DNA from: Streptomyces durmitorensis
GTDB taxonomy: Bacteria; Actinomycetota; Actinomycetes; Streptomycetales; Streptomycetaceae
Direction of reading: 5' to 3'
Length of the DNA: 64,000 nt
Assembly (NCBI RefSeq): GCF_023498005.1
Contig: NZ_CP097289.1
Location: 7,502,001 to 7,566,000 of the forward strand
Shown piece by piece: positions 1 through 64,000 of the stretch (the stretch's first letter is position 1; the number at the start of each line of letters is the position of its first letter). The notes beneath the pieces are model-generated. The model ran no database searches. It was not told the origin of the DNA and was given only the letters and a program-made list of their open reading frames with translations. Made by a program: the position numbers and the translations under genes.

Positions 1-334
1 AGGCGTCGCCGATGAAGACCATGACCTCGCCCGACGAGACGGCGTCGCTGTCCGCCTCGTACACGACCGGCTTGAGGACCACGAAGAGCGAGTCGTCGAA
101 CACCTCGAGCTTGGGCCGCTGATGCGCCTTCAAGGCGTCCTCCACCGCCAGCGGATGCAGCCCGAACTCCCTGCTGACCTCGTCGAACTCCGCCTCCGTC
201 GGTTCGTGGAGGCCCACCCAGACGAAGGCGTCCCCCGCGGTACGTGCCTCGCCGAGGGCGTCCGAGAAGTCCGACGCGCACTCGGTCCGGCGCCCGTCCC
301 TGTACATCGCGCAGTCCACGATCACGGAGCGCAT
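1..334 (-). CDS. CorA-family magnesium/cobalt transporter, N-terminal part
   Basis: Reading leftward from the ATG at 334 gives about 111 residues starting MRSVIVDCAMYRDG and containing the pattern FVWVGLHEPTEAEFDEV followed by HPLAVEDAL and KLEVFDDSLFVVLKP. This is the usual start of the cytoplasmic funnel domain of CorA-type divalent-cation channels. The membrane helices and the GMN signature would lie beyond the left edge, so the gene is truncated by the window and not necessarily in nature. It runs divergently from the phosphatase gene at 388, with only 53 bases between the two starts. The family is fairly clear; whether it moves magnesium, cobalt or another ion cannot be told from this fragment. 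Confidence 0.75.
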   Translation of the reverse strand, partial: MRSVIVDCAMYRDGRRTECASDFSDALGEARTAGDAFVWVGLHEPTEAEFDEVSREFGLHPLAVEDALKAHQRPKLEVFDDSLFVVLKPVVYEADSDAVSSGEVMVFIGDA

Positions 335-374
335 TCTTCCGAACCTCCGCTCGGGGCGCACCCCGTCGGCGGCT

Positions 375-380
375 TAGGCT
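375..380 (+). promoter_or_regulatory. -10 hexamer for a leaderless transcript
   Basis: TAGGCT ends 7 bases before the ATG at 388, the spacing expected when transcription starts at the start codon itself. There is no ribosome binding site before this ATG, which supports a leaderless mRNA. The same hexamer occurs in the same position before mshC and trmI in this window. Confidence 0.55.
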
Positions 381-387
381 GGCCCGC

Positions 388-1074
388 ATGCCCACGCTGA
401 TCCTCGTCCGGCACGGACGATCCACCGCCAACACCGCGGGTCTGCTCGCCGGGTGGACCCCCGGTGTGGCCCTGGACGAGCGCGGCGCCGCACAGGCCGC
501 GGCGCTCCCCGGACGCCTCGCGGACCTGCCGCTCGCCGAAGTCGTCACCAGCCCGCTCCAGCGCTGCCAGGAGACGGTCGCACCGCTGCTCGCCGCGCGG
601 CCGGGCCTGCGGGCGCACACCGAGGACCGCATCGGGGAGTGCGACTACGGCGACTGGTCGGGCCGCAAGCTGGCCGAGCTGTCCGACGAACCGCTGATGG
701 AGGTCGTACAGCAGCATCCGTCGGCGGCCGCCTTCCCGGGCGGCGAGTCGATGCGGGCCATGCAGACACGGGCGGCCGAGGCGGTACGCGAGTGGAACGC
801 GCGCGTGGAGCGCGAGCACGGCGCGGACGCCGTGTACCTCATGTGCTCGCACGGCGACATCATCAAGTCCCTTGTCGCGGACGCCATCGGACTGCACCTG
901 GACCTCTTCCAGCGCATCTCCGTGGAGCCCTGCTCCGTCACCGCCATCCGCTTCACGCGCCTGCGGCCCTTCCTCGTACGCCTGGGGGACACCGGCGACT
1001 TCGGGTCGCTCGCGCCGCGCGTGGAGCCGCCGGGCAGCGACGCGGCGGTGGGCGGCGACACGGGAGCACCGTGA
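388..1074 (+). CDS. Histidine phosphatase family protein (MSMEG_4193 type)
   Basis: The 228-residue product begins MPTLILVRHGRSTAN. It has the RHG catalytic motif at residues 8-10, whose His becomes the phospho-histidine, and a second conserved His in MCSHGDIIKS. This places it in the phosphoglycerate mutase-like histidine phosphatases. Its substrate is unknown. It is the first of four codirectional genes (this, DUF3090, the SCO1664-like gene and mshC) that are conserved together in actinobacteria, which hints at a link with mycothiol or inositol-phosphate metabolism, though this is only inference. A longer reading frame extends upstream, but the RHG motif belongs at the N terminus and the -10 element fits the ATG at 388. 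Confidence 0.85.
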   Translation: MPTLILVRHGRSTANTAGLLAGWTPGVALDERGAAQAAALPGRLADLPLAEVVTSPLQRCQETVAPLLAARPGLRAHTEDRIGECDYGDWSGRKLAELSDEPLMEVVQQHPSAAAFPGGESMRAMQTRAAEAVREWNARVEREHGADAVYLMCSHGDIIKSLVADAIGLHLDLFQRISVEPCSVTAIRFTRLRPFLVRLGDTGDFGSLAPRVEPPGSDAAVGGDTGAP

Positions 1075-1155
1075 TCGTCGCCCGCAGTAGGGTGCAGTCG
1101 TCGCGCCGAACAGGCGCACATGAGCAATCGCAGTCGATCCCAATGGAGACAGGAC

Positions 1156-1746
1156 GTGTCGCGTCAGGTGTTCCTCTACGACCCGCCGGAACGCTTCGTG
1201 GCCGGAACGGTCGGGCTCCCCGGACGGCGTACCTTCTTCCTCCAGGCCTCCGCCGGAGTCCGGGTGACCAGTGTCGCCCTGGAGAAGACCCAGGTGGCAG
1301 CCCTCGCCGAACGCATGGAAGAGCTCCTCGACGAGGTCGTGCGCCGCAGCGGCGGCAATACCCCCGTGCCCGCCGTCGCACCCGACGAGGTCAGTGACAG
1401 CGCCCCCCTGGACTCGCCCGTCGAGGAGGAGTTCCGCGTCGGCACGATGGCGCTCGCCTGGGACGGCGACGAGGAACGGATGATCGTCGAGGCGCAGGCT
1501 CTGGTCGAGCTGGACGCCGAGTCCGACGAGGATCTGGCGGAGGCCGAGGAAAGGCTTCTGCAGGACGAGGAGAACGGGCCGCCGATGCTGCGCGTCCGGC
1601 TCACCGGGGCGCAGGCGCGCGCGTTCGCCAAGCGCGCCCTCGACGTCGTGAACGCGGGGCGGCCGCCGTGTCCGCTGTGCAGCCTCCCGCTCGACCCGGA
1701 AGGACATGTATGCCCGCGGCAGAACGGGTACCGGCGGGGCGCGTGA
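1156..1746 (+). CDS. DUF3090 family protein
   Basis: The product is 196 residues beginning (V)SRQVFLYDPPERFVAGTV. It ends with four Cys in CPLCSLPLDPEGHVC, which looks like a C-terminal zinc ribbon. This matches the actinobacterial DUF3090 family of unknown function. I chose the GTG at 1156 because GGAG at 1145-1148 precedes it and the SRQVFLYDPP start is characteristic; the frame remains open to an ATG at 1120. A TAGGGT hexamer at 1088-1093 could drive it. It overlaps the next gene by 37 bases, so the two are probably translated together. Confidence 0.85.
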   Translation: MSRQVFLYDPPERFVAGTVGLPGRRTFFLQASAGVRVTSVALEKTQVAALAERMEELLDEVVRRSGGNTPVPAVAPDEVSDSAPLDSPVEEEFRVGTMALAWDGDEERMIVEAQALVELDAESDEDLAEAEERLLQDEENGPPMLRVRLTGAQARAFAKRALDVVNAGRPPCPLCSLPLDPEGHVCPRQNGYRRGA

Positions 1747-2576
1747 GCTCCTGCGGGGTGGACACCTCCGACGGCGTCGTGGACCTGCTCACCTGGGGTG
1801 AGCTGACCGTGCGCGGGCGGATCCGTGAGGCGTCGAACGCGGTGCTCTACTGCTCCGTCTCCTACGAGGGGCAGGAGGCCACCTGCGTCTACAAGCCCGT
1901 CGCCGGGGAGCGGCCCCTGTGGGATTTCCCCGACGGGACGCTCGCGCAGCGGGAGGTGGCCGCGTACGAGGTCTCCGAGGCGACCGGGTGGGGCCTCGTC
2001 CCGCCGACCGTGCTGCGGGACGGGCCGCACGGCGAGGGCATGTGCCAGCTGTGGATCGAGGGCTCGGACACGGACCCGGAGTCCTCCGAGGACGGCGGGG
2101 AGCTGCTGGCCCTCGTCGAGGGCGCGGAGCCCGGTGACGGCTGGAAGGCGATCGGCTTCGCCGACGTGGGGGAGGGGCGGACGGCGCTTCTCGTGCACGC
2201 GGACGATGAGCGGTTGCGGCGGCTCGCGGTGCTTGACGCCGTGATCAACAACGCGGATCGCAAGGGTGGGCATCTGCTGACCGATGGCGGGCGCCTGTAC
2301 GGGATCGACCACGGGGTCACGTTCAACGCCGAGGACAAGCTGCGGACGCTGTTGTGGGGGTGGGCGGGGGAGCCGCTGACCGCCGAGGCGGTGGGGGTTC
2401 TCGAGTCCCTGCGGGACGGGCTTGGCGGGGAGGCGCCGCTTGGCCTGCGGCTGGGGAAGCTGATCACCGGGGCTGAGGTGGACGCGCTGCGCGCGCGGGT
2501 GGACGCCCTGCTGGCTTCCGGGAAGCATCCCGTGCCCAGCGGGGAGTGGCCCGCCATTCCGTGGCCGCCGGTCTAG
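1710..2576 (+). CDS. SCO1664-family protein, predicted PI3/4-kinase-like fold
   Basis: The product is about 288 residues. It contains a lipid-kinase-like core: TCVYKPVAGERPLWDFPDG resembles the ATP-lysine loop, and DAVINNADRKGGHLL then GIDHGVTF resemble the catalytic and metal loops (D-x-x-x-N-x-D, then DHG). In actinobacteria this family is regularly encoded next to DUF3090 and mshC. The enzymatic role is not established, and phosphatidylinositol kinase activity should not be assumed. The start is uncertain: the ATG at 1710 has GAAGGA upstream, and a GTG at 1743 is also possible. Confidence 0.8.
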   Translation: MPAAERVPAGRVSSCGVDTSDGVVDLLTWGELTVRGRIREASNAVLYCSVSYEGQEATCVYKPVAGERPLWDFPDGTLAQREVAAYEVSEATGWGLVPPTVLRDGPHGEGMCQLWIEGSDTDPESSEDGGELLALVEGAEPGDGWKAIGFADVGEGRTALLVHADDERLRRLAVLDAVINNADRKGGHLLTDGGRLYGIDHGVTFNAEDKLRTLLWGWAGEPLTAEAVGVLESLRDGLGGEAPLGLRLGKLITGAEVDALRARVDALLASGKHPVPSGEWPAIPWPPV

Positions 2577-2727
2577 TCGTTGCCCTGCGGCTGCGGCGTG
2601 ATCGGGTGGGTGGGCGGGAAGAGATCCGCCGCGAAGCGGGCGGCACGCGTCTGCCCGTAGGCGAATTCAAGCCGGTCCGAGGCGCCCACGCCAGGCCCCC
2701 CACTCGTATACGGACGCTCCGTCCGGT

Positions 2728-2733
2728 TAGGCT
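2728..2733 (+). promoter_or_regulatory. -10 hexamer for leaderless mshC
   Basis: TAGGCT ends 6 bases before the ATG at 2740. ATG also occurs at 2735 and 2744, but only the one at 2740 has the spacing expected of a leaderless start in the correct frame. Confidence 0.55.
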
Positions 2734-2739
2734 CATGTC

Positions 2740-3969
2740 ATGCATGCCTGGCCCGCTTCTGAGGTCCCCGCCCTGCCTGGCAAGGGCCGCGACCTCCGGA
2801 TCCACGACACCGCGACCGGTGGTCTTGTCACCCTTGACCCCGGTCCCGTCGCCCGTATCTACGTCTGCGGCATCACTCCGTACGACGCCACCCACATGGG
2901 TCACGCGGCGACCTACAACGCGTTCGACCTCGTGCAGCGCGTGTGGCTCGACAACAAGCGGCAGGTTCATTACGTCCAGAACGTGACCGACGTGGACGAC
3001 CCGCTCCTCGAACGCGCCATCCGCGACGGCAAGGACTGGGTGGAGCTCGCCGAGGGCGAGACCGCGCTGTTCCGCGAGGACATGACCGCCCTGCGACTGC
3101 TCCCGCCGCAGCACTACATCGGAGCCGTCGAGGCGATACCCGGCATCGTGCCGCTCGTCGAACGGCTCCGGGACATGGGCGCCGCCTATGAGCTGGAGGG
3201 GGACGTCTACTTCTCCGTGGAGTCCGACCCCCACTTCGGTGAGGTGTCCGGTCTCGACGCCGCCGCGATGAAGCTGCTCTCCGCCGAGCGCGGCGGCGAC
3301 CCGGACCGTCCGGGCAAGAAGGACCCGCTCGACCCGATGCTCTGGATGGCCGCCCGCGAGGGCGAGCCCAGCTGGGACGGTGCCTCGCTCGGCCGTGGCC
3401 GCCCCGGCTGGCACATCGAGTGCGTGGCCATCGCCCTCGATCATCTGGGGATGGGCTTCGACGTGCAGGGCGGGGGCTCGGATCTCGCCTTCCCGCACCA
3501 CGAGATGGGCGCGTCGCACGCCCAGGCGCTCACCGGTGAGTACCCGTTCGCCAAGGCGTACGTGCACGCCGGCATGGTCGCCCTGGACGGCGCGAAGATG
3601 TCCAAGTCCAAGGGCAACCTCGTCTTCGTGTCGAAGCTGAGGCGGGACGGGACCGACCCGGCCGCCATCCGCCTGGCGCTGCTCGCCCACCACTACCGCG
3701 CCGACTGGGAGTGGACCGACTCCGTACTGACCGAGGCCGTGGAGCGGCTCGGCCGGTGGCGTGCCGCCGTCTCGCGCCCCGACGGACCCTCCGCCGACGC
3801 CCTCGTCGAGGAGATCCGCGAGGCCCTGGCCAACGACCTGGACGCACCGGCCGCGCTCGCCGCCGTCGACGCGTGGGCCGCCCGCCAGGACGCCGAAGGC
3901 GGCACGGAGGAGGGCGCCCCCGGCGTCGTGTCCCGTGCGGTCGACGCGCTGCTCGGGGTCGCGCTGTAG
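2740..3969 (+). CDS. mshC: L-cysteine:1D-myo-inositol 2-amino-2-deoxy-alpha-D-glucopyranoside ligase
   Basis: MshC joins cysteine to GlcN-Ins using ATP, the penultimate step of mycothiol biosynthesis in the cytoplasm. The 409-residue product has the class I synthetase architecture of cysteinyl-tRNA synthetase without the anticodon-binding tail. Visible features are zinc-ligand Cys43 in [16 protein letters not shown] (the HIGH-like motif is THMGHA), GWHIECVA, the [10 protein letters not shown] zinc/active-site segment, and KMSKS at residues 286-290. Cysteinyl-tRNA synthetase is usually longer, so the length and missing tail favour MshC. It follows the conserved DUF3090/SCO1664 pair by 163 bases but appears to have its own leaderless promoter. 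Confidence 0.93.
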
Positions 3970-4071
3970 GACTCGTCTGCCGGGCCGCCGCCGGATCTCC
4001 GTTCCAGGAGTCCAGCAGCGGCTCGGCAAAGTCCATGGCCTTTGCACCCTCCGGGGCGCTAGACACCGGCC

Positions 4072-7000
4072 ATGAGATCTCCCACTCGCTTCAGACGGGC
4101 GGCCGTCGCAGCCGCCCTGCTCGGACTCCTCGCGGTGTTCGCCGGTCCCGGTGGCGGCGCAGCGCAGGCCGCCGACGACCCCGCGACCACGGTCGGAGAC
4201 GTCACGGACTTCGCCGCCGAAGGATCCGTCTACCGCCTCACCGCGGGCAAGGCCGTGGCCCGCGTCAGTTTCGTGTCGACGGAGACCTTCCGGCTGGAAC
4301 TCGCCCCCGAGGGCGACTTCACCGACCCGACGGGCAAGGACATCGTCCTGCCGCAGGGGGACCCGCCGCGCACCAAGTGGTCCGACAAGGGCGACCGCTA
4401 CGAACTGAGCACCTCCCAGGTGACCCTGCGCGCCTACAAGTCACCGCTGCGCTTCGCCCTGTACCGCGCCGACGGCACCCAGGTCTGGGCCGAGTCCAAG
4501 GGCCTGAGCTGGACCAAGGACGCCACCACGCAGAGCCTGGCCCGCGGCGCCGAGGAGCAGTACTACGGCGCCGGGATGCAGAACGGGCGCGGCAACACCT
4601 CGCACCGCGGCAAGAAGGTCGAGGTGAGCGTCGACTACAACTGGGACGACGGCGGCCACCCCAACTCCGTTCCCTTCTACCTGTCTTCGGAGGGGTACGG
4701 AGTCTTCCGGAACACCTACGCGCCCAACACCTATGACTTCGCCGAGCCGGTGACGGCGACCGCGAAGGAACAGCGCTTCGACGCCTACTACTTCGCCGGA
4801 CGCGGCGGCGACGCGGCCAAGGACGTCATAGGGCAGTACACGAAGCTCACCGGAAAGCCCTTCCTGCCGCCCATCTACGGGTTGGAGATCGGCGACGCCG
4901 ACTGCTACCTCCACAACGCCAACCAGGGCGAGCGCCACACCCTGGACTCCCTGAAGGTCGCCGACGAGTACCTGAAGCACGACATGCCGAACGGCTGGAT
5001 GCTGGTCAACGACGGCTACGGCTGCGGCTACGAAGACCTCGCCGAGACCGCCAAGGGCCTCCAGGACCGCGACATGCAGCTCGGCCTGTGGACCGAGGAC
5101 GGCATCGACCAGATCGCCGACCAGGTCAAGGCGGGCCAGCGCGTCGCCAAGCTCGACGTCGCCTGGGTCGGCGACGGCTACAAGAAGGCGCTCGACGGCT
5201 GCAAGGACGCGTACAAGGGCATCGAGGACAACAGCGACGCCCGCGGCTTCACCTGGGCCCCCGAGAGCTGGTCGGGCGCCCAGCGCTGCGGAGTGCAGTG
5301 GTCCGGCGACCAGAGCGGCAGCTGGGAGTACATCCGCTGGCAGATCCCCACGTACGCGGGCGCGACCATGTCCGGCATGGCCTACACGACCGGTGACGTG
5401 GACGGCATCTTCGGCGGCAGCGCCAAGACGTACGCGCGCGATCTGCAGTGGAAGTCGTTCCTGCCGGTCACGATGACGATGGACGGCTGGGCCGCCGAGG
5501 ACAAGCAGCCCTTCCGCCACGGAGAGCCCTACACCTCCATCAACCGCAAGTACCTGAAGCTGCACGAAGCATTGCTGCCCTACCTCTACTCGTACGGGCA
5601 CGAGGCGACCGAGACGGGCGTCGGCGCCGTGCGCCCGCTGGCCCTCGAATACCCCGATGACCCGAAGGCCGCCACCGACGCGGCCAAGTACGAGTTCCTG
5701 ACGGGCGAGGACTTCCTCGTCGCGCCCGTCTACAAGGACACGACCGTGCGGGACGACATCTATCTGCCCAAGGGGACGTGGACCGACTACTGGAGCGGCC
5801 GCACCTATCAGGGACCGACGACCGTTGACGGTTACAGCGCGCCCCTCGACACCCTGCCGCTCTTCGTCAAGGGCGGTGCCACCGTGCCGATGTGGCCCGG
5901 CGGCATCAGGTCCTACAAGGACCGTACGGCCGACTCACCGCTCGCCTGGGACATCTACCCGCAGGGCAAGTCCTCCTTCGAGCTGTACGAGGACGACGGC
6001 GAGAGCAGGCAGCACCGCGACGGCAAGTACGCCACTCAGCGAGCCGACGTCGAAGCGCCCCGCTCCGGCGCGGGCGACGTGCGGGTGCGGATCGGCGCGA
6101 GCAAGGGGGAGTTCAGCGGCAAGCAGACCAAGCGGCCCTACGCGTTCACGCTGCACACCGGTGACGCGCCGAGCCGCGTCGAGCTGAGCGGCGACAGGCT
6201 GCCGCGGCTCGCGTCGAAGGAGGCGTACGAGAAGGCGGAGCGGGGCTGGTTCTACGACCGGGACGACCGGGGCGGTGTCGTCAAGGTGAAGACGGCGGCA
6301 CTGCGCACCGACCGGTCCTTCGAGCTGGAACTCGACGACACCAGTGCGGTCGGCGGCGCCGTGCCCGGCGCGAGCGCCGCGCTGAGCGCCCCCGCGGGGC
6401 AGGAACTCGGCGCGGGAGCGGCGGGCAAGGTCGCCGTCGACGTCACGGCGGGGACGCGGGACGCCACCGGCGTCGACGTCACCCTGGACGTGCCCAAGGG
6501 CTGGACGGCGGGCACCGCCCATGCCGACCGCGTAGAGGCGGGGACCACGCGCCGCGTCGAGGTCGCCGTCACCCCGCCCAAGGACGCCGACCCCGGCGAA
6601 CAGCCGCTGACGGCGACGGCGCGCCACCACTCGGCGGGCCAGGACCGCACCGCCACCCAGCGGATCGCGGTCGCCGTCATGCCGCCGGCGCCGACGGCCG
6701 ACACCTGGGCGAGCGACATGGTGTGGCTGAAGTCCGCCAACGGCTACGGCCCCGCCGAACGCGACCGCAGCAACGGGGAGTCGGGCGCGGAGGACGGCCA
6801 CACGCTGACCCTGGCCGGGAAGACGTACGAGAAGGGGCTCGGCACCCACGCCGACTCCGCCATCGAGGTCTACACGGGCGGGAAGTGCGCGCGATTCACC
6901 GCTGACGCGGGCATCGACGACGAGATCAACGGCTACGGAGAGGTGGCCTTCTCCGTGGAGGCCGACGGCAAGGTGCTGTGGACCTCGCCCAAGGTGACGG

Positions 7001-7134
7001 GCGCCTCGGCGACCGTGCCGGTGGACGTCGACGTGAGCGGGGCGCGGCACGTGGAGCTGAAGGTGACCGACACCAACGGCTCCAAGAGCGGGGACCACGG
7101 GGACTGGGCAGCGGCGAAGTTCAGCTGCGCCTAG
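4072..7134 (+). CDS. Secreted GH31 glycosidase with NEW3-like and NPCBM modules
   Basis: The product is 1020 residues. The N terminus (MRSPTRFRRAAV, a hydrophobic stretch, AQA at 31-33) is a signal peptide. A GH31 barrel spans roughly residues 180-640; Asp362 in KLDVAWVG is the likely nucleophile and Asp413 in WSGDQSG the likely acid/base. A NEW3-like domain follows (about 770-870), and the last 145 residues form an NPCBM carbohydrate-binding module (TYEKGLGTHADS, VAFSVEADGKVLW). The active-site wording resembles the branch of GH31 containing alpha-N-acetylgalactosaminidases more than ordinary alpha-glucosidases, but that is from memory and tentative. No sugar transporter is adjacent. A perfect hairpin terminator follows at 7157-7192. 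Confidence 0.85.
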   Translation: MRSPTRFRRAAVAAALLGLLAVFAGPGGGAAQAADDPATTVGDVTDFAAEGSVYRLTAGKAVARVSFVSTETFRLELAPEGDFTDPTGKDIVLPQGDPPRTKWSDKGDRYELSTSQVTLRAYKSPLRFALYRADGTQVWAESKGLSWTKDATTQSLARGAEEQYYGAGMQNGRGNTSHRGKKVEVSVDYNWDDGGHPNSVPFYLSSEGYGVFRNTYAPNTYDFAEPVTATAKEQRFDAYYFAGRGGDAAKDVIGQYTKLTGKPFLPPIYGLEIGDADCYLHNANQGERHTLDSLKVADEYLKHDMPNGWMLVNDGYGCGYEDLAETAKGLQDRDMQLGLWTEDGIDQIADQVKAGQRVAKLDVAWVGDGYKKALDGCKDAYKGIEDNSDARGFTWAPESWSGAQRCGVQWSGDQSGSWEYIRWQIPTYAGATMSGMAYTTGDVDGIFGGSAKTYARDLQWKSFLPVTMTMDGWAAEDKQPFRHGEPYTSINRKYLKLHEALLPYLYSYGHEATETGVGAVRPLALEYPDDPKAATDAAKYEFLTGEDFLVAPVYKDTTVRDDIYLPKGTWTDYWSGRTYQGPTTVDGYSAPLDTLPLFVKGGATVPMWPGGIRSYKDRTADSPLAWDIYPQGKSSFELYEDDGESRQHRDGKYATQRADVEAPRSGAGDVRVRIGASKGEFSGKQTKRPYAFTLHTGDAPSRVELSGDRLPRLASKEAYEKAERGWFYDRDDRGGVVKVKTAALRTDRSFELELDDTSAVGGAVPGASAALSAPAGQELGAGAAGKVAVDVTAGTRDATGVDVTLDVPKGWTAGTAHADRVEAGTTRRVEVAVTPPKDADPGEQPLTATARHHSAGQDRTATQRIAVAVMPPAPTADTWASDMVWLKSANGYGPAERDRSNGESGAEDGHTLTLAGKTYEKGLGTHADSAIEVYTGGKCARFTADAGIDDEINGYGEVAFSVEADGKVLWTSPKVTGASATVPVDVDVSGARHVELKVTDTNGSKSGDHGDWAAAKFSCA

Positions 7135-7156
7135 CCGGGCCGGTCACCGGCAGGGA

Positions 7157-7192
7157 GCGGCGCCGGGCGGGAAGGACTCCGCCCGGCGCCGC
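7157..7192. terminator. Bidirectional hairpin terminator
   Basis: A 14-bp perfect inverted repeat (7157-7170 and 7179-7192) with an 8-base loop separates the convergent GH31 gene and the Gln-rich small gene, so it can serve both. Confidence 0.75.
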
Positions 7193-7212
7193 GGTCCGGC
7201 ACCGACCCCGTG

Positions 7213-7647
7213 TCACTTCGTCGTGATCACGATGGCCACGAGATAGGATGGGTTGGTCGCGTCGTAGTAACCGATCACCTGCTGGCCGAAGGCGAAGGCC
7301 TCCTGCACCGCGTCGTGGGTCTGCTGACTCGGGTTGATGAGCGCCTTCCAGCCGTTCTCGATCATCAGGTAGAGGACCGGCGACTGGCCCGGCATGGGCT
7401 GGACGACGTTCCAGAACGACGTGGCGATGTTCGACGCGACCGCCTGGGTGGAGATCTCCGGGGCCTGCGCCTGCGGGACGCCGTCCTGGCCGAGCTGCTG
7501 GAGCAGCTGCTGGTAGGGCTGCTGCCGGCCGAGCTGTTGCAGCTGCTGCTGCGGCGGCGCGGTGCTCGGGCCCTGCTGGCCCTGCTGGATGCCGTACTGC
7601 TGGCCCTGTTGCTGCTGCGGGGGACTCATGTGCGGGGTGGTGCTCAT
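7213..7647 (-). CDS. Small Gln-rich protein sharing the subtilase C-terminal module
   Basis: The product is 144 residues beginning MSTTPHMSPPQQQQGQQYG. Residues 1-75 are Gln/Pro-rich low complexity; residues 80-144 form a compact domain. That domain has W-x5-PS-x5-AV-x2-AFA-x-G, which aligns without gaps to the last 50 residues of the subtilase encoded just upstream. No signal peptide or membrane segment is visible. I chose the ATG at 7647 because GGAAGGTGG precedes it; an upstream TTG at 7668 is possible. It lies 34 bases downstream of the subtilase gene and is almost certainly cotranscribed. Function unknown; it may be a substrate, partner or regulator of the protease. Confidence 0.75.
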   Translation of the reverse strand: MSTTPHMSPPQQQQGQQYGIQQGQQGPSTAPPQQQLQQLGRQQPYQQLLQQLGQDGVPQAQAPEISTQAVASNIATSFWNVVQPMPGQSPVLYLMIENGWKALINPSQQTHDAVQEAFAFGQQVIGYYDATNPSYLVAIVITTK

Positions 7648-7681
7648 GCGGGTGCCACCTTCCGTCAATGGATGTGATGCT

Positions 7682-9466
7682 TCAGCCCGCGACGACCAGG
7701 CCCACGACCTCGTCGTCCGAGAACCAGACGCGTACGTCGGGGTGCCCGCCCGCGAACGCGGCGTGCACCGCCTGGCGGATGTCGGGGGACGGGTCGTTCA
7801 GGTTGCGCCACTCCCCGGCGACGAACAGCCTCAGGCGTGGCGGGAGTTCGGGGGGATAGGGGAGCAGCTCGTCCCAGTAGCGCTCGGCACGGCCCGAGCC
7901 CACCGCAGAGGGCAGCAGGTTCGTGACCGCCGCCTTGATGTCGGGGCGGTTGCCGATCCGCTGCGAGGCCGGGCGCCCCGGAGCGTCCTGCTGCGGCGAG
8001 CCCGTCGAGCGCAGCACCGCACGCGCGCGGGCCGGCGTCATCAGCTGCTGGCCCGCGGCCTTCAGCATGCCCTGCAGACACGCCAGGGCGCCGACGACGA
8101 CCGGCGAGGCGGACGAGGTGCCGGAGAACGTGTCCGTGTACCAGGCGATCTCCTCGGTGCCGCCCTGAAGGTCGCCCGGCTGGTTCCAGGAGCCGCCGGT
8201 CGTGGTGGTCTCGCGGCCCCAGCCCTGCGCGTCCACGCGGGCGCCGTAGTTCGAGAAGCCCAGGCGCGAGCGGTCCGGGCCGTGATCGCGGCCGTGCGTG
8301 CCGGGCGGCGGTGCGCCCGCGCCGACCAGGACGGCGCCCGAAGGACGGTTGGAGGGGTTGAAGGGGTTGCGCCACCACTCGGGGAACCCGTCGGGCCTGC
8401 GCTCGTACACCGCGTCGTCCAGGGACTCCGCGCCGTTGCCCGCCGCGGCCACGACGATGACGCCCTTGGCGCAGGCGTACCGGACCGCCGCGTAGTCGTC
8501 CGGCCACCACTCAAGGGCGACGTAGCCCCGCTGGTCGTCGCGCGGCTCGAAGTCGAACCGGGGTCCTGGCCGGTGCAGTTCGATCAGCACGATGTCGCCG
8601 GCGCCGAGCCGCTCGGCCGCCGCGTGGATCGTGGCCGCGGTACCAAGCGGCTGGAAGGACGCCGCCGCGGTCATGGCCTCGGGTGCGATGCCGGTGATGC
8701 CCACGGAGGTGCGGTCGCCGCCGATCACGCCGATCACCGCGGTGCCGTGGTTGCGCCAGGCCACGTCCTGGATGGGGGTGCCGACGACCACGCCGGCGAG
8801 CTTGCCGGTCAGGTCCTCGTGCCCCAGCTGCCAGGCGCCCTCGATGTCGATCACCGTGACGCCCTCGCCGGAGCCGCCGAGCCGCTGCCACGCCCACTGG
8901 GCGTCGACGCCTTCGGGCGCCGGGCGCAGATAGCCCTGGCGGCCGGTGAAGTCGGGGGTGACGGGCGCGCCTTCCTTGCGGCGCCCGGACTCGCCGACGT
9001 TCGGAGCCCGGTCCGTCGAGCCGATCGCCGCGGGTACGGCGCCCGGCTTGACGTACGCCGTGTCGATCCCCGGCAGCGCCGCCATCCGCGAACGCAGCTC
9101 CTGCGCCCTGCTCTCGCCGCCGCGCACACGGTAGAAGAGCGCCAGGTCCGGCACGTCGTCGCCGTCGTCCGATTCGATGTGCTGCCGGTCCGCCGAGCGG
9201 AGGCGCTCCTCGTTGCCGAACAGCGGCTCCAGGGTGAGCTGTTCATCGCCGAGGAACATGTTCAGGGCCGACACGTCGGAGCCCGCCGCCGAGCGGACGC
9301 CCTCGGCCTGGGCCCGCAGCCGGGCCTCGGGCCGTGCGACGACGATCAGCTCCTGCTCGGACGCGCGGTAGGTGAATCCCGCCCCGTCGGGTCCGGGGCC
9401 ACTGGCTCCCGGGCCACCTGCCGGCTCTACCTGGTCGGTCATCGCTTCACCGCTCCCTTCGATCAT
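7682..9466 (-). CDS. S8 family serine peptidase (subtilase), no signal peptide
   Basis: The product is about 594 residues. The catalytic triad is complete: Asp207 (VIDIEGAW), His240 (NHGTAVIG) and Ser451 (GTSSASP). The N-terminal 190 residues carry no signal peptide and look like a pro- or sensor region (ELIVVARPEARLRAQAEG, then an acidic stretch). The last 50 residues form a separate module repeated in the small protein encoded downstream. The start is uncertain between the ATG at 9466 (GGGGAG 6 bases upstream, chosen) and the ATG at 9442. A cytoplasmic subtilase with a paired small protein is unusual for Streptomyces, whose subtilases are mostly secreted. Specificity is unknown. Confidence 0.85.
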   Translation of the reverse strand: MIEGSGEAMTDQVEPAGGPGASGPGPDGAGFTYRASEQELIVVARPEARLRAQAEGVRSAAGSDVSALNMFLGDEQLTLEPLFGNEERLRSADRQHIESDDGDDVPDLALFYRVRGGESRAQELRSRMAALPGIDTAYVKPGAVPAAIGSTDRAPNVGESGRRKEGAPVTPDFTGRQGYLRPAPEGVDAQWAWQRLGGSGEGVTVIDIEGAWQLGHEDLTGKLAGVVVGTPIQDVAWRNHGTAVIGVIGGDRTSVGITGIAPEAMTAAASFQPLGTAATIHAAAERLGAGDIVLIELHRPGPRFDFEPRDDQRGYVALEWWPDDYAAVRYACAKGVIVVAAAGNGAESLDDAVYERRPDGFPEWWRNPFNPSNRPSGAVLVGAGAPPPGTHGRDHGPDRSRLGFSNYGARVDAQGWGRETTTTGGSWNQPGDLQGGTEEIAWYTDTFSGTSSASPVVVGALACLQGMLKAAGQQLMTPARARAVLRSTGSPQQDAPGRPASQRIGNRPDIKAAVTNLLPSAVGSGRAERYWDELLPYPPELPPRLRLFVAGEWRNLNDPSPDIRQAVHAAFAGGHPDVRVWFSDDEVVGLVVAG

Positions 9467-9683
9467 TGGGGTCTCCCCTGCTCGAACGGAGTTGAGAGCT
9501 TGGGGAAGGGTGCCGTGCTGTGCGCTGTGGCCGCGCATTCCGGGGCACACCCTGCTACCGCCGCGCGTGGCCGTCCACCCCCTTTGCCCCAACTCCGTTT
9601 GAAATCAAGGGGATCGGGGAATCCCTTGCCATTCGTCCGGAAGGCGATGTCACGCCTCAATCCGGCCATGGACCGAACGAAAA

Positions 9684-9711
9684 GGGGCGGCATCCGAAAG
9701 GATGCCGCCCC
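9684..9711 (-). terminator. Intrinsic terminator of the PAC2 gene
   Basis: A perfect 12-bp stem (GGGGCGGCATCC with its complement) has a 4-base loop. On the minus strand it is followed by TTTTCG, giving a near-classical intrinsic terminator just downstream of the PAC2 gene. The rest of 9467-9731 shows no convincing gene and probably holds the subtilase promoter. Confidence 0.85.
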
Positions 9712-9731
9712 ATGTCGCTTCTGTGCCCTGG

Positions 9732-10805
9732 TCAGTCCTCGGAGGAATCAGCGGGTCCGGATTCGCCGCTGCTCTCCTCGTCCGGTCCCGCACCCGGGCC
9801 CGTGCCTGAACCCGTGCCTGAACCCGAAGCCGGTCCCGGCCCTGTTTCCGGCTCCGGACGCGGCTGCGGCTTGGGCGGCCGTGTGCGCTCGCCGGAGCTG
9901 TCGCGCAGATACGGGCCGACGTCGCCGCCCTCCGTGGCATGGCCGCCGGGCTGCGGCGGGCCGCCGCCGTCGCGCCGCCGCAGATAGCGCTCGAACTCGC
10001 GGGCGATCGCCTCGCCGGTCGCCTCGGGCAGCTCGGCGGTGTCCCTGGCCTCTTCGAGGGACTGGACGTACTCGGCGACCTCGCTGTCCTCGGCCGCGAG
10101 CTGGTCCACGCCCACCTGCCAGGCGCGCGCGTCCTCGGCCAGGTCGCCCAGCGGGATCCGCAGGCCGATGAGGTCTTCCAGGCGGTTCAGGAGGGCCAGC
10201 GTGGCCTTCGGGTTCGGCGGCTGCGAGACGTAGTGCGGGACGGCCGCCCACAGGCTCACCGCGGGGACGCCCGCGTGCGTGCACGCCTCCTGGAGGATGC
10301 CGACGATGCCCGTCGGGCCTTCGTACTTCGTCTCCTCCAGGTCCATGGTGCGGGCCAGGTCCGGGTCGGAGGTGACGCCGCTGACCGGGACGGGCCGGGT
10401 GTGCGGGGTGTCGCCGAGCAGTGCGCCCAGGATCACCACCAGCTCCACGCCGAGCTCGTGGGCGAAGCCCAGGATCTCGTTGCAGAACGACCGCCAGCGC
10501 ATCGACGGTTCGATCCCGCGGACCAGCACGAGGTCACGGGGCTTGTCGCCGCCCACGCGGATCACCGAGAGCCGGGTCGTCGGCCAGGTGATCTTGCGGA
10601 CGCCGCCTTCCAGGAAGACCGTGGGGCGGTTGACCTGGAAGTCGTAGTAGTCCTCGGCGTCCAGCGCCGCGAAGACCTCGCCCTTCCACTCCTTGTCGAG
10701 ATGCGCGACCGCGGTGGAGGCGGCGTCGCCGGCGTCGTTCCAGCCCTCGAACGCGGCCACCATGACCGGGTCGACCAGCTCGGGAACCCCCTCGAGCTCG
10801 ATCAC
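9732..10805 (-). CDS. PAC2 family protein (possible ParJ homologue)
   Basis: The product is 357 residues beginning (V)IELEGVPELVDPVMVAAFEGWNDAGDAAS, the hallmark start of actinobacterial PAC2 proteins, whose fold is shared with proteasome-assembly chaperones. Other family signatures are LVLVRGIEPSMRWRSFC and HYVSQPPNPKATLALL. The last 75 residues are a Pro/Gly/Glu-rich disordered tail. The GTG at 10805 is preceded by a strong GGAAGGAGG. From its position near mshC I suspect it corresponds to S. coelicolor SCO1662, reported as the ParA-interacting protein ParJ, but I recall that from memory and cannot test it. Confidence 0.8.
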   Translation of the reverse strand: MIELEGVPELVDPVMVAAFEGWNDAGDAASTAVAHLDKEWKGEVFAALDAEDYYDFQVNRPTVFLEGGVRKITWPTTRLSVIRVGGDKPRDLVLVRGIEPSMRWRSFCNEILGFAHELGVELVVILGALLGDTPHTRPVPVSGVTSDPDLARTMDLEETKYEGPTGIVGILQEACTHAGVPAVSLWAAVPHYVSQPPNPKATLALLNRLEDLIGLRIPLGDLAEDARAWQVGVDQLAAEDSEVAEYVQSLEEARDTAELPEATGEAIAREFERYLRRRDGGGPPQPGGHATEGGDVGPYLRDSSGERTRPPKPQPRPEPETGPGPASGSGTGSGTGPGAGPDEESSGESGPADSSED

Positions 10806-10945
10806 CCAGGCCTCCTTCCGACGTCCTTTACGTACGCCCCAACCTTACGGCGTCCGGCGGGGCCCTCCGCAGCCCCCTTGCGGCGGCCGCGATGAACGGA
10901 TCACTGCCCCGCGGGAGGCCTCCGCACTCCCGCCGCGCGCGTGCT

Positions 10946-11617
10946 TCACAGCGTCGAGCGCAGCCACTGCTCCACGCTCGCGATGTGCACGGTCGCCCAC
11001 GACCTGGCCGCCTCGGCGTCGCGGTCGCGCAGCGCGGTGAGGATGGCGCGGTGCTCGTGCAGGGTGCGGCTGACGGCGTCCTCCTGGGTGAGGCCGCGCC
11101 AGATGCGGGCCCGGGTGGTGGGTCCGGAGAGGCCGTCGAGGAGCGAGCAGAGCACCGAGTTGCCGGACGACTGCACGATGCCGCGGTGGAACTCCAGGTC
11201 GCAGGCGACCAGCTCCTCCACCGAAGGAGCCGCCCCCAGGGCATCCAACTGCGAGGTCAGTACGTCGAGTTCGGCCTCGGTGATGTGGACGCTGGCCATC
11301 GCGGTGGCGGCGGGTTCCAGGATGCGGCGCACGGCGAGGAACTCCAGGACCGTGTCGTCACGGTGGAAGTCGACGACGAAGCTCAGGGCTTCGAGGAGGA
11401 GCTGCGGGTCAAGGCTCGTGACGTACGTGCCGTCGCCCTGGCGTACGTCGAGGATGCGGATCAGCGAGAGGGCGCGCACGGCCTCGCGCAGGGAGTTGCG
11501 CGAAAGGCCCAGGTCAGCGGCGAGTTCACTCTCTTTGGGCAGCCGGTCGCCGGGGCGCAGCGCACCGGAGACGATCATGCCCTTGATCTTTTCGATGGCT
11601 TCGTCGGTGACAGCCAT
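10946..11617 (-). CDS. FCD-type GntR family transcriptional regulator
   Basis: The product is 223 residues. An N-terminal winged helix (residues 5-70; RLPKESELAADLGLSRNSLREAVRAL) is followed by an all-helical FCD ligand domain with DLEFHRGIV and HRAILTALRDRDAEAA, whose Asp/His residues usually bind a metal that coordinates a carboxylate effector. Such regulators commonly control sugar-acid or aromatic-acid catabolism. It is divergent from the MarR gene, and a perfect 14-bp palindrome at 11647-11660 lies 30 bases before its start, a likely autoregulatory operator. It marks the left end of the catabolic island, so that operon is a plausible target. Confidence 0.88.
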   Translation of the reverse strand: MAVTDEAIEKIKGMIVSGALRPGDRLPKESELAADLGLSRNSLREAVRALSLIRILDVRQGDGTYVTSLDPQLLLEALSFVVDFHRDDTVLEFLAVRRILEPAATAMASVHITEAELDVLTSQLDALGAAPSVEELVACDLEFHRGIVQSSGNSVLCSLLDGLSGPTTRARIWRGLTQEDAVSRTLHEHRAILTALRDRDAEAARSWATVHIASVEQWLRSTL

Positions 11618-11646
11618 GGGGACCTCGCCTCACAAGACAGAAGACA

Positions 11647-11660
11647 TCCGATGTATCGGA
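11647..11660. promoter_or_regulatory. Palindromic operator, FadR/GntR type
   Basis: TCCGATGTATCGGA is a 6-2-6 inverted repeat between the divergent FCD and MarR genes. Size and position fit a GntR/FCD dimer site. The assignment to the FCD regulator is inferred from location. Confidence 0.6.
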
Positions 11661-11784
11661 CGATTATGGCGTGTCCCTGGGCCGTTGCGCACGTGGGTCC
11701 GGCGAATACGTACTTCTCTCAGGGCTAAGATTTCCATGACTGACCGAACAGACCGCGGGACGGGCGAGAGGGAGGCTACGGCAC

Positions 11785-12327
11785 ATGGCCGGGAAGAAGT
11801 CGGCGGGGGCCCAGCGGGACGCGGTCGCATCGATCATCGAGGACTGGGCGAGAGAACGGCCGGAGCTCGACACCTCGCCCCTGGAGGTCCTCGCGCGGCT
11901 GCACCGGACCTTCCTGCGCTACAACACCAGGCTCACCACGGCGATCGAGCGGCACGGCCTGGCGGTCGCCGGCTTCGACGTGCTGACCGCGCTGCGCAGG
12001 GCCGGGGCGCCCTACCGGCTCACGGCGGGCCAGCTCGCCGACTCGGGTCTCGTCTCGTCGGCCGGGGTCACGCTGCGCATCGACCGCCTGGAGAAGGACG
12101 GCCTGATCGTGCGCGAGCGCGACGCGGAGGACCGCCGCGTCGTCTACTCACGGCTCACCGACACGGGCCTCGCCAAGATCGACGAGGTGTTCGCCGAGCA
12201 TCTCGACAACGAACGCCGGATGCTCGACGGACTCTCCCCGGCCGAGTGCCGTCAGCTGGCCCGTCTGATGTCCAAGCTGGAGCGGTCCATCACCGACTCC
12301 GACGAACCTCACGAAGCGGAAGCCTGA
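11785..12327 (+). CDS. MarR family transcriptional regulator
   Basis: The product is 180 residues with a typical MarR winged helix: AGFDVLTALRRAGAPYRLTAGQ is followed by the recognition helix SSAGVTLRIDRLEKDGLI and the wing RERDAEDRRVVYSRLTDTG. The N-terminal 50 residues (KKSAGAQRDAVASIIEDWARERPEL) are longer than average. MarR proteins often sense aromatic acids or thioesters and repress catabolic genes, so this is a candidate repressor of the adjacent minus-strand operon. GGGAGG precedes the ATG by 9 bases. Its 3' end overlaps the convergent Rieske gene by 19 bases, so transcription of the two is likely to interfere. Confidence 0.9.
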   Translation: MAGKKSAGAQRDAVASIIEDWARERPELDTSPLEVLARLHRTFLRYNTRLTTAIERHGLAVAGFDVLTALRRAGAPYRLTAGQLADSGLVSSAGVTLRIDRLEKDGLIVRERDAEDRRVVYSRLTDTGLAKIDEVFAEHLDNERRMLDGLSPAECRQLARLMSKLERSITDSDEPHEAEA

Positions 12328-13337
12328 GCCTCTGCCTCCGCGCGGTACATCCGGCGCAGCCGGACCACCCCCAGGTCGTGCTGGTAGAGGTTCTCGCGCT
12401 GGTCGGCGTCGGCGGGCATCGCCTCCAGCATCACGCGGTCCTGTTCGAGAACCTGCCAGTGGCGCTCCTCGATGAGCGTCTTGTAGAGGAAGCGCCAGGT
12501 GTCGCGCTGCCAGCCCTGCACCCGGCGGTAGCGCCAGAAGAAGACACCGGTGCGGTTCTCGTCGACCGGGCAGACCATGCCGACGATCCCGAACGGGCCG
12601 CCGGGGCCCGCCGACGGGGGATACGGGATGGTGAGGTCCACCCAGTCCACGCCGGTGCGGCACAGCTCCACCCAGTCGAAGTTGACGCCCCGCTGGTCGG
12701 TCTTCTCGAAGAAGTAGCCGCGCTCCGTCTCCCGGATGCGGAACTTGGCGGTGGTGTCGCCGTCGTACATCGTGTGCGACTCGTGGTGCAGGAACGCGCC
12801 GTGCATCGGGTCGAGGAGATTCTCCACCGCGAAGCGCCACGGGCCGTTCCACTCCGCGTAGCAGAGGATCGCGTCGACGTCCGGGTCGGTGAGCGGCTCG
12901 GGGAGCGTCAGTTCGGCAGGATCCGGGTGTTTCTCGTCTCCGAAGTACGCGAGGATCGCGCCGCCGATCTCCCGCACGGGCAGCGACGTGACGAGTTTCT
13001 TGCCCTCCAGATTGCAGCCGGGAAGGCCCGGTACGGAGGAGACGGTGCCGTCGGTCTCGATCTCCACGCCGTGGTACCAGCAGGCCACCCGGTCGCCGAG
13101 GTGTTTGCCGAGCGAGAGGGGCGCGCCGCGGTGCGGGCAGCGGTCGGCGAGCATCGACAGGGCGCCGTCCGGGCGGCGGAAGAGCAGCCACTGCTCGCCG
13201 AGCGCGGTGACCTTGCGCATGGCGCCGGGGGCGACGAAGTCCGAGGGGACGACGGGGTGCCACTGGTTGCGCAGGCCGGTGGCGTAGATGTGGTCGGCGG
13301 AGGCGGCGAGGCCGACGCGGGGGGTCGGGGTGGTCAT
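12309..13337 (-). CDS. Rieske-type aromatic ring-hydroxylating oxygenase, alpha subunit
   Basis: The product is 342 residues. The Rieske [2Fe-2S] site is Cys67-x-His69 and Cys86-x2-His89 (CPHRGAPL, CWYHG). The catalytic domain carries the iron ligands around ENLLDPMHGAFLHHES. It should introduce oxygen into an aromatic or related ring, or demethylate one, taking electrons from the PDR/VanB-type reductase encoded two genes upstream. No small beta subunit is present, as in the single-subunit vanillate/phthalate-type oxygenases. The ATG at 13337 lies 5 bases after the stop of the small upstream gene. It is the last gene of the operon. The substrate cannot be told from sequence. Confidence 0.9.
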   Translation of the reverse strand: MTTPTPRVGLAASADHIYATGLRNQWHPVVPSDFVAPGAMRKVTALGEQWLLFRRPDGALSMLADRCPHRGAPLSLGKHLGDRVACWYHGVEIETDGTVSSVPGLPGCNLEGKKLVTSLPVREIGGAILAYFGDEKHPDPAELTLPEPLTDPDVDAILCYAEWNGPWRFAVENLLDPMHGAFLHHESHTMYDGDTTAKFRIRETERGYFFEKTDQRGVNFDWVELCRTGVDWVDLTIPYPPSAGPGGPFGIVGMVCPVDENRTGVFFWRYRRVQGWQRDTWRFLYKTLIEERHWQVLEQDRVMLEAMPADADQRENLYQHDLGVVRLRRMYRAEAEAQASAS

Positions 13338-13342
13338 CGGGG

Positions 13343-13567
13343 TCACGCTCCCAGTCGATTCATCTCGGCACGGAAGGACTCTTCGGTCCACGGGGCGCCG
13401 TCGGGCGCGTGGACCTGACGGGCATTCAAGCCCCGTATGACATCGGGGAGTTCATGGCCGTCCTTGGTGAAGACCTCTTCGAGGGTGGCGGCGAGCTTGA
13501 ACTCGTAGGGGGTCGGCTCGTGCGTCCGGGACTGGTGGATGTCCAGGTAGGGCCAGGTGGTGGTCAC
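13343..13567 (-). CDS. Small recombinase-like helix-turn-helix protein of Rieske clusters
   Basis: The product is 74 residues beginning (V)TTTWPYLDIHQSRTHEPTPYE and ending WTEESFRAEMNRLGA. The second half (LPDVIRGLNARQVHAPDGAPWTEESFR) is a short helical domain like the one that follows the catalytic domain in serine recombinases, but there is no catalytic domain. From memory, similar small proteins occur beside Rieske oxygenase genes in degradation clusters; their role is unknown. The GTG at 13567 has a perfect GGAGG 5 bases upstream. It lies between the reductase and oxygenase genes, so a role in oxygenase assembly or regulation is possible. Confidence 0.7.
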   Translation of the reverse strand: MTTTWPYLDIHQSRTHEPTPYEFKLAATLEEVFTKDGHELPDVIRGLNARQVHAPDGAPWTEESFRAEMNRLGA

Positions 13568-13586
13568 TGTTGCCTCCGGTGGGGAA

Positions 13587-14528
13587 TTACAGATCGAGGA
13601 CGAGACGGCCCGACGCGCACCGCGAGACGCAGATCATCATCGAGGTGTTCGCGGCGTGCTCGGACTCGCTGAGCAGGAAGTCGCGATGGTCGGGCGTGCC
13701 GTCGAGCACGCGGGTCTCGCAGCTGCCGCAGATGCCTTCCTGGCAGGAGCTGCTGACGCTCAGGCCCGCGGCCTCGGCGGCCTGGAGGATGGATGTGTCG
13801 GCGCCGACGGACAGGGTCAGGCCGGACGTGCGGCACTCCACCTCGAAGGAGGATGCGTCGCCCGTTCGCTCCACGACGGGAGCGGCGAACCGCTCCACGC
13901 GCAGCCGGTCCGCCGGGCAGACGGCCTCCACCGCGGCGAGCAGCGGCTCGGGGCCGCAGCAGTACACGAGCGTGCCGTCGGGCAGCCCGTCGAGCGCCGC
14001 GGCGAGGTCGATGTGCCCGTGCTCGTCCTGCGGTACGACGGTCAAGTCGCCGTCCAGCGCGGCCAGTTCCTCGGTGAACGCCATCGAGCCCCGATTGCGC
14101 CCGCCGTACACCATGCGCCAGTCGGACCCGCGCCGCGCCGCCTCACGGGCCATCGCGAGGAGCGGGGTGACGCCGATGCCGCCCGCGATGAAGAGGTAGC
14201 CGGGCGCGTCCTCCAGGGCGAAGTGGTTGCGCGGCTCGGACGCGGTGACCGTCTGGCCGGGCCGCAGCGCGGTGTGCACGTGCCGCGAACCGCCGCGCGA
14301 GGAAGCCTCGTTGAGGACCCCGATGCGGTACGCCGACGCGTTCCGCGGATCGCCGCAGAGGCTGTACTGGCGTACGTGACCGCCGGTGTGGAGGTCGAGG
14401 TGCGCGCCGGGGGTCCAGGCGGGCAGCGGCTTGCCGTCCGGATGGGCGAGCTCGACGGAGAGGACTCCGTCCGCCTCCCAGGTCATGCGGCGCACCAGCA
14501 GGGTCAGTTCGCTCTCGTTCTCACTCAT
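13587..14528 (-). CDS. PDR/VanB-type ferredoxin-linked oxidoreductase (Rieske reductase)
   Basis: The product is 313 residues with three domains in order: a flavin-binding barrel (PGAHLDLHTGGHVRQYSLCGDP, the RxYS flavin motif), an NAD(P)-binding domain (GYLFIAGGIGVTPLLAMA, then YCCGPEPLL), and a C-terminal plant-type [2Fe-2S] domain with C-x4-C-x2-C (SCQEGICGSC) and a distal Cys (MICVSRC). It should pass electrons from NAD(P)H to the Rieske oxygenase encoded downstream. An AGGAGG lies 11 bases before the ATG, a slightly long spacing, and overlaps the end of the upstream ThDP-enzyme gene. Confidence 0.92.
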   Translation of the reverse strand: MSENESELTLLVRRMTWEADGVLSVELAHPDGKPLPAWTPGAHLDLHTGGHVRQYSLCGDPRNASAYRIGVLNEASSRGGSRHVHTALRPGQTVTASEPRNHFALEDAPGYLFIAGGIGVTPLLAMAREAARRGSDWRMVYGGRNRGSMAFTEELAALDGDLTVVPQDEHGHIDLAAALDGLPDGTLVYCCGPEPLLAAVEAVCPADRLRVERFAAPVVERTGDASSFEVECRTSGLTLSVGADTSILQAAEAAGLSVSSSCQEGICGSCETRVLDGTPDHRDFLLSESEHAANTSMMICVSRCASGRLVLDL

Positions 14529-14544
14529 GCGGGGTCGGTCCTCC

Positions 14545-16353
14545 TCACTGGCCGGGGATCTTGACGGGCGGGGTGAACGGGTTCTTCATCGGTCCGAGGC
14601 GGGCCAGGTCGACCTCGACGAGGGTCGGCCCCTCCGAGGCGACGGCGTGGCTGATCACGGGGGTCGCGTGCTCCTCTGCCGCGATCCGCGCGTAGGCCAA
14701 CCCGCAGGCCTGGGCGAGGAGTTCGAAGTCGGGCGTGGCGAGGTCCACGCCGGAGCGGCGCTCGCTGTAGCGGTCCTGCATGTTGCGGAGCACTCCGTAC
14801 CCGCCGTCGTTGAAGACGATCAGGGTCAGCCGCGGCCGCTCCTGGGCGAGCGTGAGCAGTTCCCCCAGGTGGACGGCGAGCCCGCCGTCCCCCGCGAGGA
14901 CGACGGTGGGCGCGTCGGGCCGCGCGAGCGCGGCGCCGATGCCCATGCCGAGCCCCTGCCCGATGCCGCCGCCGCGCGGGAAGACGTTGTCGCGGGGGTC
15001 GTACATCTCCAGGAGCCGGTTGCCCCAGCTGCTGGACGGGATCGTCACGTCGCGGGCGACGACCGCCTCGCGGGGCAGCGCGGCACGGATGGCGTCGCAG
15101 ATCGCGGCCTGCGGACCGATGTTGTCGTGCAGCGTGGCGCGGACGTCCTGACGGACGGCGGCGACGCGTCGCGTCCAGCTCTCGTCGGCCCGCCGCGCGT
15201 GCGGCAGCAGCGCCGCGAGCACGTCGGGTGCGTGCCCGTGCAGGGCGTGCCGCGCCGGGTAGACGCGGCCGAGCGCGGCGGCGTCGATGTCGACCTGGAT
15301 GTGCGCTTCGGGGAGCGCGAGTCCGTAGTCGGCGGTCTCGTTGGACCGGAAGTGCGTGCCGACGGTCAGCAGGACGTCGGCGTCGGCGAGGAGCGCGCGG
15401 GCGGCCGGGGTGGTGGCGAAGTTCCCGATGACCTGCGGGTGGTCCTCGGGCACCGCGCCACGGCCGGAGTTGGAGGTGAGCAGGCCCGCGCCGGTGGCGT
15501 GGAGCAGCTCGGTCAGCTCGGTGCGCGCGCGGGTGGCGCCACCGCCTGCCCAGATGACGGGGCGCTCGGAAGTGGCCAGGAGCGCCTGGGCGGCGATGAG
15601 TTCGGCCGCGGCAGGTGTGGGGTGGAGGAGGGCAGGTGTGGGGTGGACGACCGGCCCCGCGGTCCCGGGCGATGCACCCTGCTCGGCAGGCGCCGGCGCC
15701 GTCGGGACTCGTTCCGTTGCCCCGGACGGGGCGTCAGGAACGGCAGCTCGCCGCGTGCTCGCGGGCATGGAGTCCTCGTCCCCCGCCGGAACCGGGTCAG
15801 CCGCACCCGTGGCCTGTGGCGCCGCGTCCATCTGGGCCGCGTACTGCAGATCCACCGGCCACTCCACGCTCGCCGGGCCGCCCGGGTCCTTCAGAGCCGC
15901 CCGCGCCGCCTCGCGCAGGATCCGGCCCGCCGAATCGGTGGACGTCACCGTCTCCGCGTACGTCGAGACCGCCCTGAGCATGCCCAGCTGGTCCTTGGTC
16001 TCGTGGATGAAGCCCCGGCCGCTGCCCAGGAACCCGGCTTCCACCTGGCCCGTGACGTGCAGGACGGACGTGCCCGCGCTCAGCGCCTCGACCAGGGAAC
16101 CGGCCGCGTTGCCCGCGCCCGTGCCCGTCGAGGTGAGCGCGCAGCCGAGGGAGCCGCGCGCCCGGCCGTAGGCGTCGGCGGCGTTCACGGCGGTCGCCTC
16201 GTGGCGTACCGGCACGAAGCGCAGCTCCCGGTCGACGGCCTCGACCAGCGGCAGGTTGTGCACGCTGACGATCCCGAAGACCGTGTCGATGCCGAGTTCA
16301 CGCAGGACGGCGACGAGGAGATCGCCTCCGGTGGGGTATTGCATGGGGGCCAT
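14545..16353 (-). CDS. Thiamine-diphosphate-dependent enzyme (2-oxoacid decarboxylase or synthase-like)
   Basis: The product is 602 residues with the PYR-middle-PP arrangement of the acetolactate synthase/benzoylformate decarboxylase family. The PYR domain has the ThDP-activating Glu in RHEATAVNAADAYGRARG, and the PP domain has the GDGGL to NDGGYG cofactor motif. The linker between the PYR and middle domains (about residues 175-245) is unusually long and Ala/Pro-rich, with a 7-residue tandem repeat HPTPALL/HPTPAAA encoded by a 17-bp direct repeat at 15610-15647. In this operon it could decarboxylate or ligate a 2-oxo acid made during ring breakdown. GAGGAG lies 7 bases before the ATG at 16353; the frame stays open much further upstream, inside the SDR gene. 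Confidence 0.85.
   Translation of the reverse strand: MAPMQYPTGGDLLVAVLRELGIDTVFGIVSVHNLPLVEAVDRELRFVPVRHEATAVNAADAYGRARGSLGCALTSTGTGAGNAAGSLVEALSAGTSVLHVTGQVEAGFLGSGRGFIHETKDQLGMLRAVSTYAETVTSTDSAGRILREAARAALKDPGGPASVEWPVDLQYAAQMDAAPQATGAADPVPAGDEDSMPASTRRAAVPDAPSGATERVPTAPAPAEQGASPGTAGPVVHPTPALLHPTPAAAELIAAQALLATSERPVIWAGGGATRARTELTELLHATGAGLLTSNSGRGAVPEDHPQVIGNFATTPAARALLADADVLLTVGTHFRSNETADYGLALPEAHIQVDIDAAALGRVYPARHALHGHAPDVLAALLPHARRADESWTRRVAAVRQDVRATLHDNIGPQAAICDAIRAALPREAVVARDVTIPSSSWGNRLLEMYDPRDNVFPRGGGIGQGLGMGIGAALARPDAPTVVLAGDGGLAVHLGELLTLAQERPRLTLIVFNDGGYGVLRNMQDRYSERRSGVDLATPDFELLAQACGLAYARIAAEEHATPVISHAVASEGPTLVEVDLARLGPMKNPFTPPVKIPGQ
15610..15647 (-). repeat. 17-bp direct repeat within the ThDP enzyme linker
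   Basis: GGCAGGTGTGGGGTGGA occurs at 15610-15626 and 15631-15647, a 21-base period that adds an in-frame 7-residue repeat. It suggests expansion of the interdomain linker by slippage. Confidence 0.85.
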
Positions 16354-16364
16354 GGGTGAGCTCC

Positions 16365-17150
16365 TCAGAGGATGCCGCGGCCGACGCCGCCGCAGACGTC
16401 GATGCTGGTGCCGGTGGTGTACGAGGCCCGGGGCGAGAGCAGCGCGACGATCGCGTACGCGACCTCCTCCGCGCGGCCGAGCCGGCCAAGCGCGATGCCG
16501 CGGTCCGCCGCGAGCTCCGCCTGCCAGTCCTCGTAGCTGAGTCCGGAGTCGGCTGCCGCGTGGCGGCGGGTCCACTGGCCGGTGTCGATCAGGCCCAGGC
16601 AGACCGAGTTGACCCGGATGCCCTCCGGGGCGAGCTCCGTGGCCAGGGACTTGGAGAGGTTGAGGATGCCCGCGCGGGCCGCGCTCGTGGTGATGAGGCG
16701 GGGCTCGGGCTGCTTGGCGAGGACCGCGTTGACGTTGACGACGCTCGCCGCGTCGGAGGCCGCCAGGTGCGGGCGCGCCGCGTGCAGGGGGTTGAGGACA
16801 CCGGTGAACTTCAGCTCCAGCTCGTCGCGCCAGTCCTCGGCGGTCGAGTCGTCCAGGCCCTTCATGCGGGACTGCCCCGCGTTGTTGACGAGTCCGTCGA
16901 GCGACCCGAAGGCGTCGGCCGCGCGCTCGGTGAACTCCCGTACGGCGTCCGCGTCGCGCACGTCGCACACGCCCGTGAGGAGGCGGTCGCCGCCGCCGAG
17001 CCCGGCCGCAGCCTTCGCGAGGCGGTCGGCGTCACGCCCGCAGGTCGCGACCCGCGCGCCCTCGTCGAGCAGGGCGCGGACCGTGGCCAGGCCGACGCCC
17101 GAGCTGCCGCCGGTGACCAGGACGGTCCGGTCGGAGAGGCCCAGATCCAT
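16365..17150 (-). CDS. Short-chain dehydrogenase/reductase family protein lacking the catalytic Ser/Tyr/Lys
   Basis: The product is 261 residues with the SDR cofactor motif TGGSSGVG near residue 14, LVNNAG, and the C-terminal GTSIDVCGG. Where active SDRs have Ser and YxxxK, this protein reads VVNVNAVLAKQ and ITTSAARAGILNL: the catalytic Tyr aligns with Thr, the Lys with Arg and the Ser with Asn. It may be a non-catalytic partner of the second SDR encoded 46 bases upstream, or use different chemistry. AGGAG precedes the ATG. The downstream ThDP gene starts 11 bases after its stop. Confidence 0.85.
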   Translation of the reverse strand: MDLGLSDRTVLVTGGSSGVGLATVRALLDEGARVATCGRDADRLAKAAAGLGGGDRLLTGVCDVRDADAVREFTERAADAFGSLDGLVNNAGQSRMKGLDDSTAEDWRDELELKFTGVLNPLHAARPHLAASDAASVVNVNAVLAKQPEPRLITTSAARAGILNLSKSLATELAPEGIRVNSVCLGLIDTGQWTRRHAAADSGLSYEDWQAELAADRGIALGRLGRAEEVAYAIVALLSPRASYTTGTSIDVCGGVGRGIL

Positions 17151-17167
17151 GAGTACGTGCTCCTGTA

Positions 17168-17202
17168 GATCAGTTGGATCAGCTGGATCAGCTGGATCAG
17201 TT
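17168..17202. repeat. 9-bp tandem repeat between the two SDR genes
   Basis: About four copies of a GGATCAGCT-like unit (ends GGATCAGTT) fill the gap between the two SDR genes. On the minus strand the array contains the stop codon of the upstream SDR. Probably slippage-derived spacer; no function is evident. Confidence 0.7.
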
Positions 17203-17937
17203 CATGGTGAAGCCGCCGTTGACGGCGATCACCTGTCCGGTCAGATAGCGGGACTCCTCGGAGAGGAGGAAGGAGACGAGCCCGACGAGGTCGTCCGGCT
17301 GCTGCGGGCGCGAGATCGCCCGGTTGCCCCGGTAGAGCGCGTGCCGCTCGGCCGGTACCGTCTCGGTGGCCTCGACCTCGGTGAGCCCCGGCGCCACCGC
17401 GTTGACGGTGATCCCCTTGTCGCCCAGCTCACGCGCCATCGCCCGGGTCAGCGCGATGACCGCGCCCTTGGATGCGATGTAGTGGGCGAGCCGCGGCGAA
17501 CCGTAAAGGGCCGCGTCCGAGGCGATGTTGACGATCCGCCCGGGGGAGCGGAACAGCGGGTGGAGGGCCTTGGCGACCAGCCACGGGCTGCGGGCGTTGA
17601 CCGCCATCAGGCGGTCCCACACCTCGACGTCGATGTCCTGGAACTCCTTGCCGCCGACGCCGTTGGCGAGCGCGGCATTGTTGACCAGGCCGTACAGCGA
17701 CCCCAAGTCCTTTACAGCGGTGGCCAGTTCATCGACCGAGGCGGGGTCCGCCACGTCGCACCGTACGAAATGGGCGTCCAGGCCCTCCGCACGCAGCTCG
17801 GCGACGGCCTCCTGCCCACGCCCCGCGTCCACCTCCGCGACGACGACCCGGAAGCCGTCCTCGCCCACCCGGCGGGCCATGGCCAGTCCCAGGCCACGGC
17901 CCGCGCCGGTGATGACGACGGTGCGCTCGTCAGTCAC
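17197..17937 (-). CDS. Short-chain dehydrogenase/reductase
   Basis: The product is 246 residues and a complete classical SDR: TGAGRGLG at residues 10-17, NNAA, the active-site Ser in NIASDAALYG, and YIASK supplying Tyr and Lys. It oxidises or reduces a hydroxyl or keto group with NAD(P). It starts with GTG inside the end of the cupin gene: the sequence GTGACTGA contains both the start and the cupin stop, an 8-base overlap that implies translational coupling. Substrate unknown; a dihydrodiol or beta-hydroxy intermediate of the pathway is likely. Confidence 0.9.
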   Translation of the reverse strand: MTDERTVVITGAGRGLGLAMARRVGEDGFRVVVAEVDAGRGQEAVAELRAEGLDAHFVRCDVADPASVDELATAVKDLGSLYGLVNNAALANGVGGKEFQDIDVEVWDRLMAVNARSPWLVAKALHPLFRSPGRIVNIASDAALYGSPRLAHYIASKGAVIALTRAMARELGDKGITVNAVAPGLTEVEATETVPAERHALYRGNRAISRPQQPDDLVGLVSFLLSEESRYLTGQVIAVNGGFTMN

Positions 17938-18451
17938 GGGTGACGCCGTGCATCGGCGAGTGCTCGGGGTACGTCGGGACCTGCGGCTTCTGCGTGCCGA
18001 TGACGACGCAGAAGAGCGCGTCGGTGTCGCCCTCGTTCTTCAGGGAGCGCGCCACGCCCGCCGGGACGACGATCATGTCGCGGTAGCCGAGCGTGCGGTA
18101 CTCCACCTCGTCGGCGCCCCGGTGGATGCCCACCTTGACCTGGCCCTCCAGGACGAAGAAGGCCTCCTCGACGTCGTGGTGGGTGTGCTCGGGGCCCTCG
18201 GCGCCCGGCGGGAGCAGCATGTTGGAGAAGGTGAAGCCGCCGGACGGCAGGATGCGGCTGTCGTTCTCGTGGTTGCCGGTCGCGCCGGAGCCGACGTAAC
18301 GGATCTGGCCGCGGCGGTACTGCGGGCCCGCCTTCTCCTGGAAGGACAGGGTGCTGAAGTCCGCGACGCGGGACTCCTTGGTGGCGATCAGCGAGTCGGT
18401 GTACTTGCCGAGGTCGCTGCCGTTGTCGTAATCGGTGGTGGTCAGAGGCAT
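17930..18451 (-). CDS. Cupin domain protein
   Basis: The product is 173 residues with a single cupin barrel. Metal ligands are visible in HTHHDVEEAFFVLEGQVKVG (H-x-H-x4-E type), with the second motif around MIVVPAGVARSLKNEGD. Cupins in degradation operons act as small dioxygenases, isomerases or hydrolases; which applies here is unknown. The ATG at 18451 has AGGAG 8 bases upstream. Its start overlaps the end of the hydrolase gene by 10 bases and its end overlaps the SDR start by 8, so three genes are translationally linked. Confidence 0.88.
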   Translation of the reverse strand: MPLTTTDYDNGSDLGKYTDSLIATKESRVADFSTLSFQEKAGPQYRRGQIRYVGSGATGNHENDSRILPSGGFTFSNMLLPPGAEGPEHTHHDVEEAFFVLEGQVKVGIHRGADEVEYRTLGYRDMIVVPAGVARSLKNEGDTDALFCVVIGTQKPQVPTYPEHSPMHGVTRD

Positions 18452-19257
18452 GAGGAAGGCTCCTGTTCGGGGATGCGGGCGGTGATGCGGAGGTGGGAGA
18501 GGACCCAGGCGTTGAACGCCTCGGGCCGCTCCTGGTTGGCCAGGTGACCGGCGTCCTTGACGATCACGTAGGCGGATCTGTGCAGGGCCCCGGCGATGGC
18601 CTGTGAGGCCTCGACGCCGGTGACCCGGTCCTGGTCGCCGCAGAGGACGAGGGCGGGCGCGGCGATGCCGGGGATCTCGGGGCGCAGATCGGCGCCGGCC
18701 ATGGACTCGGCGGCGTACGCGTATCCGGGCAGGCGCACGGACGCGGCCATGGTGTCGACGACCCGCCGGACGAGCTGAGGGGGCGCGTCCGGCGAGACGA
18801 GCCGGGGCCCGCGCCGCTCGGCGAACGCCCGCGGCCCGAGCTCCGCGAGCTCGGCGGCCCGCTGCCGCATGGCGTCGGCCTTCGCGGGGTCGGTGCCGGA
18901 ACCGGCGCTGGAGTCCGCGACGATCAGCGAATCGACGAGCTCGGGGTGCCGGGCCGCGAGCCGCAGCGCGATCACCCCGCCCCACGAGACGCCGAGGACG
19001 TGCGCGCTCGCGCCGCGCTCCCGGATGAGGTCGGCGGCTGCGTCCGCGAAGCCGTCCAGGTCCAACAGGCTTCCCGGATCAGCGGACTTGGCGTACCCGG
19101 GGGCGTCCCAGGCCACGACCCGCACGTACGCGGACAGCTCGGCGAGCTGCGGTGCGAAGGCGGCGGACGAGGAGCCGATGCCGTGCAGGCAGAGCAGCAG
19201 CGGCCCGGCGGAACCCGCCTCCTCGACATGGACGGCCTCGACATGGGCGGCCGTCAC
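18442..19257 (-). CDS. Alpha/beta hydrolase (ring-cleavage-product hydrolase-like)
   Basis: The product is 271 residues with an alpha/beta hydrolase fold. The oxyanion region is LHGIGSSSAAF, the nucleophile elbow GVSWGG, the acid Asp is in LCGDQDRV, and the His in DAGHLANQE. The sequence resembles the C-C bond hydrolases that act after extradiol ring cleavage, which fits the extradiol dioxygenase encoded two genes upstream. The GTG start lies in a GTGA overlap with the stop of the aspartate-dehydrogenase-like gene. Confidence 0.88.
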   Translation of the reverse strand: MTAAHVEAVHVEEAGSAGPLLLCLHGIGSSSAAFAPQLAELSAYVRVVAWDAPGYAKSADPGSLLDLDGFADAAADLIRERGASAHVLGVSWGGVIALRLAARHPELVDSLIVADSSAGSGTDPAKADAMRQRAAELAELGPRAFAERRGPRLVSPDAPPQLVRRVVDTMAASVRLPGYAYAAESMAGADLRPEIPGIAAPALVLCGDQDRVTGVEASQAIAGALHRSAYVIVKDAGHLANQERPEAFNAWVLSHLRITARIPEQEPSSCL

Positions 19258-20051
19258 AGGATCTGCCCCGTCCGCCCCGCGAGCGCCGCCAGGCTGCGCA
19301 GGACCGCGTACGGCACGACCTGGCTGGTCGCCGGGTTGCCCGGGTCCGGAAGGTGCGCGACCTCGAAGCGGTACGTGCCGTGCGCGCCGGACGCCTCGAC
19401 GACGTGCCGCGTGTGGTGGGCGCCGGGATCGGCGACGACCTGGACCCGCACAGCGTCCAGGTCGCCGACGGCGAGGGCGACCGATGCCGCGACGTTCGTC
19501 GACTTGGGGAACTTCACGGGGACGTCGCGCGCGGTCCCGGACATGACCTCGACCGGGCCGGTCGCCGTCCGCATCCGAGACAGCAACTCCGCGCCCATCC
19601 ACGGCTGTTCGAGCGTGGACGGCAGCTTGGTGGTGGTCAGCCGCACCTCGTCGAGCGGCCCGAGCGAGCGCACCGCCTGGAGGAGATCGAGCCCGCCGAC
19701 CGCGCCCCCGGTGAAGTACACCCGGCCGGGACCCGCGGACAGGAGCTGTTTGGACAGCTCCTCGTCGGTGAGCGCGCCGGTCGAGGCGATCAGCAGATCG
19801 GTCCCGGAGGAGAGGACGCGCTCGCCCCATTCCCGTACGACGCCTTGGCCCGCCGCCTCGACGATGAGGTCGCAGCGCTCCATGGCCTCGTCGAAGGAGA
19901 CCTGCGGGGCGGGTGCGCTCTCGCCGAGCGGACGGTTGTCGACGAGGCAGGTCAACTCCGCGCCGGTGACGCGCTGTTCGGCGAGTGCGGTACCGACCAC
20001 GCGGCCGATGGCGCCCCAGCCGACGATGCCGACCTTGCGTACGCGCGTCAT
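19254..20051 (-). CDS. Aspartate-dehydrogenase-like NAD-binding oxidoreductase
   Basis: The product is 265 residues. An N-terminal Rossmann motif (KVGIVGWGAIGRVVG) and LIVEAAGQGVV are followed by a DUF108-like domain with KFPKSTNVAASVALAV and ADPGAHHTRHVVEASG, which holds the catalytic His of L-aspartate dehydrogenase. Aspartate dehydrogenase usually feeds NAD synthesis, but no nadA or nadC is present, so this copy more likely acts on an amino or imino acid intermediate of the catabolic pathway. Its ATG overlaps the extradiol dioxygenase stop (ATGA). Confidence 0.82.
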   Translation of the reverse strand: MTRVRKVGIVGWGAIGRVVGTALAEQRVTGAELTCLVDNRPLGESAPAPQVSFDEAMERCDLIVEAAGQGVVREWGERVLSSGTDLLIASTGALTDEELSKQLLSAGPGRVYFTGGAVGGLDLLQAVRSLGPLDEVRLTTTKLPSTLEQPWMGAELLSRMRTATGPVEVMSGTARDVPVKFPKSTNVAASVALAVGDLDAVRVQVVADPGAHHTRHVVEASGAHGTYRFEVAHLPDPGNPATSQVVPYAVLRSLAALAGRTGQIL

Positions 20052-20986
20052 GCCTGAACCTCCGGGTTGTCCTGGCGGGAGAGGGGGCCCGGGTCGGGTG
20101 AACCCGCCATGTGGCAGCGGATCTCCTTCGACGGCGGCCCCGCCGTCCCCCACAGGTCCGACAGTTCGGGCACCCGCCGCCAGACGCGGGCGATCCACGC
20201 GTCCTCGACGATCTGCGCGACCTCGGAGGTGTACTCGCAGACGAGCCCGGAGGGGTCGGTGAAGTAGGAGAAGGTGTTGTTGCCGGGGCCGTGCCGTCCG
20301 GGGCCCCATTGCGGGTCGATGCCGTGGTGCCTCAGCCGGCCCAGGCCCCGCATGAAGTGGTCGACCGAACTCATCTCGTACGCCACGTGGTTGAGCGAGG
20401 CCCACTCCGCCTGGTTGAAGGCGATGCAGTGGTGATCGGCGTTGCAGCGCAGGAACGCCATCTGGTGCTCGGACCAGTCGGAGACGCGCAGGCCGAGGAC
20501 GTCGCGGTAGAAGGCGACGGAGGCGTCGATGTCCGCCGTGTTGAGCACCGCGTGCGTGACGCCGACCGGCACCGCGCCGTCGCTGCCGCGCGGCGCGACC
20601 GCGTGGACCTCCGCGCTGATCTCGATCAGGCGGTGCTCGGGGTCGGTGAAGCGCAGGCCGTAGCCGCCGCCGACCTGGTCGAGGGGGCCCGGCCCCGCGA
20701 CCGGTGTGATGCCGCGCGCGAGCAGCCTGCGGGCGGCCTCGTCGACCTCGGCGGGCGTGCCCACCGCGAAGGAGATCCTGCCGAGGCCCGTGCGGTCGGC
20801 GCGGGTGAGCTGGAGTGCGTGGTGCTCGGCGCCGGTGCCGCGCAGCCAGGCGGCCGTGCCGCGCTCGGACTCGACGGTCTGGAGGCCCCAGACCTCCTGG
20901 TAGAAGTCGGCGGCCTCCGTGAAAGAGGGAGTGAGGAGCTCGACGGAGCGCAGGGCGCGGAGGCGGGCGATGGGAGGTGGGGACAT
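20048..20986 (-). CDS. Extradiol (VOC-fold) ring-cleavage dioxygenase
   Basis: The product is 312 residues with two VOC modules. The first (ALRSVELLTPSFTEAADFYQEV) lacks metal ligands. The second carries the Fe(II) triad: His in VGVTHAVLNT, His in LNHVAYEM and Glu in LVCEYTSE. This is the arrangement of catechol 2,3-dioxygenase-type enzymes, which open a catechol-like ring next to the hydroxyls. With the hydrolase and aldehyde dehydrogenase it defines a meta-cleavage-type route. GGAG precedes the ATG by 6 bases. Confidence 0.9.
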   Translation of the reverse strand: MSPPPIARLRALRSVELLTPSFTEAADFYQEVWGLQTVESERGTAAWLRGTGAEHHALQLTRADRTGLGRISFAVGTPAEVDEAARRLLARGITPVAGPGPLDQVGGGYGLRFTDPEHRLIEISAEVHAVAPRGSDGAVPVGVTHAVLNTADIDASVAFYRDVLGLRVSDWSEHQMAFLRCNADHHCIAFNQAEWASLNHVAYEMSSVDHFMRGLGRLRHHGIDPQWGPGRHGPGNNTFSYFTDPSGLVCEYTSEVAQIVEDAWIARVWRRVPELSDLWGTAGPPSKEIRCHMAGSPDPGPLSRQDNPEVQA

Positions 20987-21017
20987 GACCTGCTCCAGAG
21001 GTGCAGAGGTACGGGGT

Positions 21018-22505
21018 TCAGTTGGCCCAGGGGAGGGGCGCGTCGGCGACGCCCCAGTAGAGGGACTTCTGGCGCTGATAGGCGCGGATGCCGTCGCGGC
21101 CCTTCTCGCGGCCGAGTCCGCTCTCCTTCATGCCGCCGAAGGGCGTGGCGATGCTGAACTGCTTGTAGGTGTTGATCCAGACCGTGCCCGCGTCGACGCG
21201 CCGCGCGATGCGCCAGGCGGCCCGGTGGTCGCGGGTCCAGATGCCGCAGGCGAGGCCGTAGACACTGGAGTTGGCCTGCCGCACGAGATCGTCCTCGTCG
21301 TCGAAGGGCAGCGCGACCAGGACGGGCCCGAAGATCTCCTCCTGGCAGGTCCGCGAGGAGTTCGGGAGCCCGTCCAGGACGGTGGGCAGGTAGTACGCCC
21401 CGTCCCGGTATGCGGGGCCCTGCGGCACACCCCCGCCGCACAGCACCCGCGCACCTTCCTCGCGCGCGAGGTCGACGTACGCGGCGACGGAGTCCCGGTG
21501 CCTGTGGTGGACGAGCGGTGCGACCTGGGTGTCCGGGTCGGTGCCGGGCCCCACGCGCAGCTTGCGTACGCGCTCGACGAGCTCGCCGACGAACTCCTCG
21601 TACAGCTCACGGGCGACGAAGAGCCGTGACCCCGCGATGCAGGACTGTCCGCTGGAGGAGAAGATCCCGAACATCACGCCGGCCAGGGCCTGCTCGACGT
21701 CGGCGTCGGCGAGGACGACCGTCGGCGACTTGCCGCCCAGTTCGAGCGAGAGAGGCATCAGCTTCTCGGCGGCGGCGTGCGCGAGCGTGCGGCCCGTGCT
21801 CGTGCCGCCGGTGAAGGTCACCTTGCCGACGTGCGGATCGCGGACGATCGCGTCCCCGACGAGGCTTCCGCGCCCGGTGAGCACCGACAGCAGCCCGGCC
21901 GGGAGCCCGAGTTCGTCCAGTGCGCGCGTGACGAGGCGGCCGAGCGCGAGGGAGACGAGCGGGGTCCACTCGGCGGGCTTGAGCAGCACCGCGTTGCCGC
22001 CCGCGAGCGCCGGGGCGAGCTTCTGGGCGTCGCTGGCGATGGGGGAGTTCCAGGGGTTGATCGCGCCGACGACGCCGATCGGCTCGTACACGCTCAGCGT
22101 CACATAGTCGCCGCGCGAGGGCGTGATCGCCTCCTCGGCGGTCTCCAGGGCGGCGGCCGTGTAGCGGAAGGTGGCCGCCGCGCTGCCCACCAGGGCGCGG
22201 GTCTCGGTGAGCGCCTTGCCGGTGTCGGCGGTCTGCAGGGCGGCGAGGTCGTCCGTGGACTCCTCGATCAGCTCGGCGACGCGGTGCAGGAGCAGGGCGC
22301 GCCGGTGGGGCAGGAGGTCGCGCCAGCGCGGGTCGGCGGCGGCCTCGGCCGCCCCTCGCGCCGCTTCGGCGACCTCGTCGAGGGAGACCGCGTGGACGGT
22401 GGCGATGACGCGGCCCGTCGCCGGGTCGACGGTGTCGGCCGGGGCGCCCGCGCCGCGTCGCCACTCGCCCGCGATGAGTGCTTCGTCGGCTGGGATGCGG
22501 GGCAT
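21018..22505 (-). CDS. Aldehyde dehydrogenase family protein
   Basis: The product is 495 residues and a full-length ALDH. It shows NPWNSPI, the general-base Glu in LSLELGGKSP, the catalytic Cys in SSSGQSCIAGSRL and the C-terminal EIFGPVLVALPFDDEDD. It probably oxidises a semialdehyde from the ring-cleavage pathway, as 2-hydroxymuconic-semialdehyde dehydrogenases do. It is the first gene of the minus-strand operon, with AGGAGG before its ATG. The 262 bases upstream, shared with the MFS gene, hold three similar operator-like motifs. Confidence 0.92.
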   Translation of the reverse strand: MPRIPADEALIAGEWRRGAGAPADTVDPATGRVIATVHAVSLDEVAEAARGAAEAAADPRWRDLLPHRRALLLHRVAELIEESTDDLAALQTADTGKALTETRALVGSAAATFRYTAAALETAEEAITPSRGDYVTLSVYEPIGVVGAINPWNSPIASDAQKLAPALAGGNAVLLKPAEWTPLVSLALGRLVTRALDELGLPAGLLSVLTGRGSLVGDAIVRDPHVGKVTFTGGTSTGRTLAHAAAEKLMPLSLELGGKSPTVVLADADVEQALAGVMFGIFSSSGQSCIAGSRLFVARELYEEFVGELVERVRKLRVGPGTDPDTQVAPLVHHRHRDSVAAYVDLAREEGARVLCGGGVPQGPAYRDGAYYLPTVLDGLPNSSRTCQEEIFGPVLVALPFDDEDDLVRQANSSVYGLACGIWTRDHRAAWRIARRVDAGTVWINTYKQFSIATPFGGMKESGLGREKGRDGIRAYQRQKSLYWGVADAPLPWAN

Positions 22506-22555
22506 GGAGGGCCTCCTGGCGGAACGGGGCTCGGTGGACGCTTAGTTGACTTCGG

Positions 22556-22683
22556 TAAGCACTAGAAATCTAAGGGCTTAAATATCTGGAGCGCAAGACC
22601 CACCCGAAGAGTGGTCGTCGGGATTTCCGCTGCGGAGACCCTTGACGCGCTCCGGTGCCGGGACGGTACAACTTAAGCGCTTA
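22556..22683. promoter_or_regulatory. Divergent promoter region with repeated TAAGCGCTTA-like motifs
   Basis: TAAGCGCTTA at 22674-22683 is a perfect 10-bp palindrome followed by GAAAC. Variants occur at 22571-22580 (TAAGGGCTTA, followed by AATA) and 22556-22565 (TAAGCACTAG, followed by AAAT), with half-like elements around 22540 and 22691. They lie between the divergent aldehyde dehydrogenase operon and the MFS gene, so one regulator could control both directions. MarR or FCD from the left end of the island are candidates. Confidence 0.6.
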
Positions 22684-22767
22684 GAAACTTTGCGCTTACC
22701 TGCCCCTTGGCCCGGGTTTCCCCGCCTTCCTGTTCGTCCCCCGCCCCCTCAGCAGCGGAGTTCCCGC

Positions 22768-24147
22768 ATGACGATCGACGCTTCCCCGGACCGAGCGGTC
22801 CGGGCCGCCATAGCCGCCCGCTTCGAACGGCTCCCCCTGTGCCGCTGGCACGTCACCGTCCGGCTCATCGTGGGCGCGGTCACCTTCTTCGAGGCCTTCG
22901 ACCAGCTCCTGATCGCCTACGCCCTGCCCGGACTGCGCCAGGAGTGGGACCTCAGCACGTCCGCAGCGACACTGCTGCTCACCGTCGGCTCGATCGGCAT
23001 GCTGGTCGGGGCGCTGCTCTCCGGGCGGCTCGCGGACCGGATCGGCCGCGTGAAGGTCATCGCGCTGTGCGTGGCGGTGTCCAGCGTCGCGAACCTGGCC
23101 CTGTCCGTCGCCACGTCACCCGACGCCTTCATGGCCCTGCGGTTCGTCCAGGGCCTGGCGATCGGGGGCGAGGTGCCGGTGGCGGCGACCTTCATCGCCG
23201 AGATCACCCGCAGCCACCAGCGTGGCCGCTTCGTCCTCCTCTACGAGCTGGTGTTCCCGGCAGGTCTGACCGTGGGCGCGCTGGTCGCGGCCTGGGTGGT
23301 GCCGATTCTGGGCTGGCGCTGGATGTACGCGCTCGCGGCTCTGCCGGGCCTGCTCTGCATCCTCGTACAGCGCAAGGTCCCCGAGTCGCCGCGCTGGCTC
23401 GCGGACCACGGCAGGGCGGACGAGGCGGCCGAGGTGATGGCCGGCATCGAGACGGAGGTCGAACGGATCACGGGCAAACCGCTGCCGCCCGTTCCCGAGG
23501 CGCTGCCCGTGGCGGCGCCCGGGGAAGCGGCTTCCGGGCTGCGCGGTTTGTTCACCGGCCGCTACCGGCGCCGGACGCTGGTGATCGGCGTGCTCTGGTT
23601 CACCGGCTACTTCGTCAACTACGGCATCACGTCCTGGCTCCCGACGATCTACCAGAACCGCTACGACCTCTCCCTCTCGGACGCGCTCCTCTACTCGACG
23701 GTCACGTCCTGTGCGGGTCTGCTCGGCTGCCTCGTGGCCGCGCTGACGGTGGACCGCCTGGGGCGCCGGAAGGTCATCACCGGGTGTCTGGGCGGGGCCG
23801 CGGTGATGCTGGTGGCGCTCGCGGCCGTGGGCGCGGGCACGCCGGTGCAGGTCCTGGTGTGGACGTCGCTCGCTGCGGTCTTCTTCTTCGGCTCCAACAT
23901 CTGCCTGTACCTGTACACGCCGGAGCTCTTCCCGACGCGGATGCGGGCGCTGGGCAGCAGCATGGGCGGCGCGATGAACCGGCTCGGCGTGATCCTCGGG
24001 CCGATCGTGGTGGGCGTCGTCTACGCGGGCGGCAATGTGTCCACGGTGTTCGTGATGCTGGGGGCCGTGGCGCTGGTGGGGTCCGTGGTGGCGGCGGTCG
24101 GGGCGGAGGAGACGGCGGGGCGGCGTCTTGAGGAGGTTTCGCCTTAG
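22768..24147 (+). CDS. MFS transporter, aromatic-acid or metabolite:proton symporter-like
   Basis: The product is 459 residues with about 12 membrane segments in two halves. Signatures are FEAFDQLLIAYALPGL in TM1, DRIGRVK after TM2, RFVQGLAIGGEVPVAATFIAEI in TM4-5, and VDRLGRRK in the second half. These fit the AAHS and related metabolite:H+ symporters. It is divergent from the catabolic operon and probably imports its growth substrate. I chose the ATG at 22768; the frame is open upstream but runs through the operator region. It ends convergently with the reductase gene at a palindromic repeat. Confidence 0.88.
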   Translation: MTIDASPDRAVRAAIAARFERLPLCRWHVTVRLIVGAVTFFEAFDQLLIAYALPGLRQEWDLSTSAATLLLTVGSIGMLVGALLSGRLADRIGRVKVIALCVAVSSVANLALSVATSPDAFMALRFVQGLAIGGEVPVAATFIAEITRSHQRGRFVLLYELVFPAGLTVGALVAAWVVPILGWRWMYALAALPGLLCILVQRKVPESPRWLADHGRADEAAEVMAGIETEVERITGKPLPPVPEALPVAAPGEAASGLRGLFTGRYRRRTLVIGVLWFTGYFVNYGITSWLPTIYQNRYDLSLSDALLYSTVTSCAGLLGCLVAALTVDRLGRRKVITGCLGGAAVMLVALAAVGAGTPVQVLVWTSLAAVFFFGSNICLYLYTPELFPTRMRALGSSMGGAMNRLGVILGPIVVGVVYAGGNVSTVFVMLGAVALVGSVVAAVGAEETAGRRLEEVSP

Positions 24148-24172
24148 GCCTTGCGTGCCGTTGATCACCGGC

Positions 24173-24279
24173 GCCGGCCGGGCTATTTCAGCCCGGCCGG
24201 CGTTTGAGGCCATCTTGTCGGGGTCTGGGGCGGAGCCCCAGTTTCGGGAAGGGGCGGGATCGGGGAAAGCCCCGCAGGG
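24173..24279. repeat. Dispersed 107-bp intergenic repeat, copy A (terminator-like)
   Basis: It starts with a perfect 12-bp stem (24173-24184 with 24190-24201, loop ATTTC) and contains a second hairpin, TGGGGCGGAGCCCCA. It lies between convergent genes. A copy of the same length with only a handful of mismatches is at 33939-34045. Probably a mobile or amplified bidirectional terminator element typical of Streptomyces intergenic DNA. Confidence 0.85.
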
Positions 24280-24286
24280 ACCGCCC

Positions 24287-25051
24287 TTACCCGAACCGCT
24301 CGATCCGGATCCGGTCGACCGGCTGGCCCCCGGCCACCAGCAGCCGCGAGGCATGCTCGGCGAAGCCGTTCGAGCCGCAGATGTACGCCTCCCAGCCCCC
24401 CTCGGGCTGAGCGGGCCCCAGCAGCGGGGCCACGTGCGCGGCGCTCAGCCGGCCCTCCGTCCGCGTGAGGACGACCGTGGTCTCGTCGCCGTACTCCTGC
24501 GCGTAGATCAAGTCCTCCGGCGTACGCGCCGAGACGAGAAGCCGCAGCGGCACCGGACGCCCGGCCCGCCGCCAGTGCCGCAGCATCGACATCAGCGGGA
24601 CCACACCGGACCCCGCACCGAGCAGCAGCGCGGGACGGTCCCCGGGCCACGCGAAGAACCCGGACAGCGGACCCCGCACCTCCACCACGTCGCCGACGCG
24701 CGCGACCGTGTGCAGATGACCGGACACCTCGCCGCCCGGCACATGGTCCAGGGTCAGCTCGATCTCGCCGCTCCCGTCCGGGGCCGATGCGATCGAGTAG
24801 TGGCGCTGGGCGACGTACCCGTCCGGGGCCGTGAGCCGCAGCATCAGATGCTGGCCCGGCAGATGCCCCTGCCAGTCCGGCACCTTCAGGCGGAAGCTCG
24901 ACACCGTGCCGGCCGCGTTCTCGCGCCGTACGTCCACCACCGTCGCCCGCTGCCAGACCGCCGCCGCGCGATTGCTCACCGCGATCCGTCCGGGCACGGC
25001 GAACCGCGTCGGGGGCACGAAAGTCCCGGCCACCGTCTCAGTCTCAGTCAC
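24287..25051 (-). CDS. Ferredoxin reductase-type FAD/NAD oxidoreductase
   Basis: The product is about 254 residues with a flavin barrel (PGQHLMLRL, RHYSIASAP) and an NAD domain (ALLLGAGSGVVPLMSML, AYICGSNGFAEHAS). It lacks the C-terminal [2Fe-2S] domain seen in the PDR/VanB reductase. It follows a sulfite-oxidase-like gene in an 8-base GTGACTGA overlap, which is why I prefer the GTG at 25051; a GTG at 25069 is the alternative. The pair probably forms a redox module, with the reductase passing electrons to or from the molybdenum enzyme. Confidence 0.85.
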   Translation of the reverse strand: MTETETVAGTFVPPTRFAVPGRIAVSNRAAAVWQRATVVDVRRENAAGTVSSFRLKVPDWQGHLPGQHLMLRLTAPDGYVAQRHYSIASAPDGSGEIELTLDHVPGGEVSGHLHTVARVGDVVEVRGPLSGFFAWPGDRPALLLGAGSGVVPLMSMLRHWRRAGRPVPLRLLVSARTPEDLIYAQEYGDETTVVLTRTEGRLSAAHVAPLLGPAQPEGGWEAYICGSNGFAEHASRLLVAGGQPVDRIRIERFG

Positions 25052-25697
25052 CGGAGTAACGCTCCTCACGCCAGGGATTGCCCCGGTGGTGATAGCCGTT
25101 CTGCTCCCAGAAGCCGGGCTCGTCGTGGTCCAGGAGCCGCAGCCCCGCGACCCACTTCACGCTCTTCCAGAAGTAGAGATGGGGGACGATCAGGCGCGCG
25201 GGGCCGCCGTGCTCGGGAGGCAGCGGGCCGTCCCCGTACTCCCAGACGATCCACGCCTTGCCGCCCGTCACATCGGCGAGGGGGAGGTTCGTGGTGTACC
25301 CCGTGTGCGAGTACGCGACGACGTGCGTGGCCTCGGGGCGCGGCCCGGCGGCGGCCAGGAACGCGTCCAGGCTCGCCCCGCCGAAGCGCACCCCGAACTT
25401 GGACCAGCTGGTCACGCAGTGGATGTCCCCGCGGTACTCGGACGCGGGCAGCTCGTGCGCGTCGTCCCACGTCCAGGTGCGCGGGGACGTCACGAGTCCG
25501 TCCACGCGGAAAGTCCACTCCGCGGGCGAGAGCTCGGGCGTCACCTCGGCGGACAGGACGGGCCAGCCGTCGGCGGCGTCGTACTGCCCGGGAGGCAGCC
25601 GTGGGTCGCGGTCGGCCGCGCGGGCGCGGCCGGTGAAGCCGCGGGTGGGTTCGACGGGCCTACGCTGCTCGATGGTCGTACGGTGCTCGATGGTCAT
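25044..25697 (-). CDS. Sulfite-oxidase-like molybdopterin oxidoreductase
   Basis: The product is 217 residues and contains only the Moco domain of the sulfite oxidase family. WTFRVDGLV and RTWTWDDAHELP are followed by DIHCVTSWSKFGVRFGG, whose Cys ligates molybdenum, and by AYSHTGYTTNLPL. There is no Tat signal and no heme or dimer domain, so it is cytoplasmic. Substrate unknown; sulfite or a sulfoxide is plausible in this sulfur-related cluster. The ATG overlaps the amidohydrolase stop (ATGA). Confidence 0.85.
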   Translation of the reverse strand: MTIEHRTTIEQRRPVEPTRGFTGRARAADRDPRLPPGQYDAADGWPVLSAEVTPELSPAEWTFRVDGLVTSPRTWTWDDAHELPASEYRGDIHCVTSWSKFGVRFGGASLDAFLAAAGPRPEATHVVAYSHTGYTTNLPLADVTGGKAWIVWEYGDGPLPPEHGGPARLIVPHLYFWKSVKWVAGLRLLDHDEPGFWEQNGYHHRGNPWREERYSGD

Positions 25698-27064
25698 ACG
25701 GTGCTTGCCACTTCGGAGGTGCTCGGTGCCGCGGAGTCGGCCGCGTCCTGCAGGGCTCGCAGCGCGCGCTGCTCGTCCACTGTCTCCAGCGTACGGTCGC
25801 GCATCAGGACACGGCCGTCGACCACCGTGTCGCGCACGTCGGACGAGGCGGCGGAGTACGCCAGCATCGACCACGGGTCGTGCCGCGGCGTGAGATGCGG
25901 CCGGGCGAGGTCGAGGACGATCAGGTCCGCGCGCTTGCCCGGCTCCAGGGAGCCCAGCTGGTTGCCGAGGCCAAGGGCCCGCGCGGATTCGATGGTCGCC
26001 ATCCGGACGGCCTGCTCCGCGCCGACCGCCGTCGGGTCGCCGCCCGCCTTGTGCACGAGCGCCGCGAGCTTCACCGCGCCGAGCAGGTCGAGCGTGTTGG
26101 AACTCACGGCGCCGTCCGTGCCGAGGCCCACCGTGACGCCCGCGTCGAGCAGGGCGGGGACGCGCGCGATGCCGCAGCCCAGCTTCAGGTTCGACACCGG
26201 GCAGTGCGCGACGGCCGTGCCGGTGCGGGCGATGGCCGCGATCTCCGCGTCCGTGAGGTCCACCGCGTGCGCGAGCAGCGTGTCCGGGCCGAGCACGCCG
26301 AGCGATTCGAGCAGCTCCACGGGGCGCATGCCGTGCTGCTCGGTGACCATCGCCACCTCGCCCGCGTTCTCGGCGGCGTGGATGTGCAGGAGCGCGCCGT
26401 GCTCGCGGGCCAGCGCGCTGATCGCCGTCAGCTGTTCCGGTACGAGGGTGTACGCGGAGTGCGCGAAGACCACAGGCCGGGTGCCAGGGGCCGGGGTGCG
26501 GGCGGCCAGGTCGGCCGCCGCCCAGCCGAGCCGGTCGGCGTAGGGGCGACCGTCCGGCGGGCCCGGCACGTCCATGAACGTGGGGCCCGTCAGGAGGCGC
26601 CACCCGGCATCGCGGGCCACGGCCTCGGCCGCCTCGTGGAACCAGTACATGTCGAGCGCCGTGGTGACCCCGCCGCGCACGGACTCGGCGATCGCGCCCT
26701 GGATGCCCGCCGTCACCGTCTCCGGGGAGAGCTGCTTCGCCTCGGCCGGGATCACGCGGGCCAGGAAGCCCTGCAGCGTGAGGTCGTCGGCGATGCCGCG
26801 GAACAGGGTCATCGCCAGGTGCGTGTGCGTGTTGATCAGGCCGGGCAGGACGAGGCAGCCGCGGGCGTCGAGTTCGTCGGCCGCCTCGTACGCGGCGCGC
26901 AGCCGCTCGGCGGGGCCGACCTCGACGATCCGGCCGTCGCGCACGGCGACGGCGCCGTCCTTCACGACCGTGCCGGACGCGTCGACGGTGAGGACGTCGC
27001 CGCCGTGGACCAGGAGGTCCATGGAGCCGCCCCGGTCCTGGGCCGGCAGGTCAGTGGGGTGCAT
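25694..27064 (-). CDS. Amidohydrolase, MTA/S-adenosylhomocysteine deaminase-like
   Basis: The product is 456 residues. The metal site of the TrzA/MtaD-type amidohydrolases is visible: His80 and His82 in NTHTHLAMTLFRG, His in LHIHAAENAGE, His in LLAHAVDL and Asp in GLGTDGAVSSN. This group deaminates adenosine-type compounds such as 5'-methylthioadenosine and S-adenosylhomocysteine. With the nucleoside phosphorylase upstream and mtnABCD nearby, deamination of methylthioadenosine to methylthioinosine is the best guess; guanine or 8-oxoguanine deamination is an alternative. GGAG precedes the ATG at 27064; an internal ATG at 27022 is a weaker start. Confidence 0.85.
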   Translation of the reverse strand: MHPTDLPAQDRGGSMDLLVHGGDVLTVDASGTVVKDGAVAVRDGRIVEVGPAERLRAAYEAADELDARGCLVLPGLINTHTHLAMTLFRGIADDLTLQGFLARVIPAEAKQLSPETVTAGIQGAIAESVRGGVTTALDMYWFHEAAEAVARDAGWRLLTGPTFMDVPGPPDGRPYADRLGWAAADLAARTPAPGTRPVVFAHSAYTLVPEQLTAISALAREHGALLHIHAAENAGEVAMVTEQHGMRPVELLESLGVLGPDTLLAHAVDLTDAEIAAIARTGTAVAHCPVSNLKLGCGIARVPALLDAGVTVGLGTDGAVSSNTLDLLGAVKLAALVHKAGGDPTAVGAEQAVRMATIESARALGLGNQLGSLEPGKRADLIVLDLARPHLTPRHDPWSMLAYSAASSDVRDTVVDGRVLMRDRTLETVDEQRALRALQDAADSAAPSTSEVASTV

Positions 27065-27100
27065 CGGTTCCGTTCTCCACAAGGTCGTTCGGGTGGCTGC

Positions 27101-27883
27101 TCAGTGCTCCGTGGCGGCCAGGAGCCGGAGCGCGTCCAAGGCTATCCGGGCGCCCCGGTCGACTCCCTCGGCCACCACGTTGCGGTGCGGGTTGTAGCCG
27201 CCTGTCGAAAAAGGGGCGTCCTCGTCGACGAGTTCGTCGGCGTTGGCGCCGTCCACTACCAGCGCGCCGCCCGCGACGAGACCGTGCGTGGACGCGAAGA
27301 CGTACAGCGCCGAGAGCTCCATCTCGATGGCAGCGATCCCGGCGGCCGCGTACGCCTCGCCGGGCAGCGGCAGGAAGCCGGGCTGGAACGCGGCCCGCGT
27401 CCACACCACGCCACGGTGGTACGGGGCCTGCGCCGCGCGCGCCGCCCGCTGGAGCGCGATGACCGCCTCCGGAGTCGCGAACGCCGGGTACTCGGCGGGG
27501 ATCAGCTGCTGCGTCACGCCGTCGTCGCGCACCGCCGCGTCCGCGATGACCAGGTCGCCGTCGCGGATGCCGGGGCGGATCGCGCCCGCCGTGCCGAGCC
27601 GCAGGATGGTGGTGACGCCCGCATCGGCGAGCTCCTGGAAGAGCAGGATCGCGCCGGGGGCGCCGACGCCGTGCGAGGCGACGACGACCGGGGTGCCCTG
27701 CCACGTGCCGGTGAAGGTGCGGTACTCGCGGTGGTACGACACCTCCTTCGTGTCGTCCAGGAGATCGGCGACGGCGCTCGCGCGCGCCGGGTCGCCCACG
27801 ACGACGGCGCGGGTGGGCAGGCCGGTGCGGGGGACGCGGGTGATGGGCAGCGCGTCGGTGAACGTTCGGGCTTCGGTCGTCAT
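27101..27883 (-). CDS. Nucleoside phosphorylase (PNP/UDP family)
   Basis: The product is 260 residues. It has the phosphate-binding GDPARA, the glycine-rich ILRLGTAGAI and the ribose-binding AIEMELSALY, a trimer- or hexamer-forming PNP/uridine phosphorylase pattern. It splits a nucleoside with phosphate to base and (methylthio)ribose-1-phosphate. In this cluster methylthioinosine is a reasonable substrate, giving methylthioribose-1-phosphate directly for MtnA. It is coupled to the ABC permease gene (ATGA overlap) and has GGAG 7 bases before its ATG. Confidence 0.87.
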   Translation of the reverse strand: MTTEARTFTDALPITRVPRTGLPTRAVVVGDPARASAVADLLDDTKEVSYHREYRTFTGTWQGTPVVVASHGVGAPGAILLFQELADAGVTTILRLGTAGAIRPGIRDGDLVIADAAVRDDGVTQQLIPAEYPAFATPEAVIALQRAARAAQAPYHRGVVWTRAAFQPGFLPLPGEAYAAAGIAAIEMELSALYVFASTHGLVAGGALVVDGANADELVDEDAPFSTGGYNPHRNVVAEGVDRGARIALDALRLLAATEH

Positions 27884-28776
27884 GAGGGTGCTCCTACCAG
27901 GGGCTGCTTGCGGCGGCGCCTGCGCGCCGTGGACAGGAAGAGTGCGGCGAGCGTCACCACGTACGGCGCCGCGTCGGTCGCCTGCTGTGGCATGCCGAGC
28001 CCCTGGAGACGGAAGCCGACGGCCTCCGCGATGCCGAACAGCAGCCCGGCGAGCAGGACGCCGAGCGGCAGGGCGCGGCCCAGCATCACGGCCACCACGG
28101 CGATCCAACCACGCCCGGCCGTCATGTTCTCGGAGAACAACGTGACGTTGCCGAGGGCTAGTTGGGCTCCCGCGAGCCCGCACAGGACGCCTGACGTCAG
28201 GACGGCGGCGTACTGGTACTTTGCCGGGCTCACCCCCAGCGTCGCCGCCGCGTCGGGCGCCTCGCCCACGCCGCGAAGCCGCAGGCCCCACGGGTGGCGG
28301 GCCAGGAACACCGCGGCCACGGCGACGGCGGCCCACGAGAGGTACACGAGCGCGGAGTGCCCGGAGAACACCGCCCCGGCGAACGGGATGTCGATGCCGC
28401 CGAGTCCGGCCAACTCCGGGTCGGAGAAGGTGCCCTGCACGCCGAAGACCGTACGCAGCAGGAACCCCGTCAGACCGACCGCGAGGAGGTTGAGCGCGAC
28501 GCCGAGCACGACGGCGTCACCGCGCAGCGAGATCGTCCCGACGGCCAGGATCATCGAGTACGCCGCCGACGCGAGGGCGGCGAACACGACACCGAGCCAG
28601 GCGCTCCCGGTGAACCAGCTGCCCGCGACACCGCTGAAGCAGCCGATCAGCATCATGCCTTCGAGGCCGATGTTGAAGACGCCCGCGCGCTCGCAGATCG
28701 CGCCGCCGAGCGCGGCGAGGAGGATCGGGGTGAGGGCGAGGAGCGCCGAGTGGAACAGCGCGGAATCGATGCTCAT
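27880..28776 (-). CDS. Nucleoside-type ABC transporter permease, second subunit
   Basis: The product is 298 residues with about 8-9 hydrophobic segments and the family motif ERAGVFNIGLEGMMLIGCF near residue 35, followed by LRGDAVVLGVALNLLAVGLTG. This is the shorter permease of BmpA-dependent (guanosine or simple-sugar-like) ABC importers. The ATG at 28776 overlaps the stop of the first permease gene (ATGA). The highly basic C terminus (STARRRRRKQPL) is cytoplasmic. Confidence 0.9.
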   Translation of the reverse strand: MSIDSALFHSALLALTPILLAALGGAICERAGVFNIGLEGMMLIGCFSGVAGSWFTGSAWLGVVFAALASAAYSMILAVGTISLRGDAVVLGVALNLLAVGLTGFLLRTVFGVQGTFSDPELAGLGGIDIPFAGAVFSGHSALVYLSWAAVAVAAVFLARHPWGLRLRGVGEAPDAAATLGVSPAKYQYAAVLTSGVLCGLAGAQLALGNVTLFSENMTAGRGWIAVVAVMLGRALPLGVLLAGLLFGIAEAVGFRLQGLGMPQQATDAAPYVVTLAALFLSTARRRRRKQPLVGAPS

Positions 28777-29852
28777 CGCACGCTCACTTCCTTCACTTCG
28801 ATCTCGGCGGTGGGCTTCTTCCTCGCCCGCCGCCACGTCAGGTTGAGCCGCGCCGCCAGGAAGACGATGACGACGGCCTGGAGGACCTGCGTCAGCTCGC
28901 GCGGCACCTCGGTGGTCCGCTCCATGGCGAGCCCGCCCACTTCGAGCGCCGCGAAGAACAGGGCGGCGAGCGCCGTCCCGAGGGGCGCCGCGGCGGCGAG
29001 GAGCGCGGCCGTCAGGCCGGTCCAGGTGTGCCCGGCCGCGGTGAGCGAACCGTCGATGAAGCGATAGGGGAAGCTCAGTACGCCGATGGCGCCGACCAGA
29101 CCCGCGACGGCCCCGGAGAGCGCCATGAGCCGCAGCGTCAGCCGCGGCCTGTCGACCCCCGCGTACGCGGCGAAGCGCGGATTGAGCCCCGTCATGCGGA
29201 TCTCGTAGCCGGTGGCGGTACGGGCGTCGGCGAACACGAAGACGGCGACCGCGGCGGCCACCAGGAGCAGCCCGACGGTGACGGTCGACGACCCGAAGGC
29301 GGGCAGCTCGACCCCGTCGGGAAGCCGCCGGGTCTGCGGAAGGCTCGACCCGTCCTCCTTGAGCGGAAAGCGCGCGAGGTAGGAGGCGAAGGACATCGCC
29401 GGATAGCCGAGCAGCAGGCTGCTGACGAGCAGCGGCACCCCGAACCGGTTCTGGCAGACGGCGGCGAGCGCGGCGTAGGCGGCGCCGGCCGCCATCCCCG
29501 CGAGCAGGCAGGCGACGACGGTCAGCGGCGCGGGCAGCGGCGAGTAGAGCCCGGTGGCGGCCGCGGCGATCCCGCCGAGCACCAACTGCCCGTCACCGCC
29601 GAGGTTGAGCAGCCCCGCCCGCATGGGGATCGCGAGCGCGAGGGCGAGCCCGATGACGCTGGTCCCGGTGGTGAGCGTGGACCCGATGCCGTCGGGCCCG
29701 AGCGCGCCGCTGACGACGGAGCCGTACGCCCCGACGGGGTCGGCCCCCGTCCCGACGAGGAAGAGCGCGCCGACGATCACGGCGGCGACGACGGAGTGCA
29801 GCGCGGGGGAGCGAAGGCTCCGGCTGCCCAGGGAGCGGATCGTGGCACCCAT
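28773..29852 (-). CDS. Nucleoside-type ABC transporter permease, first subunit
   Basis: The product is 359 residues, multispanning, with ALALAIPMRAGLLNLGGDGQLVLGG (the matching motif of the first permease) and a cytoplasmic loop TATGYEIRMTGLNPRFAAYAGV. It pairs with the 298-residue permease, the double ABC ATPase and the BmpA-like lipoprotein to form one importer, likely for purine nucleosides or methylthio-nucleosides. Its ATG is 1 base after the ATPase stop codon. Confidence 0.9.
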   Translation of the reverse strand: MGATIRSLGSRSLRSPALHSVVAAVIVGALFLVGTGADPVGAYGSVVSGALGPDGIGSTLTTGTSVIGLALALAIPMRAGLLNLGGDGQLVLGGIAAAATGLYSPLPAPLTVVACLLAGMAAGAAYAALAAVCQNRFGVPLLVSSLLLGYPAMSFASYLARFPLKEDGSSLPQTRRLPDGVELPAFGSSTVTVGLLLVAAAVAVFVFADARTATGYEIRMTGLNPRFAAYAGVDRPRLTLRLMALSGAVAGLVGAIGVLSFPYRFIDGSLTAAGHTWTGLTAALLAAAAPLGTALAALFFAALEVGGLAMERTTEVPRELTQVLQAVVIVFLAARLNLTWRRARKKPTAEIEVKEVSVR

Positions 29853-29853
29853 G

Positions 29854-31452
29854 TCAGGGGGCCTCCTTCACGGGGGCGGGTTCGCTCTCGCGGGGAGGCG
29901 GGACCGTGGCTTCATCGGTGGTGCCGGTGCCGGTGCCGGTGCCGGTGCCGGTGCCCGAGCCGCCCGCCATGGCGAGACCGAGGGTTCGCTCGTCCGCGTC
30001 CGCGCGGGCGTACTCCGCGGCCACCCGCCCCTCGTACATCACCAGGACACGGTCCGACAGGCCGCGGATCTCGCTCAGTTCGGCGGAGACCAGGAGGATC
30101 GCGTGGCCCGCGTCGCGGTGGGCGATCAGCTGGTCGTGGATGGTCTGGATGGCGCCGATGTCGACGCCCCGGGTGGGCTGCTCGACGATCAACAGGGGCG
30201 ATTCATGGGCGAGTTCGCGGCCGATCACCAGCTTCTGGAGGTTGCCGCCGGACAGCGAGCCCGCCGTGTGGCGGGACGAGGCCGCCCTGATGCCGAAGCG
30301 TTCGATCAGGACGCGCGCGTGCTCGCGGAGCCAGGACGGGTGCAGGAGGCCGTGCCCCCGGTGGTGGCCCATCGCCAGGTTCTCGGCGATCGTCGCGGCC
30401 TGCGCCGTGCCGACCGCCGCGCGGTCCTCGGGGACGTAGGCGAGACCCGCAGCGCGGCGCCCCGCGGCCGACGCGTCCGTGACGTCCTGCCCGCAGAGCG
30501 TGACCCGGCCGCGGGAGACCGGACGCAATCCGGCTATCGCCTCGACGAGTTCGCTCTGGCCGTTGCCCGCCACGCCCGCGATCCCCACGATCTCGCCCGC
30601 GCGGACGGAGAGCGTGACCTCGCGCACGGCGTCCGTCGACAGGGAGTCGACGAGGAGGACGTCGCCGCCCGGAGTTCCCGTCGGATGCACGCGGTCCAGC
30701 TCCACCGCGCGTCCCGTCATCGCGGCGGCGATCCCGTCCGCGCTGGTGTCCGCGGTCCGCATCCGCGCCGCGACGCGGCCGTCCCGCAGGACCGTCACCG
30801 CGTCGCTGCCCTCCATCACCTCGCGCAGCTTGTGGGTGACGAGGAGAATCGTGCGCCCGTCGTCCGCGAGGGAGCGCAGCACACCGAACAAGGCGTCGGC
30901 CTCCGACGGGGTCAGGACCGCCGTCGGCTCGTCGAGGATCAGCGTGCGGGCGCCGCGGTAGAGGAGCTTGAGGATCTCCACCCGCTGGCGCACGCCCACC
31001 GGCAGGTCCCCGACCTTCGCCGCCGGGTCCACCGCGAGCCCGTGTTCCTCGGCGAGCGCACCCACCCGCCGCAGCGCCTTTGCCCGGTCCGTCAGACCGA
31101 AACGGCGCGGCTCGGCGGCGTACACGACGTTCTCCGCGACCGTGAAGGACGGGAAGAGCTTGAAGCTCTGGTGCACCATGCCGAGGCCCGCCGCGATCGC
31201 CTCGCTCGGGCTCGCGAACGTGCGCTCGCGCCCGTCGAGCAGGATCTGCCCGGCGTCCGGCCGCTGAAGCCCGTAGAGCACGGACATGAGCGTCGACTTG
31301 CCCGCGCCGTTCTCGCCCATCAGGGCGTGGATCTCGCCGCGCGCGACGGTCAGGTCCACCCGGTCGTTGGCGAGGGTGCCGGGGAACTCCTTGGTGATGC
31401 CGCGGAGTTCGACGGCGGGGGAGTCGGTGCCGGAATCAGGCAGCGGGGTCAT
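29854..31452 (-). CDS. ABC transporter ATP-binding protein with two ATPase domains
   Basis: The product is 532 residues with duplicated ABC domains. The first has Walker A GENGAGKST near residue 50 and LILDEPTAVLTPSE. The second has a degenerate Walker A (GVAGNGQSEL), the signature LSGGNLQK and LLIVEQPTRGVD. This is the usual arrangement of BmpA-associated importers. The C terminus ends in a GT-repeat tail encoded by six GGTGCC copies. Its start overlaps the end of the BmpA gene by 17 bases. Confidence 0.92.
   Translation of the reverse strand: MTPLPDSGTDSPAVELRGITKEFPGTLANDRVDLTVARGEIHALMGENGAGKSTLMSVLYGLQRPDAGQILLDGRERTFASPSEAIAAGLGMVHQSFKLFPSFTVAENVVYAAEPRRFGLTDRAKALRRVGALAEEHGLAVDPAAKVGDLPVGVRQRVEILKLLYRGARTLILDEPTAVLTPSEADALFGVLRSLADDGRTILLVTHKLREVMEGSDAVTVLRDGRVAARMRTADTSADGIAAAMTGRAVELDRVHPTGTPGGDVLLVDSLSTDAVREVTLSVRAGEIVGIAGVAGNGQSELVEAIAGLRPVSRGRVTLCGQDVTDASAAGRRAAGLAYVPEDRAAVGTAQAATIAENLAMGHHRGHGLLHPSWLREHARVLIERFGIRAASSRHTAGSLSGGNLQKLVIGRELAHESPLLIVEQPTRGVDIGAIQTIHDQLIAHRDAGHAILLVSAELSEIRGLSDRVLVMYEGRVAAEYARADADERTLGLAMAGGSGTGTGTGTGTGTTDEATVPPPRESEPAPVKEAP
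29920..29955. repeat. Six tandem copies of GGTGCC in the ABC ATPase gene
   Basis: A 36-base hexanucleotide microsatellite near the 3' end of the ATPase gene encodes a Gly-Thr repeat. Length changes in steps of 6 would keep the frame. Confidence 0.9.
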
Positions 31453-32500
31453 TGACCTTCAGCTTCCCCGCGATGATCTCGTCCCGCAGCGACTCGACGC
31501 GCTTCAGCACGTCCTTGTGGTCGGCGATCAGGCACTGGGAGTCCGCGACGCCGGGCTCAAGGCCGGTCAGCGACATCCCGCCCTCCTTGAGGCCGTACGA
31601 CACCGTGGTGCCGCCCTTGCCCTTGAGGATCTGCGCGATGCCCTTCTCGACGGCGACATCGGTCTTCTTCAGTACGTTGTCGACGACGACCCCGGCATTG
31701 CCGACGCACTGGTTCGCGTCGACGCCGTACGCCTGGAACCCCTTGGCCTTCGCGGCCTGGAAGACACCGGTGTTGCCGCCGGCCGCGGCCGCCATCACCT
31801 GGTCGGCACCGCCCGAACCGATGGTCGCCGCCTGGTCCTTGGCACGTGCCGCGTCACTGAATGGGGACTGCCCGCCGACGAAGAGTGTGCGGTCCTCGAC
31901 CCCCGCCTTCGCCTTCTTCGCACCGGCCGCGAACGGCTCGCTGTAGCGGCGGAACTGCACGCTGTCGAGGACGACGACGGCGCCCACCTTCTTGCTCTTG
32001 GTGAGCAGACCGGCCTCGGCGCCCGCGAGGTACACCGCCTCGTGCTCGCGGAAGACCGCGCACGTGACGTTCTTGAACGTCTTCTTCGTGCACGCGTCGA
32101 CGAGCAGGAACTGCTGCTTGGGGTGCGCCTTTGCCTGCTGTGCGGCGATGTCGGCGAACTCGAAGCCGACGAGCGCGATGACGTCGGGCGCGGAGTCCAC
32201 GGCCGACTGCACGTTCTGCTGCTGCGAGGACGTGTCGCTGCTCTGGAAGACCTTCGGGGCCCCGGCGCCCTGCGCCTTGGCCGCCGACTTGACCCCGCTG
32301 ACGGCCAGCTTGAGGAACTCGTTCTGCGCCACCGGGTCGGGCGTGACGAGCGTGAACGACTTGGCTCCCTCGCCGGCGTCCGCATCGCCCTTCTTCGCCG
32401 CCGCGTTGCAGCCGGTGGCGAGAAGGGCGGCGCCGACGGCGAGCGACGACAGCCGAAGGGACGTACGACGGGATATGCGAAGCGGCATGCGCAGGGACAT
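31436..32500 (-). CDS. BmpA/Med-type nucleoside-binding lipoprotein
   Basis: The product is 354 residues. The signal peptide ends in lipobox LLATGC (Cys32), so the mature protein is anchored outside the membrane. The body fits the basic membrane lipoprotein (PnrA-like) fold: DVIALVGFEFADIAAQQAKAHP, GAEAGLLTKSKKVGAVVVLD and AYGVDANQCVGNAGVVVDNVLKK. PnrA-like proteins bind purine nucleosides. It is the first structural gene of the transporter operon and is preceded by a Cys-rich leader ORF. The ATG at 32500 is assumed; one at 32488 is possible. Confidence 0.9.
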   Translation of the reverse strand: MSLRMPLRISRRTSLRLSSLAVGAALLATGCNAAAKKGDADAGEGAKSFTLVTPDPVAQNEFLKLAVSGVKSAAKAQGAGAPKVFQSSDTSSQQQNVQSAVDSAPDVIALVGFEFADIAAQQAKAHPKQQFLLVDACTKKTFKNVTCAVFREHEAVYLAGAEAGLLTKSKKVGAVVVLDSVQFRRYSEPFAAGAKKAKAGVEDRTLFVGGQSPFSDAARAKDQAATIGSGGADQVMAAAAGGNTGVFQAAKAKGFQAYGVDANQCVGNAGVVVDNVLKKTDVAVEKGIAQILKGKGGTTVSYGLKEGGMSLTGLEPGVADSQCLIADHKDVLKRVESLRDEIIAGKLKVNDPAA

Positions 32501-32575
32501 ACGGGAGCGCCTTCTCGAAGGAGCCTGGGAGCCCAGGCGGCGGTGGCAGGGGGCGGTTCGGGACGTGCGAAGCGG

Positions 32576-32590
32576 TGTCGCTCAGCGACA
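32576..32590 (-). promoter_or_regulatory. Hairpin at the leader-peptide stop codon
   Basis: TGTCGCT and AGCGACA form a 7-bp stem around the stop codon of the Cys-rich leader. The same GCTGTCGC-like units recur in the Cys codons, so post-stop sequence could pair at alternative positions as a ribosome moves. A second hairpin, a 7-bp inverted repeat, lies at 32523-32538 between the leader and the BmpA start. Confidence 0.45.
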
Positions 32591-32692
32591 ACAGCGACAG
32601 CAGCGGCGACAGCGGCACATTCGGCGGCCGTCGGGCACGCTGTCGGTCACGGCGGGGCAGCGCATGGAGCCGGCGGTCCGCTGGGCTTTCAT
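32582..32692 (-). CDS. Cys-rich leader peptide (36 codons), candidate attenuator
   Basis: The product is 36 residues, starting MKAQRTAGSMRC and ending MCRCRRCCRCCR; seven residues are Cys, six of them within the last 11. GAGGAGG lies 6 bases before the ATG, an almost perfect ribosome binding site. Four of the six terminal Cys codons are TGT, rare in such high-G+C DNA. The stop lies 81 bases before the BmpA gene on the same strand, and a hairpin spans the stop codon. Poly-Cys upstream ORFs are known in actinobacteria as cysteine-responsive attenuators, and a cysteine/methionine-sensing role fits the methionine-salvage context. Not proven to be translated. Confidence 0.7.
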   Translation of the reverse strand: MKAQRTAGSMRCPAVTDSVPDGRRMCRCRRCCRCCR

Positions 32693-32774
32693 GGCCGTCC
32701 TCCTCGCACCGTGGATCGATCCGTCCTGGGTGGCGGTGAGGGTAACACCGGATTTCGGACAGCCGCACGAACGT

Positions 32775-32792
32775 CTCGAAATATGGTTCGAG
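32775..32792. promoter_or_regulatory. Inverted repeat upstream of mtnA
   Basis: CTCGAAATATGGTTCGAG has 6-bp arms and a 6-base spacer, between the divergent mtnA gene and the leader/transporter operon. TACGGT follows at 32802-32807 and could be a -10 element. A regulator site is likely; the regulator is not identified. Confidence 0.5.
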
Positions 32793-32863
32793 CACGTCAG
32801 GTACGGTGACGGCACCCCTCCCCGCATGGCCACAAACGCCCCTATTTTCCCGGAGTTGAGCAC

Positions 32864-33916
32864 ATGAGCAGCCAGGACCTGCGCGCTGTCACGTGGACGG
32901 CGGCGGCGGAGGGCGCCGCGCCCTCCCTCTCCCTCATCGACCAGACCGCGCTCCCGCACGCCCTGGAGCGCCTCGACGTCACGACGGTCGACCAGCTGAT
33001 CGACGCGATCGTGCGGCTCGTGGTCCGCGGGGCACCGGCGATCGGCGCGGCCGGTGGGTACGGGGTCGCGCTCGCCATGGCGCAGGGCGAGCGCGAGGGC
33101 TGGGACCGGGCACGCCTGGACGCGGAGGTCGCGCGGGTGCGTGCGGCGCGGCCCACCGCCGTGAACCTGATGGTGTGCGTGGACCGGGTCGCCCCGCTCA
33201 TCGGCGCCGGTCTGCCCGCGGTGCTCGCGGAGGCCGACGCGATCGTGCGGGAGGACCTGGAGGCGAACCACGCGATGGGCGCGTTCGGTGCGGACTGGCT
33301 CCTGAAGCGCCTGTCCGTGGACCGTCCGCTGCGGATCCTGACCCACTGCAACACGGGCGCGCTCGCCACGGCGGGCTGGGGCACGGCCCTTGGCGTCATA
33401 CGCGAACTGCACGGCCGTGGACGCCTGGAGGCGGTGTACGCCGACGAGACCCGCCCCCTGCTCCAGGGCGCGCGCCTGACGGCGTGGGAGCTGGCCCAGG
33501 AGGGGATACCCCACTTCGTCCAGGCGGACGGCGCGGCCGCGGGCACGATTCTGCGGGGTGAGGTGGACGCGGCGATCGTCGGCGCGGACCGGATCGCGGC
33601 GAACGGCGACACGGCCAACAAGGTGGGCACCGTGGGGATCGCGCTCGCGTGCGCGTACGCGGGAATCCCGTTCGTGGTGGCCGCGCCCACGACGACGGTG
33701 GATCTGGCCACGGCGACGGGGACCGACATCGAGATTGAACTGCGGAGTGAGGACGAGGTGTTGGAGTGGGGCGGTGTGCGGACCGCTCCGGCGGGGTCGC
33801 GGGGGCACAACCCTGCCTTTGATGTGACGCCGGGTTCGTTGGTGACGGGGCTGGTCACGGAGCGGGGTGTGCTGGAGGTGGGGGCGGGGGAGTTGCCGGA
33901 GTCCGGGCTGAGCTAG
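32864..33916 (+). CDS. mtnA: S-methyl-5-thioribose-1-phosphate isomerase
   Basis: MtnA converts methylthioribose-1-phosphate to methylthioribulose-1-phosphate in methionine salvage. The 350-residue product shares the eIF2B-alpha-like fold. It shows VRGAPAIGAAGGYGVAL, the catalytic Cys162 in LTHCNTGALAT, Asp242 in IVGADRIAANGDTANKVGT and the C-terminal NPAFDVTPGSLVTGLVTERG. GGAG lies 8 bases before the ATG. It is the only plus-strand gene of the salvage set and converges with mtnB at repeat copy B. Confidence 0.95.
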   Translation: MSSQDLRAVTWTAAAEGAAPSLSLIDQTALPHALERLDVTTVDQLIDAIVRLVVRGAPAIGAAGGYGVALAMAQGEREGWDRARLDAEVARVRAARPTAVNLMVCVDRVAPLIGAGLPAVLAEADAIVREDLEANHAMGAFGADWLLKRLSVDRPLRILTHCNTGALATAGWGTALGVIRELHGRGRLEAVYADETRPLLQGARLTAWELAQEGIPHFVQADGAAAGTILRGEVDAAIVGADRIAANGDTANKVGTVGIALACAYAGIPFVVAAPTTTVDLATATGTDIEIELRSEDEVLEWGGVRTAPAGSRGHNPAFDVTPGSLVTGLVTERGVLEVGAGELPESGLS

Positions 33917-33921
33917 GGGCC

Positions 33922-34045
33922 CTTTCCCCAACCCCGACGCCGGACGGGCTATTTCAGCCCGGCCGGCGTGTGAAGCCATCTTGTCGGGGTCTGGGGCGGA
34001 GCCCCAGTTTCGGGAAGGGGCGGGGTTGGGGAAAGCCCCGCAGGG
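33922..34045. repeat. Dispersed 107-bp intergenic repeat, copy B, inside a long inverted repeat
   Basis: The stretch 33939-34045 matches copy A at 24173-24279. In addition, a 15-base sequence at 33922-33936 is exactly complementary to 34021-34035, so almost the whole mtnA-mtnB gap could fold into one large hairpin. It probably terminates both convergent transcripts. Confidence 0.85.
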
Positions 34046-34654
34046 TCAGCTTCGCGTCAGCTCAAGCTCCAGCAACCACTCCACCACCTCAGTACGGTGC
34101 CGCGCCTCGCGAGGATCCGCACCCCACACATAAAGCCCGTGCCCAGCCACCACCACCGCCGGCATCCCGGGCGAGAGCGCAGCCTCCAACCGATCCCCGA
34201 GCACAGCCATGTCCTGGCTGTTCTCGATCACCGGCAGCGTCACGGCGACCTCATGCGTCCCGTGCCCCAGCCCCTTCAGCATCTCCAGGTCCCGGAAGGC
34301 AATCCCCCCGGGCGACCGGTGCCCCATCGCCACCGACGCCACGGTGTGCACATGCACCACGGCCCCGGCCCCGGTCAGCGCAGCCACCCGCGCGTGCAGC
34401 GCCGCCTCCGCCGAGGGGCGCCCCGCGCCGAGCGCCGCACCGGACGCGTCCGTCAACACCACGTCTGCCGCGGTGAGTTCACCCTTGTCCCGCCCACTCG
34501 CCGTCACGGCGAGCTGGAGCGGCGTACGCGAGAGGACCACGGACAGGTTCCCGGACGTACCCCGCATCCATCCGAACGAGGCGAAGCGCGCGGCCTCGGC
34601 GGCGAGGACGGCGCCCGCCTCCTCCAGGTCGAGAACTGAAGTGGTCTCACTCAT
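34046..34654 (-). CDS. mtnB: Methylthioribulose-1-phosphate dehydratase
   Basis: The product is 202 residues of the class II aldolase fold. It has GWMRGTSGNLSV, TASGRDKGELT, the zinc ligands in VVHVHTVASVAMGH and VVVAGHGLYVWG. It dehydrates methylthioribulose-1-phosphate to the diketo phosphate used by MtnC. AGGAG lies 6 bases before the ATG, which overlaps the mtnC stop (ATGA). It is the last gene of the mtnD-mtnC-mtnB run. Confidence 0.92.
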   Translation of the reverse strand: MSETTSVLDLEEAGAVLAAEAARFASFGWMRGTSGNLSVVLSRTPLQLAVTASGRDKGELTAADVVLTDASGAALGAGRPSAEAALHARVAALTGAGAVVHVHTVASVAMGHRSPGGIAFRDLEMLKGLGHGTHEVAVTLPVIENSQDMAVLGDRLEAALSPGMPAVVVAGHGLYVWGADPREARHRTEVVEWLLELELTRS

Positions 34655-35403
34655 CGAACGCTCCTGGTTGACACAAAGCTGATCTCGTCGAAGGCCGCGG
34701 CCTCCGGATGTCCGCCGACCCCGGCGGCGAAGTAGGGCTCCCCGGCCCGCCGTACACCGACGGTCAGCCACCCGGCGTCCCGCGCCGCGTCCAGCTCCCC
34801 GAGCCGGTCGGAGAGGAACAGCGTGCGGCCGGGGTCCACCCCGACAGCGGCGGAAATGGCCCGGTAGGAGTCCGGCTCCTGCTTGGGGCCCGCGTTCTCG
34901 GTGTCGTAGAAACCGCTCACGAGCTCCATCAGGGAACCCTCGGGCGAGTACGTGAACCACGCCCGCTGCGCCGCGACGGACCCGGACGAGTACACGTACA
35001 GGCGCACCCCGCCGCCGTCCCCGTCCCCGTCCGCGGACCAGCCCCGCAGCACACCGATCACCTCGGGGTAGAAGTGCGAGACCAGCTCGCCCCGCGCGAA
35101 GCCCTCCGCCCAGAGGATGCCCTGGAGCGTCTTCAGGGGCGTCGCCTTGCGATCGGCGTCGACCCATGCGCCCAGGATCTGCTCCACCCGCCCGGCATCG
35201 GCCCCCGGCTCACCGGCCAGTTCGCGCACCTGCGCGACCGCCCGCGCCACCTCCGGCTCGTCGCCCCGCGAGGCGAGCAGCGCCCCGAAGCGCTCGCGGG
35301 CGTAGGGGTAGAGCACATCCACCACGAACCCCGTGGCGCTCGTGGTGCCCTCGATGTCGAGGACCACGGCGTCCACGGAGCCCGCGTCGAACTGAACGGT
35401 CAC
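34651..35403 (-). CDS. mtnC: Enolase-phosphatase E1, acireductone synthase
   Basis: The product is 250 residues and a HAD-superfamily enzyme. Asp16 and Glu18 lie in [10 protein letters not shown], followed by [24 protein letters not shown] and [13 protein letters not shown]. It enolises and dephosphorylates the diketo phosphate to give acireductone. The GTG start at 35403 lies in a GTGA overlap with the mtnD stop. Confidence 0.93.
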
Positions 35404-35984
35404 GCCGTGTACCCCGCGTGGATCGCGTCGAAGTCCGGGAAGCGGTCCGCGATCGGGCTGCCCGTGAACGTGCCGATCCAGCCGTCCTCCTCGTGGAAGA
35501 AACGGATCGCCGTGAACGCGGGGGACGTGCCCATGTCGAACCAATGCGTCGTGCCGCGCGGCACCCCGAGCAGATCGCCCTTCTCGCAGTAGACCGCGTG
35601 CACTTCACCGGCCACGTGCAGATAGAAGATGCCGGAGCCCGCGACGAAGAACCGCACCTCGTCATCGTCGTCGTGCGTGTGCTCGGCGAGGAACTTCTGC
35701 CGGGCGGCCTTCGCCTTCTCTGGCCACTCGGGGTCGTCGCTGGGGTGCAGCGCGACCACGTCGACCGTCTGGAAGCCCTCCTCGGCGTTGAGCCGGTCGA
35801 TCTCCGTGCGGTACGCGGCGAAGACGGCGTCGCTGTCCGCGTCGGCGGGCACGTCCTCGCGCACCGGCCACTGCTCGTAGCGCACACCGACGGGGGCCAG
35901 CGCGGCGGCGATCTCGGCCGGGTCGGCGGTGCGGCGTATGACGGTCTCGGGGCCGGACTCCGGCCAGGTCGTCAGGAGGGTCAT
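35400..35984 (-). CDS. mtnD: Acireductone dioxygenase
   Basis: The product is 194 residues and a cupin. Metal ligands are His102, His104 and Glu109 in [16 protein letters not shown], and His147 in GTTHWFDMG. With iron it gives 2-oxo-4-methylthiobutyrate, the methionine precursor, plus formate; with nickel it gives an off-pathway product. GGAG lies 6 bases before the ATG. It heads the mtnD-mtnC-mtnB operon and is 58 bases downstream of the LLM gene, with which it may be cotranscribed. Confidence 0.93.
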
Positions 35985-36042
35985 CGATCACTCCAGGGCA
36001 GGTCAGGGATGTGTTCGGATCGTAGCTCGCGGTCCGGACACG

Positions 36043-37107
36043 TCACACGGTGTCCCACAGCGTGGACGGCGCCGCCCTGCGCACCACCGGCGCGACCTCC
36101 TCGGCGAACCGCTGCAGCGTCTCGATCTGCTCGCCCCGCTCCAGACCGAAGCCGTCCACGGTGACGGACTGCAGGTCGTGCCCGTACACCTCGTGGTAGC
36201 CCAGGATCTTGTCGATGATCTGCTGCGGGGAGCCGATGAGCTGCGGCCCGTCGGCGATCGCGTCCTCGATGGTGCGGAAGGGGGTGTTGTAGCCCGCCCT
36301 GCCCGCCAGATGCGGCTTGAAGGTCTGGCGCACCTTCGCCTCGTACAGCTCGCGGTAGCGCGAGATGGCCTGCTCGGCGGAGTCCGCGATGAGCAGCCCT
36401 CCCGAGCCCGCCGCCACACGGGCGTGCGCCGGATCGTGCCCGTACTCCTCGTACCGCTCGCGGTAGTGCGCGATCAGCTTCGCGTACGCGGCACGCGGCT
36501 GGATGGCGTTGGCGGTGAACAGCGGATCCCCGTGCTTGGCCGCCAGATCGGGGGAGTTGAGGGACGTCGCCGAACCGTGCCAGATGCGCGGCACGCCCGC
36601 GTACGGGCGCGGCACCGTCGTCACGTCCTTCAGCGCGGGCCTGAACTCGCCCTCCCAGTCGACGTTCTCCTCGCTCCACAGACGGCGGAGCAGCTCGTAC
36701 TTCTCCTTCTGGAGATCCCACTGCCGCTCCTCGTCGAGCCCGAAGAGAGCGAAGTGCCCGGCCTCCGCGCCCTTGCCGATCACCAACTCGACGCGTCCGC
36801 GCGAGATCTGATCGAGCGTCGCGTAGTCCTCGGCCACCCGCACCGGGTCGAGGATCGCCACGACGGTGACGCCGGTGAGCAGCTTGATACGCGTGGTGCG
36901 TGCGGCGAGCGCGCCGAGCACGACGGTGGGGCTCGACGACAGGAAGTCGCCCGCGTGCCGCTCGCCCACGGCGTACGCGTCGTAGCCGAGCCGCTCGGCG
37001 GCCACGCCGACCTCGATCACATCCGCCAACCGGTCGGCGGATGAGGGGAGTTGGCCGGTCAGTGGGTGCGGGGCATGGCCGATGATCGACAAGACCTGGA
37101 ACTTCAT
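36043..37107 (-). CDS. LLM class flavin-dependent oxidoreductase (luciferase-like monooxygenase)
   Basis: The product is 354 residues in a bacterial-luciferase-like barrel. It has GYDAYAVGERHAGDFLSSSP, TRIKLLTGVTVVAILDPVRVAEDYATLDQISRGRVELVIGKG (given here only as a span near residues 70-110) and a C-terminal GSPQQIIDKIL. It uses reduced FMN and oxygen on an unknown substrate. The sulfur-salvage neighbours make a sulfonate or thioether oxidation plausible, but this is only context. The upstream region carries three tandem 23-bp repeats. I used the ATG at 37107; the open frame upstream runs through those repeats. Confidence 0.85.
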   Translation of the reverse strand: MKFQVLSIIGHAPHPLTGQLPSSADRLADVIEVGVAAERLGYDAYAVGERHAGDFLSSSPTVVLGALAARTTRIKLLTGVTVVAILDPVRVAEDYATLDQISRGRVELVIGKGAEAGHFALFGLDEERQWDLQKEKYELLRRLWSEENVDWEGEFRPALKDVTTVPRPYAGVPRIWHGSATSLNSPDLAAKHGDPLFTANAIQPRAAYAKLIAHYRERYEEYGHDPAHARVAAGSGGLLIADSAEQAISRYRELYEAKVRQTFKPHLAGRAGYNTPFRTIEDAIADGPQLIGSPQQIIDKILGYHEVYGHDLQSVTVDGFGLERGEQIETLQRFAEEVAPVVRRAAPSTLWDTV

Positions 37108-37144
37108 GGCTCTCACTCTTCCCGCGCCCTGTTGCACCCGTATG

Positions 37145-37213
37145 TACGCGGTATGGCGGCACACCTGAACGCGGTATGGCGGCACGCCTGTACGCGGTAT
37201 CGCGGCACGCCGG
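37145..37213. repeat. Three tandem 23-bp repeats upstream of the LLM gene
   Basis: Contiguous units at 37145-37167, 37168-37190 and 37191-37213 share the core ACGCGGTATGGCGGCAC, with few substitutions. They lie 38-106 bases before the LLM start, in promoter position. Possible regulator array, or slippage. Confidence 0.8.
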
Positions 37214-37233
37214 GCCCGGGGTCCGGACACGCC

Positions 37234-37270
37234 GAAGGGCGGCTCCCCCTCCCGCGGGGAACCGCCCTTC
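37234..37270 (-). terminator. Terminator of the glp operon
   Basis: GAAGGGCGG at 37234-37242 pairs with CCGCCCTTC at 37262-37270, with further inner pairing of the C-rich and G-rich segments, 18 bases after the glpD stop. Confidence 0.8.
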
Positions 37271-37287
37271 AACAGCTCTTGGTGTGA

Positions 37288-38910
37288 CTACTTGCCGTCG
37301 AGCACGTCCTGGACCTTGCCGCGGACCTCGTCCGTGGCGAGACCGCGGATCGTCAGCGTCGTACGGCGGCGAAGGACGTCGTCCGCCGTCTCGGCCCACT
37401 CGTGGTCACGGGCGTAGACGACCTGCGCCCAGATCTCCGGGGCGTCCGGCGACACGCGCTCGGCCAGCTCCGGGTTCTCGTTCGCCAGCCGGGCGATGTC
37501 GAAGGAGAGCGAGCCGTAGTGCGTCGCCAGGTGCTTGGCGGTGTCGGCGGCCATGCGCGGTCCCGGCGCGGGGCCGTCGACGAGCAGGCGGTGCGCCACC
37601 GCGCGCGGGTTGGCGATGCCGGGCAGCGGAAGCCGCTTCTGGAGCTGCGAGATCGGCTCGTAATCGTCGCCGAGCGGGTGGCCCGGCAGCGACTCCAGCT
37701 TCTTCATCACCGTACGGCCGATGTGGCGGAAGGTGGTCCACTTGCCGCCCGCGACCGAGAGCATGCCGCCCGCGCCCTCGGTGACGACCGTCTCGCGCTT
37801 GGCCTTGGAGGTGTCGCCGGGGCCGCCGGGCAGGACGCGCAGACCCGCGAAGGAGTACGTGATCAGATCGCGGGACAGCTGCTGGTCGCGGATGGAGAAC
37901 GCGGCCTCGTCCAGGATCTGTGCGGTGTCCGCCTCGGTGACCTTGACGTCCGCCGGGTCGCCCTCGTACACCTCGTCGGTCGTGCCGAGCAGCAGCATGT
38001 CCTCCCAGGGCAGGGCGAACGTGATGCGGTACTTGTCGATCGGCGTGGCCAGCGCGGCCTTCCAGGGGGCGGTGCGCTTGAGGACCAGGTGCGCGCCCTT
38101 GGAGAGGCGGATGGAGGGGGCCGCGTCGGGGTTCTCCATCTTGCGCAGGTGATCGACCCACGGTCCGGTCGCGTTGAGCACGAGCCGCGCGTTGACGCCG
38201 AACTCGTCCCCGCTCATGCGGTCCTTGAGCTCCGCGCCCGTGACCCGGCCCTTGGTGAAGCGAAGGCCCGTGACCTCGGCGTGGTTGAGGACGGCGGCAC
38301 CGGCCTCGACGGCCGCGCGGACCGTCATCAGGGCCATGCGCGAGTCGTTCATCTGGTCGTCGCCGTACACGGCCACGGCCTTGAGGTTGTCCGTGCGCAG
38401 CTCCGGCACGTCCTGCGCGGCCTTCGACGGCGAGAGCAGGTGGCCGACGCCGTCACCGAACGCGGAAAGCGCGCTGTACGCGAAGACGCCCGCGCCCAGC
38501 TTGGCGGCGCCGTGCGGGCCGCCCTTGTAGACGGGCAGGTAGAAGGTGAGCGGGTTCGCCAGGTGGGGGGCCACCTGACGCGACACCGCGCGACGCTCGA
38601 AGTGGTTCTCCGCGACCAGCTTCACCGCGCCGGTCTGCAGGTAGCGCAGACCGCCGTGGAGGAGCTTGGAGGAGGCGGAGGAGGTGGCGCCGGCGAAGTC
38701 ACCGGCGTCCACCAATGCCACCCGCAGTCCCGACTGCGCGGCATGCCAGGCGGTGGAGATGCCCAGGATCCCGCCGCCGATCACCAGGAGGTCGTACGTC
38801 GCCTTGGAAAGCTGCTCCCGGGTCTCGGCGCGGCTCGCCACTGGAAAAGAGGCACGTGAACCGGCAGCCGGATGCGTCCCGAGGGCAGGGACGCTCTGCA
38901 GGGTGGTCAT
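37288..38910 (-). CDS. glpD: Glycerol-3-phosphate dehydrogenase, FAD-dependent
   Basis: The product is 540 residues. An N-terminal FAD motif (YDLLVIGGGILGISTAWHAA) is followed by SSKLLHGGLRYLQTGAVKLV, LNATGPWVDHL and, late in the protein, GGKWTTFRHIG. It oxidises sn-glycerol-3-phosphate to dihydroxyacetone phosphate at the membrane. Its ATG is 5 bases after the glpK stop, and its ribosome binding site lies inside the end of glpK. A longer reading frame exists, but the ATG at 38910 fits the family. Confidence 0.95.
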   Translation of the reverse strand: MTTLQSVPALGTHPAAGSRASFPVASRAETREQLSKATYDLLVIGGGILGISTAWHAAQSGLRVALVDAGDFAGATSSASSKLLHGGLRYLQTGAVKLVAENHFERRAVSRQVAPHLANPLTFYLPVYKGGPHGAAKLGAGVFAYSALSAFGDGVGHLLSPSKAAQDVPELRTDNLKAVAVYGDDQMNDSRMALMTVRAAVEAGAAVLNHAEVTGLRFTKGRVTGAELKDRMSGDEFGVNARLVLNATGPWVDHLRKMENPDAAPSIRLSKGAHLVLKRTAPWKAALATPIDKYRITFALPWEDMLLLGTTDEVYEGDPADVKVTEADTAQILDEAAFSIRDQQLSRDLITYSFAGLRVLPGGPGDTSKAKRETVVTEGAGGMLSVAGGKWTTFRHIGRTVMKKLESLPGHPLGDDYEPISQLQKRLPLPGIANPRAVAHRLLVDGPAPGPRMAADTAKHLATHYGSLSFDIARLANENPELAERVSPDAPEIWAQVVYARDHEWAETADDVLRRRTTLTIRGLATDEVRGKVQDVLDGK

Positions 38911-38914
38911 GTTC

Positions 38915-40456
38915 TTACTCCTCGTCCTCGATCCAGCCCATGGTCCGCTCGACGGCCTTGAGCCAGCTCTTGTACTCACGGGCGCGGGTGTCCGCGTCCA
39001 TGCGGGGGGTCCACTCCGCCGCCCGGCGCCAGTTGGCGCGCAGTTCGTCGGTGCCGGACCAGAAGCCGACGGCGAGACCGGCGGCATAGGCGGCGCCGAG
39101 GCAGGTCGTCTCGGCCACCATCGGGCGCACCACCGGTGCGTCGAGGAAGTTCGAGAGCGTCTGCATCAGCAGGTTGTTGGAGGTCATGCCGCCGTCGACC
39201 TTGAGGGCCGTGAGCTCGACGCCGGAGTCCTTCGTCATGGCGTCGGTGATCTCACGGGTCTGCCAGGCCGTGGCCTCCAGGACGGCGCGCGCGATGTGCG
39301 CCTTGGTGACGTACCGGGTGAGACCGGCGATCACACCGCGGGCGTCGGAACGCCAGTACGGGGCGAAGAGGCCGGAGAAGGCCGGTACGAAGTAGGCGCC
39401 GCCGTTGTCCTCGACCGACGACGCGAGCGTCTCGATCTCGGCGGCGGAGTTGATCAGGCCCATCTGGTCGCGCATCCACTGCACCAGCGAACCGGTGACG
39501 GCGATGGAACCCTCGAGGGCGTAGACCGGCTTCTGGTCGCCGATCTGGTAGCCGACGGTGGTCAGCAGGCCCGAGTAGGAGTTGATGGCCGACTCACCGG
39601 TGTTCATCAGCATGAAGGTGCCGGTGCCGTACGTGGACTTGGCCTCGCCCTTGGCGAAACAGGTCTGGCCGAAGAGGGCCGCCTGCTGGTCACCGAGCGC
39701 GGAGGCGACGGGGATGCCGGGCAGGACGTCGCCGAGCTTGCCGCCGGTGACCTCGCCGTAGACCTCGGCGGAGGAGCGGATCTCGGGGAGCATCGCCATC
39801 GGGACACCGATGGACTCGGCGATCTTCTCGTCCCACTTCATGGTGTGCAGGTTCATCAGCATGGTGCGCGACGCGTTGGTGACGTCGGTGACGTGCTTGC
39901 CGCCGTTGACACCGCCCGTCAGGTTCCAGATGACCCACGAGTCCATGGTGCCGAAGAGGATGTCCCCTGCTTCGGCGCGCTCGCGCAGGCCCTCGACGTT
40001 GTCGAGCAGCCAGCGGGCCTTCGGCCCGGCGAAGTAGCTGGCGAGCGGCAGGCCCGTCTCACGGCGGAAGCGGTCCTGGCCGACGTTGCGGCCGAGCTCC
40101 TTGCACAGGGCGTCGGTGCGGGTGTCCTGCCAGACGATGGCGTTGTGCACCGGCTCGCCGGTGTTCTTGTCCCAGAGCAGCGTGGTCTCACGCTGGTTGG
40201 TGATGCCGATCGCCTTGATGTCCTCGTGGGTGATCCCGGCCTTGGAGATGGCGCTCGCGACGACTTCCTGGACGTTGGTCCAGATCTCGGAGGCGTCGTG
40301 CTCGACCCAGCCCGGCTTCGGGAAGATCTGCTCGTGCTCCTTCTGGTCGACCGAGACGATCCGGCCGTCCTTGTCGAAGACGATGCAGCGGCTCGAGGTG
40401 GTGCCCTGGTCGATCGCCGCGATGAAGGGGCCAGCGGTGTGTGCGTCGGTGGTCAC
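38915..40456 (-). CDS. glpK: Glycerol kinase
   Basis: The product is 513 residues of the FGGY kinase family. It shows the phosphate-binding [14 protein letters not shown] near residue 14, [30 protein letters not shown] and [15 protein letters not shown]. It phosphorylates glycerol with ATP to sn-glycerol-3-phosphate. The GTG at 40456 is preceded by AGGAG. Middle gene of glpF-glpK-glpD. Confidence 0.96.
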
Positions 40457-40519
40457 GGTGTGCTCCTGATTTCTTGCTCGGCGGTCTGTCTCAGGCGGTC
40501 ATCGGCTGCTGTCGCGGTC

Positions 40520-41311
40520 CTACTTGAACGCGAGGTTGTAGAGACCGCCCGCGATGGCGCCGCCGATCAGCGGGCCGACGATCGGCACCCATGCGTACGT
40601 CCAGTCCGAGCCGCCCTTGTTGGGCAGCGGGAGCAGGGAGTGCACGATGCGCGGACCCAGGTCACGGACCGGGTTGATCGCGTAGCCCGTGGGGCCACCG
40701 AGGGAGAGACCGATGCCGACGACGACGAGCGCGGTGATCAGGGCGCCGAGGACGCCGATGCCGTTGCCGTTGTCGTTCAGGCCCTGGGTGAGGATCGCGA
40801 GGACCAGCACGGTGGTCGCGATGACCTCGGTCAGGACGTTCTGCGCGTAGTTCCGGATCTCGGGGCCGGTCGAGAAGACGCCGAGCACCGGACCGGCCTT
40901 GGGCGCGGCCTTCTGGTCGACGAGGCCCTCGTCCGCCGGCTGGGCGGCGAGGATCGACGGGTCGGTGAGGTGCGCCTTGAACTGGCCCATGTAGGCGAGC
41001 CAGACCAGGATCGCGCCGATGATCGCGCCGAGCAGCTGCGAGCCGAGGTAGAGCGGAACGTCGCTCCACTTGGTGCCGCCCTCGATGGCGAGTCCGACGG
41101 TGACCGCCGGGTTGAGGTGGGCGCCTGACACGCCACCCGCCAGGTAGGCGCCGGTCAGCACGGCGAAGCCCCACCCGAAGGTGATCGCGAGCCAGCCGGC
41201 GTCCTTGGCCTTGGAGGCCTTGAGCGTGACGGCGGCGCAGACGCCACCGCCGAGCAGGATGAGTATGGCGGTACCGATGGTCTCGCCGATGAAGATGTCG
41301 GAGCTGGACAC
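40520..41311 (-). CDS. glpF: Glycerol uptake facilitator, aquaglyceroporin
   Basis: The product is 263 residues with six membrane segments. The two pore motifs are GAHLNPAVT and [13 protein letters not shown]; the Asp after the second NPx-R is typical of glycerol-conducting members. I chose the GTG at 41311 (AAGGAG 6 bases upstream) because the extra N-terminal extension in the longer frame is arginine-rich and not aquaporin-like. First gene of the glycerol operon. Confidence 0.93.
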
Positions 41312-41412
41312 CCGCGACTCCTTTGTCCTTCGTCCAGGGGAAGGCGAACCCCGGGTCCCTCCGGTGGTCCGCGACCTCAGGTGAGGTCGTTGCCGGCCCT
41401 TGGCCTTGTCAC

Positions 41413-41418
41413 ACTCTA
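41413..41418 (-). promoter_or_regulatory. Candidate -10 element of the glp operon
   Basis: TAGAGT on the minus strand, about 100 bases before glpF. The remaining 41312-41646 holds a GylR-type site at 41437-41459, two GATCGTT direct repeats 10 bases apart (41516-41532) and the gylR terminator; no gene is seen there. Confidence 0.35.
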
Positions 41419-41436
41419 GCGCGTAATGCCGGTAGG

Positions 41437-41459
41437 TGTTCGACAATGCCGACCGATGG
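41437..41459. promoter_or_regulatory. GylR-type operator upstream of glpF
   Basis: GTTCGACAATGCCGACC at 41438-41454 nearly matches GTTCGACAATGACGAAC before gylR (42445-42461). Shared sequence at both promoters supports control of both by the IclR-type GylR. Confidence 0.6.
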
Positions 41460-41590
41460 ACGCGAGTCTCGCCCCGGGGTTACTTGCCCGTCAAGAGCTC
41501 TGTTATTGAAAACACGATCGTTATTGATCGTTCCGGGTTATCGATCCCCGCCGGGGTGAAACACGTGCATCGATCGTCGCGCAGAAGGGT

Positions 41591-41615
41591 GCCCCCTGCA
41601 TGTTGAGCAGGGGGC
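41591..41615 (-). terminator. Terminator of gylR
   Basis: GCCCCCTGC and GCAGGGGGC form a 9-bp perfect stem with a 7-base loop, 31 bases after the gylR stop. Confidence 0.8.
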
Positions 41616-41646
41616 GAACGGCGGAGGGTAGGCGGTGGGACGGGGG

Positions 41647-42411
41647 CTAGAAGCGCCCGGCACCCAGGTCCCGCGACACGGCGCGGGCGCAGTCCCGCAC
41701 GGCCGCGATGAGGTCGGGACGCAGCTCCCCGTCCTTCTGGACGCGTTCCACCGCGCCGGTGATGCCGACCGCGCCGACCGGCATGCGGCGCCGGTCGTGG
41801 ATGGGGGCGGCCACGGAGGCGATGCCCTCCCACGTCTCCTCGACGTCGGAGGCGTACCCGCGCGCGCGGGTGATGTCGAGGACGCCCTCGAAGTCGTCGG
41901 GGTCCACGACGGTGCGTGTGGTGAGGGCGGGCCAGTCGGCCTCCGCGGCCTCGCTGTGCGCCACGGGGTCGTACGCGGCGAGCACCTTGCCCAGGGCCGT
42001 GGAGTGCAGCGGCTGCATGGCCCCGACCTCAAGGACCTGGCGGCTGTCGTCGGGCCTGAACACGTGGTGCACGATCAGGACGCCCTGCTGGTGCAGGACG
42101 CCGAGGTAGACGCTCTCGCCGCTGGAGCGGGCCAGGTCGTCGGTCCACACCAGGGCGCGGGCCCGCAGCTCGTGCACGTCCAGGTAGCTGTTGCCCAGGC
42201 GCAGGAGCTCGGCGCCGAGCTGATAGCGGCCCGACGCGGACTCCTGCTCGACGAAGCCCTCCGCCTGGAGGGTGCGCAGGATGCCGTGGGCCGTGCCCTT
42301 GGCCAGGCCAAGGGCGGACGCGATCTCCGAGAGGCCGAGCCGTCGCTCTCCGCCCGCGAGAAGCCGCAGCATCGCGGCCGCCCGCTCGAGCGACTGGATG
42401 TTCCGTGCCAT
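41647..42411 (-). CDS. gylR: Glycerol operon regulator, IclR family
   Basis: The product is 254 residues from the ATG at 42411, starting MARNIQSLERAAAMLRLLAGGERR. The winged helix includes LGLSEIASALGLAKGTAHGILRTL, and the C-terminal IclR effector domain includes LHSTALGKVLAAYDP and GIASVAAPIHDRRRMPVGAVGITG. In S. coelicolor GylR represses the glycerol operon and its own gene, released by glycerol-3-phosphate. The longer frame to 42453 runs into the operator, so I rejected it. AAGGGG and GGAGG precede the chosen start. Confidence 0.93.
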   Translation of the reverse strand: MARNIQSLERAAAMLRLLAGGERRLGLSEIASALGLAKGTAHGILRTLQAEGFVEQESASGRYQLGAELLRLGNSYLDVHELRARALVWTDDLARSSGESVYLGVLHQQGVLIVHHVFRPDDSRQVLEVGAMQPLHSTALGKVLAAYDPVAHSEAAEADWPALTTRTVVDPDDFEGVLDITRARGYASDVEETWEGIASVAAPIHDRRRMPVGAVGITGAVERVQKDGELRPDLIAAVRDCARAVSRDLGAGRF

Positions 42412-42444
42412 CGCAGCCCCTTCCTCCGTCCCCTCTGACTCCAC

Positions 42445-42480
42445 GTTCGACAATGACGAACACTATCGGTCGTTGTCGAC
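42445..42480. promoter_or_regulatory. GylR operator, inverted repeat upstream of gylR
   Basis: TCGACAA at 42447-42453 and TTGTCGA at 42473-42479 are exact inverted arms 26 bases apart centre to centre; the left half matches the glpF site. Likely autoregulation. Confidence 0.6.
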
Positions 42481-42548
42481 CTCCCGCGACAGAGCGGCAG
42501 GCTGTGTTTCTCGCCGTTTCTCGCCGTTCCTCGCAGTCTCCCGCCGTG

Positions 42549-42594
42549 CCCGGGCCGCACACCCCCCCAGAAGCCGGACCGTGGGCGGCCCGGG
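42549..42594. other. Hairpin in the gylR-metH gap
   Basis: CCCGGGCCGC at 42549-42558 pairs with GCGGCCCGGG at 42585-42594 around a 26-base C-rich loop. It lies upstream of the proposed metH transcription start, so it is unlikely to be a metH leader element. Function unknown; no B12 box is visible. Confidence 0.5.
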
Positions 42595-42639
42595 GCGTCC
42601 GCACCATGAACACTCAAGCGCCGTGGACCTTCGTCCCGC

Positions 42640-42645
42640 TACCCT
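42640..42645 (+). promoter_or_regulatory. Candidate -10 hexamer for metH
   Basis: TACCCT lies 6 bases before an in-frame GTG at 42652 and about 64 bases before the ATG at 42709. It allows either a leaderless GTG start or a short leader before the ATG. Confidence 0.4.
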
Positions 42646-42708
42646 GACCGAGTGCGCCTTCCACCGAAGCGCAAAGCCGACAGCCGTCGCACCTCAGGGA
42701 GCTCTTTC

Positions 42709-45700
42709 ATGGCCTCGTTGCCAACCCCCTCGTCCGGTCTCCACGACGGGACCCGAGTCGAAGCCCTTCGCGAAGCCCTCGCCACCCGCGTCGTGGTGGC
42801 CGACGGAGCGATGGGCACGATGCTCCAGGCACAGGACCCCACTCTTGAGGACTTCCAGAACCTCGAGGGCTGTAACGAGATCCTGAACGTGACCCGCCCG
42901 GACATCGTGCGCTCGGTCCACGAGGAGTACTTCGCGGTCGGTGTCGACTGTGTCGAGACGAACACGTTCGGCACGAACTTCGCCGCCTTGAGCGAGTACG
43001 ACATCACCGAGCGGAACCACGAGCTCTCCGAGGCGGGCGCGCGGATCGCCCGCGAGGTCGCCGACGAGTTCACCGCGAAGACCGGTCAGCAGCGCTGGGT
43101 CCTTGGCTCGATGGGCCCCGGCACCAAGCTGCCGACCCTGGGCCACGCCCCGTACACGACGCTGCGTGACGCCTACCAGATCAACGCCGAGGGCATGATC
43201 GCGGGCGGCGCCGACGCCCTCCTGGTGGAGACGACCCAGGACCTGCTGCAGACCAAGTCCGCGATCCTGGGCGCCCGCCGCGCCCTGGAGGCCACCGGCA
43301 CGAGCCTCCCGCTGATCTGCTCGGTCACCGTCGAGACCACCGGCACGATGCTGCTCGGCTCCGAGATCGGCGCGGCCCTGACCGCGCTGGAGCCGCTGGG
43401 CATCGACATGATCGGCCTGAACTGCGCCACGGGCCCGGCCGAGATGAGCGAGCACCTGCGCTATCTGGCCCGCCACTCGCGCGTCCCGATCTCCTGCATG
43501 CCCAACGCGGGCCTGCCGGTCCTGGGCAAGAACGGCGCCCACTACCCGCTGACCGAGGCCGAGCTCGCCGACGCCCAGGAGACCTTCGTACGCGAGTACG
43601 GCCTCTCCCTGGTCGGCGGCTGCTGCGGCACGACCCCCGAGCACCTGCGCCAGGTCGTGGAGCGGGTGCGCGGCGTGGAGACGGTGCGCCGTGAGCCGCA
43701 CCCCGAGCCCGGCGCGGCCTCGCTCTACCAGACCGTGCCCTTCCGCCAGGACACCGCCTACATGGCGATCGGCGAGCGCACGAACGCCAACGGCTCGAAG
43801 AAGTTCCGCGAGGCGATGCTGGACGCCCGCTGGGACGACTGTGTGGAGATGGCCCGTGACCAGATCCGCGAGGGCGCCCACATGCTCGACCTGTGCGTCG
43901 ACTACGTGGGCCGTGACGGCGTCGCGGACATGGCCGAGCTCGCCGGCCGGTTCGCCACCGCCTCCACGCTGCCCATCGTCCTGGACTCGACCGAACTGCC
44001 GGTCATCCAGGCCGGGTTGGAGAAGCTGGGCGGCCGCGCGGTCATCAACTCCGTCAACTACGAGGACGGGGACGGCCCCGAGTCCCGCTTCGCGAAGGTC
44101 ACCGCGCTCGCCAAGGAGCACGGCGCCGCGCTGATCGCGCTGACCATCGACGAGGAGGGCCAGGCCCGCACCGTCGAGCACAAGGTCGCCATCGCCGAGC
44201 GCCTCATCGAGGACCTGACCGGCAACTGGGGCATCCACGAGTCGGACATCCTCATCGACACCCTGACCTTCACCATCTGCACCGGTCAGGAGGAGTCCCG
44301 CAAGGACGGCATCGCCACCATCGAGGCGATCCGCGAGCTCAAGCGCCGCCACCCGGACGTGCAGACCACCCTGGGCCTGTCGAACATCTCCTTCGGCCTC
44401 AACCCGGCCGCCCGTGTCGTGTTGAACTCCGTCTTCCTGGACGAGTGCGTCAAGGCGGGCCTGGACTCGGCCATCGTGCACGCCTCCAAGATCCTGCCCA
44501 TCGCGCGGCTGGAGGAGGAGCAGGTCAAGGTCGCCCACGACCTGATCTACGACCGCCGCGAAGAGGGCTATGACCCCTTGCAGAAGCTCATGGAGCTCTT
44601 CGAGGGCGTCAACATGAAGTCGATGAAGGCGGGCAAGGCCGAGGAGCTCCTTGCCCTGCCGCTGGACGAGCGGCTCCAGCGCCGCATCATCGACGGCGAG
44701 AAGAACGGCCTGGAGGACGACCTCACCGAGGCCCTGGAGACCCGCCCGGCGCTCGACATCGTCAACGACACCCTCCTGGAGGGCATGAAGGTCGTGGGCG
44801 AGCTGTTCGGCTCGGGCCAGATGCAGCTGCCCTTCGTGCTGCAGTCCGCGGAGGTCATGAAGACCGCGGTCGCGCACCTGGAGCCGCACATGGAGAAGTC
44901 GGACTCCGAGGGCAAGGGCACCATCGTCCTGGCCACCGTCCGCGGCGACGTCCACGACATCGGCAAGAACCTCGTCGACATCATCTTGTCCAACAACGGC
45001 TACAACGTGGTCAACCTCGGCATCAAGCAGCCCGTAGCGGCGATCCTGGACGCCGCGGCCGAGCACCGCGCCGACGTGATCGGCATGTCGGGTCTCCTGG
45101 TGAAGTCGACCGTGATCATGAAGGAGAACCTGGAGGAGCTCAACCAGCGCAAGATGGCGGCCGACTTCCCGGTGATCCTCGGCGGCGCGGCGCTGACCCG
45201 TGCGTACGTCGAGCAGGACCTGCACGAGATCTACGAGGGCGAGGTCCGCTACGCCCGCGACGCGTTCGAGGGCCTGCGCCTGATGGACGCCCTCATCGCG
45301 GTCAAGCGCGGCGTCCCCGGCGCCACCCTGCCCGAGCTGAAGCAGCGCCGCGTGCCCAAGAAGGACACCCCCGTCCTGGAGGTCACCGAGGACGACGGGC
45401 CCGCCCGCTCGGACGTCTCGGTCGACAATCCCGTCCCCACCCCGCCGTTCTGGGGCACCCGCGTGGTCAAGGGCATCCAGCTCAAGGAGTACGCCTCCTG
45501 GCTGGACGAGGGCGCCCTGTTCAAGGGCCAGTGGGGCCTCAAGGAGGCCCGCAAGGGTGACGGACCCTCGTACGAGGAGCTCGTCGAGACCGAGGGCCGG
45601 CCCCGCCTTCGAGGCTGGCTGGACGAGCTGCACACCAAGAACATGCTGGAGGCGGCCGTTGTGCACGGCTACTTCCCCTGCGTCTCCAAGGGTGACGACC

Positions 45701-46227
45701 TGATCATCCTGGACGACCAGGGCAACGAGCGCACCCGCTTCTCCTTCCCGCGCCAGCGCCGCGGCCGGCGCCTGTGCCTTGCGGACTTCTTCCGCCCGGA
45801 GGAGTCCGGCGAGACCGACGTGGTCGGCCTGCAGGTCGTCACCGTCGGCTCGAAGATCGGCGAGGCCACCGCCGATCTTTTCGCCGCCGACTCCTACCGC
45901 GACTACCTCGAACTGCACGGCCTGTCCGTGCAGTTGGCCGAGGCACTCGCGGAGTACTGGCACGCGCGCGTGCGCGCCGAACTCGGCTTCGGCGGCGAGG
46001 ACCCCGCCGCCGTCGAGGACATGTTCGACCTCAAGTACCGCGGCGCGCGCTTCTCGCTCGGCTACGGCGCCTGCCCGAACCTGGAGGACCGCGCCAAGAT
46101 CGCCGAGCTCCTGGAGCCGGAGCGGATCGGTGTGGAGCTGTCCGAGGAGTTCCAGCTCCACCCGGAGCAGTCCACGGACGCGATCGTCATCCACCACCCC
46201 GAGGCGAAATACTTCAACGCGCGTTAA
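42709..46227 (+). CDS. metH: Cobalamin-dependent methionine synthase
   Basis: MetH moves a methyl group from methyltetrahydrofolate to homocysteine. The 1172-residue product shows all four modules in order: homocysteine domain (VADGAMGTMLQAQ; zinc Cys in GLNCATGP and GGCCGTTPEH), pterin domain (AIGERTNANGSKKFREAM), B12-binding domain with DVHDIGKN (His749 as lower cobalt ligand) and activation domain near the C terminus (YGACPNLEDRAKIAELL). I chose the ATG at 42709 with GGGAG 7 bases upstream; an in-frame GTG at 42652 could be a leaderless start. A strong hairpin follows the gene. Confidence 0.96.
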   Translation: MASLPTPSSGLHDGTRVEALREALATRVVVADGAMGTMLQAQDPTLEDFQNLEGCNEILNVTRPDIVRSVHEEYFAVGVDCVETNTFGTNFAALSEYDITERNHELSEAGARIAREVADEFTAKTGQQRWVLGSMGPGTKLPTLGHAPYTTLRDAYQINAEGMIAGGADALLVETTQDLLQTKSAILGARRALEATGTSLPLICSVTVETTGTMLLGSEIGAALTALEPLGIDMIGLNCATGPAEMSEHLRYLARHSRVPISCMPNAGLPVLGKNGAHYPLTEAELADAQETFVREYGLSLVGGCCGTTPEHLRQVVERVRGVETVRREPHPEPGAASLYQTVPFRQDTAYMAIGERTNANGSKKFREAMLDARWDDCVEMARDQIREGAHMLDLCVDYVGRDGVADMAELAGRFATASTLPIVLDSTELPVIQAGLEKLGGRAVINSVNYEDGDGPESRFAKVTALAKEHGAALIALTIDEEGQARTVEHKVAIAERLIEDLTGNWGIHESDILIDTLTFTICTGQEESRKDGIATIEAIRELKRRHPDVQTTLGLSNISFGLNPAARVVLNSVFLDECVKAGLDSAIVHASKILPIARLEEEQVKVAHDLIYDRREEGYDPLQKLMELFEGVNMKSMKAGKAEELLALPLDERLQRRIIDGEKNGLEDDLTEALETRPALDIVNDTLLEGMKVVGELFGSGQMQLPFVLQSAEVMKTAVAHLEPHMEKSDSEGKGTIVLATVRGDVHDIGKNLVDIILSNNGYNVVNLGIKQPVAAILDAAAEHRADVIGMSGLLVKSTVIMKENLEELNQRKMAADFPVILGGAALTRAYVEQDLHEIYEGEVRYARDAFEGLRLMDALIAVKRGVPGATLPELKQRRVPKKDTPVLEVTEDDGPARSDVSVDNPVPTPPFWGTRVVKGIQLKEYASWLDEGALFKGQWGLKEARKGDGPSYEELVETEGRPRLRGWLDELHTKNMLEAAVVHGYFPCVSKGDDLIILDDQGNERTRFSFPRQRRGRRLCLADFFRPEESGETDVVGLQVVTVGSKIGEATADLFAADSYRDYLELHGLSVQLAEALAEYWHARVRAELGFGGEDPAAVEDMFDLKYRGARFSLGYGACPNLEDRAKIAELLEPERIGVELSEEFQLHPEQSTDAIVIHHPEAKYFNAR

Positions 46228-46259
46228 GCGGTCAAGTCGTACACTTGTCGGTCCAGCGC

Positions 46260-46298
46260 AGGCCGGTTGCTCACCCGTCACAAGGGAGCAACCGGCCT
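46260..46298. terminator. Hairpin terminator after metH
   Basis: A 13-bp perfect stem (46260-46272 with 46286-46298) lies 32 bases after the metH stop. A TACACT element at 46240-46245 lies just upstream, so the hairpin might instead sit at the 5' end of the HAD transcript. Confidence 0.7.
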
Positions 46299-46325
46299 TC
46301 TCGTCCCTCATGGAGGTGTGCCCGG

Positions 46326-47027
46326 ATGACCAGTACGGTTCCCGCGCTCGGTACCCGAACGGCCGAAGGCTCCGCCCTGCAGGCGGTGCTCCTCGACATG
46401 GACGGAACACTCGTGGACACCGAGGGGTTCTGGTGGGACGCCGAGGTCGAGGTCTTCGCCGCACTCGGACATACGCTCGACGAGGCCTGGCGTGACGTGG
46501 TCGTCGGCGGCCCCATGACGCGCAGCGCCGGATTCCTCATCGCGTCCACCGGGGCCGACATCACGGTCCCCGAACTGACCGTGCTGCTCAACGACGGCTT
46601 CGAGAACCGCATCGGCCGCGCCCTGCCGCTGATGCCGGGCGCCGCCAGACTCCTCGCCGAACTCGCCGCGCACGAGGTGCCGATGGCACTGGTCTCCGCG
46701 TCGCACCGGCGCATCATCGACCGCGTGCTCGACTCGATCGGGGCCCACCACTTCGCGCTCACCGTCGCGGGCGACGAGGTGACCCGGACCAAGCCGCACC
46801 CGGACCCGTACCTCCTCGCGGCGGCCGGGGTTGGCGCGGAACCGGCCAGATGTGCCGTCATCGAGGACACCGCGACGGGCGTCGCCGCGGCCGAGGCCGC
46901 GGGCTGCCACGTGGTGGCCGTACCCTCAGTGGCGCCCATCGCCCCGGCGTCCGGCAGGACCGTGGTCCCGTCCCTCGAACACGTCAACCTGCCCTTCCTG
47001 CAAGGTCTGATGGCTGGAAAGCGCTGA
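46326..47027 (+). CDS. HAD family hydrolase (beta-phosphoglucomutase-like)
   Basis: The product is 233 residues. The catalytic Asp24 and Asp26 are in LLDMDGTLVDTEGF; then MALVSASHRR, TRTKPHPDPYLLAAAGVG and CAVIEDTATGVAAAEAAGC complete the four HAD motifs, with a helical cap between motifs I and II. It dephosphorylates a small phosphorylated metabolite that cannot be named from sequence. The ATG at 46326 has GGAGG upstream; the longer frame lies inside metH and is not credible. Confidence 0.88.
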   Translation: MTSTVPALGTRTAEGSALQAVLLDMDGTLVDTEGFWWDAEVEVFAALGHTLDEAWRDVVVGGPMTRSAGFLIASTGADITVPELTVLLNDGFENRIGRALPLMPGAARLLAELAAHEVPMALVSASHRRIIDRVLDSIGAHHFALTVAGDEVTRTKPHPDPYLLAAAGVGAEPARCAVIEDTATGVAAAEAAGCHVVAVPSVAPIAPASGRTVVPSLEHVNLPFLQGLMAGKR

Positions 47028-47248
47028 ACAGTTGAAGATGTGACCTTTCCCACTCCGTAGGGGGTCGACAGCTGGTCACGGCTGTGTCGGGCCTCCGATA
47101 TGGGCGAGTTGTGGAGTGTCGTTGTGTCCCGATTGAGGGGAACCTGACGAAACCTTCCCGTGTCGGGTTATCGGTGCGTCCGCGCCCGGTTTCGCTGCGT
47201 GATTGAGGGTCAACTCCGGTCCCTTCCGGCCCAACTGGTGGTGCGGAC

Positions 47249-47254
47249 TAATGT
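47249..47254 (+). promoter_or_regulatory. Candidate -10 element for the first solute-binding protein gene
   Basis: TAATGT lies 95 bases before the ATG at 47349. No gene is seen in 47028-47348; this is the only promoter-like element I would point to there. Confidence 0.3.
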
Positions 47255-47348
47255 CGTCGCGAGAACATCGCCACGCCCCCACGGACCGACTGACCCCACC
47301 CCTCGTTGCCGGTACCGACGGGACCAACAGCTCTGGAGAACGTCGAGC

Positions 47349-48956
47349 ATGAACCGTAAGACTTTGGTGCTGCCGGCCGTCGTAGGTCTGCTCGCCCCCG
47401 TGCTCGCGGCGTGCGGCGGGGCGGGCGACGGCGGGGGAGACGACGCGATCGCCGTCGGCACCACGGACCGGTTCGCCACCTCGCCCGAGGTCCCGGCTCC
47501 CTTCGACCCGGCGTACGCCTATGACGCGGGCTCCTGGAACATCCTGCGCCAGACGGTCCAGACGCTGATGGCCCTGCCGCGCGGCGACGGCGAGCCCGAG
47601 CCCGAGGCCGCCGAGAGGTGCGGGTTCACCGACACCGGCAACGAGCGCTACGAGTGCACGCTGCGCAAGGGCCTGAAGTTCGCCGACGGCAAGCCGCTGA
47701 CCGCCACCGATGTGAAGTTCTCCATCGAGCGGGTGCGCGACATCAAGGTCAAGGACCCCAGCGGCTCCGACGGTCTGGTGGCCAACGTCGACGCGATCGA
47801 GACCCAGGGCGCCCGGGGCATCGTCTTCCACCTCAAGAGCCCCGACGCGACGTTCCCGTACAAGCTGGCCACGCCCACCGCGGGCATCATCAGCTCGGAG
47901 CACTACGCGAAGAACAAGCTGCGCGACGGCTTCGACGTGGACGGCTCCGGCCCCTACACCGCCGAGCAAGAGGTCGAGGGCAACCAGCTCGTCAAGACGG
48001 TGTTCTCCAAGAACCCCAACTACAAGGGCGCGTTGAAGCCCAAGAGCGACAAGATCGAGCTGCGCAACTACGACTCGACCGACGCCATGGGCAGCGCCCT
48101 CAAGAGCGGCGACATCGACATGATGACGCGCACCATGTCGCCCGAGCAGATCAAGCAGCTCGGCGAGGACCCGGGCAAGAACATCGAGTTCGTCGAGACG
48201 CCCGGCCTCGAGATCCGCTACCTCGGCTTCAACACGGACGCCACCACCGTCAAGGCCAAGGCCGTCCGCCAGGCCATGGCACAGGTCGTCGACCGCGGCG
48301 CCATCGCGACCGGCGTGTACGGCGACGCGGCCGAGCCGCTCTACTCCCTGGTGCCGACCACGGTCACGGGCCACACGAACTCGTTCTTCAACAAGTACGG
48401 CGACCCGAGCCCGGCCAAGGCCCGGGGCCTGCTCCAGAAGGCCGACATCACCACCCCGGTCAAGCTCACCCTGCACTACACGACCGACCACTACGGCCCC
48501 GGCACCAAGAAGGAGTTCGAGCTGCTCAAGAAGCAGCTCGACGCCAGTGGCCTGTTCGACGTGTCGATCAAGGGCGAGGCCTGGAGCACCTTCCGCTCCG
48601 CCGAGCAGAAGGGCGCGTACGACGTCTACGGAATGGGCTGGTTCCCCGACTTCCCCGACGCCGACAACTTCCTCGCGCCGTTCCTCGACGAGGACAACTT
48701 CCTCGGCTCGCCGTACGTGAACCGCACCATCAACGAGGAGCTGATCCCGCACTCGCGCCGCGAGGCGGACCGGCTCACCGCGTCCAAGAGCATCCAGAAG
48801 ATCCAGGACATCGTCGCCGAGGACGTGCCGGTGCTTCCCCTCTGGCAGGGCAGGCAGTACATCGCCGCCCGCGACGACATCACGGGCGTCGAGTGGGCCC
48901 TCAACTCCTCCTCGAACCTTCAGCTGTGGGAGCTCGGCCGCGGTGTGAGCGGCTGA
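47349..48956 (+). CDS. Family 5 peptide/nickel-type solute-binding lipoprotein
   Basis: The product is 535 residues. The signal peptide MNRKTLVLPAVVGLLAPVLAAC ends in lipobox LAAC. The body has the SBP_bac_5 pattern: CTLRKGLKFADGKPLTATDVKFSIERV, LGFNTDATTVKAKAVRQAMAQVVDR and GWFPDFPDADNFLAPF (each quoted only in part). It should bind an oligopeptide or similar ligand outside the membrane. No permease or ATPase gene lies nearby, so it must share a transporter encoded elsewhere or act as a sensor. A paralogue follows 69 bases later. Confidence 0.9.
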   Translation: MNRKTLVLPAVVGLLAPVLAACGGAGDGGGDDAIAVGTTDRFATSPEVPAPFDPAYAYDAGSWNILRQTVQTLMALPRGDGEPEPEAAERCGFTDTGNERYECTLRKGLKFADGKPLTATDVKFSIERVRDIKVKDPSGSDGLVANVDAIETQGARGIVFHLKSPDATFPYKLATPTAGIISSEHYAKNKLRDGFDVDGSGPYTAEQEVEGNQLVKTVFSKNPNYKGALKPKSDKIELRNYDSTDAMGSALKSGDIDMMTRTMSPEQIKQLGEDPGKNIEFVETPGLEIRYLGFNTDATTVKAKAVRQAMAQVVDRGAIATGVYGDAAEPLYSLVPTTVTGHTNSFFNKYGDPSPAKARGLLQKADITTPVKLTLHYTTDHYGPGTKKEFELLKKQLDASGLFDVSIKGEAWSTFRSAEQKGAYDVYGMGWFPDFPDADNFLAPFLDEDNFLGSPYVNRTINEELIPHSRREADRLTASKSIQKIQDIVAEDVPVLPLWQGRQYIAARDDITGVEWALNSSSNLQLWELGRGVSG

Positions 48957-49025
48957 CCTCCGCGCACACCGGCACAGACCGCCGGGCTTCGCTCCACCGA
49001 TGGACATCAACGACAAGGCACGTAC

Positions 49026-50612
49026 GTGAAATTGCGTAACCAGTGGCTGGCCCTTCCCCTCACGGGAGGACTGGCCGCCGCCCTGCTGACCGGCTGCGGC
49101 ACGGAATCGGGCGGAGCGGGGGAGGACGGCGACTCGGTGGTGATGGGGATGTCGGACGACGTCCTGGCCACCGACCCGGCGTCCGGCTACGACCCCGGGT
49201 CGTGGCTTCTGTTCAACAACGTCTTCCAGTCCCTGATGAGCTTCCCGAACGGGGGCACGGAGCCGGAGCCCGAGGCCGCCAAGGAGTGCGGCTTCACGGA
49301 CACGAAGACCAAGGTCTTCGAGTGCACGCTGCGGGACGGCCTGAAGTTCAGCAACGGCAACGCGCTGACCTCGAAGGACGTCAAGTTCTCCTTCGACCGC
49401 ATGATGAAGATCAATGACGACGCCGGGCCGGCGATCATGTTCCCGATGCTCGACCGCGTCGAGACGCCGAACGCCAAGAAGGTCGTCTTCCAGCTCAAGT
49501 ACGCCGACGCGACCTTCCCCAGCAAGATCGCGTCCGGCGCCGGCTCCATCGTCGACCACGCGTCGTACGACATGAACAGCCTGCGCGGCGGCGACGAGGC
49601 CACGGGCTCGGGACCGTACAAGCTCGACTCCTTCGACAAGGAGCAGGCGGTGTTCTCGGTCAACCCCGACTACAAGGGCACCGCCAAGGTGAAGAACAAG
49701 GGCGTCACCCTCAAGTTCTTCCACGACGACCAGAAGGGCCTGAAGAAGGCACTCCTGGACGACGAGATCGACATCGCGTACCGAGGCCTCGCCGCCAACG
49801 ACATCGCGGACATCGAGCAGGACACCTCCGACAAGAGCCAGAACATCGACGTCGTCGAGGGCACGAGCGCCGAGGTGCAGCACCTGGTCTTCAACATGAA
49901 GGACCCCGTCGCGGGCAAGCTGGGCGTCCGCAAGGCCATGGCCTACCTCCTGGACCGTGACGCCCTGGTCAAGGACGTCTACCGGGACACGGCCACGCCG
50001 CTGTACTCGATCGTCCCGGCCGGGATCGGCGGTCACAACACCGCCTTCTTCGACACCTACGGCGCCCGCCCGCAGCGCTCCAAGGCCGCGGCGGCCCTGA
50101 GCGACGAGGGCATCAGCGGCAAGGTCAAGCTCACGCTCTGGTCCACGCCCTCGCGCTACGGCCCCGCGACCGACCAGGAGCTGAGGGCGATAGCCAAGCA
50201 GCTCAACGCGAGCGGTCTCTTCGACGCCGACGTGAAGTCGATCGAATTCAGCCAGTACGAGCGGGACATCAAGTCCGGCAAGTACGGCGTCTACGTCAAG
50301 GGCTGGGTGCCGGACTACCCGGACCCCGACAACTTCACGCAGCCGTTCTTCGGCAAGGGCAACGTCCTCCAGAACGGCTACCAGAACAGCGACATCACCG
50401 GGAAGATCATCCCGGGCACCGCGGGCGAGACCGACCGCACCCGGACCGACGAGGACTACTCGAAGCTCCAGGACATCGTCGCCGACGAGCTGCCGATCCT
50501 GCCGGTCTGGCAGGCCAAGCAGTACGCCGTCATCTCCGACGACGTGTACGGCGTCGAGTCGTGCCTCGACGCGTCGACGGTGTTCCGCTTCTGGGAGCTC
50601 AGCAAGGCCTGA
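49026..50612 (+). CDS. Family 5 solute-binding lipoprotein, tandem paralogue
   Basis: The product is 528 residues beginning (V)KLRNQWLALPLTGGLAAALLTGC, with lipobox LTGC. It aligns along its whole length with the preceding protein: both have GLKF, DVKFS, ATFP.KIA/LATP-type segments, LYS.VP and PDFPDADNF/PDYPDPDNF near the end. A gene duplication is the simplest explanation. It starts with GTG and only a weak AAGG upstream. A strong terminator follows. Confidence 0.9.
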   Translation: MKLRNQWLALPLTGGLAAALLTGCGTESGGAGEDGDSVVMGMSDDVLATDPASGYDPGSWLLFNNVFQSLMSFPNGGTEPEPEAAKECGFTDTKTKVFECTLRDGLKFSNGNALTSKDVKFSFDRMMKINDDAGPAIMFPMLDRVETPNAKKVVFQLKYADATFPSKIASGAGSIVDHASYDMNSLRGGDEATGSGPYKLDSFDKEQAVFSVNPDYKGTAKVKNKGVTLKFFHDDQKGLKKALLDDEIDIAYRGLAANDIADIEQDTSDKSQNIDVVEGTSAEVQHLVFNMKDPVAGKLGVRKAMAYLLDRDALVKDVYRDTATPLYSIVPAGIGGHNTAFFDTYGARPQRSKAAAALSDEGISGKVKLTLWSTPSRYGPATDQELRAIAKQLNASGLFDADVKSIEFSQYERDIKSGKYGVYVKGWVPDYPDPDNFTQPFFGKGNVLQNGYQNSDITGKIIPGTAGETDRTRTDEDYSKLQDIVADELPILPVWQAKQYAVISDDVYGVESCLDASTVFRFWELSKA

Positions 50613-50626
50613 TCACGGACATGAAG

Positions 50627-50659
50627 AAGGTGGCCGCCCCTCTGAGGGGCGGCCACCTT
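50627..50659. terminator. Bidirectional intrinsic terminator
   Basis: A 15-bp perfect stem (50627-50641 with 50645-50659) with a CTG loop and a short T run lies between the solute-binding protein gene and the convergent response-regulator gene. Confidence 0.9.
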
Positions 50660-50686
50660 TTCCGTTCTCTGCTGCCTCTGCTGTCT

Positions 50687-51358
50687 TTACTGCGCGCCGG
50701 GGCGCACCAGACCGCTCTCGTACGCGTACACAGCGGCCTGCACGCGGTCGCGCAGGCCCAGCTTCGTGAGCACATGGCCCACATGCGTCTTGACGGTCGT
50801 CTCGCTCACGAACAGGTCCGCCGCGATCTCCGCGTTCGACAGGCCGCGCGCCACCAGCTTGAGGACCTCGACCTCCCGCTCGGTGAGCGTGTGCAGGGTG
50901 TCGGGCACCGACTCGTCGCCCGACGGGAGATGGCCCGCGTACTTGTCGAGGAGCCTGCGCGTGATGCTCGGCGCGAGCATCGCCTCGCCCGACGCGACCA
51001 CGCGGATCGCCTGCACCAGCTCGTTCGCCGGGGCGTCCTTCAGGAGGAAGCCACTGGCACCCGCACGCAGCGCCTCCACCACGTACTCGTCGAGGTCGAA
51101 GGTGGTCAGGACCAGGACCTTCGCCGGTCCGTCCCGGCCGGGCCCGGTGATCTGCCGGGTCGCCTCGACGCCGTCCATCCTCGGCATACGGATGTCCATC
51201 AGGACCACATCGGGCTGGAGCGCCCGCACCTGGTCGAGAGCCTGCAGGCCGTCTCCGGCCTCGCCGACGACCGCGACATCCTGCTCGGCCTCCAGGATCA
51301 TCCGGAACCCGGTGCGCAGCAGTGGCTGGTCGTCGACCAGTAGGACACGGATCGCCAC
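50687..51358 (-). CDS. NarL/LuxR-type response regulator, no adjacent kinase
   Basis: The product is 223 residues. The receiver domain has DD at 9-10, phospho-acceptor Asp55 in VVLMDIRMPRMDG and the Lys in GFLLKDAPA. The C-terminal LuxR helix-turn-helix includes LTEREVEVLKLVARGLSNAE and VSETTVKTHVGHVLTKLGL. No sensor kinase gene is adjacent, so its signal is unknown. The GTG at 51358 is preceded by AAGGAG. Confidence 0.92.
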   Translation of the reverse strand: MAIRVLLVDDQPLLRTGFRMILEAEQDVAVVGEAGDGLQALDQVRALQPDVVLMDIRMPRMDGVEATRQITGPGRDGPAKVLVLTTFDLDEYVVEALRAGASGFLLKDAPANELVQAIRVVASGEAMLAPSITRRLLDKYAGHLPSGDESVPDTLHTLTEREVEVLKLVARGLSNAEIAADLFVSETTVKTHVGHVLTKLGLRDRVQAAVYAYESGLVRPGAQ

Positions 51359-51372
51359 GTAACTCTCCTTCG

Positions 51373-52254
51373 CTAGCCCGGGGCCATTCTGCCCTGCGTG
51401 CCCTCTTCGGACTCGGGCACCCTCACCGCAAGGGGGTACGGCGGGGGAGTCCCACCGAATTCCGGACATACGGCCTGGTGGTCGCACCAGCCGCAGAGCT
51501 TCGTCGGCCGGGGCCGCCATTCGCCCGTCTCGGTGGCGAGCGTGATCGCCTCCCACAGCGCGTGCAGCTTCCGTTCGACCTGCTCCAGGTCCTCGGTCCT
51601 GGGGTCGTACGTGATGACGTCGCCGCTGCCCAGATAGACGAGCTGCAGGCGGCGCGGGACCACGCCCTTCAGGCGCCACACCACCAGGGCGTAGAACTTC
51701 ATCTGGAAGAGTGCGCCCTCGGAGTACTCGGGGCGGGGGGCCTTGCCCGTCTTGTAGTCGACGATCCGCACCTCGCCGGTGGGCGCCACGTCCACGCGGT
51801 CGATGATGCCGCGCAGCTTCAGGCCCGATTCCAGCTCCGCCTGCACGAACAGCTCGCGCTCTGCGGGCTCCAGGCGCGTGGGGTCCTCCAGGGTGAACCA
51901 GCGCTCGACGAGCTTCTCCGCGTCCGCGAGCCAGCGCGCGAGGCGCTCGCCCTGCTCGTCGTCGGCGAACAGCTCCGTCAGCTCGGGCCTGGCCTCGCGC
52001 AGACGGTCCCACTGGCCCGGGATCAGGGCCTTGGCGCGCGGCGCGGTCCGCTCGCCCGCGGGCGCGTCGAAGAGCCGCTCAAGGACGGCGTGCACCAGCG
52101 TGCCGCGGGTCGCGGCCTCGCTCGGCTTCTCCGGCAGCTTGTCGATCACCCGGAAGCGGTAGAGCAACGGGCACTGCATGAAGTCACTGGCGCGCGACGG
52201 CGACAGGGACGCCGGACGCACGGCCGTCACGGCACCCTCGGTCCTTGTTTCCAT
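51373..52254 (-). CDS. RecB-family PD-(D/E)XK nuclease with Fe-S-type cysteines
   Basis: The product is 293 residues. The nuclease core is LRGIIDRVDVAPTGEVRIVDYKTGKAP, with the DYKTGK signature. A Cys near the N terminus (SDFMQCPLLYRFRVIDKL) and three near the C terminus (C-x2-C-x5-C in LCGWCDHQAVCPEF) match the iron-sulfur staple of AddB-type nucleases. There is no helicase domain. It likely processes DNA ends. A TAGGGT hexamer on the minus strand (52263-52268) lies 8 bases before the ATG and no ribosome binding site is present, so this too may be leaderless. Confidence 0.85.
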   Translation of the reverse strand: METRTEGAVTAVRPASLSPSRASDFMQCPLLYRFRVIDKLPEKPSEAATRGTLVHAVLERLFDAPAGERTAPRAKALIPGQWDRLREARPELTELFADDEQGERLARWLADAEKLVERWFTLEDPTRLEPAERELFVQAELESGLKLRGIIDRVDVAPTGEVRIVDYKTGKAPRPEYSEGALFQMKFYALVVWRLKGVVPRRLQLVYLGSGDVITYDPRTEDLEQVERKLHALWEAITLATETGEWRPRPTKLCGWCDHQAVCPEFGGTPPPYPLAVRVPESEEGTQGRMAPG

Positions 52255-52382
52255 GAGGACAGACCCTACGACCCGCCACTGACAACGGCCGCATACCATC
52301 GACGACAGACCCTCTCGCCCTGCATGATCGTGCGTGTACCGCGCCGGACAGGGGCGAGGGACGCTTCGAACGAGGGGACATC

Positions 52383-53924
52383 GTGGACGAGAGCGGCGGG
52401 AGCGGCAGGCCGCGGTCCGACGGGACGGACGGTCGGCGGCCGGACCACGCGGACGACCACTCGGAGTCGCCACGTCCGGTGGACACGGCCGACTCCGCGA
52501 GGCCCGCGCACGGCGGCTCCGAGAGCGCCGAGGGCCCCGACAGCACTGCCCGGCCCCAGGCACCCGAACCAGCGCCCCGGCAGGCGCCCGACGAGACACC
52601 ACGTCCCGCGGACGAACCCCAGGCGCCGGCCGACCGCCTCACGAAGACCCCGCAGGCCACGCCGGCCCCGCAGGACACGCCCGGGAAGACACCGGCCAAG
52701 GACACCCATCCCGAGTACGCGCACGCCAGCCACGGCCCCGCCCCGAAGGCGACCCCGCCCAAGGGGCAGAAGGGGCCCGGGGGAGGGCTGCTCATGGGGC
52801 GGCCGTTCGGCGTGCCCGTCTACGTGGCGCCGAGCTGGTTCCTCGTCGCCGCCCTCATCACCTGGGTCTTCGGCGGCCAGCTCGACCGCGTCCTGCCCGA
52901 ACTCGGCGCCGCCCGCTACCTCGTCTCCCTCTTCTTCGCCGTCGCCTTCTACGCCTCCGTGCTCGTCCACGAACTGGCCCACACCGTCGCCGCCCTGCGC
53001 TTCAAGCTGCCGGTGCGCCGCATCCAGCTCCAGTTCTTCGGAGGGGTCTCGGAGATCGAGAAGGAGTCGGAGACGCCCGGACGCGAGTTCATCCTCGCCT
53101 TCGTGGGCCCCCTGCTCTCCCTCGTCCTCGCGGGCGTCTTCTACGCGGGCATGCAGGCCGTCGAACCCGGCACCGTGCCCGGCGTCCTGCTCGCGGGACT
53201 GATGATCTCGAACCTCATCGTCGCCGCCTTCAACCTCCTGCCCGGCCTGCCCCTGGACGGCGGCCGCATGCTCCGCGCCGTCGTCTGGAAGATCACCGGC
53301 AAGCCCATGAGCGGCACCATCGCCGCAGCCTGGGTCGGCCGCGCCCTCGCCATCTCCGTCCTGGTCGGCCTGCCGATCCTCAACCAGTCCGGCGCGCTCG
53401 GCGGCGAGACCCAGGACATCGGCGGCATGGACACCGTCACGGACGCCCTGCTCGCCGCGATCCTCGCCGCGATCATCTGGACCGGCGCCGGAAACAGCCT
53501 GCGCATGGCCCGCCTGCGGCAGCACCTGCCCGAGCTGCGCGCCCGTGCCCTGACCCGCCGCGCCGTCCCCGTCGAGACGAACACCCCGCTCTCCGAAGCG
53601 CTGCGCCGCGCCAACGACGCGGGGGCCCGCGCCCTGGTCGTGGTCGACGCCGACGGCGACCCGATGTCGGTCGTCCGCGAGGCGGCCATCGTCGGGGTGC
53701 CGGAGCACCGCCGCCCCTGGGTCACCGTCAGCGGCCTCGCCCAGGACATCACCGAAGGCATGCGGATCTCCGCCGAGCTCGCGGGCGAGGAGCTGCTCGA
53801 CACGCTCCGGGCGACACCCGCCACGGAGTACCTCGTGGTCGAGGCCTCCGGCGAGATCTACGGAGTGCTGTCCGCCACCGATGTGGAGCGCGCCTTCGTC
53901 AAGGCGATGGCCCGCCCCAGCTGA
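52383..53924 (+). CDS. Site-2 protease family zinc metalloprotease with CBS domains
   Basis: The product is 513 residues. Residues 1-135 are Pro/Ala/Asp-rich and disordered. The membrane protease core has HELAH at 196-200 (VLVHELAHTVA) and the third zinc ligand Asp292 in NLLPGLPLDGGRML. The C-terminal 130 residues form CBS modules (ALVVVDADGDPMSVV, YLVVEASGEIYGVLSATDVE) that may bind nucleotides. It cleaves a transmembrane substrate such as an anti-sigma factor; the target is unknown. The GTG at 52383 is chosen; the conserved core begins only near residue 138. Confidence 0.9.
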   Translation: MDESGGSGRPRSDGTDGRRPDHADDHSESPRPVDTADSARPAHGGSESAEGPDSTARPQAPEPAPRQAPDETPRPADEPQAPADRLTKTPQATPAPQDTPGKTPAKDTHPEYAHASHGPAPKATPPKGQKGPGGGLLMGRPFGVPVYVAPSWFLVAALITWVFGGQLDRVLPELGAARYLVSLFFAVAFYASVLVHELAHTVAALRFKLPVRRIQLQFFGGVSEIEKESETPGREFILAFVGPLLSLVLAGVFYAGMQAVEPGTVPGVLLAGLMISNLIVAAFNLLPGLPLDGGRMLRAVVWKITGKPMSGTIAAAWVGRALAISVLVGLPILNQSGALGGETQDIGGMDTVTDALLAAILAAIIWTGAGNSLRMARLRQHLPELRARALTRRAVPVETNTPLSEALRRANDAGARALVVVDADGDPMSVVREAAIVGVPEHRRPWVTVSGLAQDITEGMRISAELAGEELLDTLRATPATEYLVVEASGEIYGVLSATDVERAFVKAMARPS

Positions 53925-53961
53925 CGCGGCCACCCTGGTCCTTGGCCCCCGAACGGGCCGG

Positions 53962-53967
53962 TAGGCT
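53962..53967 (+). promoter_or_regulatory. -10 hexamer for leaderless trmI
   Basis: TAGGCT ends 6 bases before the ATG at 53974, and no ribosome binding site lies between. Same arrangement as the phosphatase and mshC genes. Confidence 0.55.
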
Positions 53968-53973
53968 GTTCAC

Positions 53974-54885
53974 ATGTCCGAACCGACCGGTGCCGCCCGC
54001 CGACGCGGGCCCTTCAAGGTCGGGGACCAGGTTCAGCTGACCGACCCCAAGGGCCGCCACTACACGTTCACGCTCGAGGCCGGGAAGAACTTCCACACCC
54101 ACAAGGGTTCCTTCCCCCACGACGAGCTGATCGGTGCTCCCGAGGGCAGCGTTGTCCGCACCACGGGAAACGTCGCCTACCTCGCGCTGCGCCCCCTGCT
54201 CCCCGACTACGTCCTGTCCATGCCCCGCGGCGCCGCCGTGGTCTACCCCAAGGACGCGGGGCAGATCCTGGCCTTCGCGGACATCTTCCCCGGCGCCCGC
54301 GTCGTCGAGGCGGGTGTGGGATCGGGCTCGCTCAGCAGCTTCCTCCTGCGCGCCATCGGCGACGAAGGAATGCTGCACTCGTACGAGCGCCGCGAGGACT
54401 TCGCCGAGATCGCCCAGCAGAACGTGGAGCGCTACTTCGGCGCCCCGCACCCCGCCTGGCAGCTCACCGTCGGAGACCTCCAGGACAACCTGAGCGACAC
54501 CGACGTCGACCGCGTCATCCTCGACATGCTCGCTCCCTGGGAGTGCCTGGACGTCGTCTCCAAGGCGCTCGTCCCCGGCGGCATCCTCTGCTGCTACGTC
54601 GCGACCACCACCCAGCTCGCACGGACCGTCGAGTCCATCCGCGAGATCGGCGGCTTCAACGAGCCGACCGCCTGGGAATCGATGATCCGCAACTGGCACG
54701 TCGAGGGCCTCGCCGTCCGCCCGGACCACCGCATGATCGGCCACACCGGCTTCCTGCTCACCGCCCGCCGCCTCGCGGACGGCGTCGAGCCGCCCATGCG
54801 CCGCCGCCGCCCCTCCAAGGGCGCCTACGGCGACGACTACACCGGCCCGAACGCCGACGGCGGCACGCCCCGCGCGGAGCGCTGA
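53974..54885 (+). CDS. trmI: tRNA (adenine-58-N1)-methyltransferase
   Basis: The product is 303 residues. A small N-terminal barrel (FKVGDQVQLTDPKGRHYTFTLEAGK) is followed by a SAM-dependent methylase core: IFPGARVVEAGVGSGSLSSFLL (motif I), YERREDFAEIAQQNV and VILDMLAPWECLD. It methylates A58 in the T-loop of tRNA as a tetramer. The C terminus is short and basic. A 22-bp perfect hairpin follows. Confidence 0.92.
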   Translation: MSEPTGAARRRGPFKVGDQVQLTDPKGRHYTFTLEAGKNFHTHKGSFPHDELIGAPEGSVVRTTGNVAYLALRPLLPDYVLSMPRGAAVVYPKDAGQILAFADIFPGARVVEAGVGSGSLSSFLLRAIGDEGMLHSYERREDFAEIAQQNVERYFGAPHPAWQLTVGDLQDNLSDTDVDRVILDMLAPWECLDVVSKALVPGGILCCYVATTTQLARTVESIREIGGFNEPTAWESMIRNWHVEGLAVRPDHRMIGHTGFLLTARRLADGVEPPMRRRRPSKGAYGDDYTGPNADGGTPRAER

Positions 54886-54905
54886 GACACCACCGCTGAA
54901 CGCAC

Positions 54906-54957
54906 AGGCGCCGCCGCCGAGTTCCCCCATCGACCGGGGAACTCGGCGGCGGCGCCT
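54906..54957. terminator. 22-bp perfect hairpin terminator
   Basis: 54906-54927 and 54936-54957 are exact inverted complements with an 8-base loop, followed by TTTCC. Terminates trmI. Confidence 0.9.
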
Positions 54958-55063
54958 TTCCGTTCATGCCCTTCCTGGACCCCGCTGTTCCGCCGCACTG
55001 TGAGGTATGGCACGATGCTGGCCACCTCCCCCACCGGCACAGCCCTCACAGGAGACACTCCTA

Positions 55064-55642
55064 GTGCAGCACCCCGCCGTCCCGGAACTGGCCCACAACA
55101 CCACCCGCCCCATCCACTGGCTGGCCACGGCGGCCGCGCTCGCCGCCGTCATCGCGGGCTCCTCCTTCCTGCAGCCCGACCCCGCGAACGCGGCCCAGCC
55201 GAGCTCCAAGCCGTCGGGCAAGACCGCCGCGGCCCCCGCGCCGGCCCCGGATCCGGCCACCGTCACGTACCCCATCACCTGCGGCAACGTGAAGCCCGTG
55301 GTCAAGAAGAAGGCCTCCGGGGACCTCGACGGGGACGGCAGCCCCGAGACCGTCGCCGTCGTGCACTGCGCCGCCGGATCGGGCACACCGCCCGACGGCG
55401 TGTACGTGCTCACCCGGGCCACGGAGGGCAAGCCCCGCGTCGTGGCCACCCTCGTCGACCCGAAGGACCGCCAGAACGTCAGCGACTTCGCCGTACGTGA
55501 CGGCGTGATCACCGCCACGCTCCTGGGGTACTCGTCACCGAACGTGCCCAGCTGCTGCCCCGACCTCAAGGACGAGGCCAAGTGGCAATGGAAGGACGGC
55601 ACGTTCGCACGCTCCGCACCGGCCGGTGCGCACAGCGTGTGA
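55064..55642 (+). CDS. Small exported or membrane-anchored protein of unknown function
   Basis: The product is about 192 residues. An N-terminal hydrophobic segment (HWLATAAALAAVIAGSSFLQ) followed by ANAAQ looks like a signal peptide or anchor. A Pro/Ala linker leads to a domain with four Cys (TYPITCGN, VVHCAAGSG, PSCCPDLKD) and a GDLDGDGSPETVAVV segment resembling a calcium-binding FG-GAP-like strand. The fold is not recognised. The GTG at 55064 has GGAG upstream, better than an ATG at 55007. It converges with the ferredoxin gene. Confidence 0.75.
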   Translation: MQHPAVPELAHNTTRPIHWLATAAALAAVIAGSSFLQPDPANAAQPSSKPSGKTAAAPAPAPDPATVTYPITCGNVKPVVKKKASGDLDGDGSPETVAVVHCAAGSGTPPDGVYVLTRATEGKPRVVATLVDPKDRQNVSDFAVRDGVITATLLGYSSPNVPSCCPDLKDEAKWQWKDGTFARSAPAGAHSV

Positions 55643-55652
55643 CCGTCAGGAC

Positions 55653-55705
55653 ACGAAGAAGGGCCTGTGCCCGCCGCTCAGCGGCGGGCACAGGCCCTTC
55701 TTCGT
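55653..55705. terminator. 26-bp perfect hairpin between convergent genes
   Basis: 55653-55678 and 55680-55705 are exact inverted complements separated by one base. It can terminate both the exported-protein gene and the ferredoxin gene. Among the longest perfect hairpins in the window. Confidence 0.9.
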
Positions 55706-55721
55706 CGTCGAGTTCGCGACC

Positions 55722-56036
55722 TCAGGCCGCGTCGGGGCCGTAGACCTCCACGCTGTCCGAAACACGGCGCACGTGGATGCAGTCTCCCGGGCACTCCTTC
55801 GCCGAGTCCACGACATCACGCAGAAGCGGCAGCGGTACGGGCGTTGTGGCGCCCGGCGCCTGCAGGAGCTCGTCGTCACCGCTCTTCACATAGGCCAGAC
55901 CGTCGATGTCCAGCTCGAAGACCTCGGGCGCGTACTGCGCGCAGATCCCGTCGCCGGTACAGAGGTCCTGGTCGATCCAGACCTCCAGGAGATCGCGGCC
56001 CTCGGGGCCGGTCCCAGCTTCGTCCTGCACGGTCAT
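55722..56036 (-). CDS. Small [3Fe-4S]- or [4Fe-4S]-type ferredoxin
   Basis: The product is 104 residues. Cluster ligands are Cys26 and Cys32 in LCTGDGICAQYAP, and Cys82 with Cys86 in KECPGDCIHV. The Asp/Gly in place of the central Cys of the first motif favours a 3Fe-4S cluster. Such ferredoxins often serve cytochromes P450, but none is encoded nearby; in Streptomyces a similar gene flanks the Pup-proteasome locus. AGGAG lies very close to the ATG. Confidence 0.87.
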   Translation of the reverse strand: MTVQDEAGTGPEGRDLLEVWIDQDLCTGDGICAQYAPEVFELDIDGLAYVKSGDDELLQAPGATTPVPLPLLRDVVDSAKECPGDCIHVRRVSDSVEVYGPDAA

Positions 56037-56246
56037 TTCTCCTGCCGATCGCTGCGTCGAGCGAACCGACTCAAGGACAAGTCGGGCCAGCCCTGACGGG
56101 TGTTGAACGCTTCGACGATACAACCGCCCGCTTTCCGATGTTGTTGGGTGGGTATTCACCTGGCGTGAGGGAGAGCGCAAGGGTGAAGATCGGACACACC
56201 TCGACCGTCTTTGTGATCTAGGGGTTTCAATCGACACCCACCCAGG

Positions 56247-56252
56247 TAGGGT
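56247..56252 (+). promoter_or_regulatory. Candidate -10 element of arc
   Basis: TAGGGT, 39 bases before the arc GTG. The rest of the gap between the ferredoxin gene and arc has no other clear signal. Confidence 0.4.
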
Positions 56253-56290
56253 CTGGAAGCGTCCAGCTCCCCTTGGAGGAGGTGAGGACC

Positions 56291-58057
56291 GTGGCAGCAC
56301 ACGACGACGACATCAACCGCGGCATCCGGCCGGGGCGAGGGTCTGATGACCCCGCCGGTCAGGTTGCCTATCTCGAGCAGGAAATCGCCGTCCTGCGACG
56401 CAAGCTCGCCGACTCTCCGCGGCATACGAGAATTCTCGAAGAGCGGATCGTCGAGCTGCAGACCAACCTGGCCGGCGTGTCCGCACAGAACGAGCGGCTC
56501 GCCAACACGCTCCGTGAGGCCCGCGACCAGATCGTGGCCCTCAAGGAGGAAGTCGACCGGCTCGCGCAGCCGCCGGCCGGCTTCGGAGTCTTCCTCGTGG
56601 CGAATGAGGACGGCACGGCGGACATCTTCACCGGGGGCCGCAAGCTCCGGGTGAACGTCAGCCCCAGCGTGGAGCTCGAAGAGCTCAGGCGCGGCCAGGA
56701 AGTCATGCTCAACGAAGCGCTCAACGTGGTCGAGGCCATGGAGTACGAGAGCGTGGGAGACATCGTCACCCTCAAGGAGATCCTCGAGGACGGCGAGCGC
56801 GCCCTGGTGGTCGGGCACACCGACGAGGAGCGAGTGGTCAGGCTCGCCGAACCACTCCTCGACGTCACCATCCGCCCCGGCGACGCACTCCTGCTCGAAC
56901 CCCGCTCCGGCTACGTCTACGAAGTGGTTCCCAAGAGCGAGGTCGAAGAGCTCGTCCTCGAAGAGGTCCCGGACATCGGCTACGAGCAGATCGGCGGCCT
57001 GGGCAACCAGATCGAGCTGATCCGCGACGCGGTCGAACTGCCCTACCTCTACCCGGACCTCTTCAGGGAGCACGAACTGCGGCCGCCCAAGGGCGTCCTG
57101 CTGTACGGGCCCCCCGGCTGCGGCAAGACGCTGATCGCGAAGGCCGTCGCCAACTCCCTTGCCAAGAAGGTCGCCGAGGTGACCGGAGCGGCGGCGGGGA
57201 AGAGCTTCTTCCTCAACATCAAGGGCCCCGAGCTCCTCAACAAGTACGTCGGCGAGACCGAGCGTCACATCCGCCTGGTCTTCCAGCGTGCGAGGGAGAA
57301 GGCGAGCGAGGGCACCCCCGTCATCGTCTTCTTCGACGAGATGGAATCCCTCTTCCGCACCCGCGGATCCGGAGTCAGCTCGGACGTGGAGAACACCATC
57401 GTCCCCCAGCTGCTCGCCGAGATCGACGGCGTGGAAGGCCTGGAGAACGTCATCGTCATCGGTGCCTCCAACCGTGAGGACATGATCGACCCCGCGATCC
57501 TGCGGCCCGGACGACTCGACGTGAAGATCAAGATCGAGCGCCCCGACGCCCAGGCGGCGAAGGACATCTTCGCCAAGTACCTCACCGAGCGGCTCCCGCT
57601 GCACGCGGACGACCTCGCCGAGCACAGCGCCGACCGGCGGACCACTGTGGACGGCATGATCCAGTCCGTCGTGGAGCAGATGTACGCGGAGTCCGAGGAG
57701 AACCGCTTCCTCGAGGTGACGTACGCCAACGGCGACAAGGAAGTCCTGTACTTCAAGGACTTCAACTCCGGCGCCATGATCGAGAACATCGTGGGACGCG
57801 CCAAGAAGATGGCCATCAAGGCCTTCCTCGACGCCGACCAGAAGGGCATCAGGGTCTCTCACCTCCTCCAGGCTTGCATCGACGAGTTCAAGGAGAACGA
57901 GGACCTGCCCAACACCACCAACCCGGACGACTGGGCCCGCATCTCCGGCAAGAAGGGCGAACGGATCGTGTACATCCGTACGCTCGTCACCGGAAAGCAG
58001 GGCGCGGACACCGGACGCTCCATCGACACGGTGGCGAACACCGGTCAGTACCTGTAG
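56291..58057 (+). CDS. arc: Proteasome-associated AAA ATPase, ARC/Mpa
   Basis: ARC unfolds pupylated proteins and feeds them to the 20S proteasome. The 588-residue product has an N-terminal coiled coil (about 20-85) that binds Pup, two OB domains, then an AAA module with Walker A GPPGCGKT at 273-280 and Walker B with Asp349 and Glu350 (FFDEMES). It ends in GQYL, the docking tail for the proteasome ring. The GTG at 56291 follows a GGAGGAGGTGAGG region; the frame opens slightly earlier. A T-run terminator separates it from dop. Confidence 0.95.
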
Positions 58058-58069
58058 AAGACAGGGCGG

Positions 58070-58110
58070 CTGCGGGTGTCCTTCGTGGGTACCCGCAGCT
58101 GTCTGTTTTT
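58070..58110 (+). terminator. Intrinsic terminator of arc with T run
   Basis: CTGCGGGT at 58070-58077 pairs with ACCCGCAG at 58091-58098, followed by a T5 run at 58106-58110. T runs are uncommon in this genome. It implies that dop needs its own promoter. Confidence 0.8.
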
Positions 58111-58150
58111 CAATGAACGCAATGATCTCCCCACCAGCGCAAAGGCGCTC

Positions 58151-58156
58151 TAGGCT
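58151..58156 (+). promoter_or_regulatory. Candidate -10 element of dop
   Basis: TAGGCT lies between the arc terminator and dop, predicting a leader of about 107 bases. Confidence 0.45.
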
Positions 58157-58269
58157 CTTCGGTACCGCCGAGCGCGCAGTGCGGGGACGGGCACCGCACA
58201 CGCACCGGAGAACCAGCGGTACTTGAGCGCCGCACCCGAATGGGAGCGCCGCCGGGCAAGGAGGGCCGC

Positions 58270-59781
58270 ATGACCGTACGGCGAGTAATGGGCATCGAGA
58301 CGGAGTACGGCATCTCCGTCCCCGGCCACCCGAACGCCAATGCCATGCTCACCTCGTCCCAGATCGTCAACGCCTACGCCGCGGCGATGCACCGGGCGCG
58401 ACGCGCCCGCTGGGACTTCGAGGAGGAGAACCCCCTGCGGGACGCACGGGGCTTCGACCTCGCCCGTGAGACCGCCGATGCCAGTCAGCTCACCGACGAG
58501 GACATCGGCCTCGCCAACGTGATCCTCACCAATGGGGCGCGTCTCTACGTCGACCACGCGCACCCCGAGTACAGCTCACCCGAGGTCACCAACCCGTGGG
58601 ACGCCGTCCTGTGGGACAAGGCGGGCGAACGCATCATGGCGGAGGCGGCCGAACGCGCCGCGCAGCTGCCCGGCGCCCAGCCGATCCACCTCTACAAGAA
58701 CAACACCGACAACAAGGGCGCCTCGTACGGCACGCACGAGAACTACCTGATGAAGCGGGAGACCCCCTTCTCGGACATCGTGCGCCACCTGACGCCGTTC
58801 TTCGTGTCCCGCCAGGTCATCACCGGCGCCGGCCGCGTCGGCATCGGCCAGGACGGCCACGAGCACGGCTTCCAGCTCAGCCAGCGCGCCGACTACTTCG
58901 AGGTCGAGGTGGGCCTGGAGACGACACTCAAGCGGCCCATCATCAACACCCGGGACGAACCGCACTCCGATGCCGAGAAGTACCGCCGCCTGCACGTCAT
59001 CATCGGCGACGCGAATCTCTCCGAGATCTCGACGTATCTGAAGCTCGGCACCACGTCCCTGGTCCTCGCCATGATCGAGGACGGCTTCATCGCGGTGGAT
59101 CTCGCCGTCGACCAGCCCGTGCGCACCCTCCACCAGGTCTCGCACGACCCGACGCTCAAGCGCCTGATCACGCTCCGCAGCGGCCGGACACTCACCGCTG
59201 TCCAGCTCCAGATGGAGTACTTCGAGCTGGCCCGCAAATACGTGGAGGAGCGGTACGGCTCCGAGGCCGACGAGCAGACCAAGGACGTCCTCACCCGCTG
59301 GGAAGACGTCCTGGGCCGTCTGGAGAGCGATCCGATGAGCCTCTCCGGGGAACTCGACTGGGTCGCCAAGCGGGAGCTCATGGAGGGCTACCGCCGCCGT
59401 GACAGCCTCGACTGGGACGCGGCGCGGCTGCACCTGGTCGACCTCCAGTACGCGGACGTACGGCCCGACAAGGGCCTCTACAACCGTCTGGTGGCACGCG
59501 GCAAGATGAAGCGCCTCCTGGAGGAGCCACAGGTCGAGCGAGCCCAGACGAAGCCTCCGGAGGACACCCGCGCGTACTTCCGCGGCCGGTGCCTGGAGCA
59601 GTACGCGGACGACGTGGCCGCTGCCTCGTGGGATTCGGTCATCTTCGACCTGCCGGGCCGCGACTCGCTCCAGCGCGTGCCCACACTGGAGCCACTGCGC
59701 GGGACCCGGAACCACGTGAAGGAGCTCCTGGACCGCTGCCGCACGGCGGAGGATCTGGTACGGGTGCTCTCCGGAGGCTGA
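58270..59781 (+). CDS. dop: Depupylase / Pup deamidase
   Basis: Dop removes Pup from conjugates and deamidates the C-terminal Gln of Pup. The 503-residue product belongs to the carboxylate-amine ligase-like Pup family. The N terminus [19 protein letters not shown] carries the metal-binding Glu, followed by [13 protein letters not shown] and GNLSE-type and REIL-like motifs (here [15 protein letters not shown]). The following pup gene ends in Gln, so deamidation is required. GGAGG lies 5 bases before the ATG. The extension after residue 40 ([14 protein letters not shown]) is the Dop-loop region that separates Dop from PafA. Confidence 0.94.
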
Positions 59782-59859
59782 AAGACCCGGCGTGTGGGAA
59801 TCATCGAGGTGGTCCCCGGACGTTGCAGTAACTACGGGGCCGATGTCAGACCTGGCTTA

Positions 59860-59865
59860 TAGGGT
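59860..59865 (+). promoter_or_regulatory. Candidate -10 element upstream of pup
   Basis: TAGGGT about 40 bases before the pup ATG; the gap 59782-59905 holds no other gene. Confidence 0.4.
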
Positions 59866-59905
59866 CTGATCAAGTGCATCGCACCTAACGAGCGGGGTGA
59901 GGTAG

Positions 59906-60124
59906 ATGGCGACCAAGGACACCGGCGGCGGACAGCAGAAGGCGACGCGTTCCACCGAGGAGGTCGAGGAGCAGACAGAGGAAGCGCAGGGCTCCGAAGA
60001 CCTCAAGGAGCGCCAGGAGAAGTTGAGCGACGACGTCGACTCGGTTTTGGATGAAATCGACGACGTACTCGAGGAGAATGCCGAGGACTTCGTGCGCTCG
60101 TTCGTTCAGAAGGGTGGACAGTAG
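59906..60124 (+). CDS. pup: Prokaryotic ubiquitin-like protein Pup
   Basis: The product is 72 residues, disordered and rich in Glu, Gln and Asp. A helical middle segment (LKERQEKLSDDVDSVLDEID) binds the ARC coiled coil. It ends in KGGQ, so Dop must convert Gln to Glu before PafA can ligate it to substrate lysines. GGTGAGG precedes the ATG. The next gene starts 9 bases after its stop. Confidence 0.96.
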   Translation: MATKDTGGGQQKATRSTEEVEEQTEEAQGSEDLKERQEKLSDDVDSVLDEIDDVLEENAEDFVRSFVQKGGQ

Positions 60125-60133
60125 TCCACGGAT

Positions 60134-60727
60134 ATGAACGTCGAGTTGAAGTGGTGCCCTCGTTGTGAGGAGTTCCGGCCTCGCGAAGCCTTCGGGCGGC
60201 ACAAGGGGCGGGATGACGGACGTCAGGACTACTGCAAGTCGTGTGCGCGCGAGTACGCGAAGCTATGGGACCAGCGGAAGCGGCAGGAGCGCCGCGAGCT
60301 CAAGAACCCCGCTGTGCCTGATGGGTTCAAGCGCTGCCGCGGTTGCGGTGAGGTCAAGCCTCATGGCGAGTGGCATCGCAACGCGACAGCTTCTGATGGC
60401 CTTTCGACCCGCTGCAAGGCGTGCCGGGCGGTCCAAGGGCGGAAGGGTCACCTGAAGCGTCAGTACGGCATGACCGAAGCCGAGCGTGAAGAGATGATCG
60501 CCTCCCAGATGGGGATCTGCGTGATCTGCCTCAAAGCCCCGGCCGCACATGTGGATCACTGCCACGACACGGGTAGGGTCCGAGGCGTACTGTGCTTCAA
60601 CTGCAATTCGGCCATCGGCAAGTTGGGAGATGATCCCGACACCGTCCGCCGTGCGGCCGCATATCTGGAAGGAAACGCGTGGAAGCCAACACTCGTAGCA
60701 CCGGGCGTCTACCAGCTGCCTTCCTGA
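60134..60727 (+). CDS. Endonuclease VII-like HNH nuclease with zinc ribbons
   Basis: The product is 197 residues. Two N-terminal CxxC pairs (CPRC with CKSC, and CRGC with CKAC) look like zinc ribbons. The C-terminal domain, [26 protein letters not shown], has the zinc and His/Asp residues of T4 endonuclease VII-type recombination nucleases. It lies between pup and prcB, and its last 49 bases overlap prcB in another frame, so it is tightly linked to the proteasome operon, although a role there is not established. I recall an equivalent in S. coelicolor. Confidence 0.88.
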
Positions 60728-61524
60728 CGCCTGGTTCCTCGTCCTTCATGGACTTCCTGTCCGAGCATCAGCCCGAGATCCTGCCGGGCAACCGGCAGTT
60801 GCCGCCCACGCAGGGCGTGATCGAGGCGCCGCACGGCACGACGATCGTGGCGACGACGTTCCCCGGTGGCGTCGTGCTCGCCGGTGACCGGCGGGCGACC
60901 ATGGGCAATGTCATCGCGCAGCGCGACATCGAGAAGGTCTTCCCGGCGGACGAGTATTCGGCCGTCGGCATCGCGGGCACCGCCGGTCTCGCCGTGGAGA
61001 TGGTCAAGCTCTTCCAGCTGGAGCTCGAGCACTTCGAGAAGGTCGAGGGTGCCACGCTCTCCCTGGAGGGCAAGGCCAATCGTCTCTCCACGATGATCCG
61101 GTCGAACCTGGGAATGGCCATGCAGGGCCTGGCCGTTGTCCCGCTCTTCGCGGGGTACGACGTGGACCGCGAGAAGGGGCGCATCTTCAGTTACGACGTC
61201 ACGGGCGGCCGTTCCGAGGAGCACGGCTTCGCGGCCACCGGCTCCGGTTCGGTCTTCGCGCGCGGTGCGATGAAGAAGCTCTACCGCAACGACCTGACGG
61301 AGCAGGAAGCGACGACGCTCGTCGTGCAGGCGTTGTACGACGCCGCGGACGACGACTCGGCGACGGGTGGCCCGGATGTCGCCCGCCGCATCTATCCGAT
61401 CGTCACCGTGATCTCCGATGAGGGTTTCCGGAGGCTGGGAGATGAGGAGTCTTCCGAGATCGCCCGCTCGATCCTTGAGCGGCGCCTGGAGCAGCCCGAC
61501 GGCCCGCGGGCCTCGCTGCTCTGA
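60679..61524 (+). CDS. prcB: Proteasome beta subunit
   Basis: The product is 281 residues. The propeptide is cut before Thr54 in [12 protein letters not shown], which becomes the catalytic nucleophile. [11 protein letters not shown] and the following core match 20S beta subunits. It forms the inner rings of the protease barrel. The GTG at 60679 lies inside the endonuclease gene; the long propeptide seen in Streptomyces supports this start. Confidence 0.95.
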
Positions 61525-61577
61525 TCGATCCGTATTCGCCACTGACTGAGTCACTGACAGAAAGGGACGGATAGCCG

Positions 61578-62354
61578 GTGTCGACGCCGTTCTATGTCTC
61601 ACCCCAGCAGGCCATGGCCGACCGGGCGGAATACGCCCGCAAGGGCATCGCCCGTGGTCGCAGCCTTGTTGTGCTGCAGTTCGCCGATGGCATCGTGTTC
61701 GTCGGCGAGAACCCGTCCCGTGCGCTGCACAAGTTCAGCGAGATCTATGACCGGATCGGCTTCGCGGCCGCCGGCAAGTACAACGAGTACGAGAACCTGC
61801 GGATCGGTGGCGTGCGGTACGCCGATCTCCGTGGGTACACGTACGACCGTGACGACGTGACGGCCCGTGGGCTCGCGAACGTCTATGCCCAGACGCTGGG
61901 CACGATCTTCTCGAGCCAGGCGGAGAAGCCCTACGAGGTGGAGTTGGTCGTCGCCGAGGTGGGCGCCACGGCCGACGCCGATCAGATCTACCGGCTGCCG
62001 CATGACGGTTCGATCGTGGACGAGCACGGCTCGGTCGCGGTCGGCGGCAATGCCGAGCAGATCAGCACGTATCTCGATCAGCGTCATCGTGACGGGATGA
62101 CGCTCGCCGAGGCGCTGAAGCTGGCCGTGCAGTCGCTGTCCCGCGACACGAACGGCAGCGAGCGGGAGATCCCCGCGGAGCGGCTCGAAGTGGCGGTCCT
62201 GGACCGTACGAGGCCGCAGCAGCGGAAGTTCAAGCGGATCGTCGGGCGTCAGCTCGCGCGGCTGCTCGAAGGCGGTGCGTCGGCGCCCACGGACGCCGAG
62301 TCCGACAACGAAGAGCCGGATGCCGACTCCGCCTCCGGGTCCACCGAGGAGTAG
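61578..62354 (+). CDS. prcA: Proteasome alpha subunit
   Basis: The product is 258 residues beginning (V)[26 protein letters not shown], the alpha-subunit N terminus that gates the pore. The core includes [14 protein letters not shown] and [22 protein letters not shown]. The C-terminal 25 residues are acidic and disordered. It forms the outer rings contacted by ARC. A GTG start with AAGGGACGG upstream. pafA is not in the window and probably lies beyond the right edge. Confidence 0.95.
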
Positions 62355-62364
62355 TCCGGTTCGT

Positions 62365-62410
62365 CGTACGCCCCGTGTCCTGGCCTTGCGGCCGGGGCAC
62401 GGGGCGTACG
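62365..62410. terminator. Terminator of the proteasome operon
   Basis: A 13-bp perfect stem (62365-62377 with 62398-62410) with further inner G/C pairing lies between convergent prcA and the LacI gene. Confidence 0.85.
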
Positions 62411-62421
62411 CATGTGTGGGC

Positions 62422-63447
62422 TCAGCGGGCGGCAGGGGCCGTGGAGCCGCGGATCACGAGTTCCACCGGGAGCGTGTCGGGTTCGGGCGTGCGGCCGTCG
62501 AGCACCGCGAGCAGGGACGTCATGCCGCGTTCGCCGAACTGCTCCGCGGGCAGCCGCACGGTGGTGAGTTCGGGTTCCACCGCGGTCGCCAGGGTGAGGT
62601 CGTCGAAGCCGGTCACCGAGAGGTCCTCGGGCACGCGCAGGCCCAGTCTGCGGGCCGCCTTGCAGGCGCCGGCCGCGAGGATGTCGTCGTCGCAGACGAG
62701 CGCGGTGGGGCGGGGCCCCGGCGCGCGGAGGGCGGCTTCAGCGGCCGTGCGGGCGTCGTCGACGGTGAGGAGTGCCCGGACGGTGCGTACGGCCGCGTCG
62801 GTGCCCCTCAGGGCCGCCGCGAGGGCCTCGGCGCGTACGTCGAAGGTCCAGGAGTCGACGCCCGCGGCCAGGTGCAGGAAGTCGCGGTGTCCCAGGGCCA
62901 GCAGGTGCTCGGCGGTCCGGCGCATGCCGTCCCCGATGTCGAGGTTGACGGTGGCCGCGCCGAGGCTGCCCGCCGGGTCGCTGTCGAGCATGACCAGGGG
63001 CAGGGCGTCGCCCTGGATGGTGGCGAGGGCATCGGAGGCGATGGAGGACGCGAGGATGCCGTCGAGCGCGGCGCGGCTGGAGTCGAAGGGGTCGCGGGCG
63101 GGGCCGATGCCCTCGGGGGAGGGGTAGAGGACGACTCCGAAGCCGTTCTCGGCGGCGACGCGGGCGGCTCCGGTGTAGACGCGGGCGAAGAACTCGTTCG
63201 TGAGGGCGGGGACGACGAGGAGGGCCGTCCTGGTGCGGCCCAGGCGGAGGTTGCGGGCCGCGAGGTTCGGGCGGTAGCCCAGCTCGCGGGCGGTGTCGCG
63301 CACGCGTTGCGCGGTGCGTTCGGCGACGCGGCCGCGCCACTTCTCGCCGAACACGAGCGAGACGGTGGCCTGGGACACCCCGGCGGCCCGTGCGACGTCG
63401 CGGCTCGTGGGGCGTGGCCCTGCGGCCTCCTGCTGTGGCCCGGCCAC
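62422..63447 (-). CDS. LacI family transcriptional regulator
   Basis: The product is 341 residues. The N-terminal helix-turn-helix is SRDVARAAGVSQATVSLVFG, with the hinge RPNLAARNLRLGRT. A periplasmic-binding-protein-like effector domain follows (LLVVPALTNEFFARVYTGA, LVCDDDILAAGACKAARRLG, VTGFDDLTLA). It is divergent from an MFS gene, with an operator-like inverted repeat between them. GTG start with GGAGG upstream. Effector unknown, probably a sugar or purine. Confidence 0.92.
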   Translation of the reverse strand: MAGPQQEAAGPRPTSRDVARAAGVSQATVSLVFGEKWRGRVAERTAQRVRDTARELGYRPNLAARNLRLGRTRTALLVVPALTNEFFARVYTGAARVAAENGFGVVLYPSPEGIGPARDPFDSSRAALDGILASSIASDALATIQGDALPLVMLDSDPAGSLGAATVNLDIGDGMRRTAEHLLALGHRDFLHLAAGVDSWTFDVRAEALAAALRGTDAAVRTVRALLTVDDARTAAEAALRAPGPRPTALVCDDDILAAGACKAARRLGLRVPEDLSVTGFDDLTLATAVEPELTTVRLPAEQFGERGMTSLLAVLDGRTPEPDTLPVELVIRGSTAPAAR

Positions 63448-63513
63448 TTCTGGTACCTCCCAGGTCGGTCCCGCGGGGCGCGATCGGGGTGGACCCGCGG
63501 TGAGCGCTCATGG

Positions 63514-63540
63514 TACGTATGACGCTCGAAGTTATACGTA
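63514..63540. promoter_or_regulatory. Operator between the LacI and MFS genes
   Basis: TACGTATGAC (63514-63523) and GTTATACGTA (63531-63540) are inverted arms matching at 9 of 10 positions with a 7-base spacer; each contains the palindrome TACGTA. A natural site for the divergent LacI protein. Confidence 0.65.
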
Positions 63541-63579
63541 AAACCTCGGTGTGACGGCACCGGGGGAGGGGCGGGAAGC

Positions 63580-64000
63580 ATGGCTGCCGGATACGCGGAG
63601 ATCCTCCGGACGAGATACGCCGGGCGGCTGCTCGCGGGCACCCTGGTGGGCCGGCTCCCGAACGCGACCGCCGCGATCGCCATCGTGCTGTTCATCCGCG
63701 CGGAGGGCGGCACGTACAGCCTGGCCGGCGCTCTCGCCGCGGTGTACGGCGTGGCCAACGCGGTGGGGCAGCCGCTGCTCGGCCGCCTGGTGGACCTGTA
63801 CGGACAGCCGCGCGTCCAGCTCCCCTCGGCGGTCCTCTCCGCCCTCGGCATGGCGGGCTTCGCCTTCACGGGGCCCGATTCGCTCGGCCTGGCGTACGTG
63901 GCGGTGGGCGTGGCCGGTCTGTTCACACCGCCCCTGGAGGGCGGCCTGCGTGCGCTGTGGCCGAGCGTCCTGGGCAAGGAGGAGCAGGTGCACACGGCGT
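63580..64000 (+). CDS. MFS transporter, N-terminal part
   Basis: The visible 140 residues begin MAAGYAEILRTRYAGRLLAGTLVGRLPNATAAIAIVLFI and contain at least four hydrophobic segments and LGRLVDLYGQPR, the loop after TM2 of major-facilitator proteins. The gene is cut by the window edge. GGAGGGG precedes the ATG. It is divergent from and probably controlled by the LacI regulator; substrate unknown. Confidence 0.85.
   Translation, partial: MAAGYAEILRTRYAGRLLAGTLVGRLPNATAAIAIVLFIRAEGGTYSLAGALAAVYGVANAVGQPLLGRLVDLYGQPRVQLPSAVLSALGMAGFAFTGPDSLGLAYVAVGVAGLFTPPLEGGLRALWPSVLGKEEQVHTA

Follow-up and report, generated by a model that had tools for sequence, protein, structure and literature searches.

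The polycysteine leader ORFs of mycobacteria are short, Cys-rich ORFs found upstream of cysteine-linked operons, and in the available portions of the reports on them they are leaderless and contain adjacent Cys codons (PMC9031893, PMC9094748, PMC13236596). The leaders of the cys operons of Mycobacterium and Propionibacterium carry Cys codons near the stop, lack a terminator hairpin and are followed by a C/T-rich stretch; Rho sites were suspected there, with the suggestion worded weakly, and the motifs were called not conserved in the accessible part of that paper (PMC1262725). In the Rhodobacterales, the Cys-codon leader uORFC-8-2 precedes cysS and is thought to sense Cys-tRNA; the excerpt at hand reports an intrinsic terminator of its own and UGC as the dominant codon (PMC8632094). 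The metL leader of metNIQ in S. lividans has Cys, Met, and Arg in its tail (ARCMCRRMCAF) and is described, in the text obtainable from that study, as methionine/threonine-containing and methionine-dependent (PMC8079986).

In this report, we describe a leader ORF in a 64,000-nucleotide stretch of DNA from Streptomyces durmitorensis, referred to below as the window. Like the mycobacterial polycysteine ORFs, it is a short, Cys-rich upstream ORF; unlike them, it has a strong Shine-Dalgarno sequence, so that by sequence it is not a leaderless ORF, Arg residues stand between its Cys codons, and its target operon is a different one, headed by bmpA. With the cys leaders of Mycobacterium and Propionibacterium it shares the Cys codons near the stop, the absence of a terminator hairpin and a C-rich stretch that follows, and it differs from what the available text says of them in that the bmpA spacers show an excess of C over G at every locus and belong to a salvage and import operon. 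The metL leader resembles it in its Cys- and Arg-containing tail and stands before another operon. At E <= 1e-3, the metNIQ leader itself has a match in 55 of 61 genomes that represent the genus; the copy in the S. durmitorensis genome (L221, C1:7658504-7658587) lies outside the window. Among the 20 metNIQ loci that were read (L220-L239), the first and second Cys codons are TGT in 18 and 17, respectively, and the third is TGC in 14 and TGT in 1. Since the first two are mostly TGT, the metNIQ leader may also sense cysteine.

The features of the locus are collected in Table 1. The leader ORF lies on the minus strand in the intergenic region between the divergent genes mtnA and bmpA. The earlier note had described a 36-codon ORF with a nearly ideal GAGGAGG ribosome binding site, a tail with 6 Cys among its final 11 residues (TGT being used for 4 of these 6 codons), a gap of 81 nt to the ATG of bmpA and a stem across the leader stop; each of these was confirmed. 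The product reads MKAQRTAGSMRCPAVTDSVPDGRRMCRCRRCCRCCR up to the stop codon, with MCRCRRCCRCCR as its tail, and the GAGGAGG is 6 bases from the ATG. Because the reading frame stays open upstream as far as 33979, the start at 32692 leans on the Shine-Dalgarno sequence and on its conservation in the four loci of what is called the window clade below. The window contains 62 short ORFs of 15-50 aa that are preceded by a Shine-Dalgarno sequence, and this leader is alone among them in having more than two Cys within its last 12 residues. When the intergenic region was shuffled 4000 times with its dinucleotides preserved, at least six Cys at this position were never reached by any short ORF, and at least three, in an ORF preceded by a Shine-Dalgarno sequence, were reached in two.

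Table 1. Features of the leader locus and its neighborhood in the window
Feature	Position	Strand	Basis
Amidohydrolase (approximate start); nearest solved relative an MTA/SAH deaminase	25694..27025	-	similarity
Nucleoside phosphorylase	27101..27883	-	PF01048, E 3.5e-40
ABC permease 2 (approximate start)	27880..28785	-	annotation by similarity, conserved order
ABC permease 1	28773..29852	-	annotation by similarity, conserved order
ABC transporter ATPase	29854..31452	-	annotation by similarity, conserved order
bmpA, PnrA-like binding lipoprotein	31436..32500	-	PF02608, E 2.9e-35
Spacer between the leader stop and bmpA, rich in C (0.49) and poor in G (0.25) over 69 nt	32501..32581	-	composition; proposed Rho loading stretch
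Putative Shine-Dalgarno sequence of bmpA, GAGAAGG (likely)	32510..32516	-	sequence
Perfect 6-bp stem spanning the leader stop, TGTCGC-TGA-GCGACA	32576..32590	-	read by eye; window clade only
Leader ORF of 36 codons plus stop, with a Cys-rich tail	32582..32692	-	sequence, relatives
Leader Shine-Dalgarno sequence, GAGGAGG	32699..32705	-	sequence; same in the four window-clade loci
Conserved upstream block, CTCGAA-N6-TTCGAG (32792-32775) and TGTTACCCT (32747-32739)	32739..32792	-	alignment
mtnA-like gene, divergent	32864..33916	+	PF01008; conserved neighbor
mtnD-mtnC-mtnB-like genes	34046..35984	-	PF03079, PF00702, PF00596; conserved neighbors

Orthologues of bmpA were collected from two sources. 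A single scan of genome contigs gave 17 loci (16 from Streptomyces and one from 'Actinobacteria bacterium OK074'), and 21 of 199 genomes of the genus, that of the window included, encode a protein that is 65-100% identical; the best BmpA match in every other genome of the 199 had an E value of 2.4e-24 or weaker. Leader ORFs were selected upstream of bmpA by an SD-like site, a length of 12-50 aa and a Cys within the last 8 residues. Such an ORF was found at all 38 loci, the window among them, a set that includes near duplicates and contains 34 distinct leader-to-bmpA stretches. The window (L018) and three relatives (L001, L019, and L020) form what we call the window clade, with ATG starts, GAGGAGG before the ATG, an Arg/Cys tail with additional Cys codons and no RRxxD motif. 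The other 34 loci, which are the main group of 33 and L030, mostly have a GTG start and two or three Cys, and their usual form is LLTxRRFLDxGRCxxDxCRR; a degenerate version of this segment is found in L034 and L009, and the leader of L030 reads TSRRHIDLCRCAAAGCCL. For the 23 distinct 51-nt 3' ends from 33 main-group loci (L030 and the window clade excluded), pN/pS was 0.40 when read in the frame of the leader, against 1.24 and 1.64 for the two remaining frames. By this pattern of substitution, the main-group leader is evolving as coding sequence. The alignment across Streptomyces that the earlier note had called for upholds the leader ORF and its coding selection, but what has been conserved is something other than the poly-Cys tail. 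The window tail may have arisen by the loss of an old stop codon, which is one among several readings that the alignment allows. The stem over the stop codon can be drawn by eye in the window clade, with 6 bp in L018 and L001 and about 4 bp in L019 and L020, and none could be drawn at the main-group loci. With a profile of the leader (A1) searched against 297 Streptomycetaceae genomes, 8 of the 30 fetched loci scored above 42 bits, all of them just upstream of bmpA; the other 22, below 33 bits, had no bmpA within the 1.5 kb flank. A profile of the window-clade leader gave nothing else convincing in the S. durmitorensis genome, where the next best match had an E value of 1.9.

A block farther upstream is kept in most of 15 aligned loci and deviates in L030. 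Its inverted repeat is GAACCACAGTTC in most relatives and CTCGAA-N6-TTCGAG in the window. From its conservation, this block is likely the promoter or operator of the leader transcript; a scan with a sigma-70 pattern gave no promoter match there. Lying between mtnA and bmpA, it may be an operator common to both divergent transcripts.

The earlier note had placed the leader on a nucleoside importer next to mtnABCD, and the presence of an importer operon there was borne out. The order mtnD-mtnC-mtnB, mtnA, and divergent bmpA-ATPase-permease-permease-phosphorylase-deaminase was found in all seven complete neighborhoods that were fetched, and an eighth (L215), which ends past the ATPase, agrees up to that point. 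BmpA falls among the PnrA-like binding proteins and the phosphorylase within the purine/uridine phosphorylase superfamily. The leader stands before an operon that adjoins mtnABCD and includes an MTA/SAH-deaminase-like enzyme; the natural reading, in our view, is that MTA or a related nucleoside would be imported, deaminated, and cleaved by phosphorolysis, and would then feed into the mtn pathway. Judged by gene content, the operon probably serves the import and salvage of methylthio-nucleosides. Against this choice of substrate, the nearest NCBIfam models for the four transporter components are putative B6 transporters, all of which scored below the cut-off.

The main form of the leader shows the motif, at the same spacing, of NF042934 (cis_reg_atten), a family of sulfur leaders in actinobacteria. 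In both, a short ORF, which stands before sulfur genes in the family and before a probably sulfur-related operon here, carries R-x-x-D-x-x-R with a Cys nine residues after the Asp, the sensor codon is TGT, and a C-rich stretch follows the stop. The D-x-x-R and the Cys at this distance are present in the 23 distinct main-group 3' ends, except for one D-to-V and one R-to-H change, and also in L030. The window clade differs in lacking the motif; the comparable Cys of the window leader is seven residues after the Asp. A search of NCBIfam gave no match at E <= 1 for either the window leader or the main form. The leader of L030 reached 26.7 bits on NF042934, 0.3 bits short of the cut-off of 27, and 22.2 and 12.2 bits on the Cys-rich leader models Ms5788A and Ms4527A (cut-offs of 45). 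In our judgment, the leader is real, conserved, and of a known kind, and the window-clade version has diverged past the current family model. The bmpA operon is what we take to be a new target for leaders of this kind.

In the S. durmitorensis genome, NF042934 has eight sites above the cut-off and several below it; at the lax threshold of E <= 10, matches below the cut-off also occurred in 10 of 14 control genomes, and at E <= 0.001 in none of the 14. The genes behind 14 leaders of this genome (L048-L060 and L082) were inspected. They encode two luciferase-like monooxygenases (that of L055 nearest to alkanesulfonate monooxygenase, below the cut-off), a sulfatase, a ThiS-family protein, a nitrite/sulfite reductase, a cysteine dioxygenase, an ABC permease, a rhodanese, an SsuE FMN reductase (above the cut-off), an NMT1-type binding protein, a flavin reductase, an SDF-family symporter, a protein with a weak GST-domain match, and a TauD-family dioxygenase. 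Sulfur genes are the majority, and four matches (to the permease, the symporter, the flavin reductase, and GST) are unspecific. The top match of profile A1 in this genome was the leader of the SDF symporter, at 25.8 bits, and the window leader was absent from its 12 matches there. The leader of L060 has the motif RRxHIDLxR without a sensor Cys and is followed by a strongly C/T-rich stretch with 45 C and 9 G in 80 nt.

The most surprising result, which reaches beyond this locus, is the choice of codon for the sensor Cys. All 23 distinct main-group sequences of the bmpA leader use TGT for the second invariant Cys; for the first, 14 use TGC and 9 use TGT, and the bmpA coding regions contain 170 TGC and 11 TGT (38 loci, duplicates counted). 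A search for leaders at the level of the class covered 60 genomes, 50 of which had a match, with 132 matches in total (summed from the table). One hundred of these were read, picked mainly by score, so that the 32 unread matches are mostly the weakest; L199 had no recognizable motif, which leaves 99 leaders, all distinct. The Cys nine residues after the Asp is encoded by TGT in 98 of the 99, the exception being TGC in L211. The other Cys codons of the same leaders are TGC in 88 cases and TGT in 23 (Fisher p 8e-36, a value that ignores relatedness and, since the loci are related, overstates their independence). The Cys seven codons upstream of the sensor is TGC in 35 leaders and TGT in 3, and the Cys just after the sensor is mixed, with five of each. 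The base that follows the sensor codon is C in 78 leaders, T in 17, A in 3, and G in 1 (a pyrimidine in 95 of 99). The scoring pattern was fitted by 29 of the 30 A1 loci, with TGT in all 29, and 13 of the 14 leaders of the S. durmitorensis genome have the sensor Cys, with TGT in all 13. Codon choice had no part in the search, because the profiles are protein profiles. Two class-level leaders, L093 and L095, have long Cys runs (GCCCCCCSC) where one or two Cys are usual. Neither a cysteine leader on this operon nor the UGU rule was found in the literature searched, which is weak evidence of absence, as most subscription papers were outside reach.

Several structural candidates were rejected. The earlier note had proposed that repeated units in the Cys codons could pair alternatively, and this claim found no support. 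The leader-to-bmpA region of the window folds no better than its shuffles (z 0.34; +1.77 for the tail and spacer), the means over 34 loci are z -0.36 and -0.55, and no constant RNA partner for the U of the sensor codon was found over the 99 leaders. Sequestration of the bmpA start was rejected as well, the starts being more open than 72 control starts (0.537 vs 0.403; 33 loci, L030 left out). The GC stem and U-tract of a classical attenuator are absent before the operon: no intrinsic terminator was found at 32400-32900, and TTTT occurs in none of the 38 spacers. No Rfam 15 family matched 32501-32863 at its gathering score, and a riboswitch or other structured RNA was set aside. The sole Rfam match in the window is a Streptomyces-metH RNA (RF03076, 96.9 bits, 42594-42711, plus strand), which is a further cis element with a link to sulfur and lies about 10 kb away from the leader.

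The composition of the spacer is another matter. A C-rich, G-poor stretch past the leader stop, as in a tnaC-like Rho attenuator, was found at 38 of 38 loci, where C minus G is 0.19-0.38 with a mean of 0.30. The control values are 0.03 for 47 upstream regions and 0.035 after 99 ordinary stops, and YC dinucleotides are about twice as frequent in the spacers as in the controls. At the stop of the bmpA leaders, C minus G takes a step: it is 0.00 over the 40 nt that precede the stop and 0.37 over the 40 nt that follow; in the wider family of 99 leaders the step is weaker, from 0.03 to 0.17. By composition, this layout is the one that would be expected if a ribosome stalled near the end of the leader hides a Rho loading stretch. 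The C-rich, G-poor stretch that begins at the leader stop favors Rho-dependent attenuation, and a Rho step is the best supported among the mechanisms tested.

We propose, with somewhat more confidence than doubt, that the ORF is a translated, cis-acting leader of the sulfur type that controls the methylthio-nucleoside operon, with a Rho-dependent readout. When Cys-tRNA is ample, the ribosome would read the Cys codons of the leader, terminate, and leave; the C-rich spacer would then be free from the stop codon onward, and Rho could load and terminate the transcript ahead of bmpA. Under a shortage of cysteine, the ribosome would stall at UGU, the sensor codon, which in the main form lies three codons before the stop, and would cover the start of the spacer, so that the operon is transcribed. 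That the leader responds to cysteine or sulfur we regard as highly probable; on the Rho step taken by itself our judgment is evenly divided. The sequence evidence for the proposal consists of the conserved operon and its co-conservation with the leader, the coding selection, the motif spacing, the UGU rule, and the excess of C over G in the spacer. Of the cysteine-responsive leader that the earlier note had put forward, the ORF that accompanies the operon at 38 of 38 loci, its coding selection, and the resemblance to sulfur leaders hold; the conservation of a poly-Cys tail and the alternative pairing do not. Against the proposal, the window-clade form is known from only four loci, without the RRxxD motif and without an NCBIfam match, and the main-group leaders hold just two or three Cys; the link to cysteine is drawn from the relatives. 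Against the Rho step, the spacer is as short as 35 nt (L003), 8% of the 99 ordinary post-stop stretches reach a C minus G of 0.19, and the step in the wider family is only to 0.17. From the sequence we infer the translation of the leader, its cysteine response, the action of Rho, and the substrate of the operon.

Two other readings keep the leader as a regulatory element. In translation attenuation, the mode named for the cysteine leaders of M. smegmatis in the available parts of two reports (PMC13236596, PMC9031893), the leader ribosome would alter the RNA fold or couple to the translation of bmpA and leave transcription unaffected. The stem over the stop codon in the window clade is consistent with this, as are the few orthologue spacers that fold better than their shuffles (tail and spacer z -4.0 in L003 and -3.1 in L035), but the mean folding values, the z of the window tail and spacer, and the open bmpA starts argue against it, and the distance from the leader stop to the bmpA start varies from 35 to 165 nt over the 38 loci. 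We consider it unlikely. Nascent-chain arrest, in which RRxxDxxR in the exit tunnel would stall the ribosome at the Cys codon when a sulfur metabolite signals or Cys-tRNA is scarce, would be compatible with a Rho readout downstream. The conservation of non-Cys residues in the main group speaks for it, although conservation alone is no proof of arrest. All 99 scored leaders of the class have the same distance from Asp to Cys; the scoring pattern permitted two distances, and the leader-finding profile favors this one. The motif is missing in the window clade, and we regard arrest as quite improbable.

The remaining readings deny the leader its regulatory role. The Cys-rich tail of the window clade could belong to a functional small protein, for example one that binds metal, but most orthologues hold two or three Cys, the position before bmpA is fixed, and a synonymous codon is conserved that protein function would not need; this reading is very improbable. 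A chance ORF without function, arising where TGT/CGC units are repeated in GC-rich sequence, would account for the repetitive tail and for the frame that is open far upstream. Its presence at 38 of 38 loci, the coding selection in the main group, and the 0 of 4000 shuffles leave such an origin with a negligible likelihood.

At least two tRNA-Cys genes are present in the S. durmitorensis genome (46 tRNA loci scanned, of 67 matches). Both have the anticodon GCA within a CTGCAAA loop, which gives A36A37A38, described in the accessible text of one report as the site of MiaA (PMC5372745). MiaA and MiaB are both encoded in this genome, with both models matched above the cut-off. It is conceivable, though we give the idea little credence, that the sulfur leaders of actinobacteria detect sulfur by way of the decoding of UGU by tRNA-Cys, in addition to the supply of Cys-tRNA. 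Loss of a putative sulfur- and SAM-derived methylthio group at A37 of tRNA-Cys could slow the wobble reading of UGU, and the slower reading could turn on sulfur scavenging, the import of methylthio-nucleosides included. Since a change from UGU to UGC keeps the peptide unchanged, one experiment would separate codon sensing from peptide sensing.

The position of the leader suggests that sulfur supply may control the importer and salvage operon, and the sulfur status of the cell would then gate the uptake of methylthio-nucleosides. If the proposal is true, the actinobacterial sulfur-leader regulon would extend to nucleoside-type import and methionine salvage. The window clade is a lineage in which the leader lacks the usual motif yet has more Cys codons.
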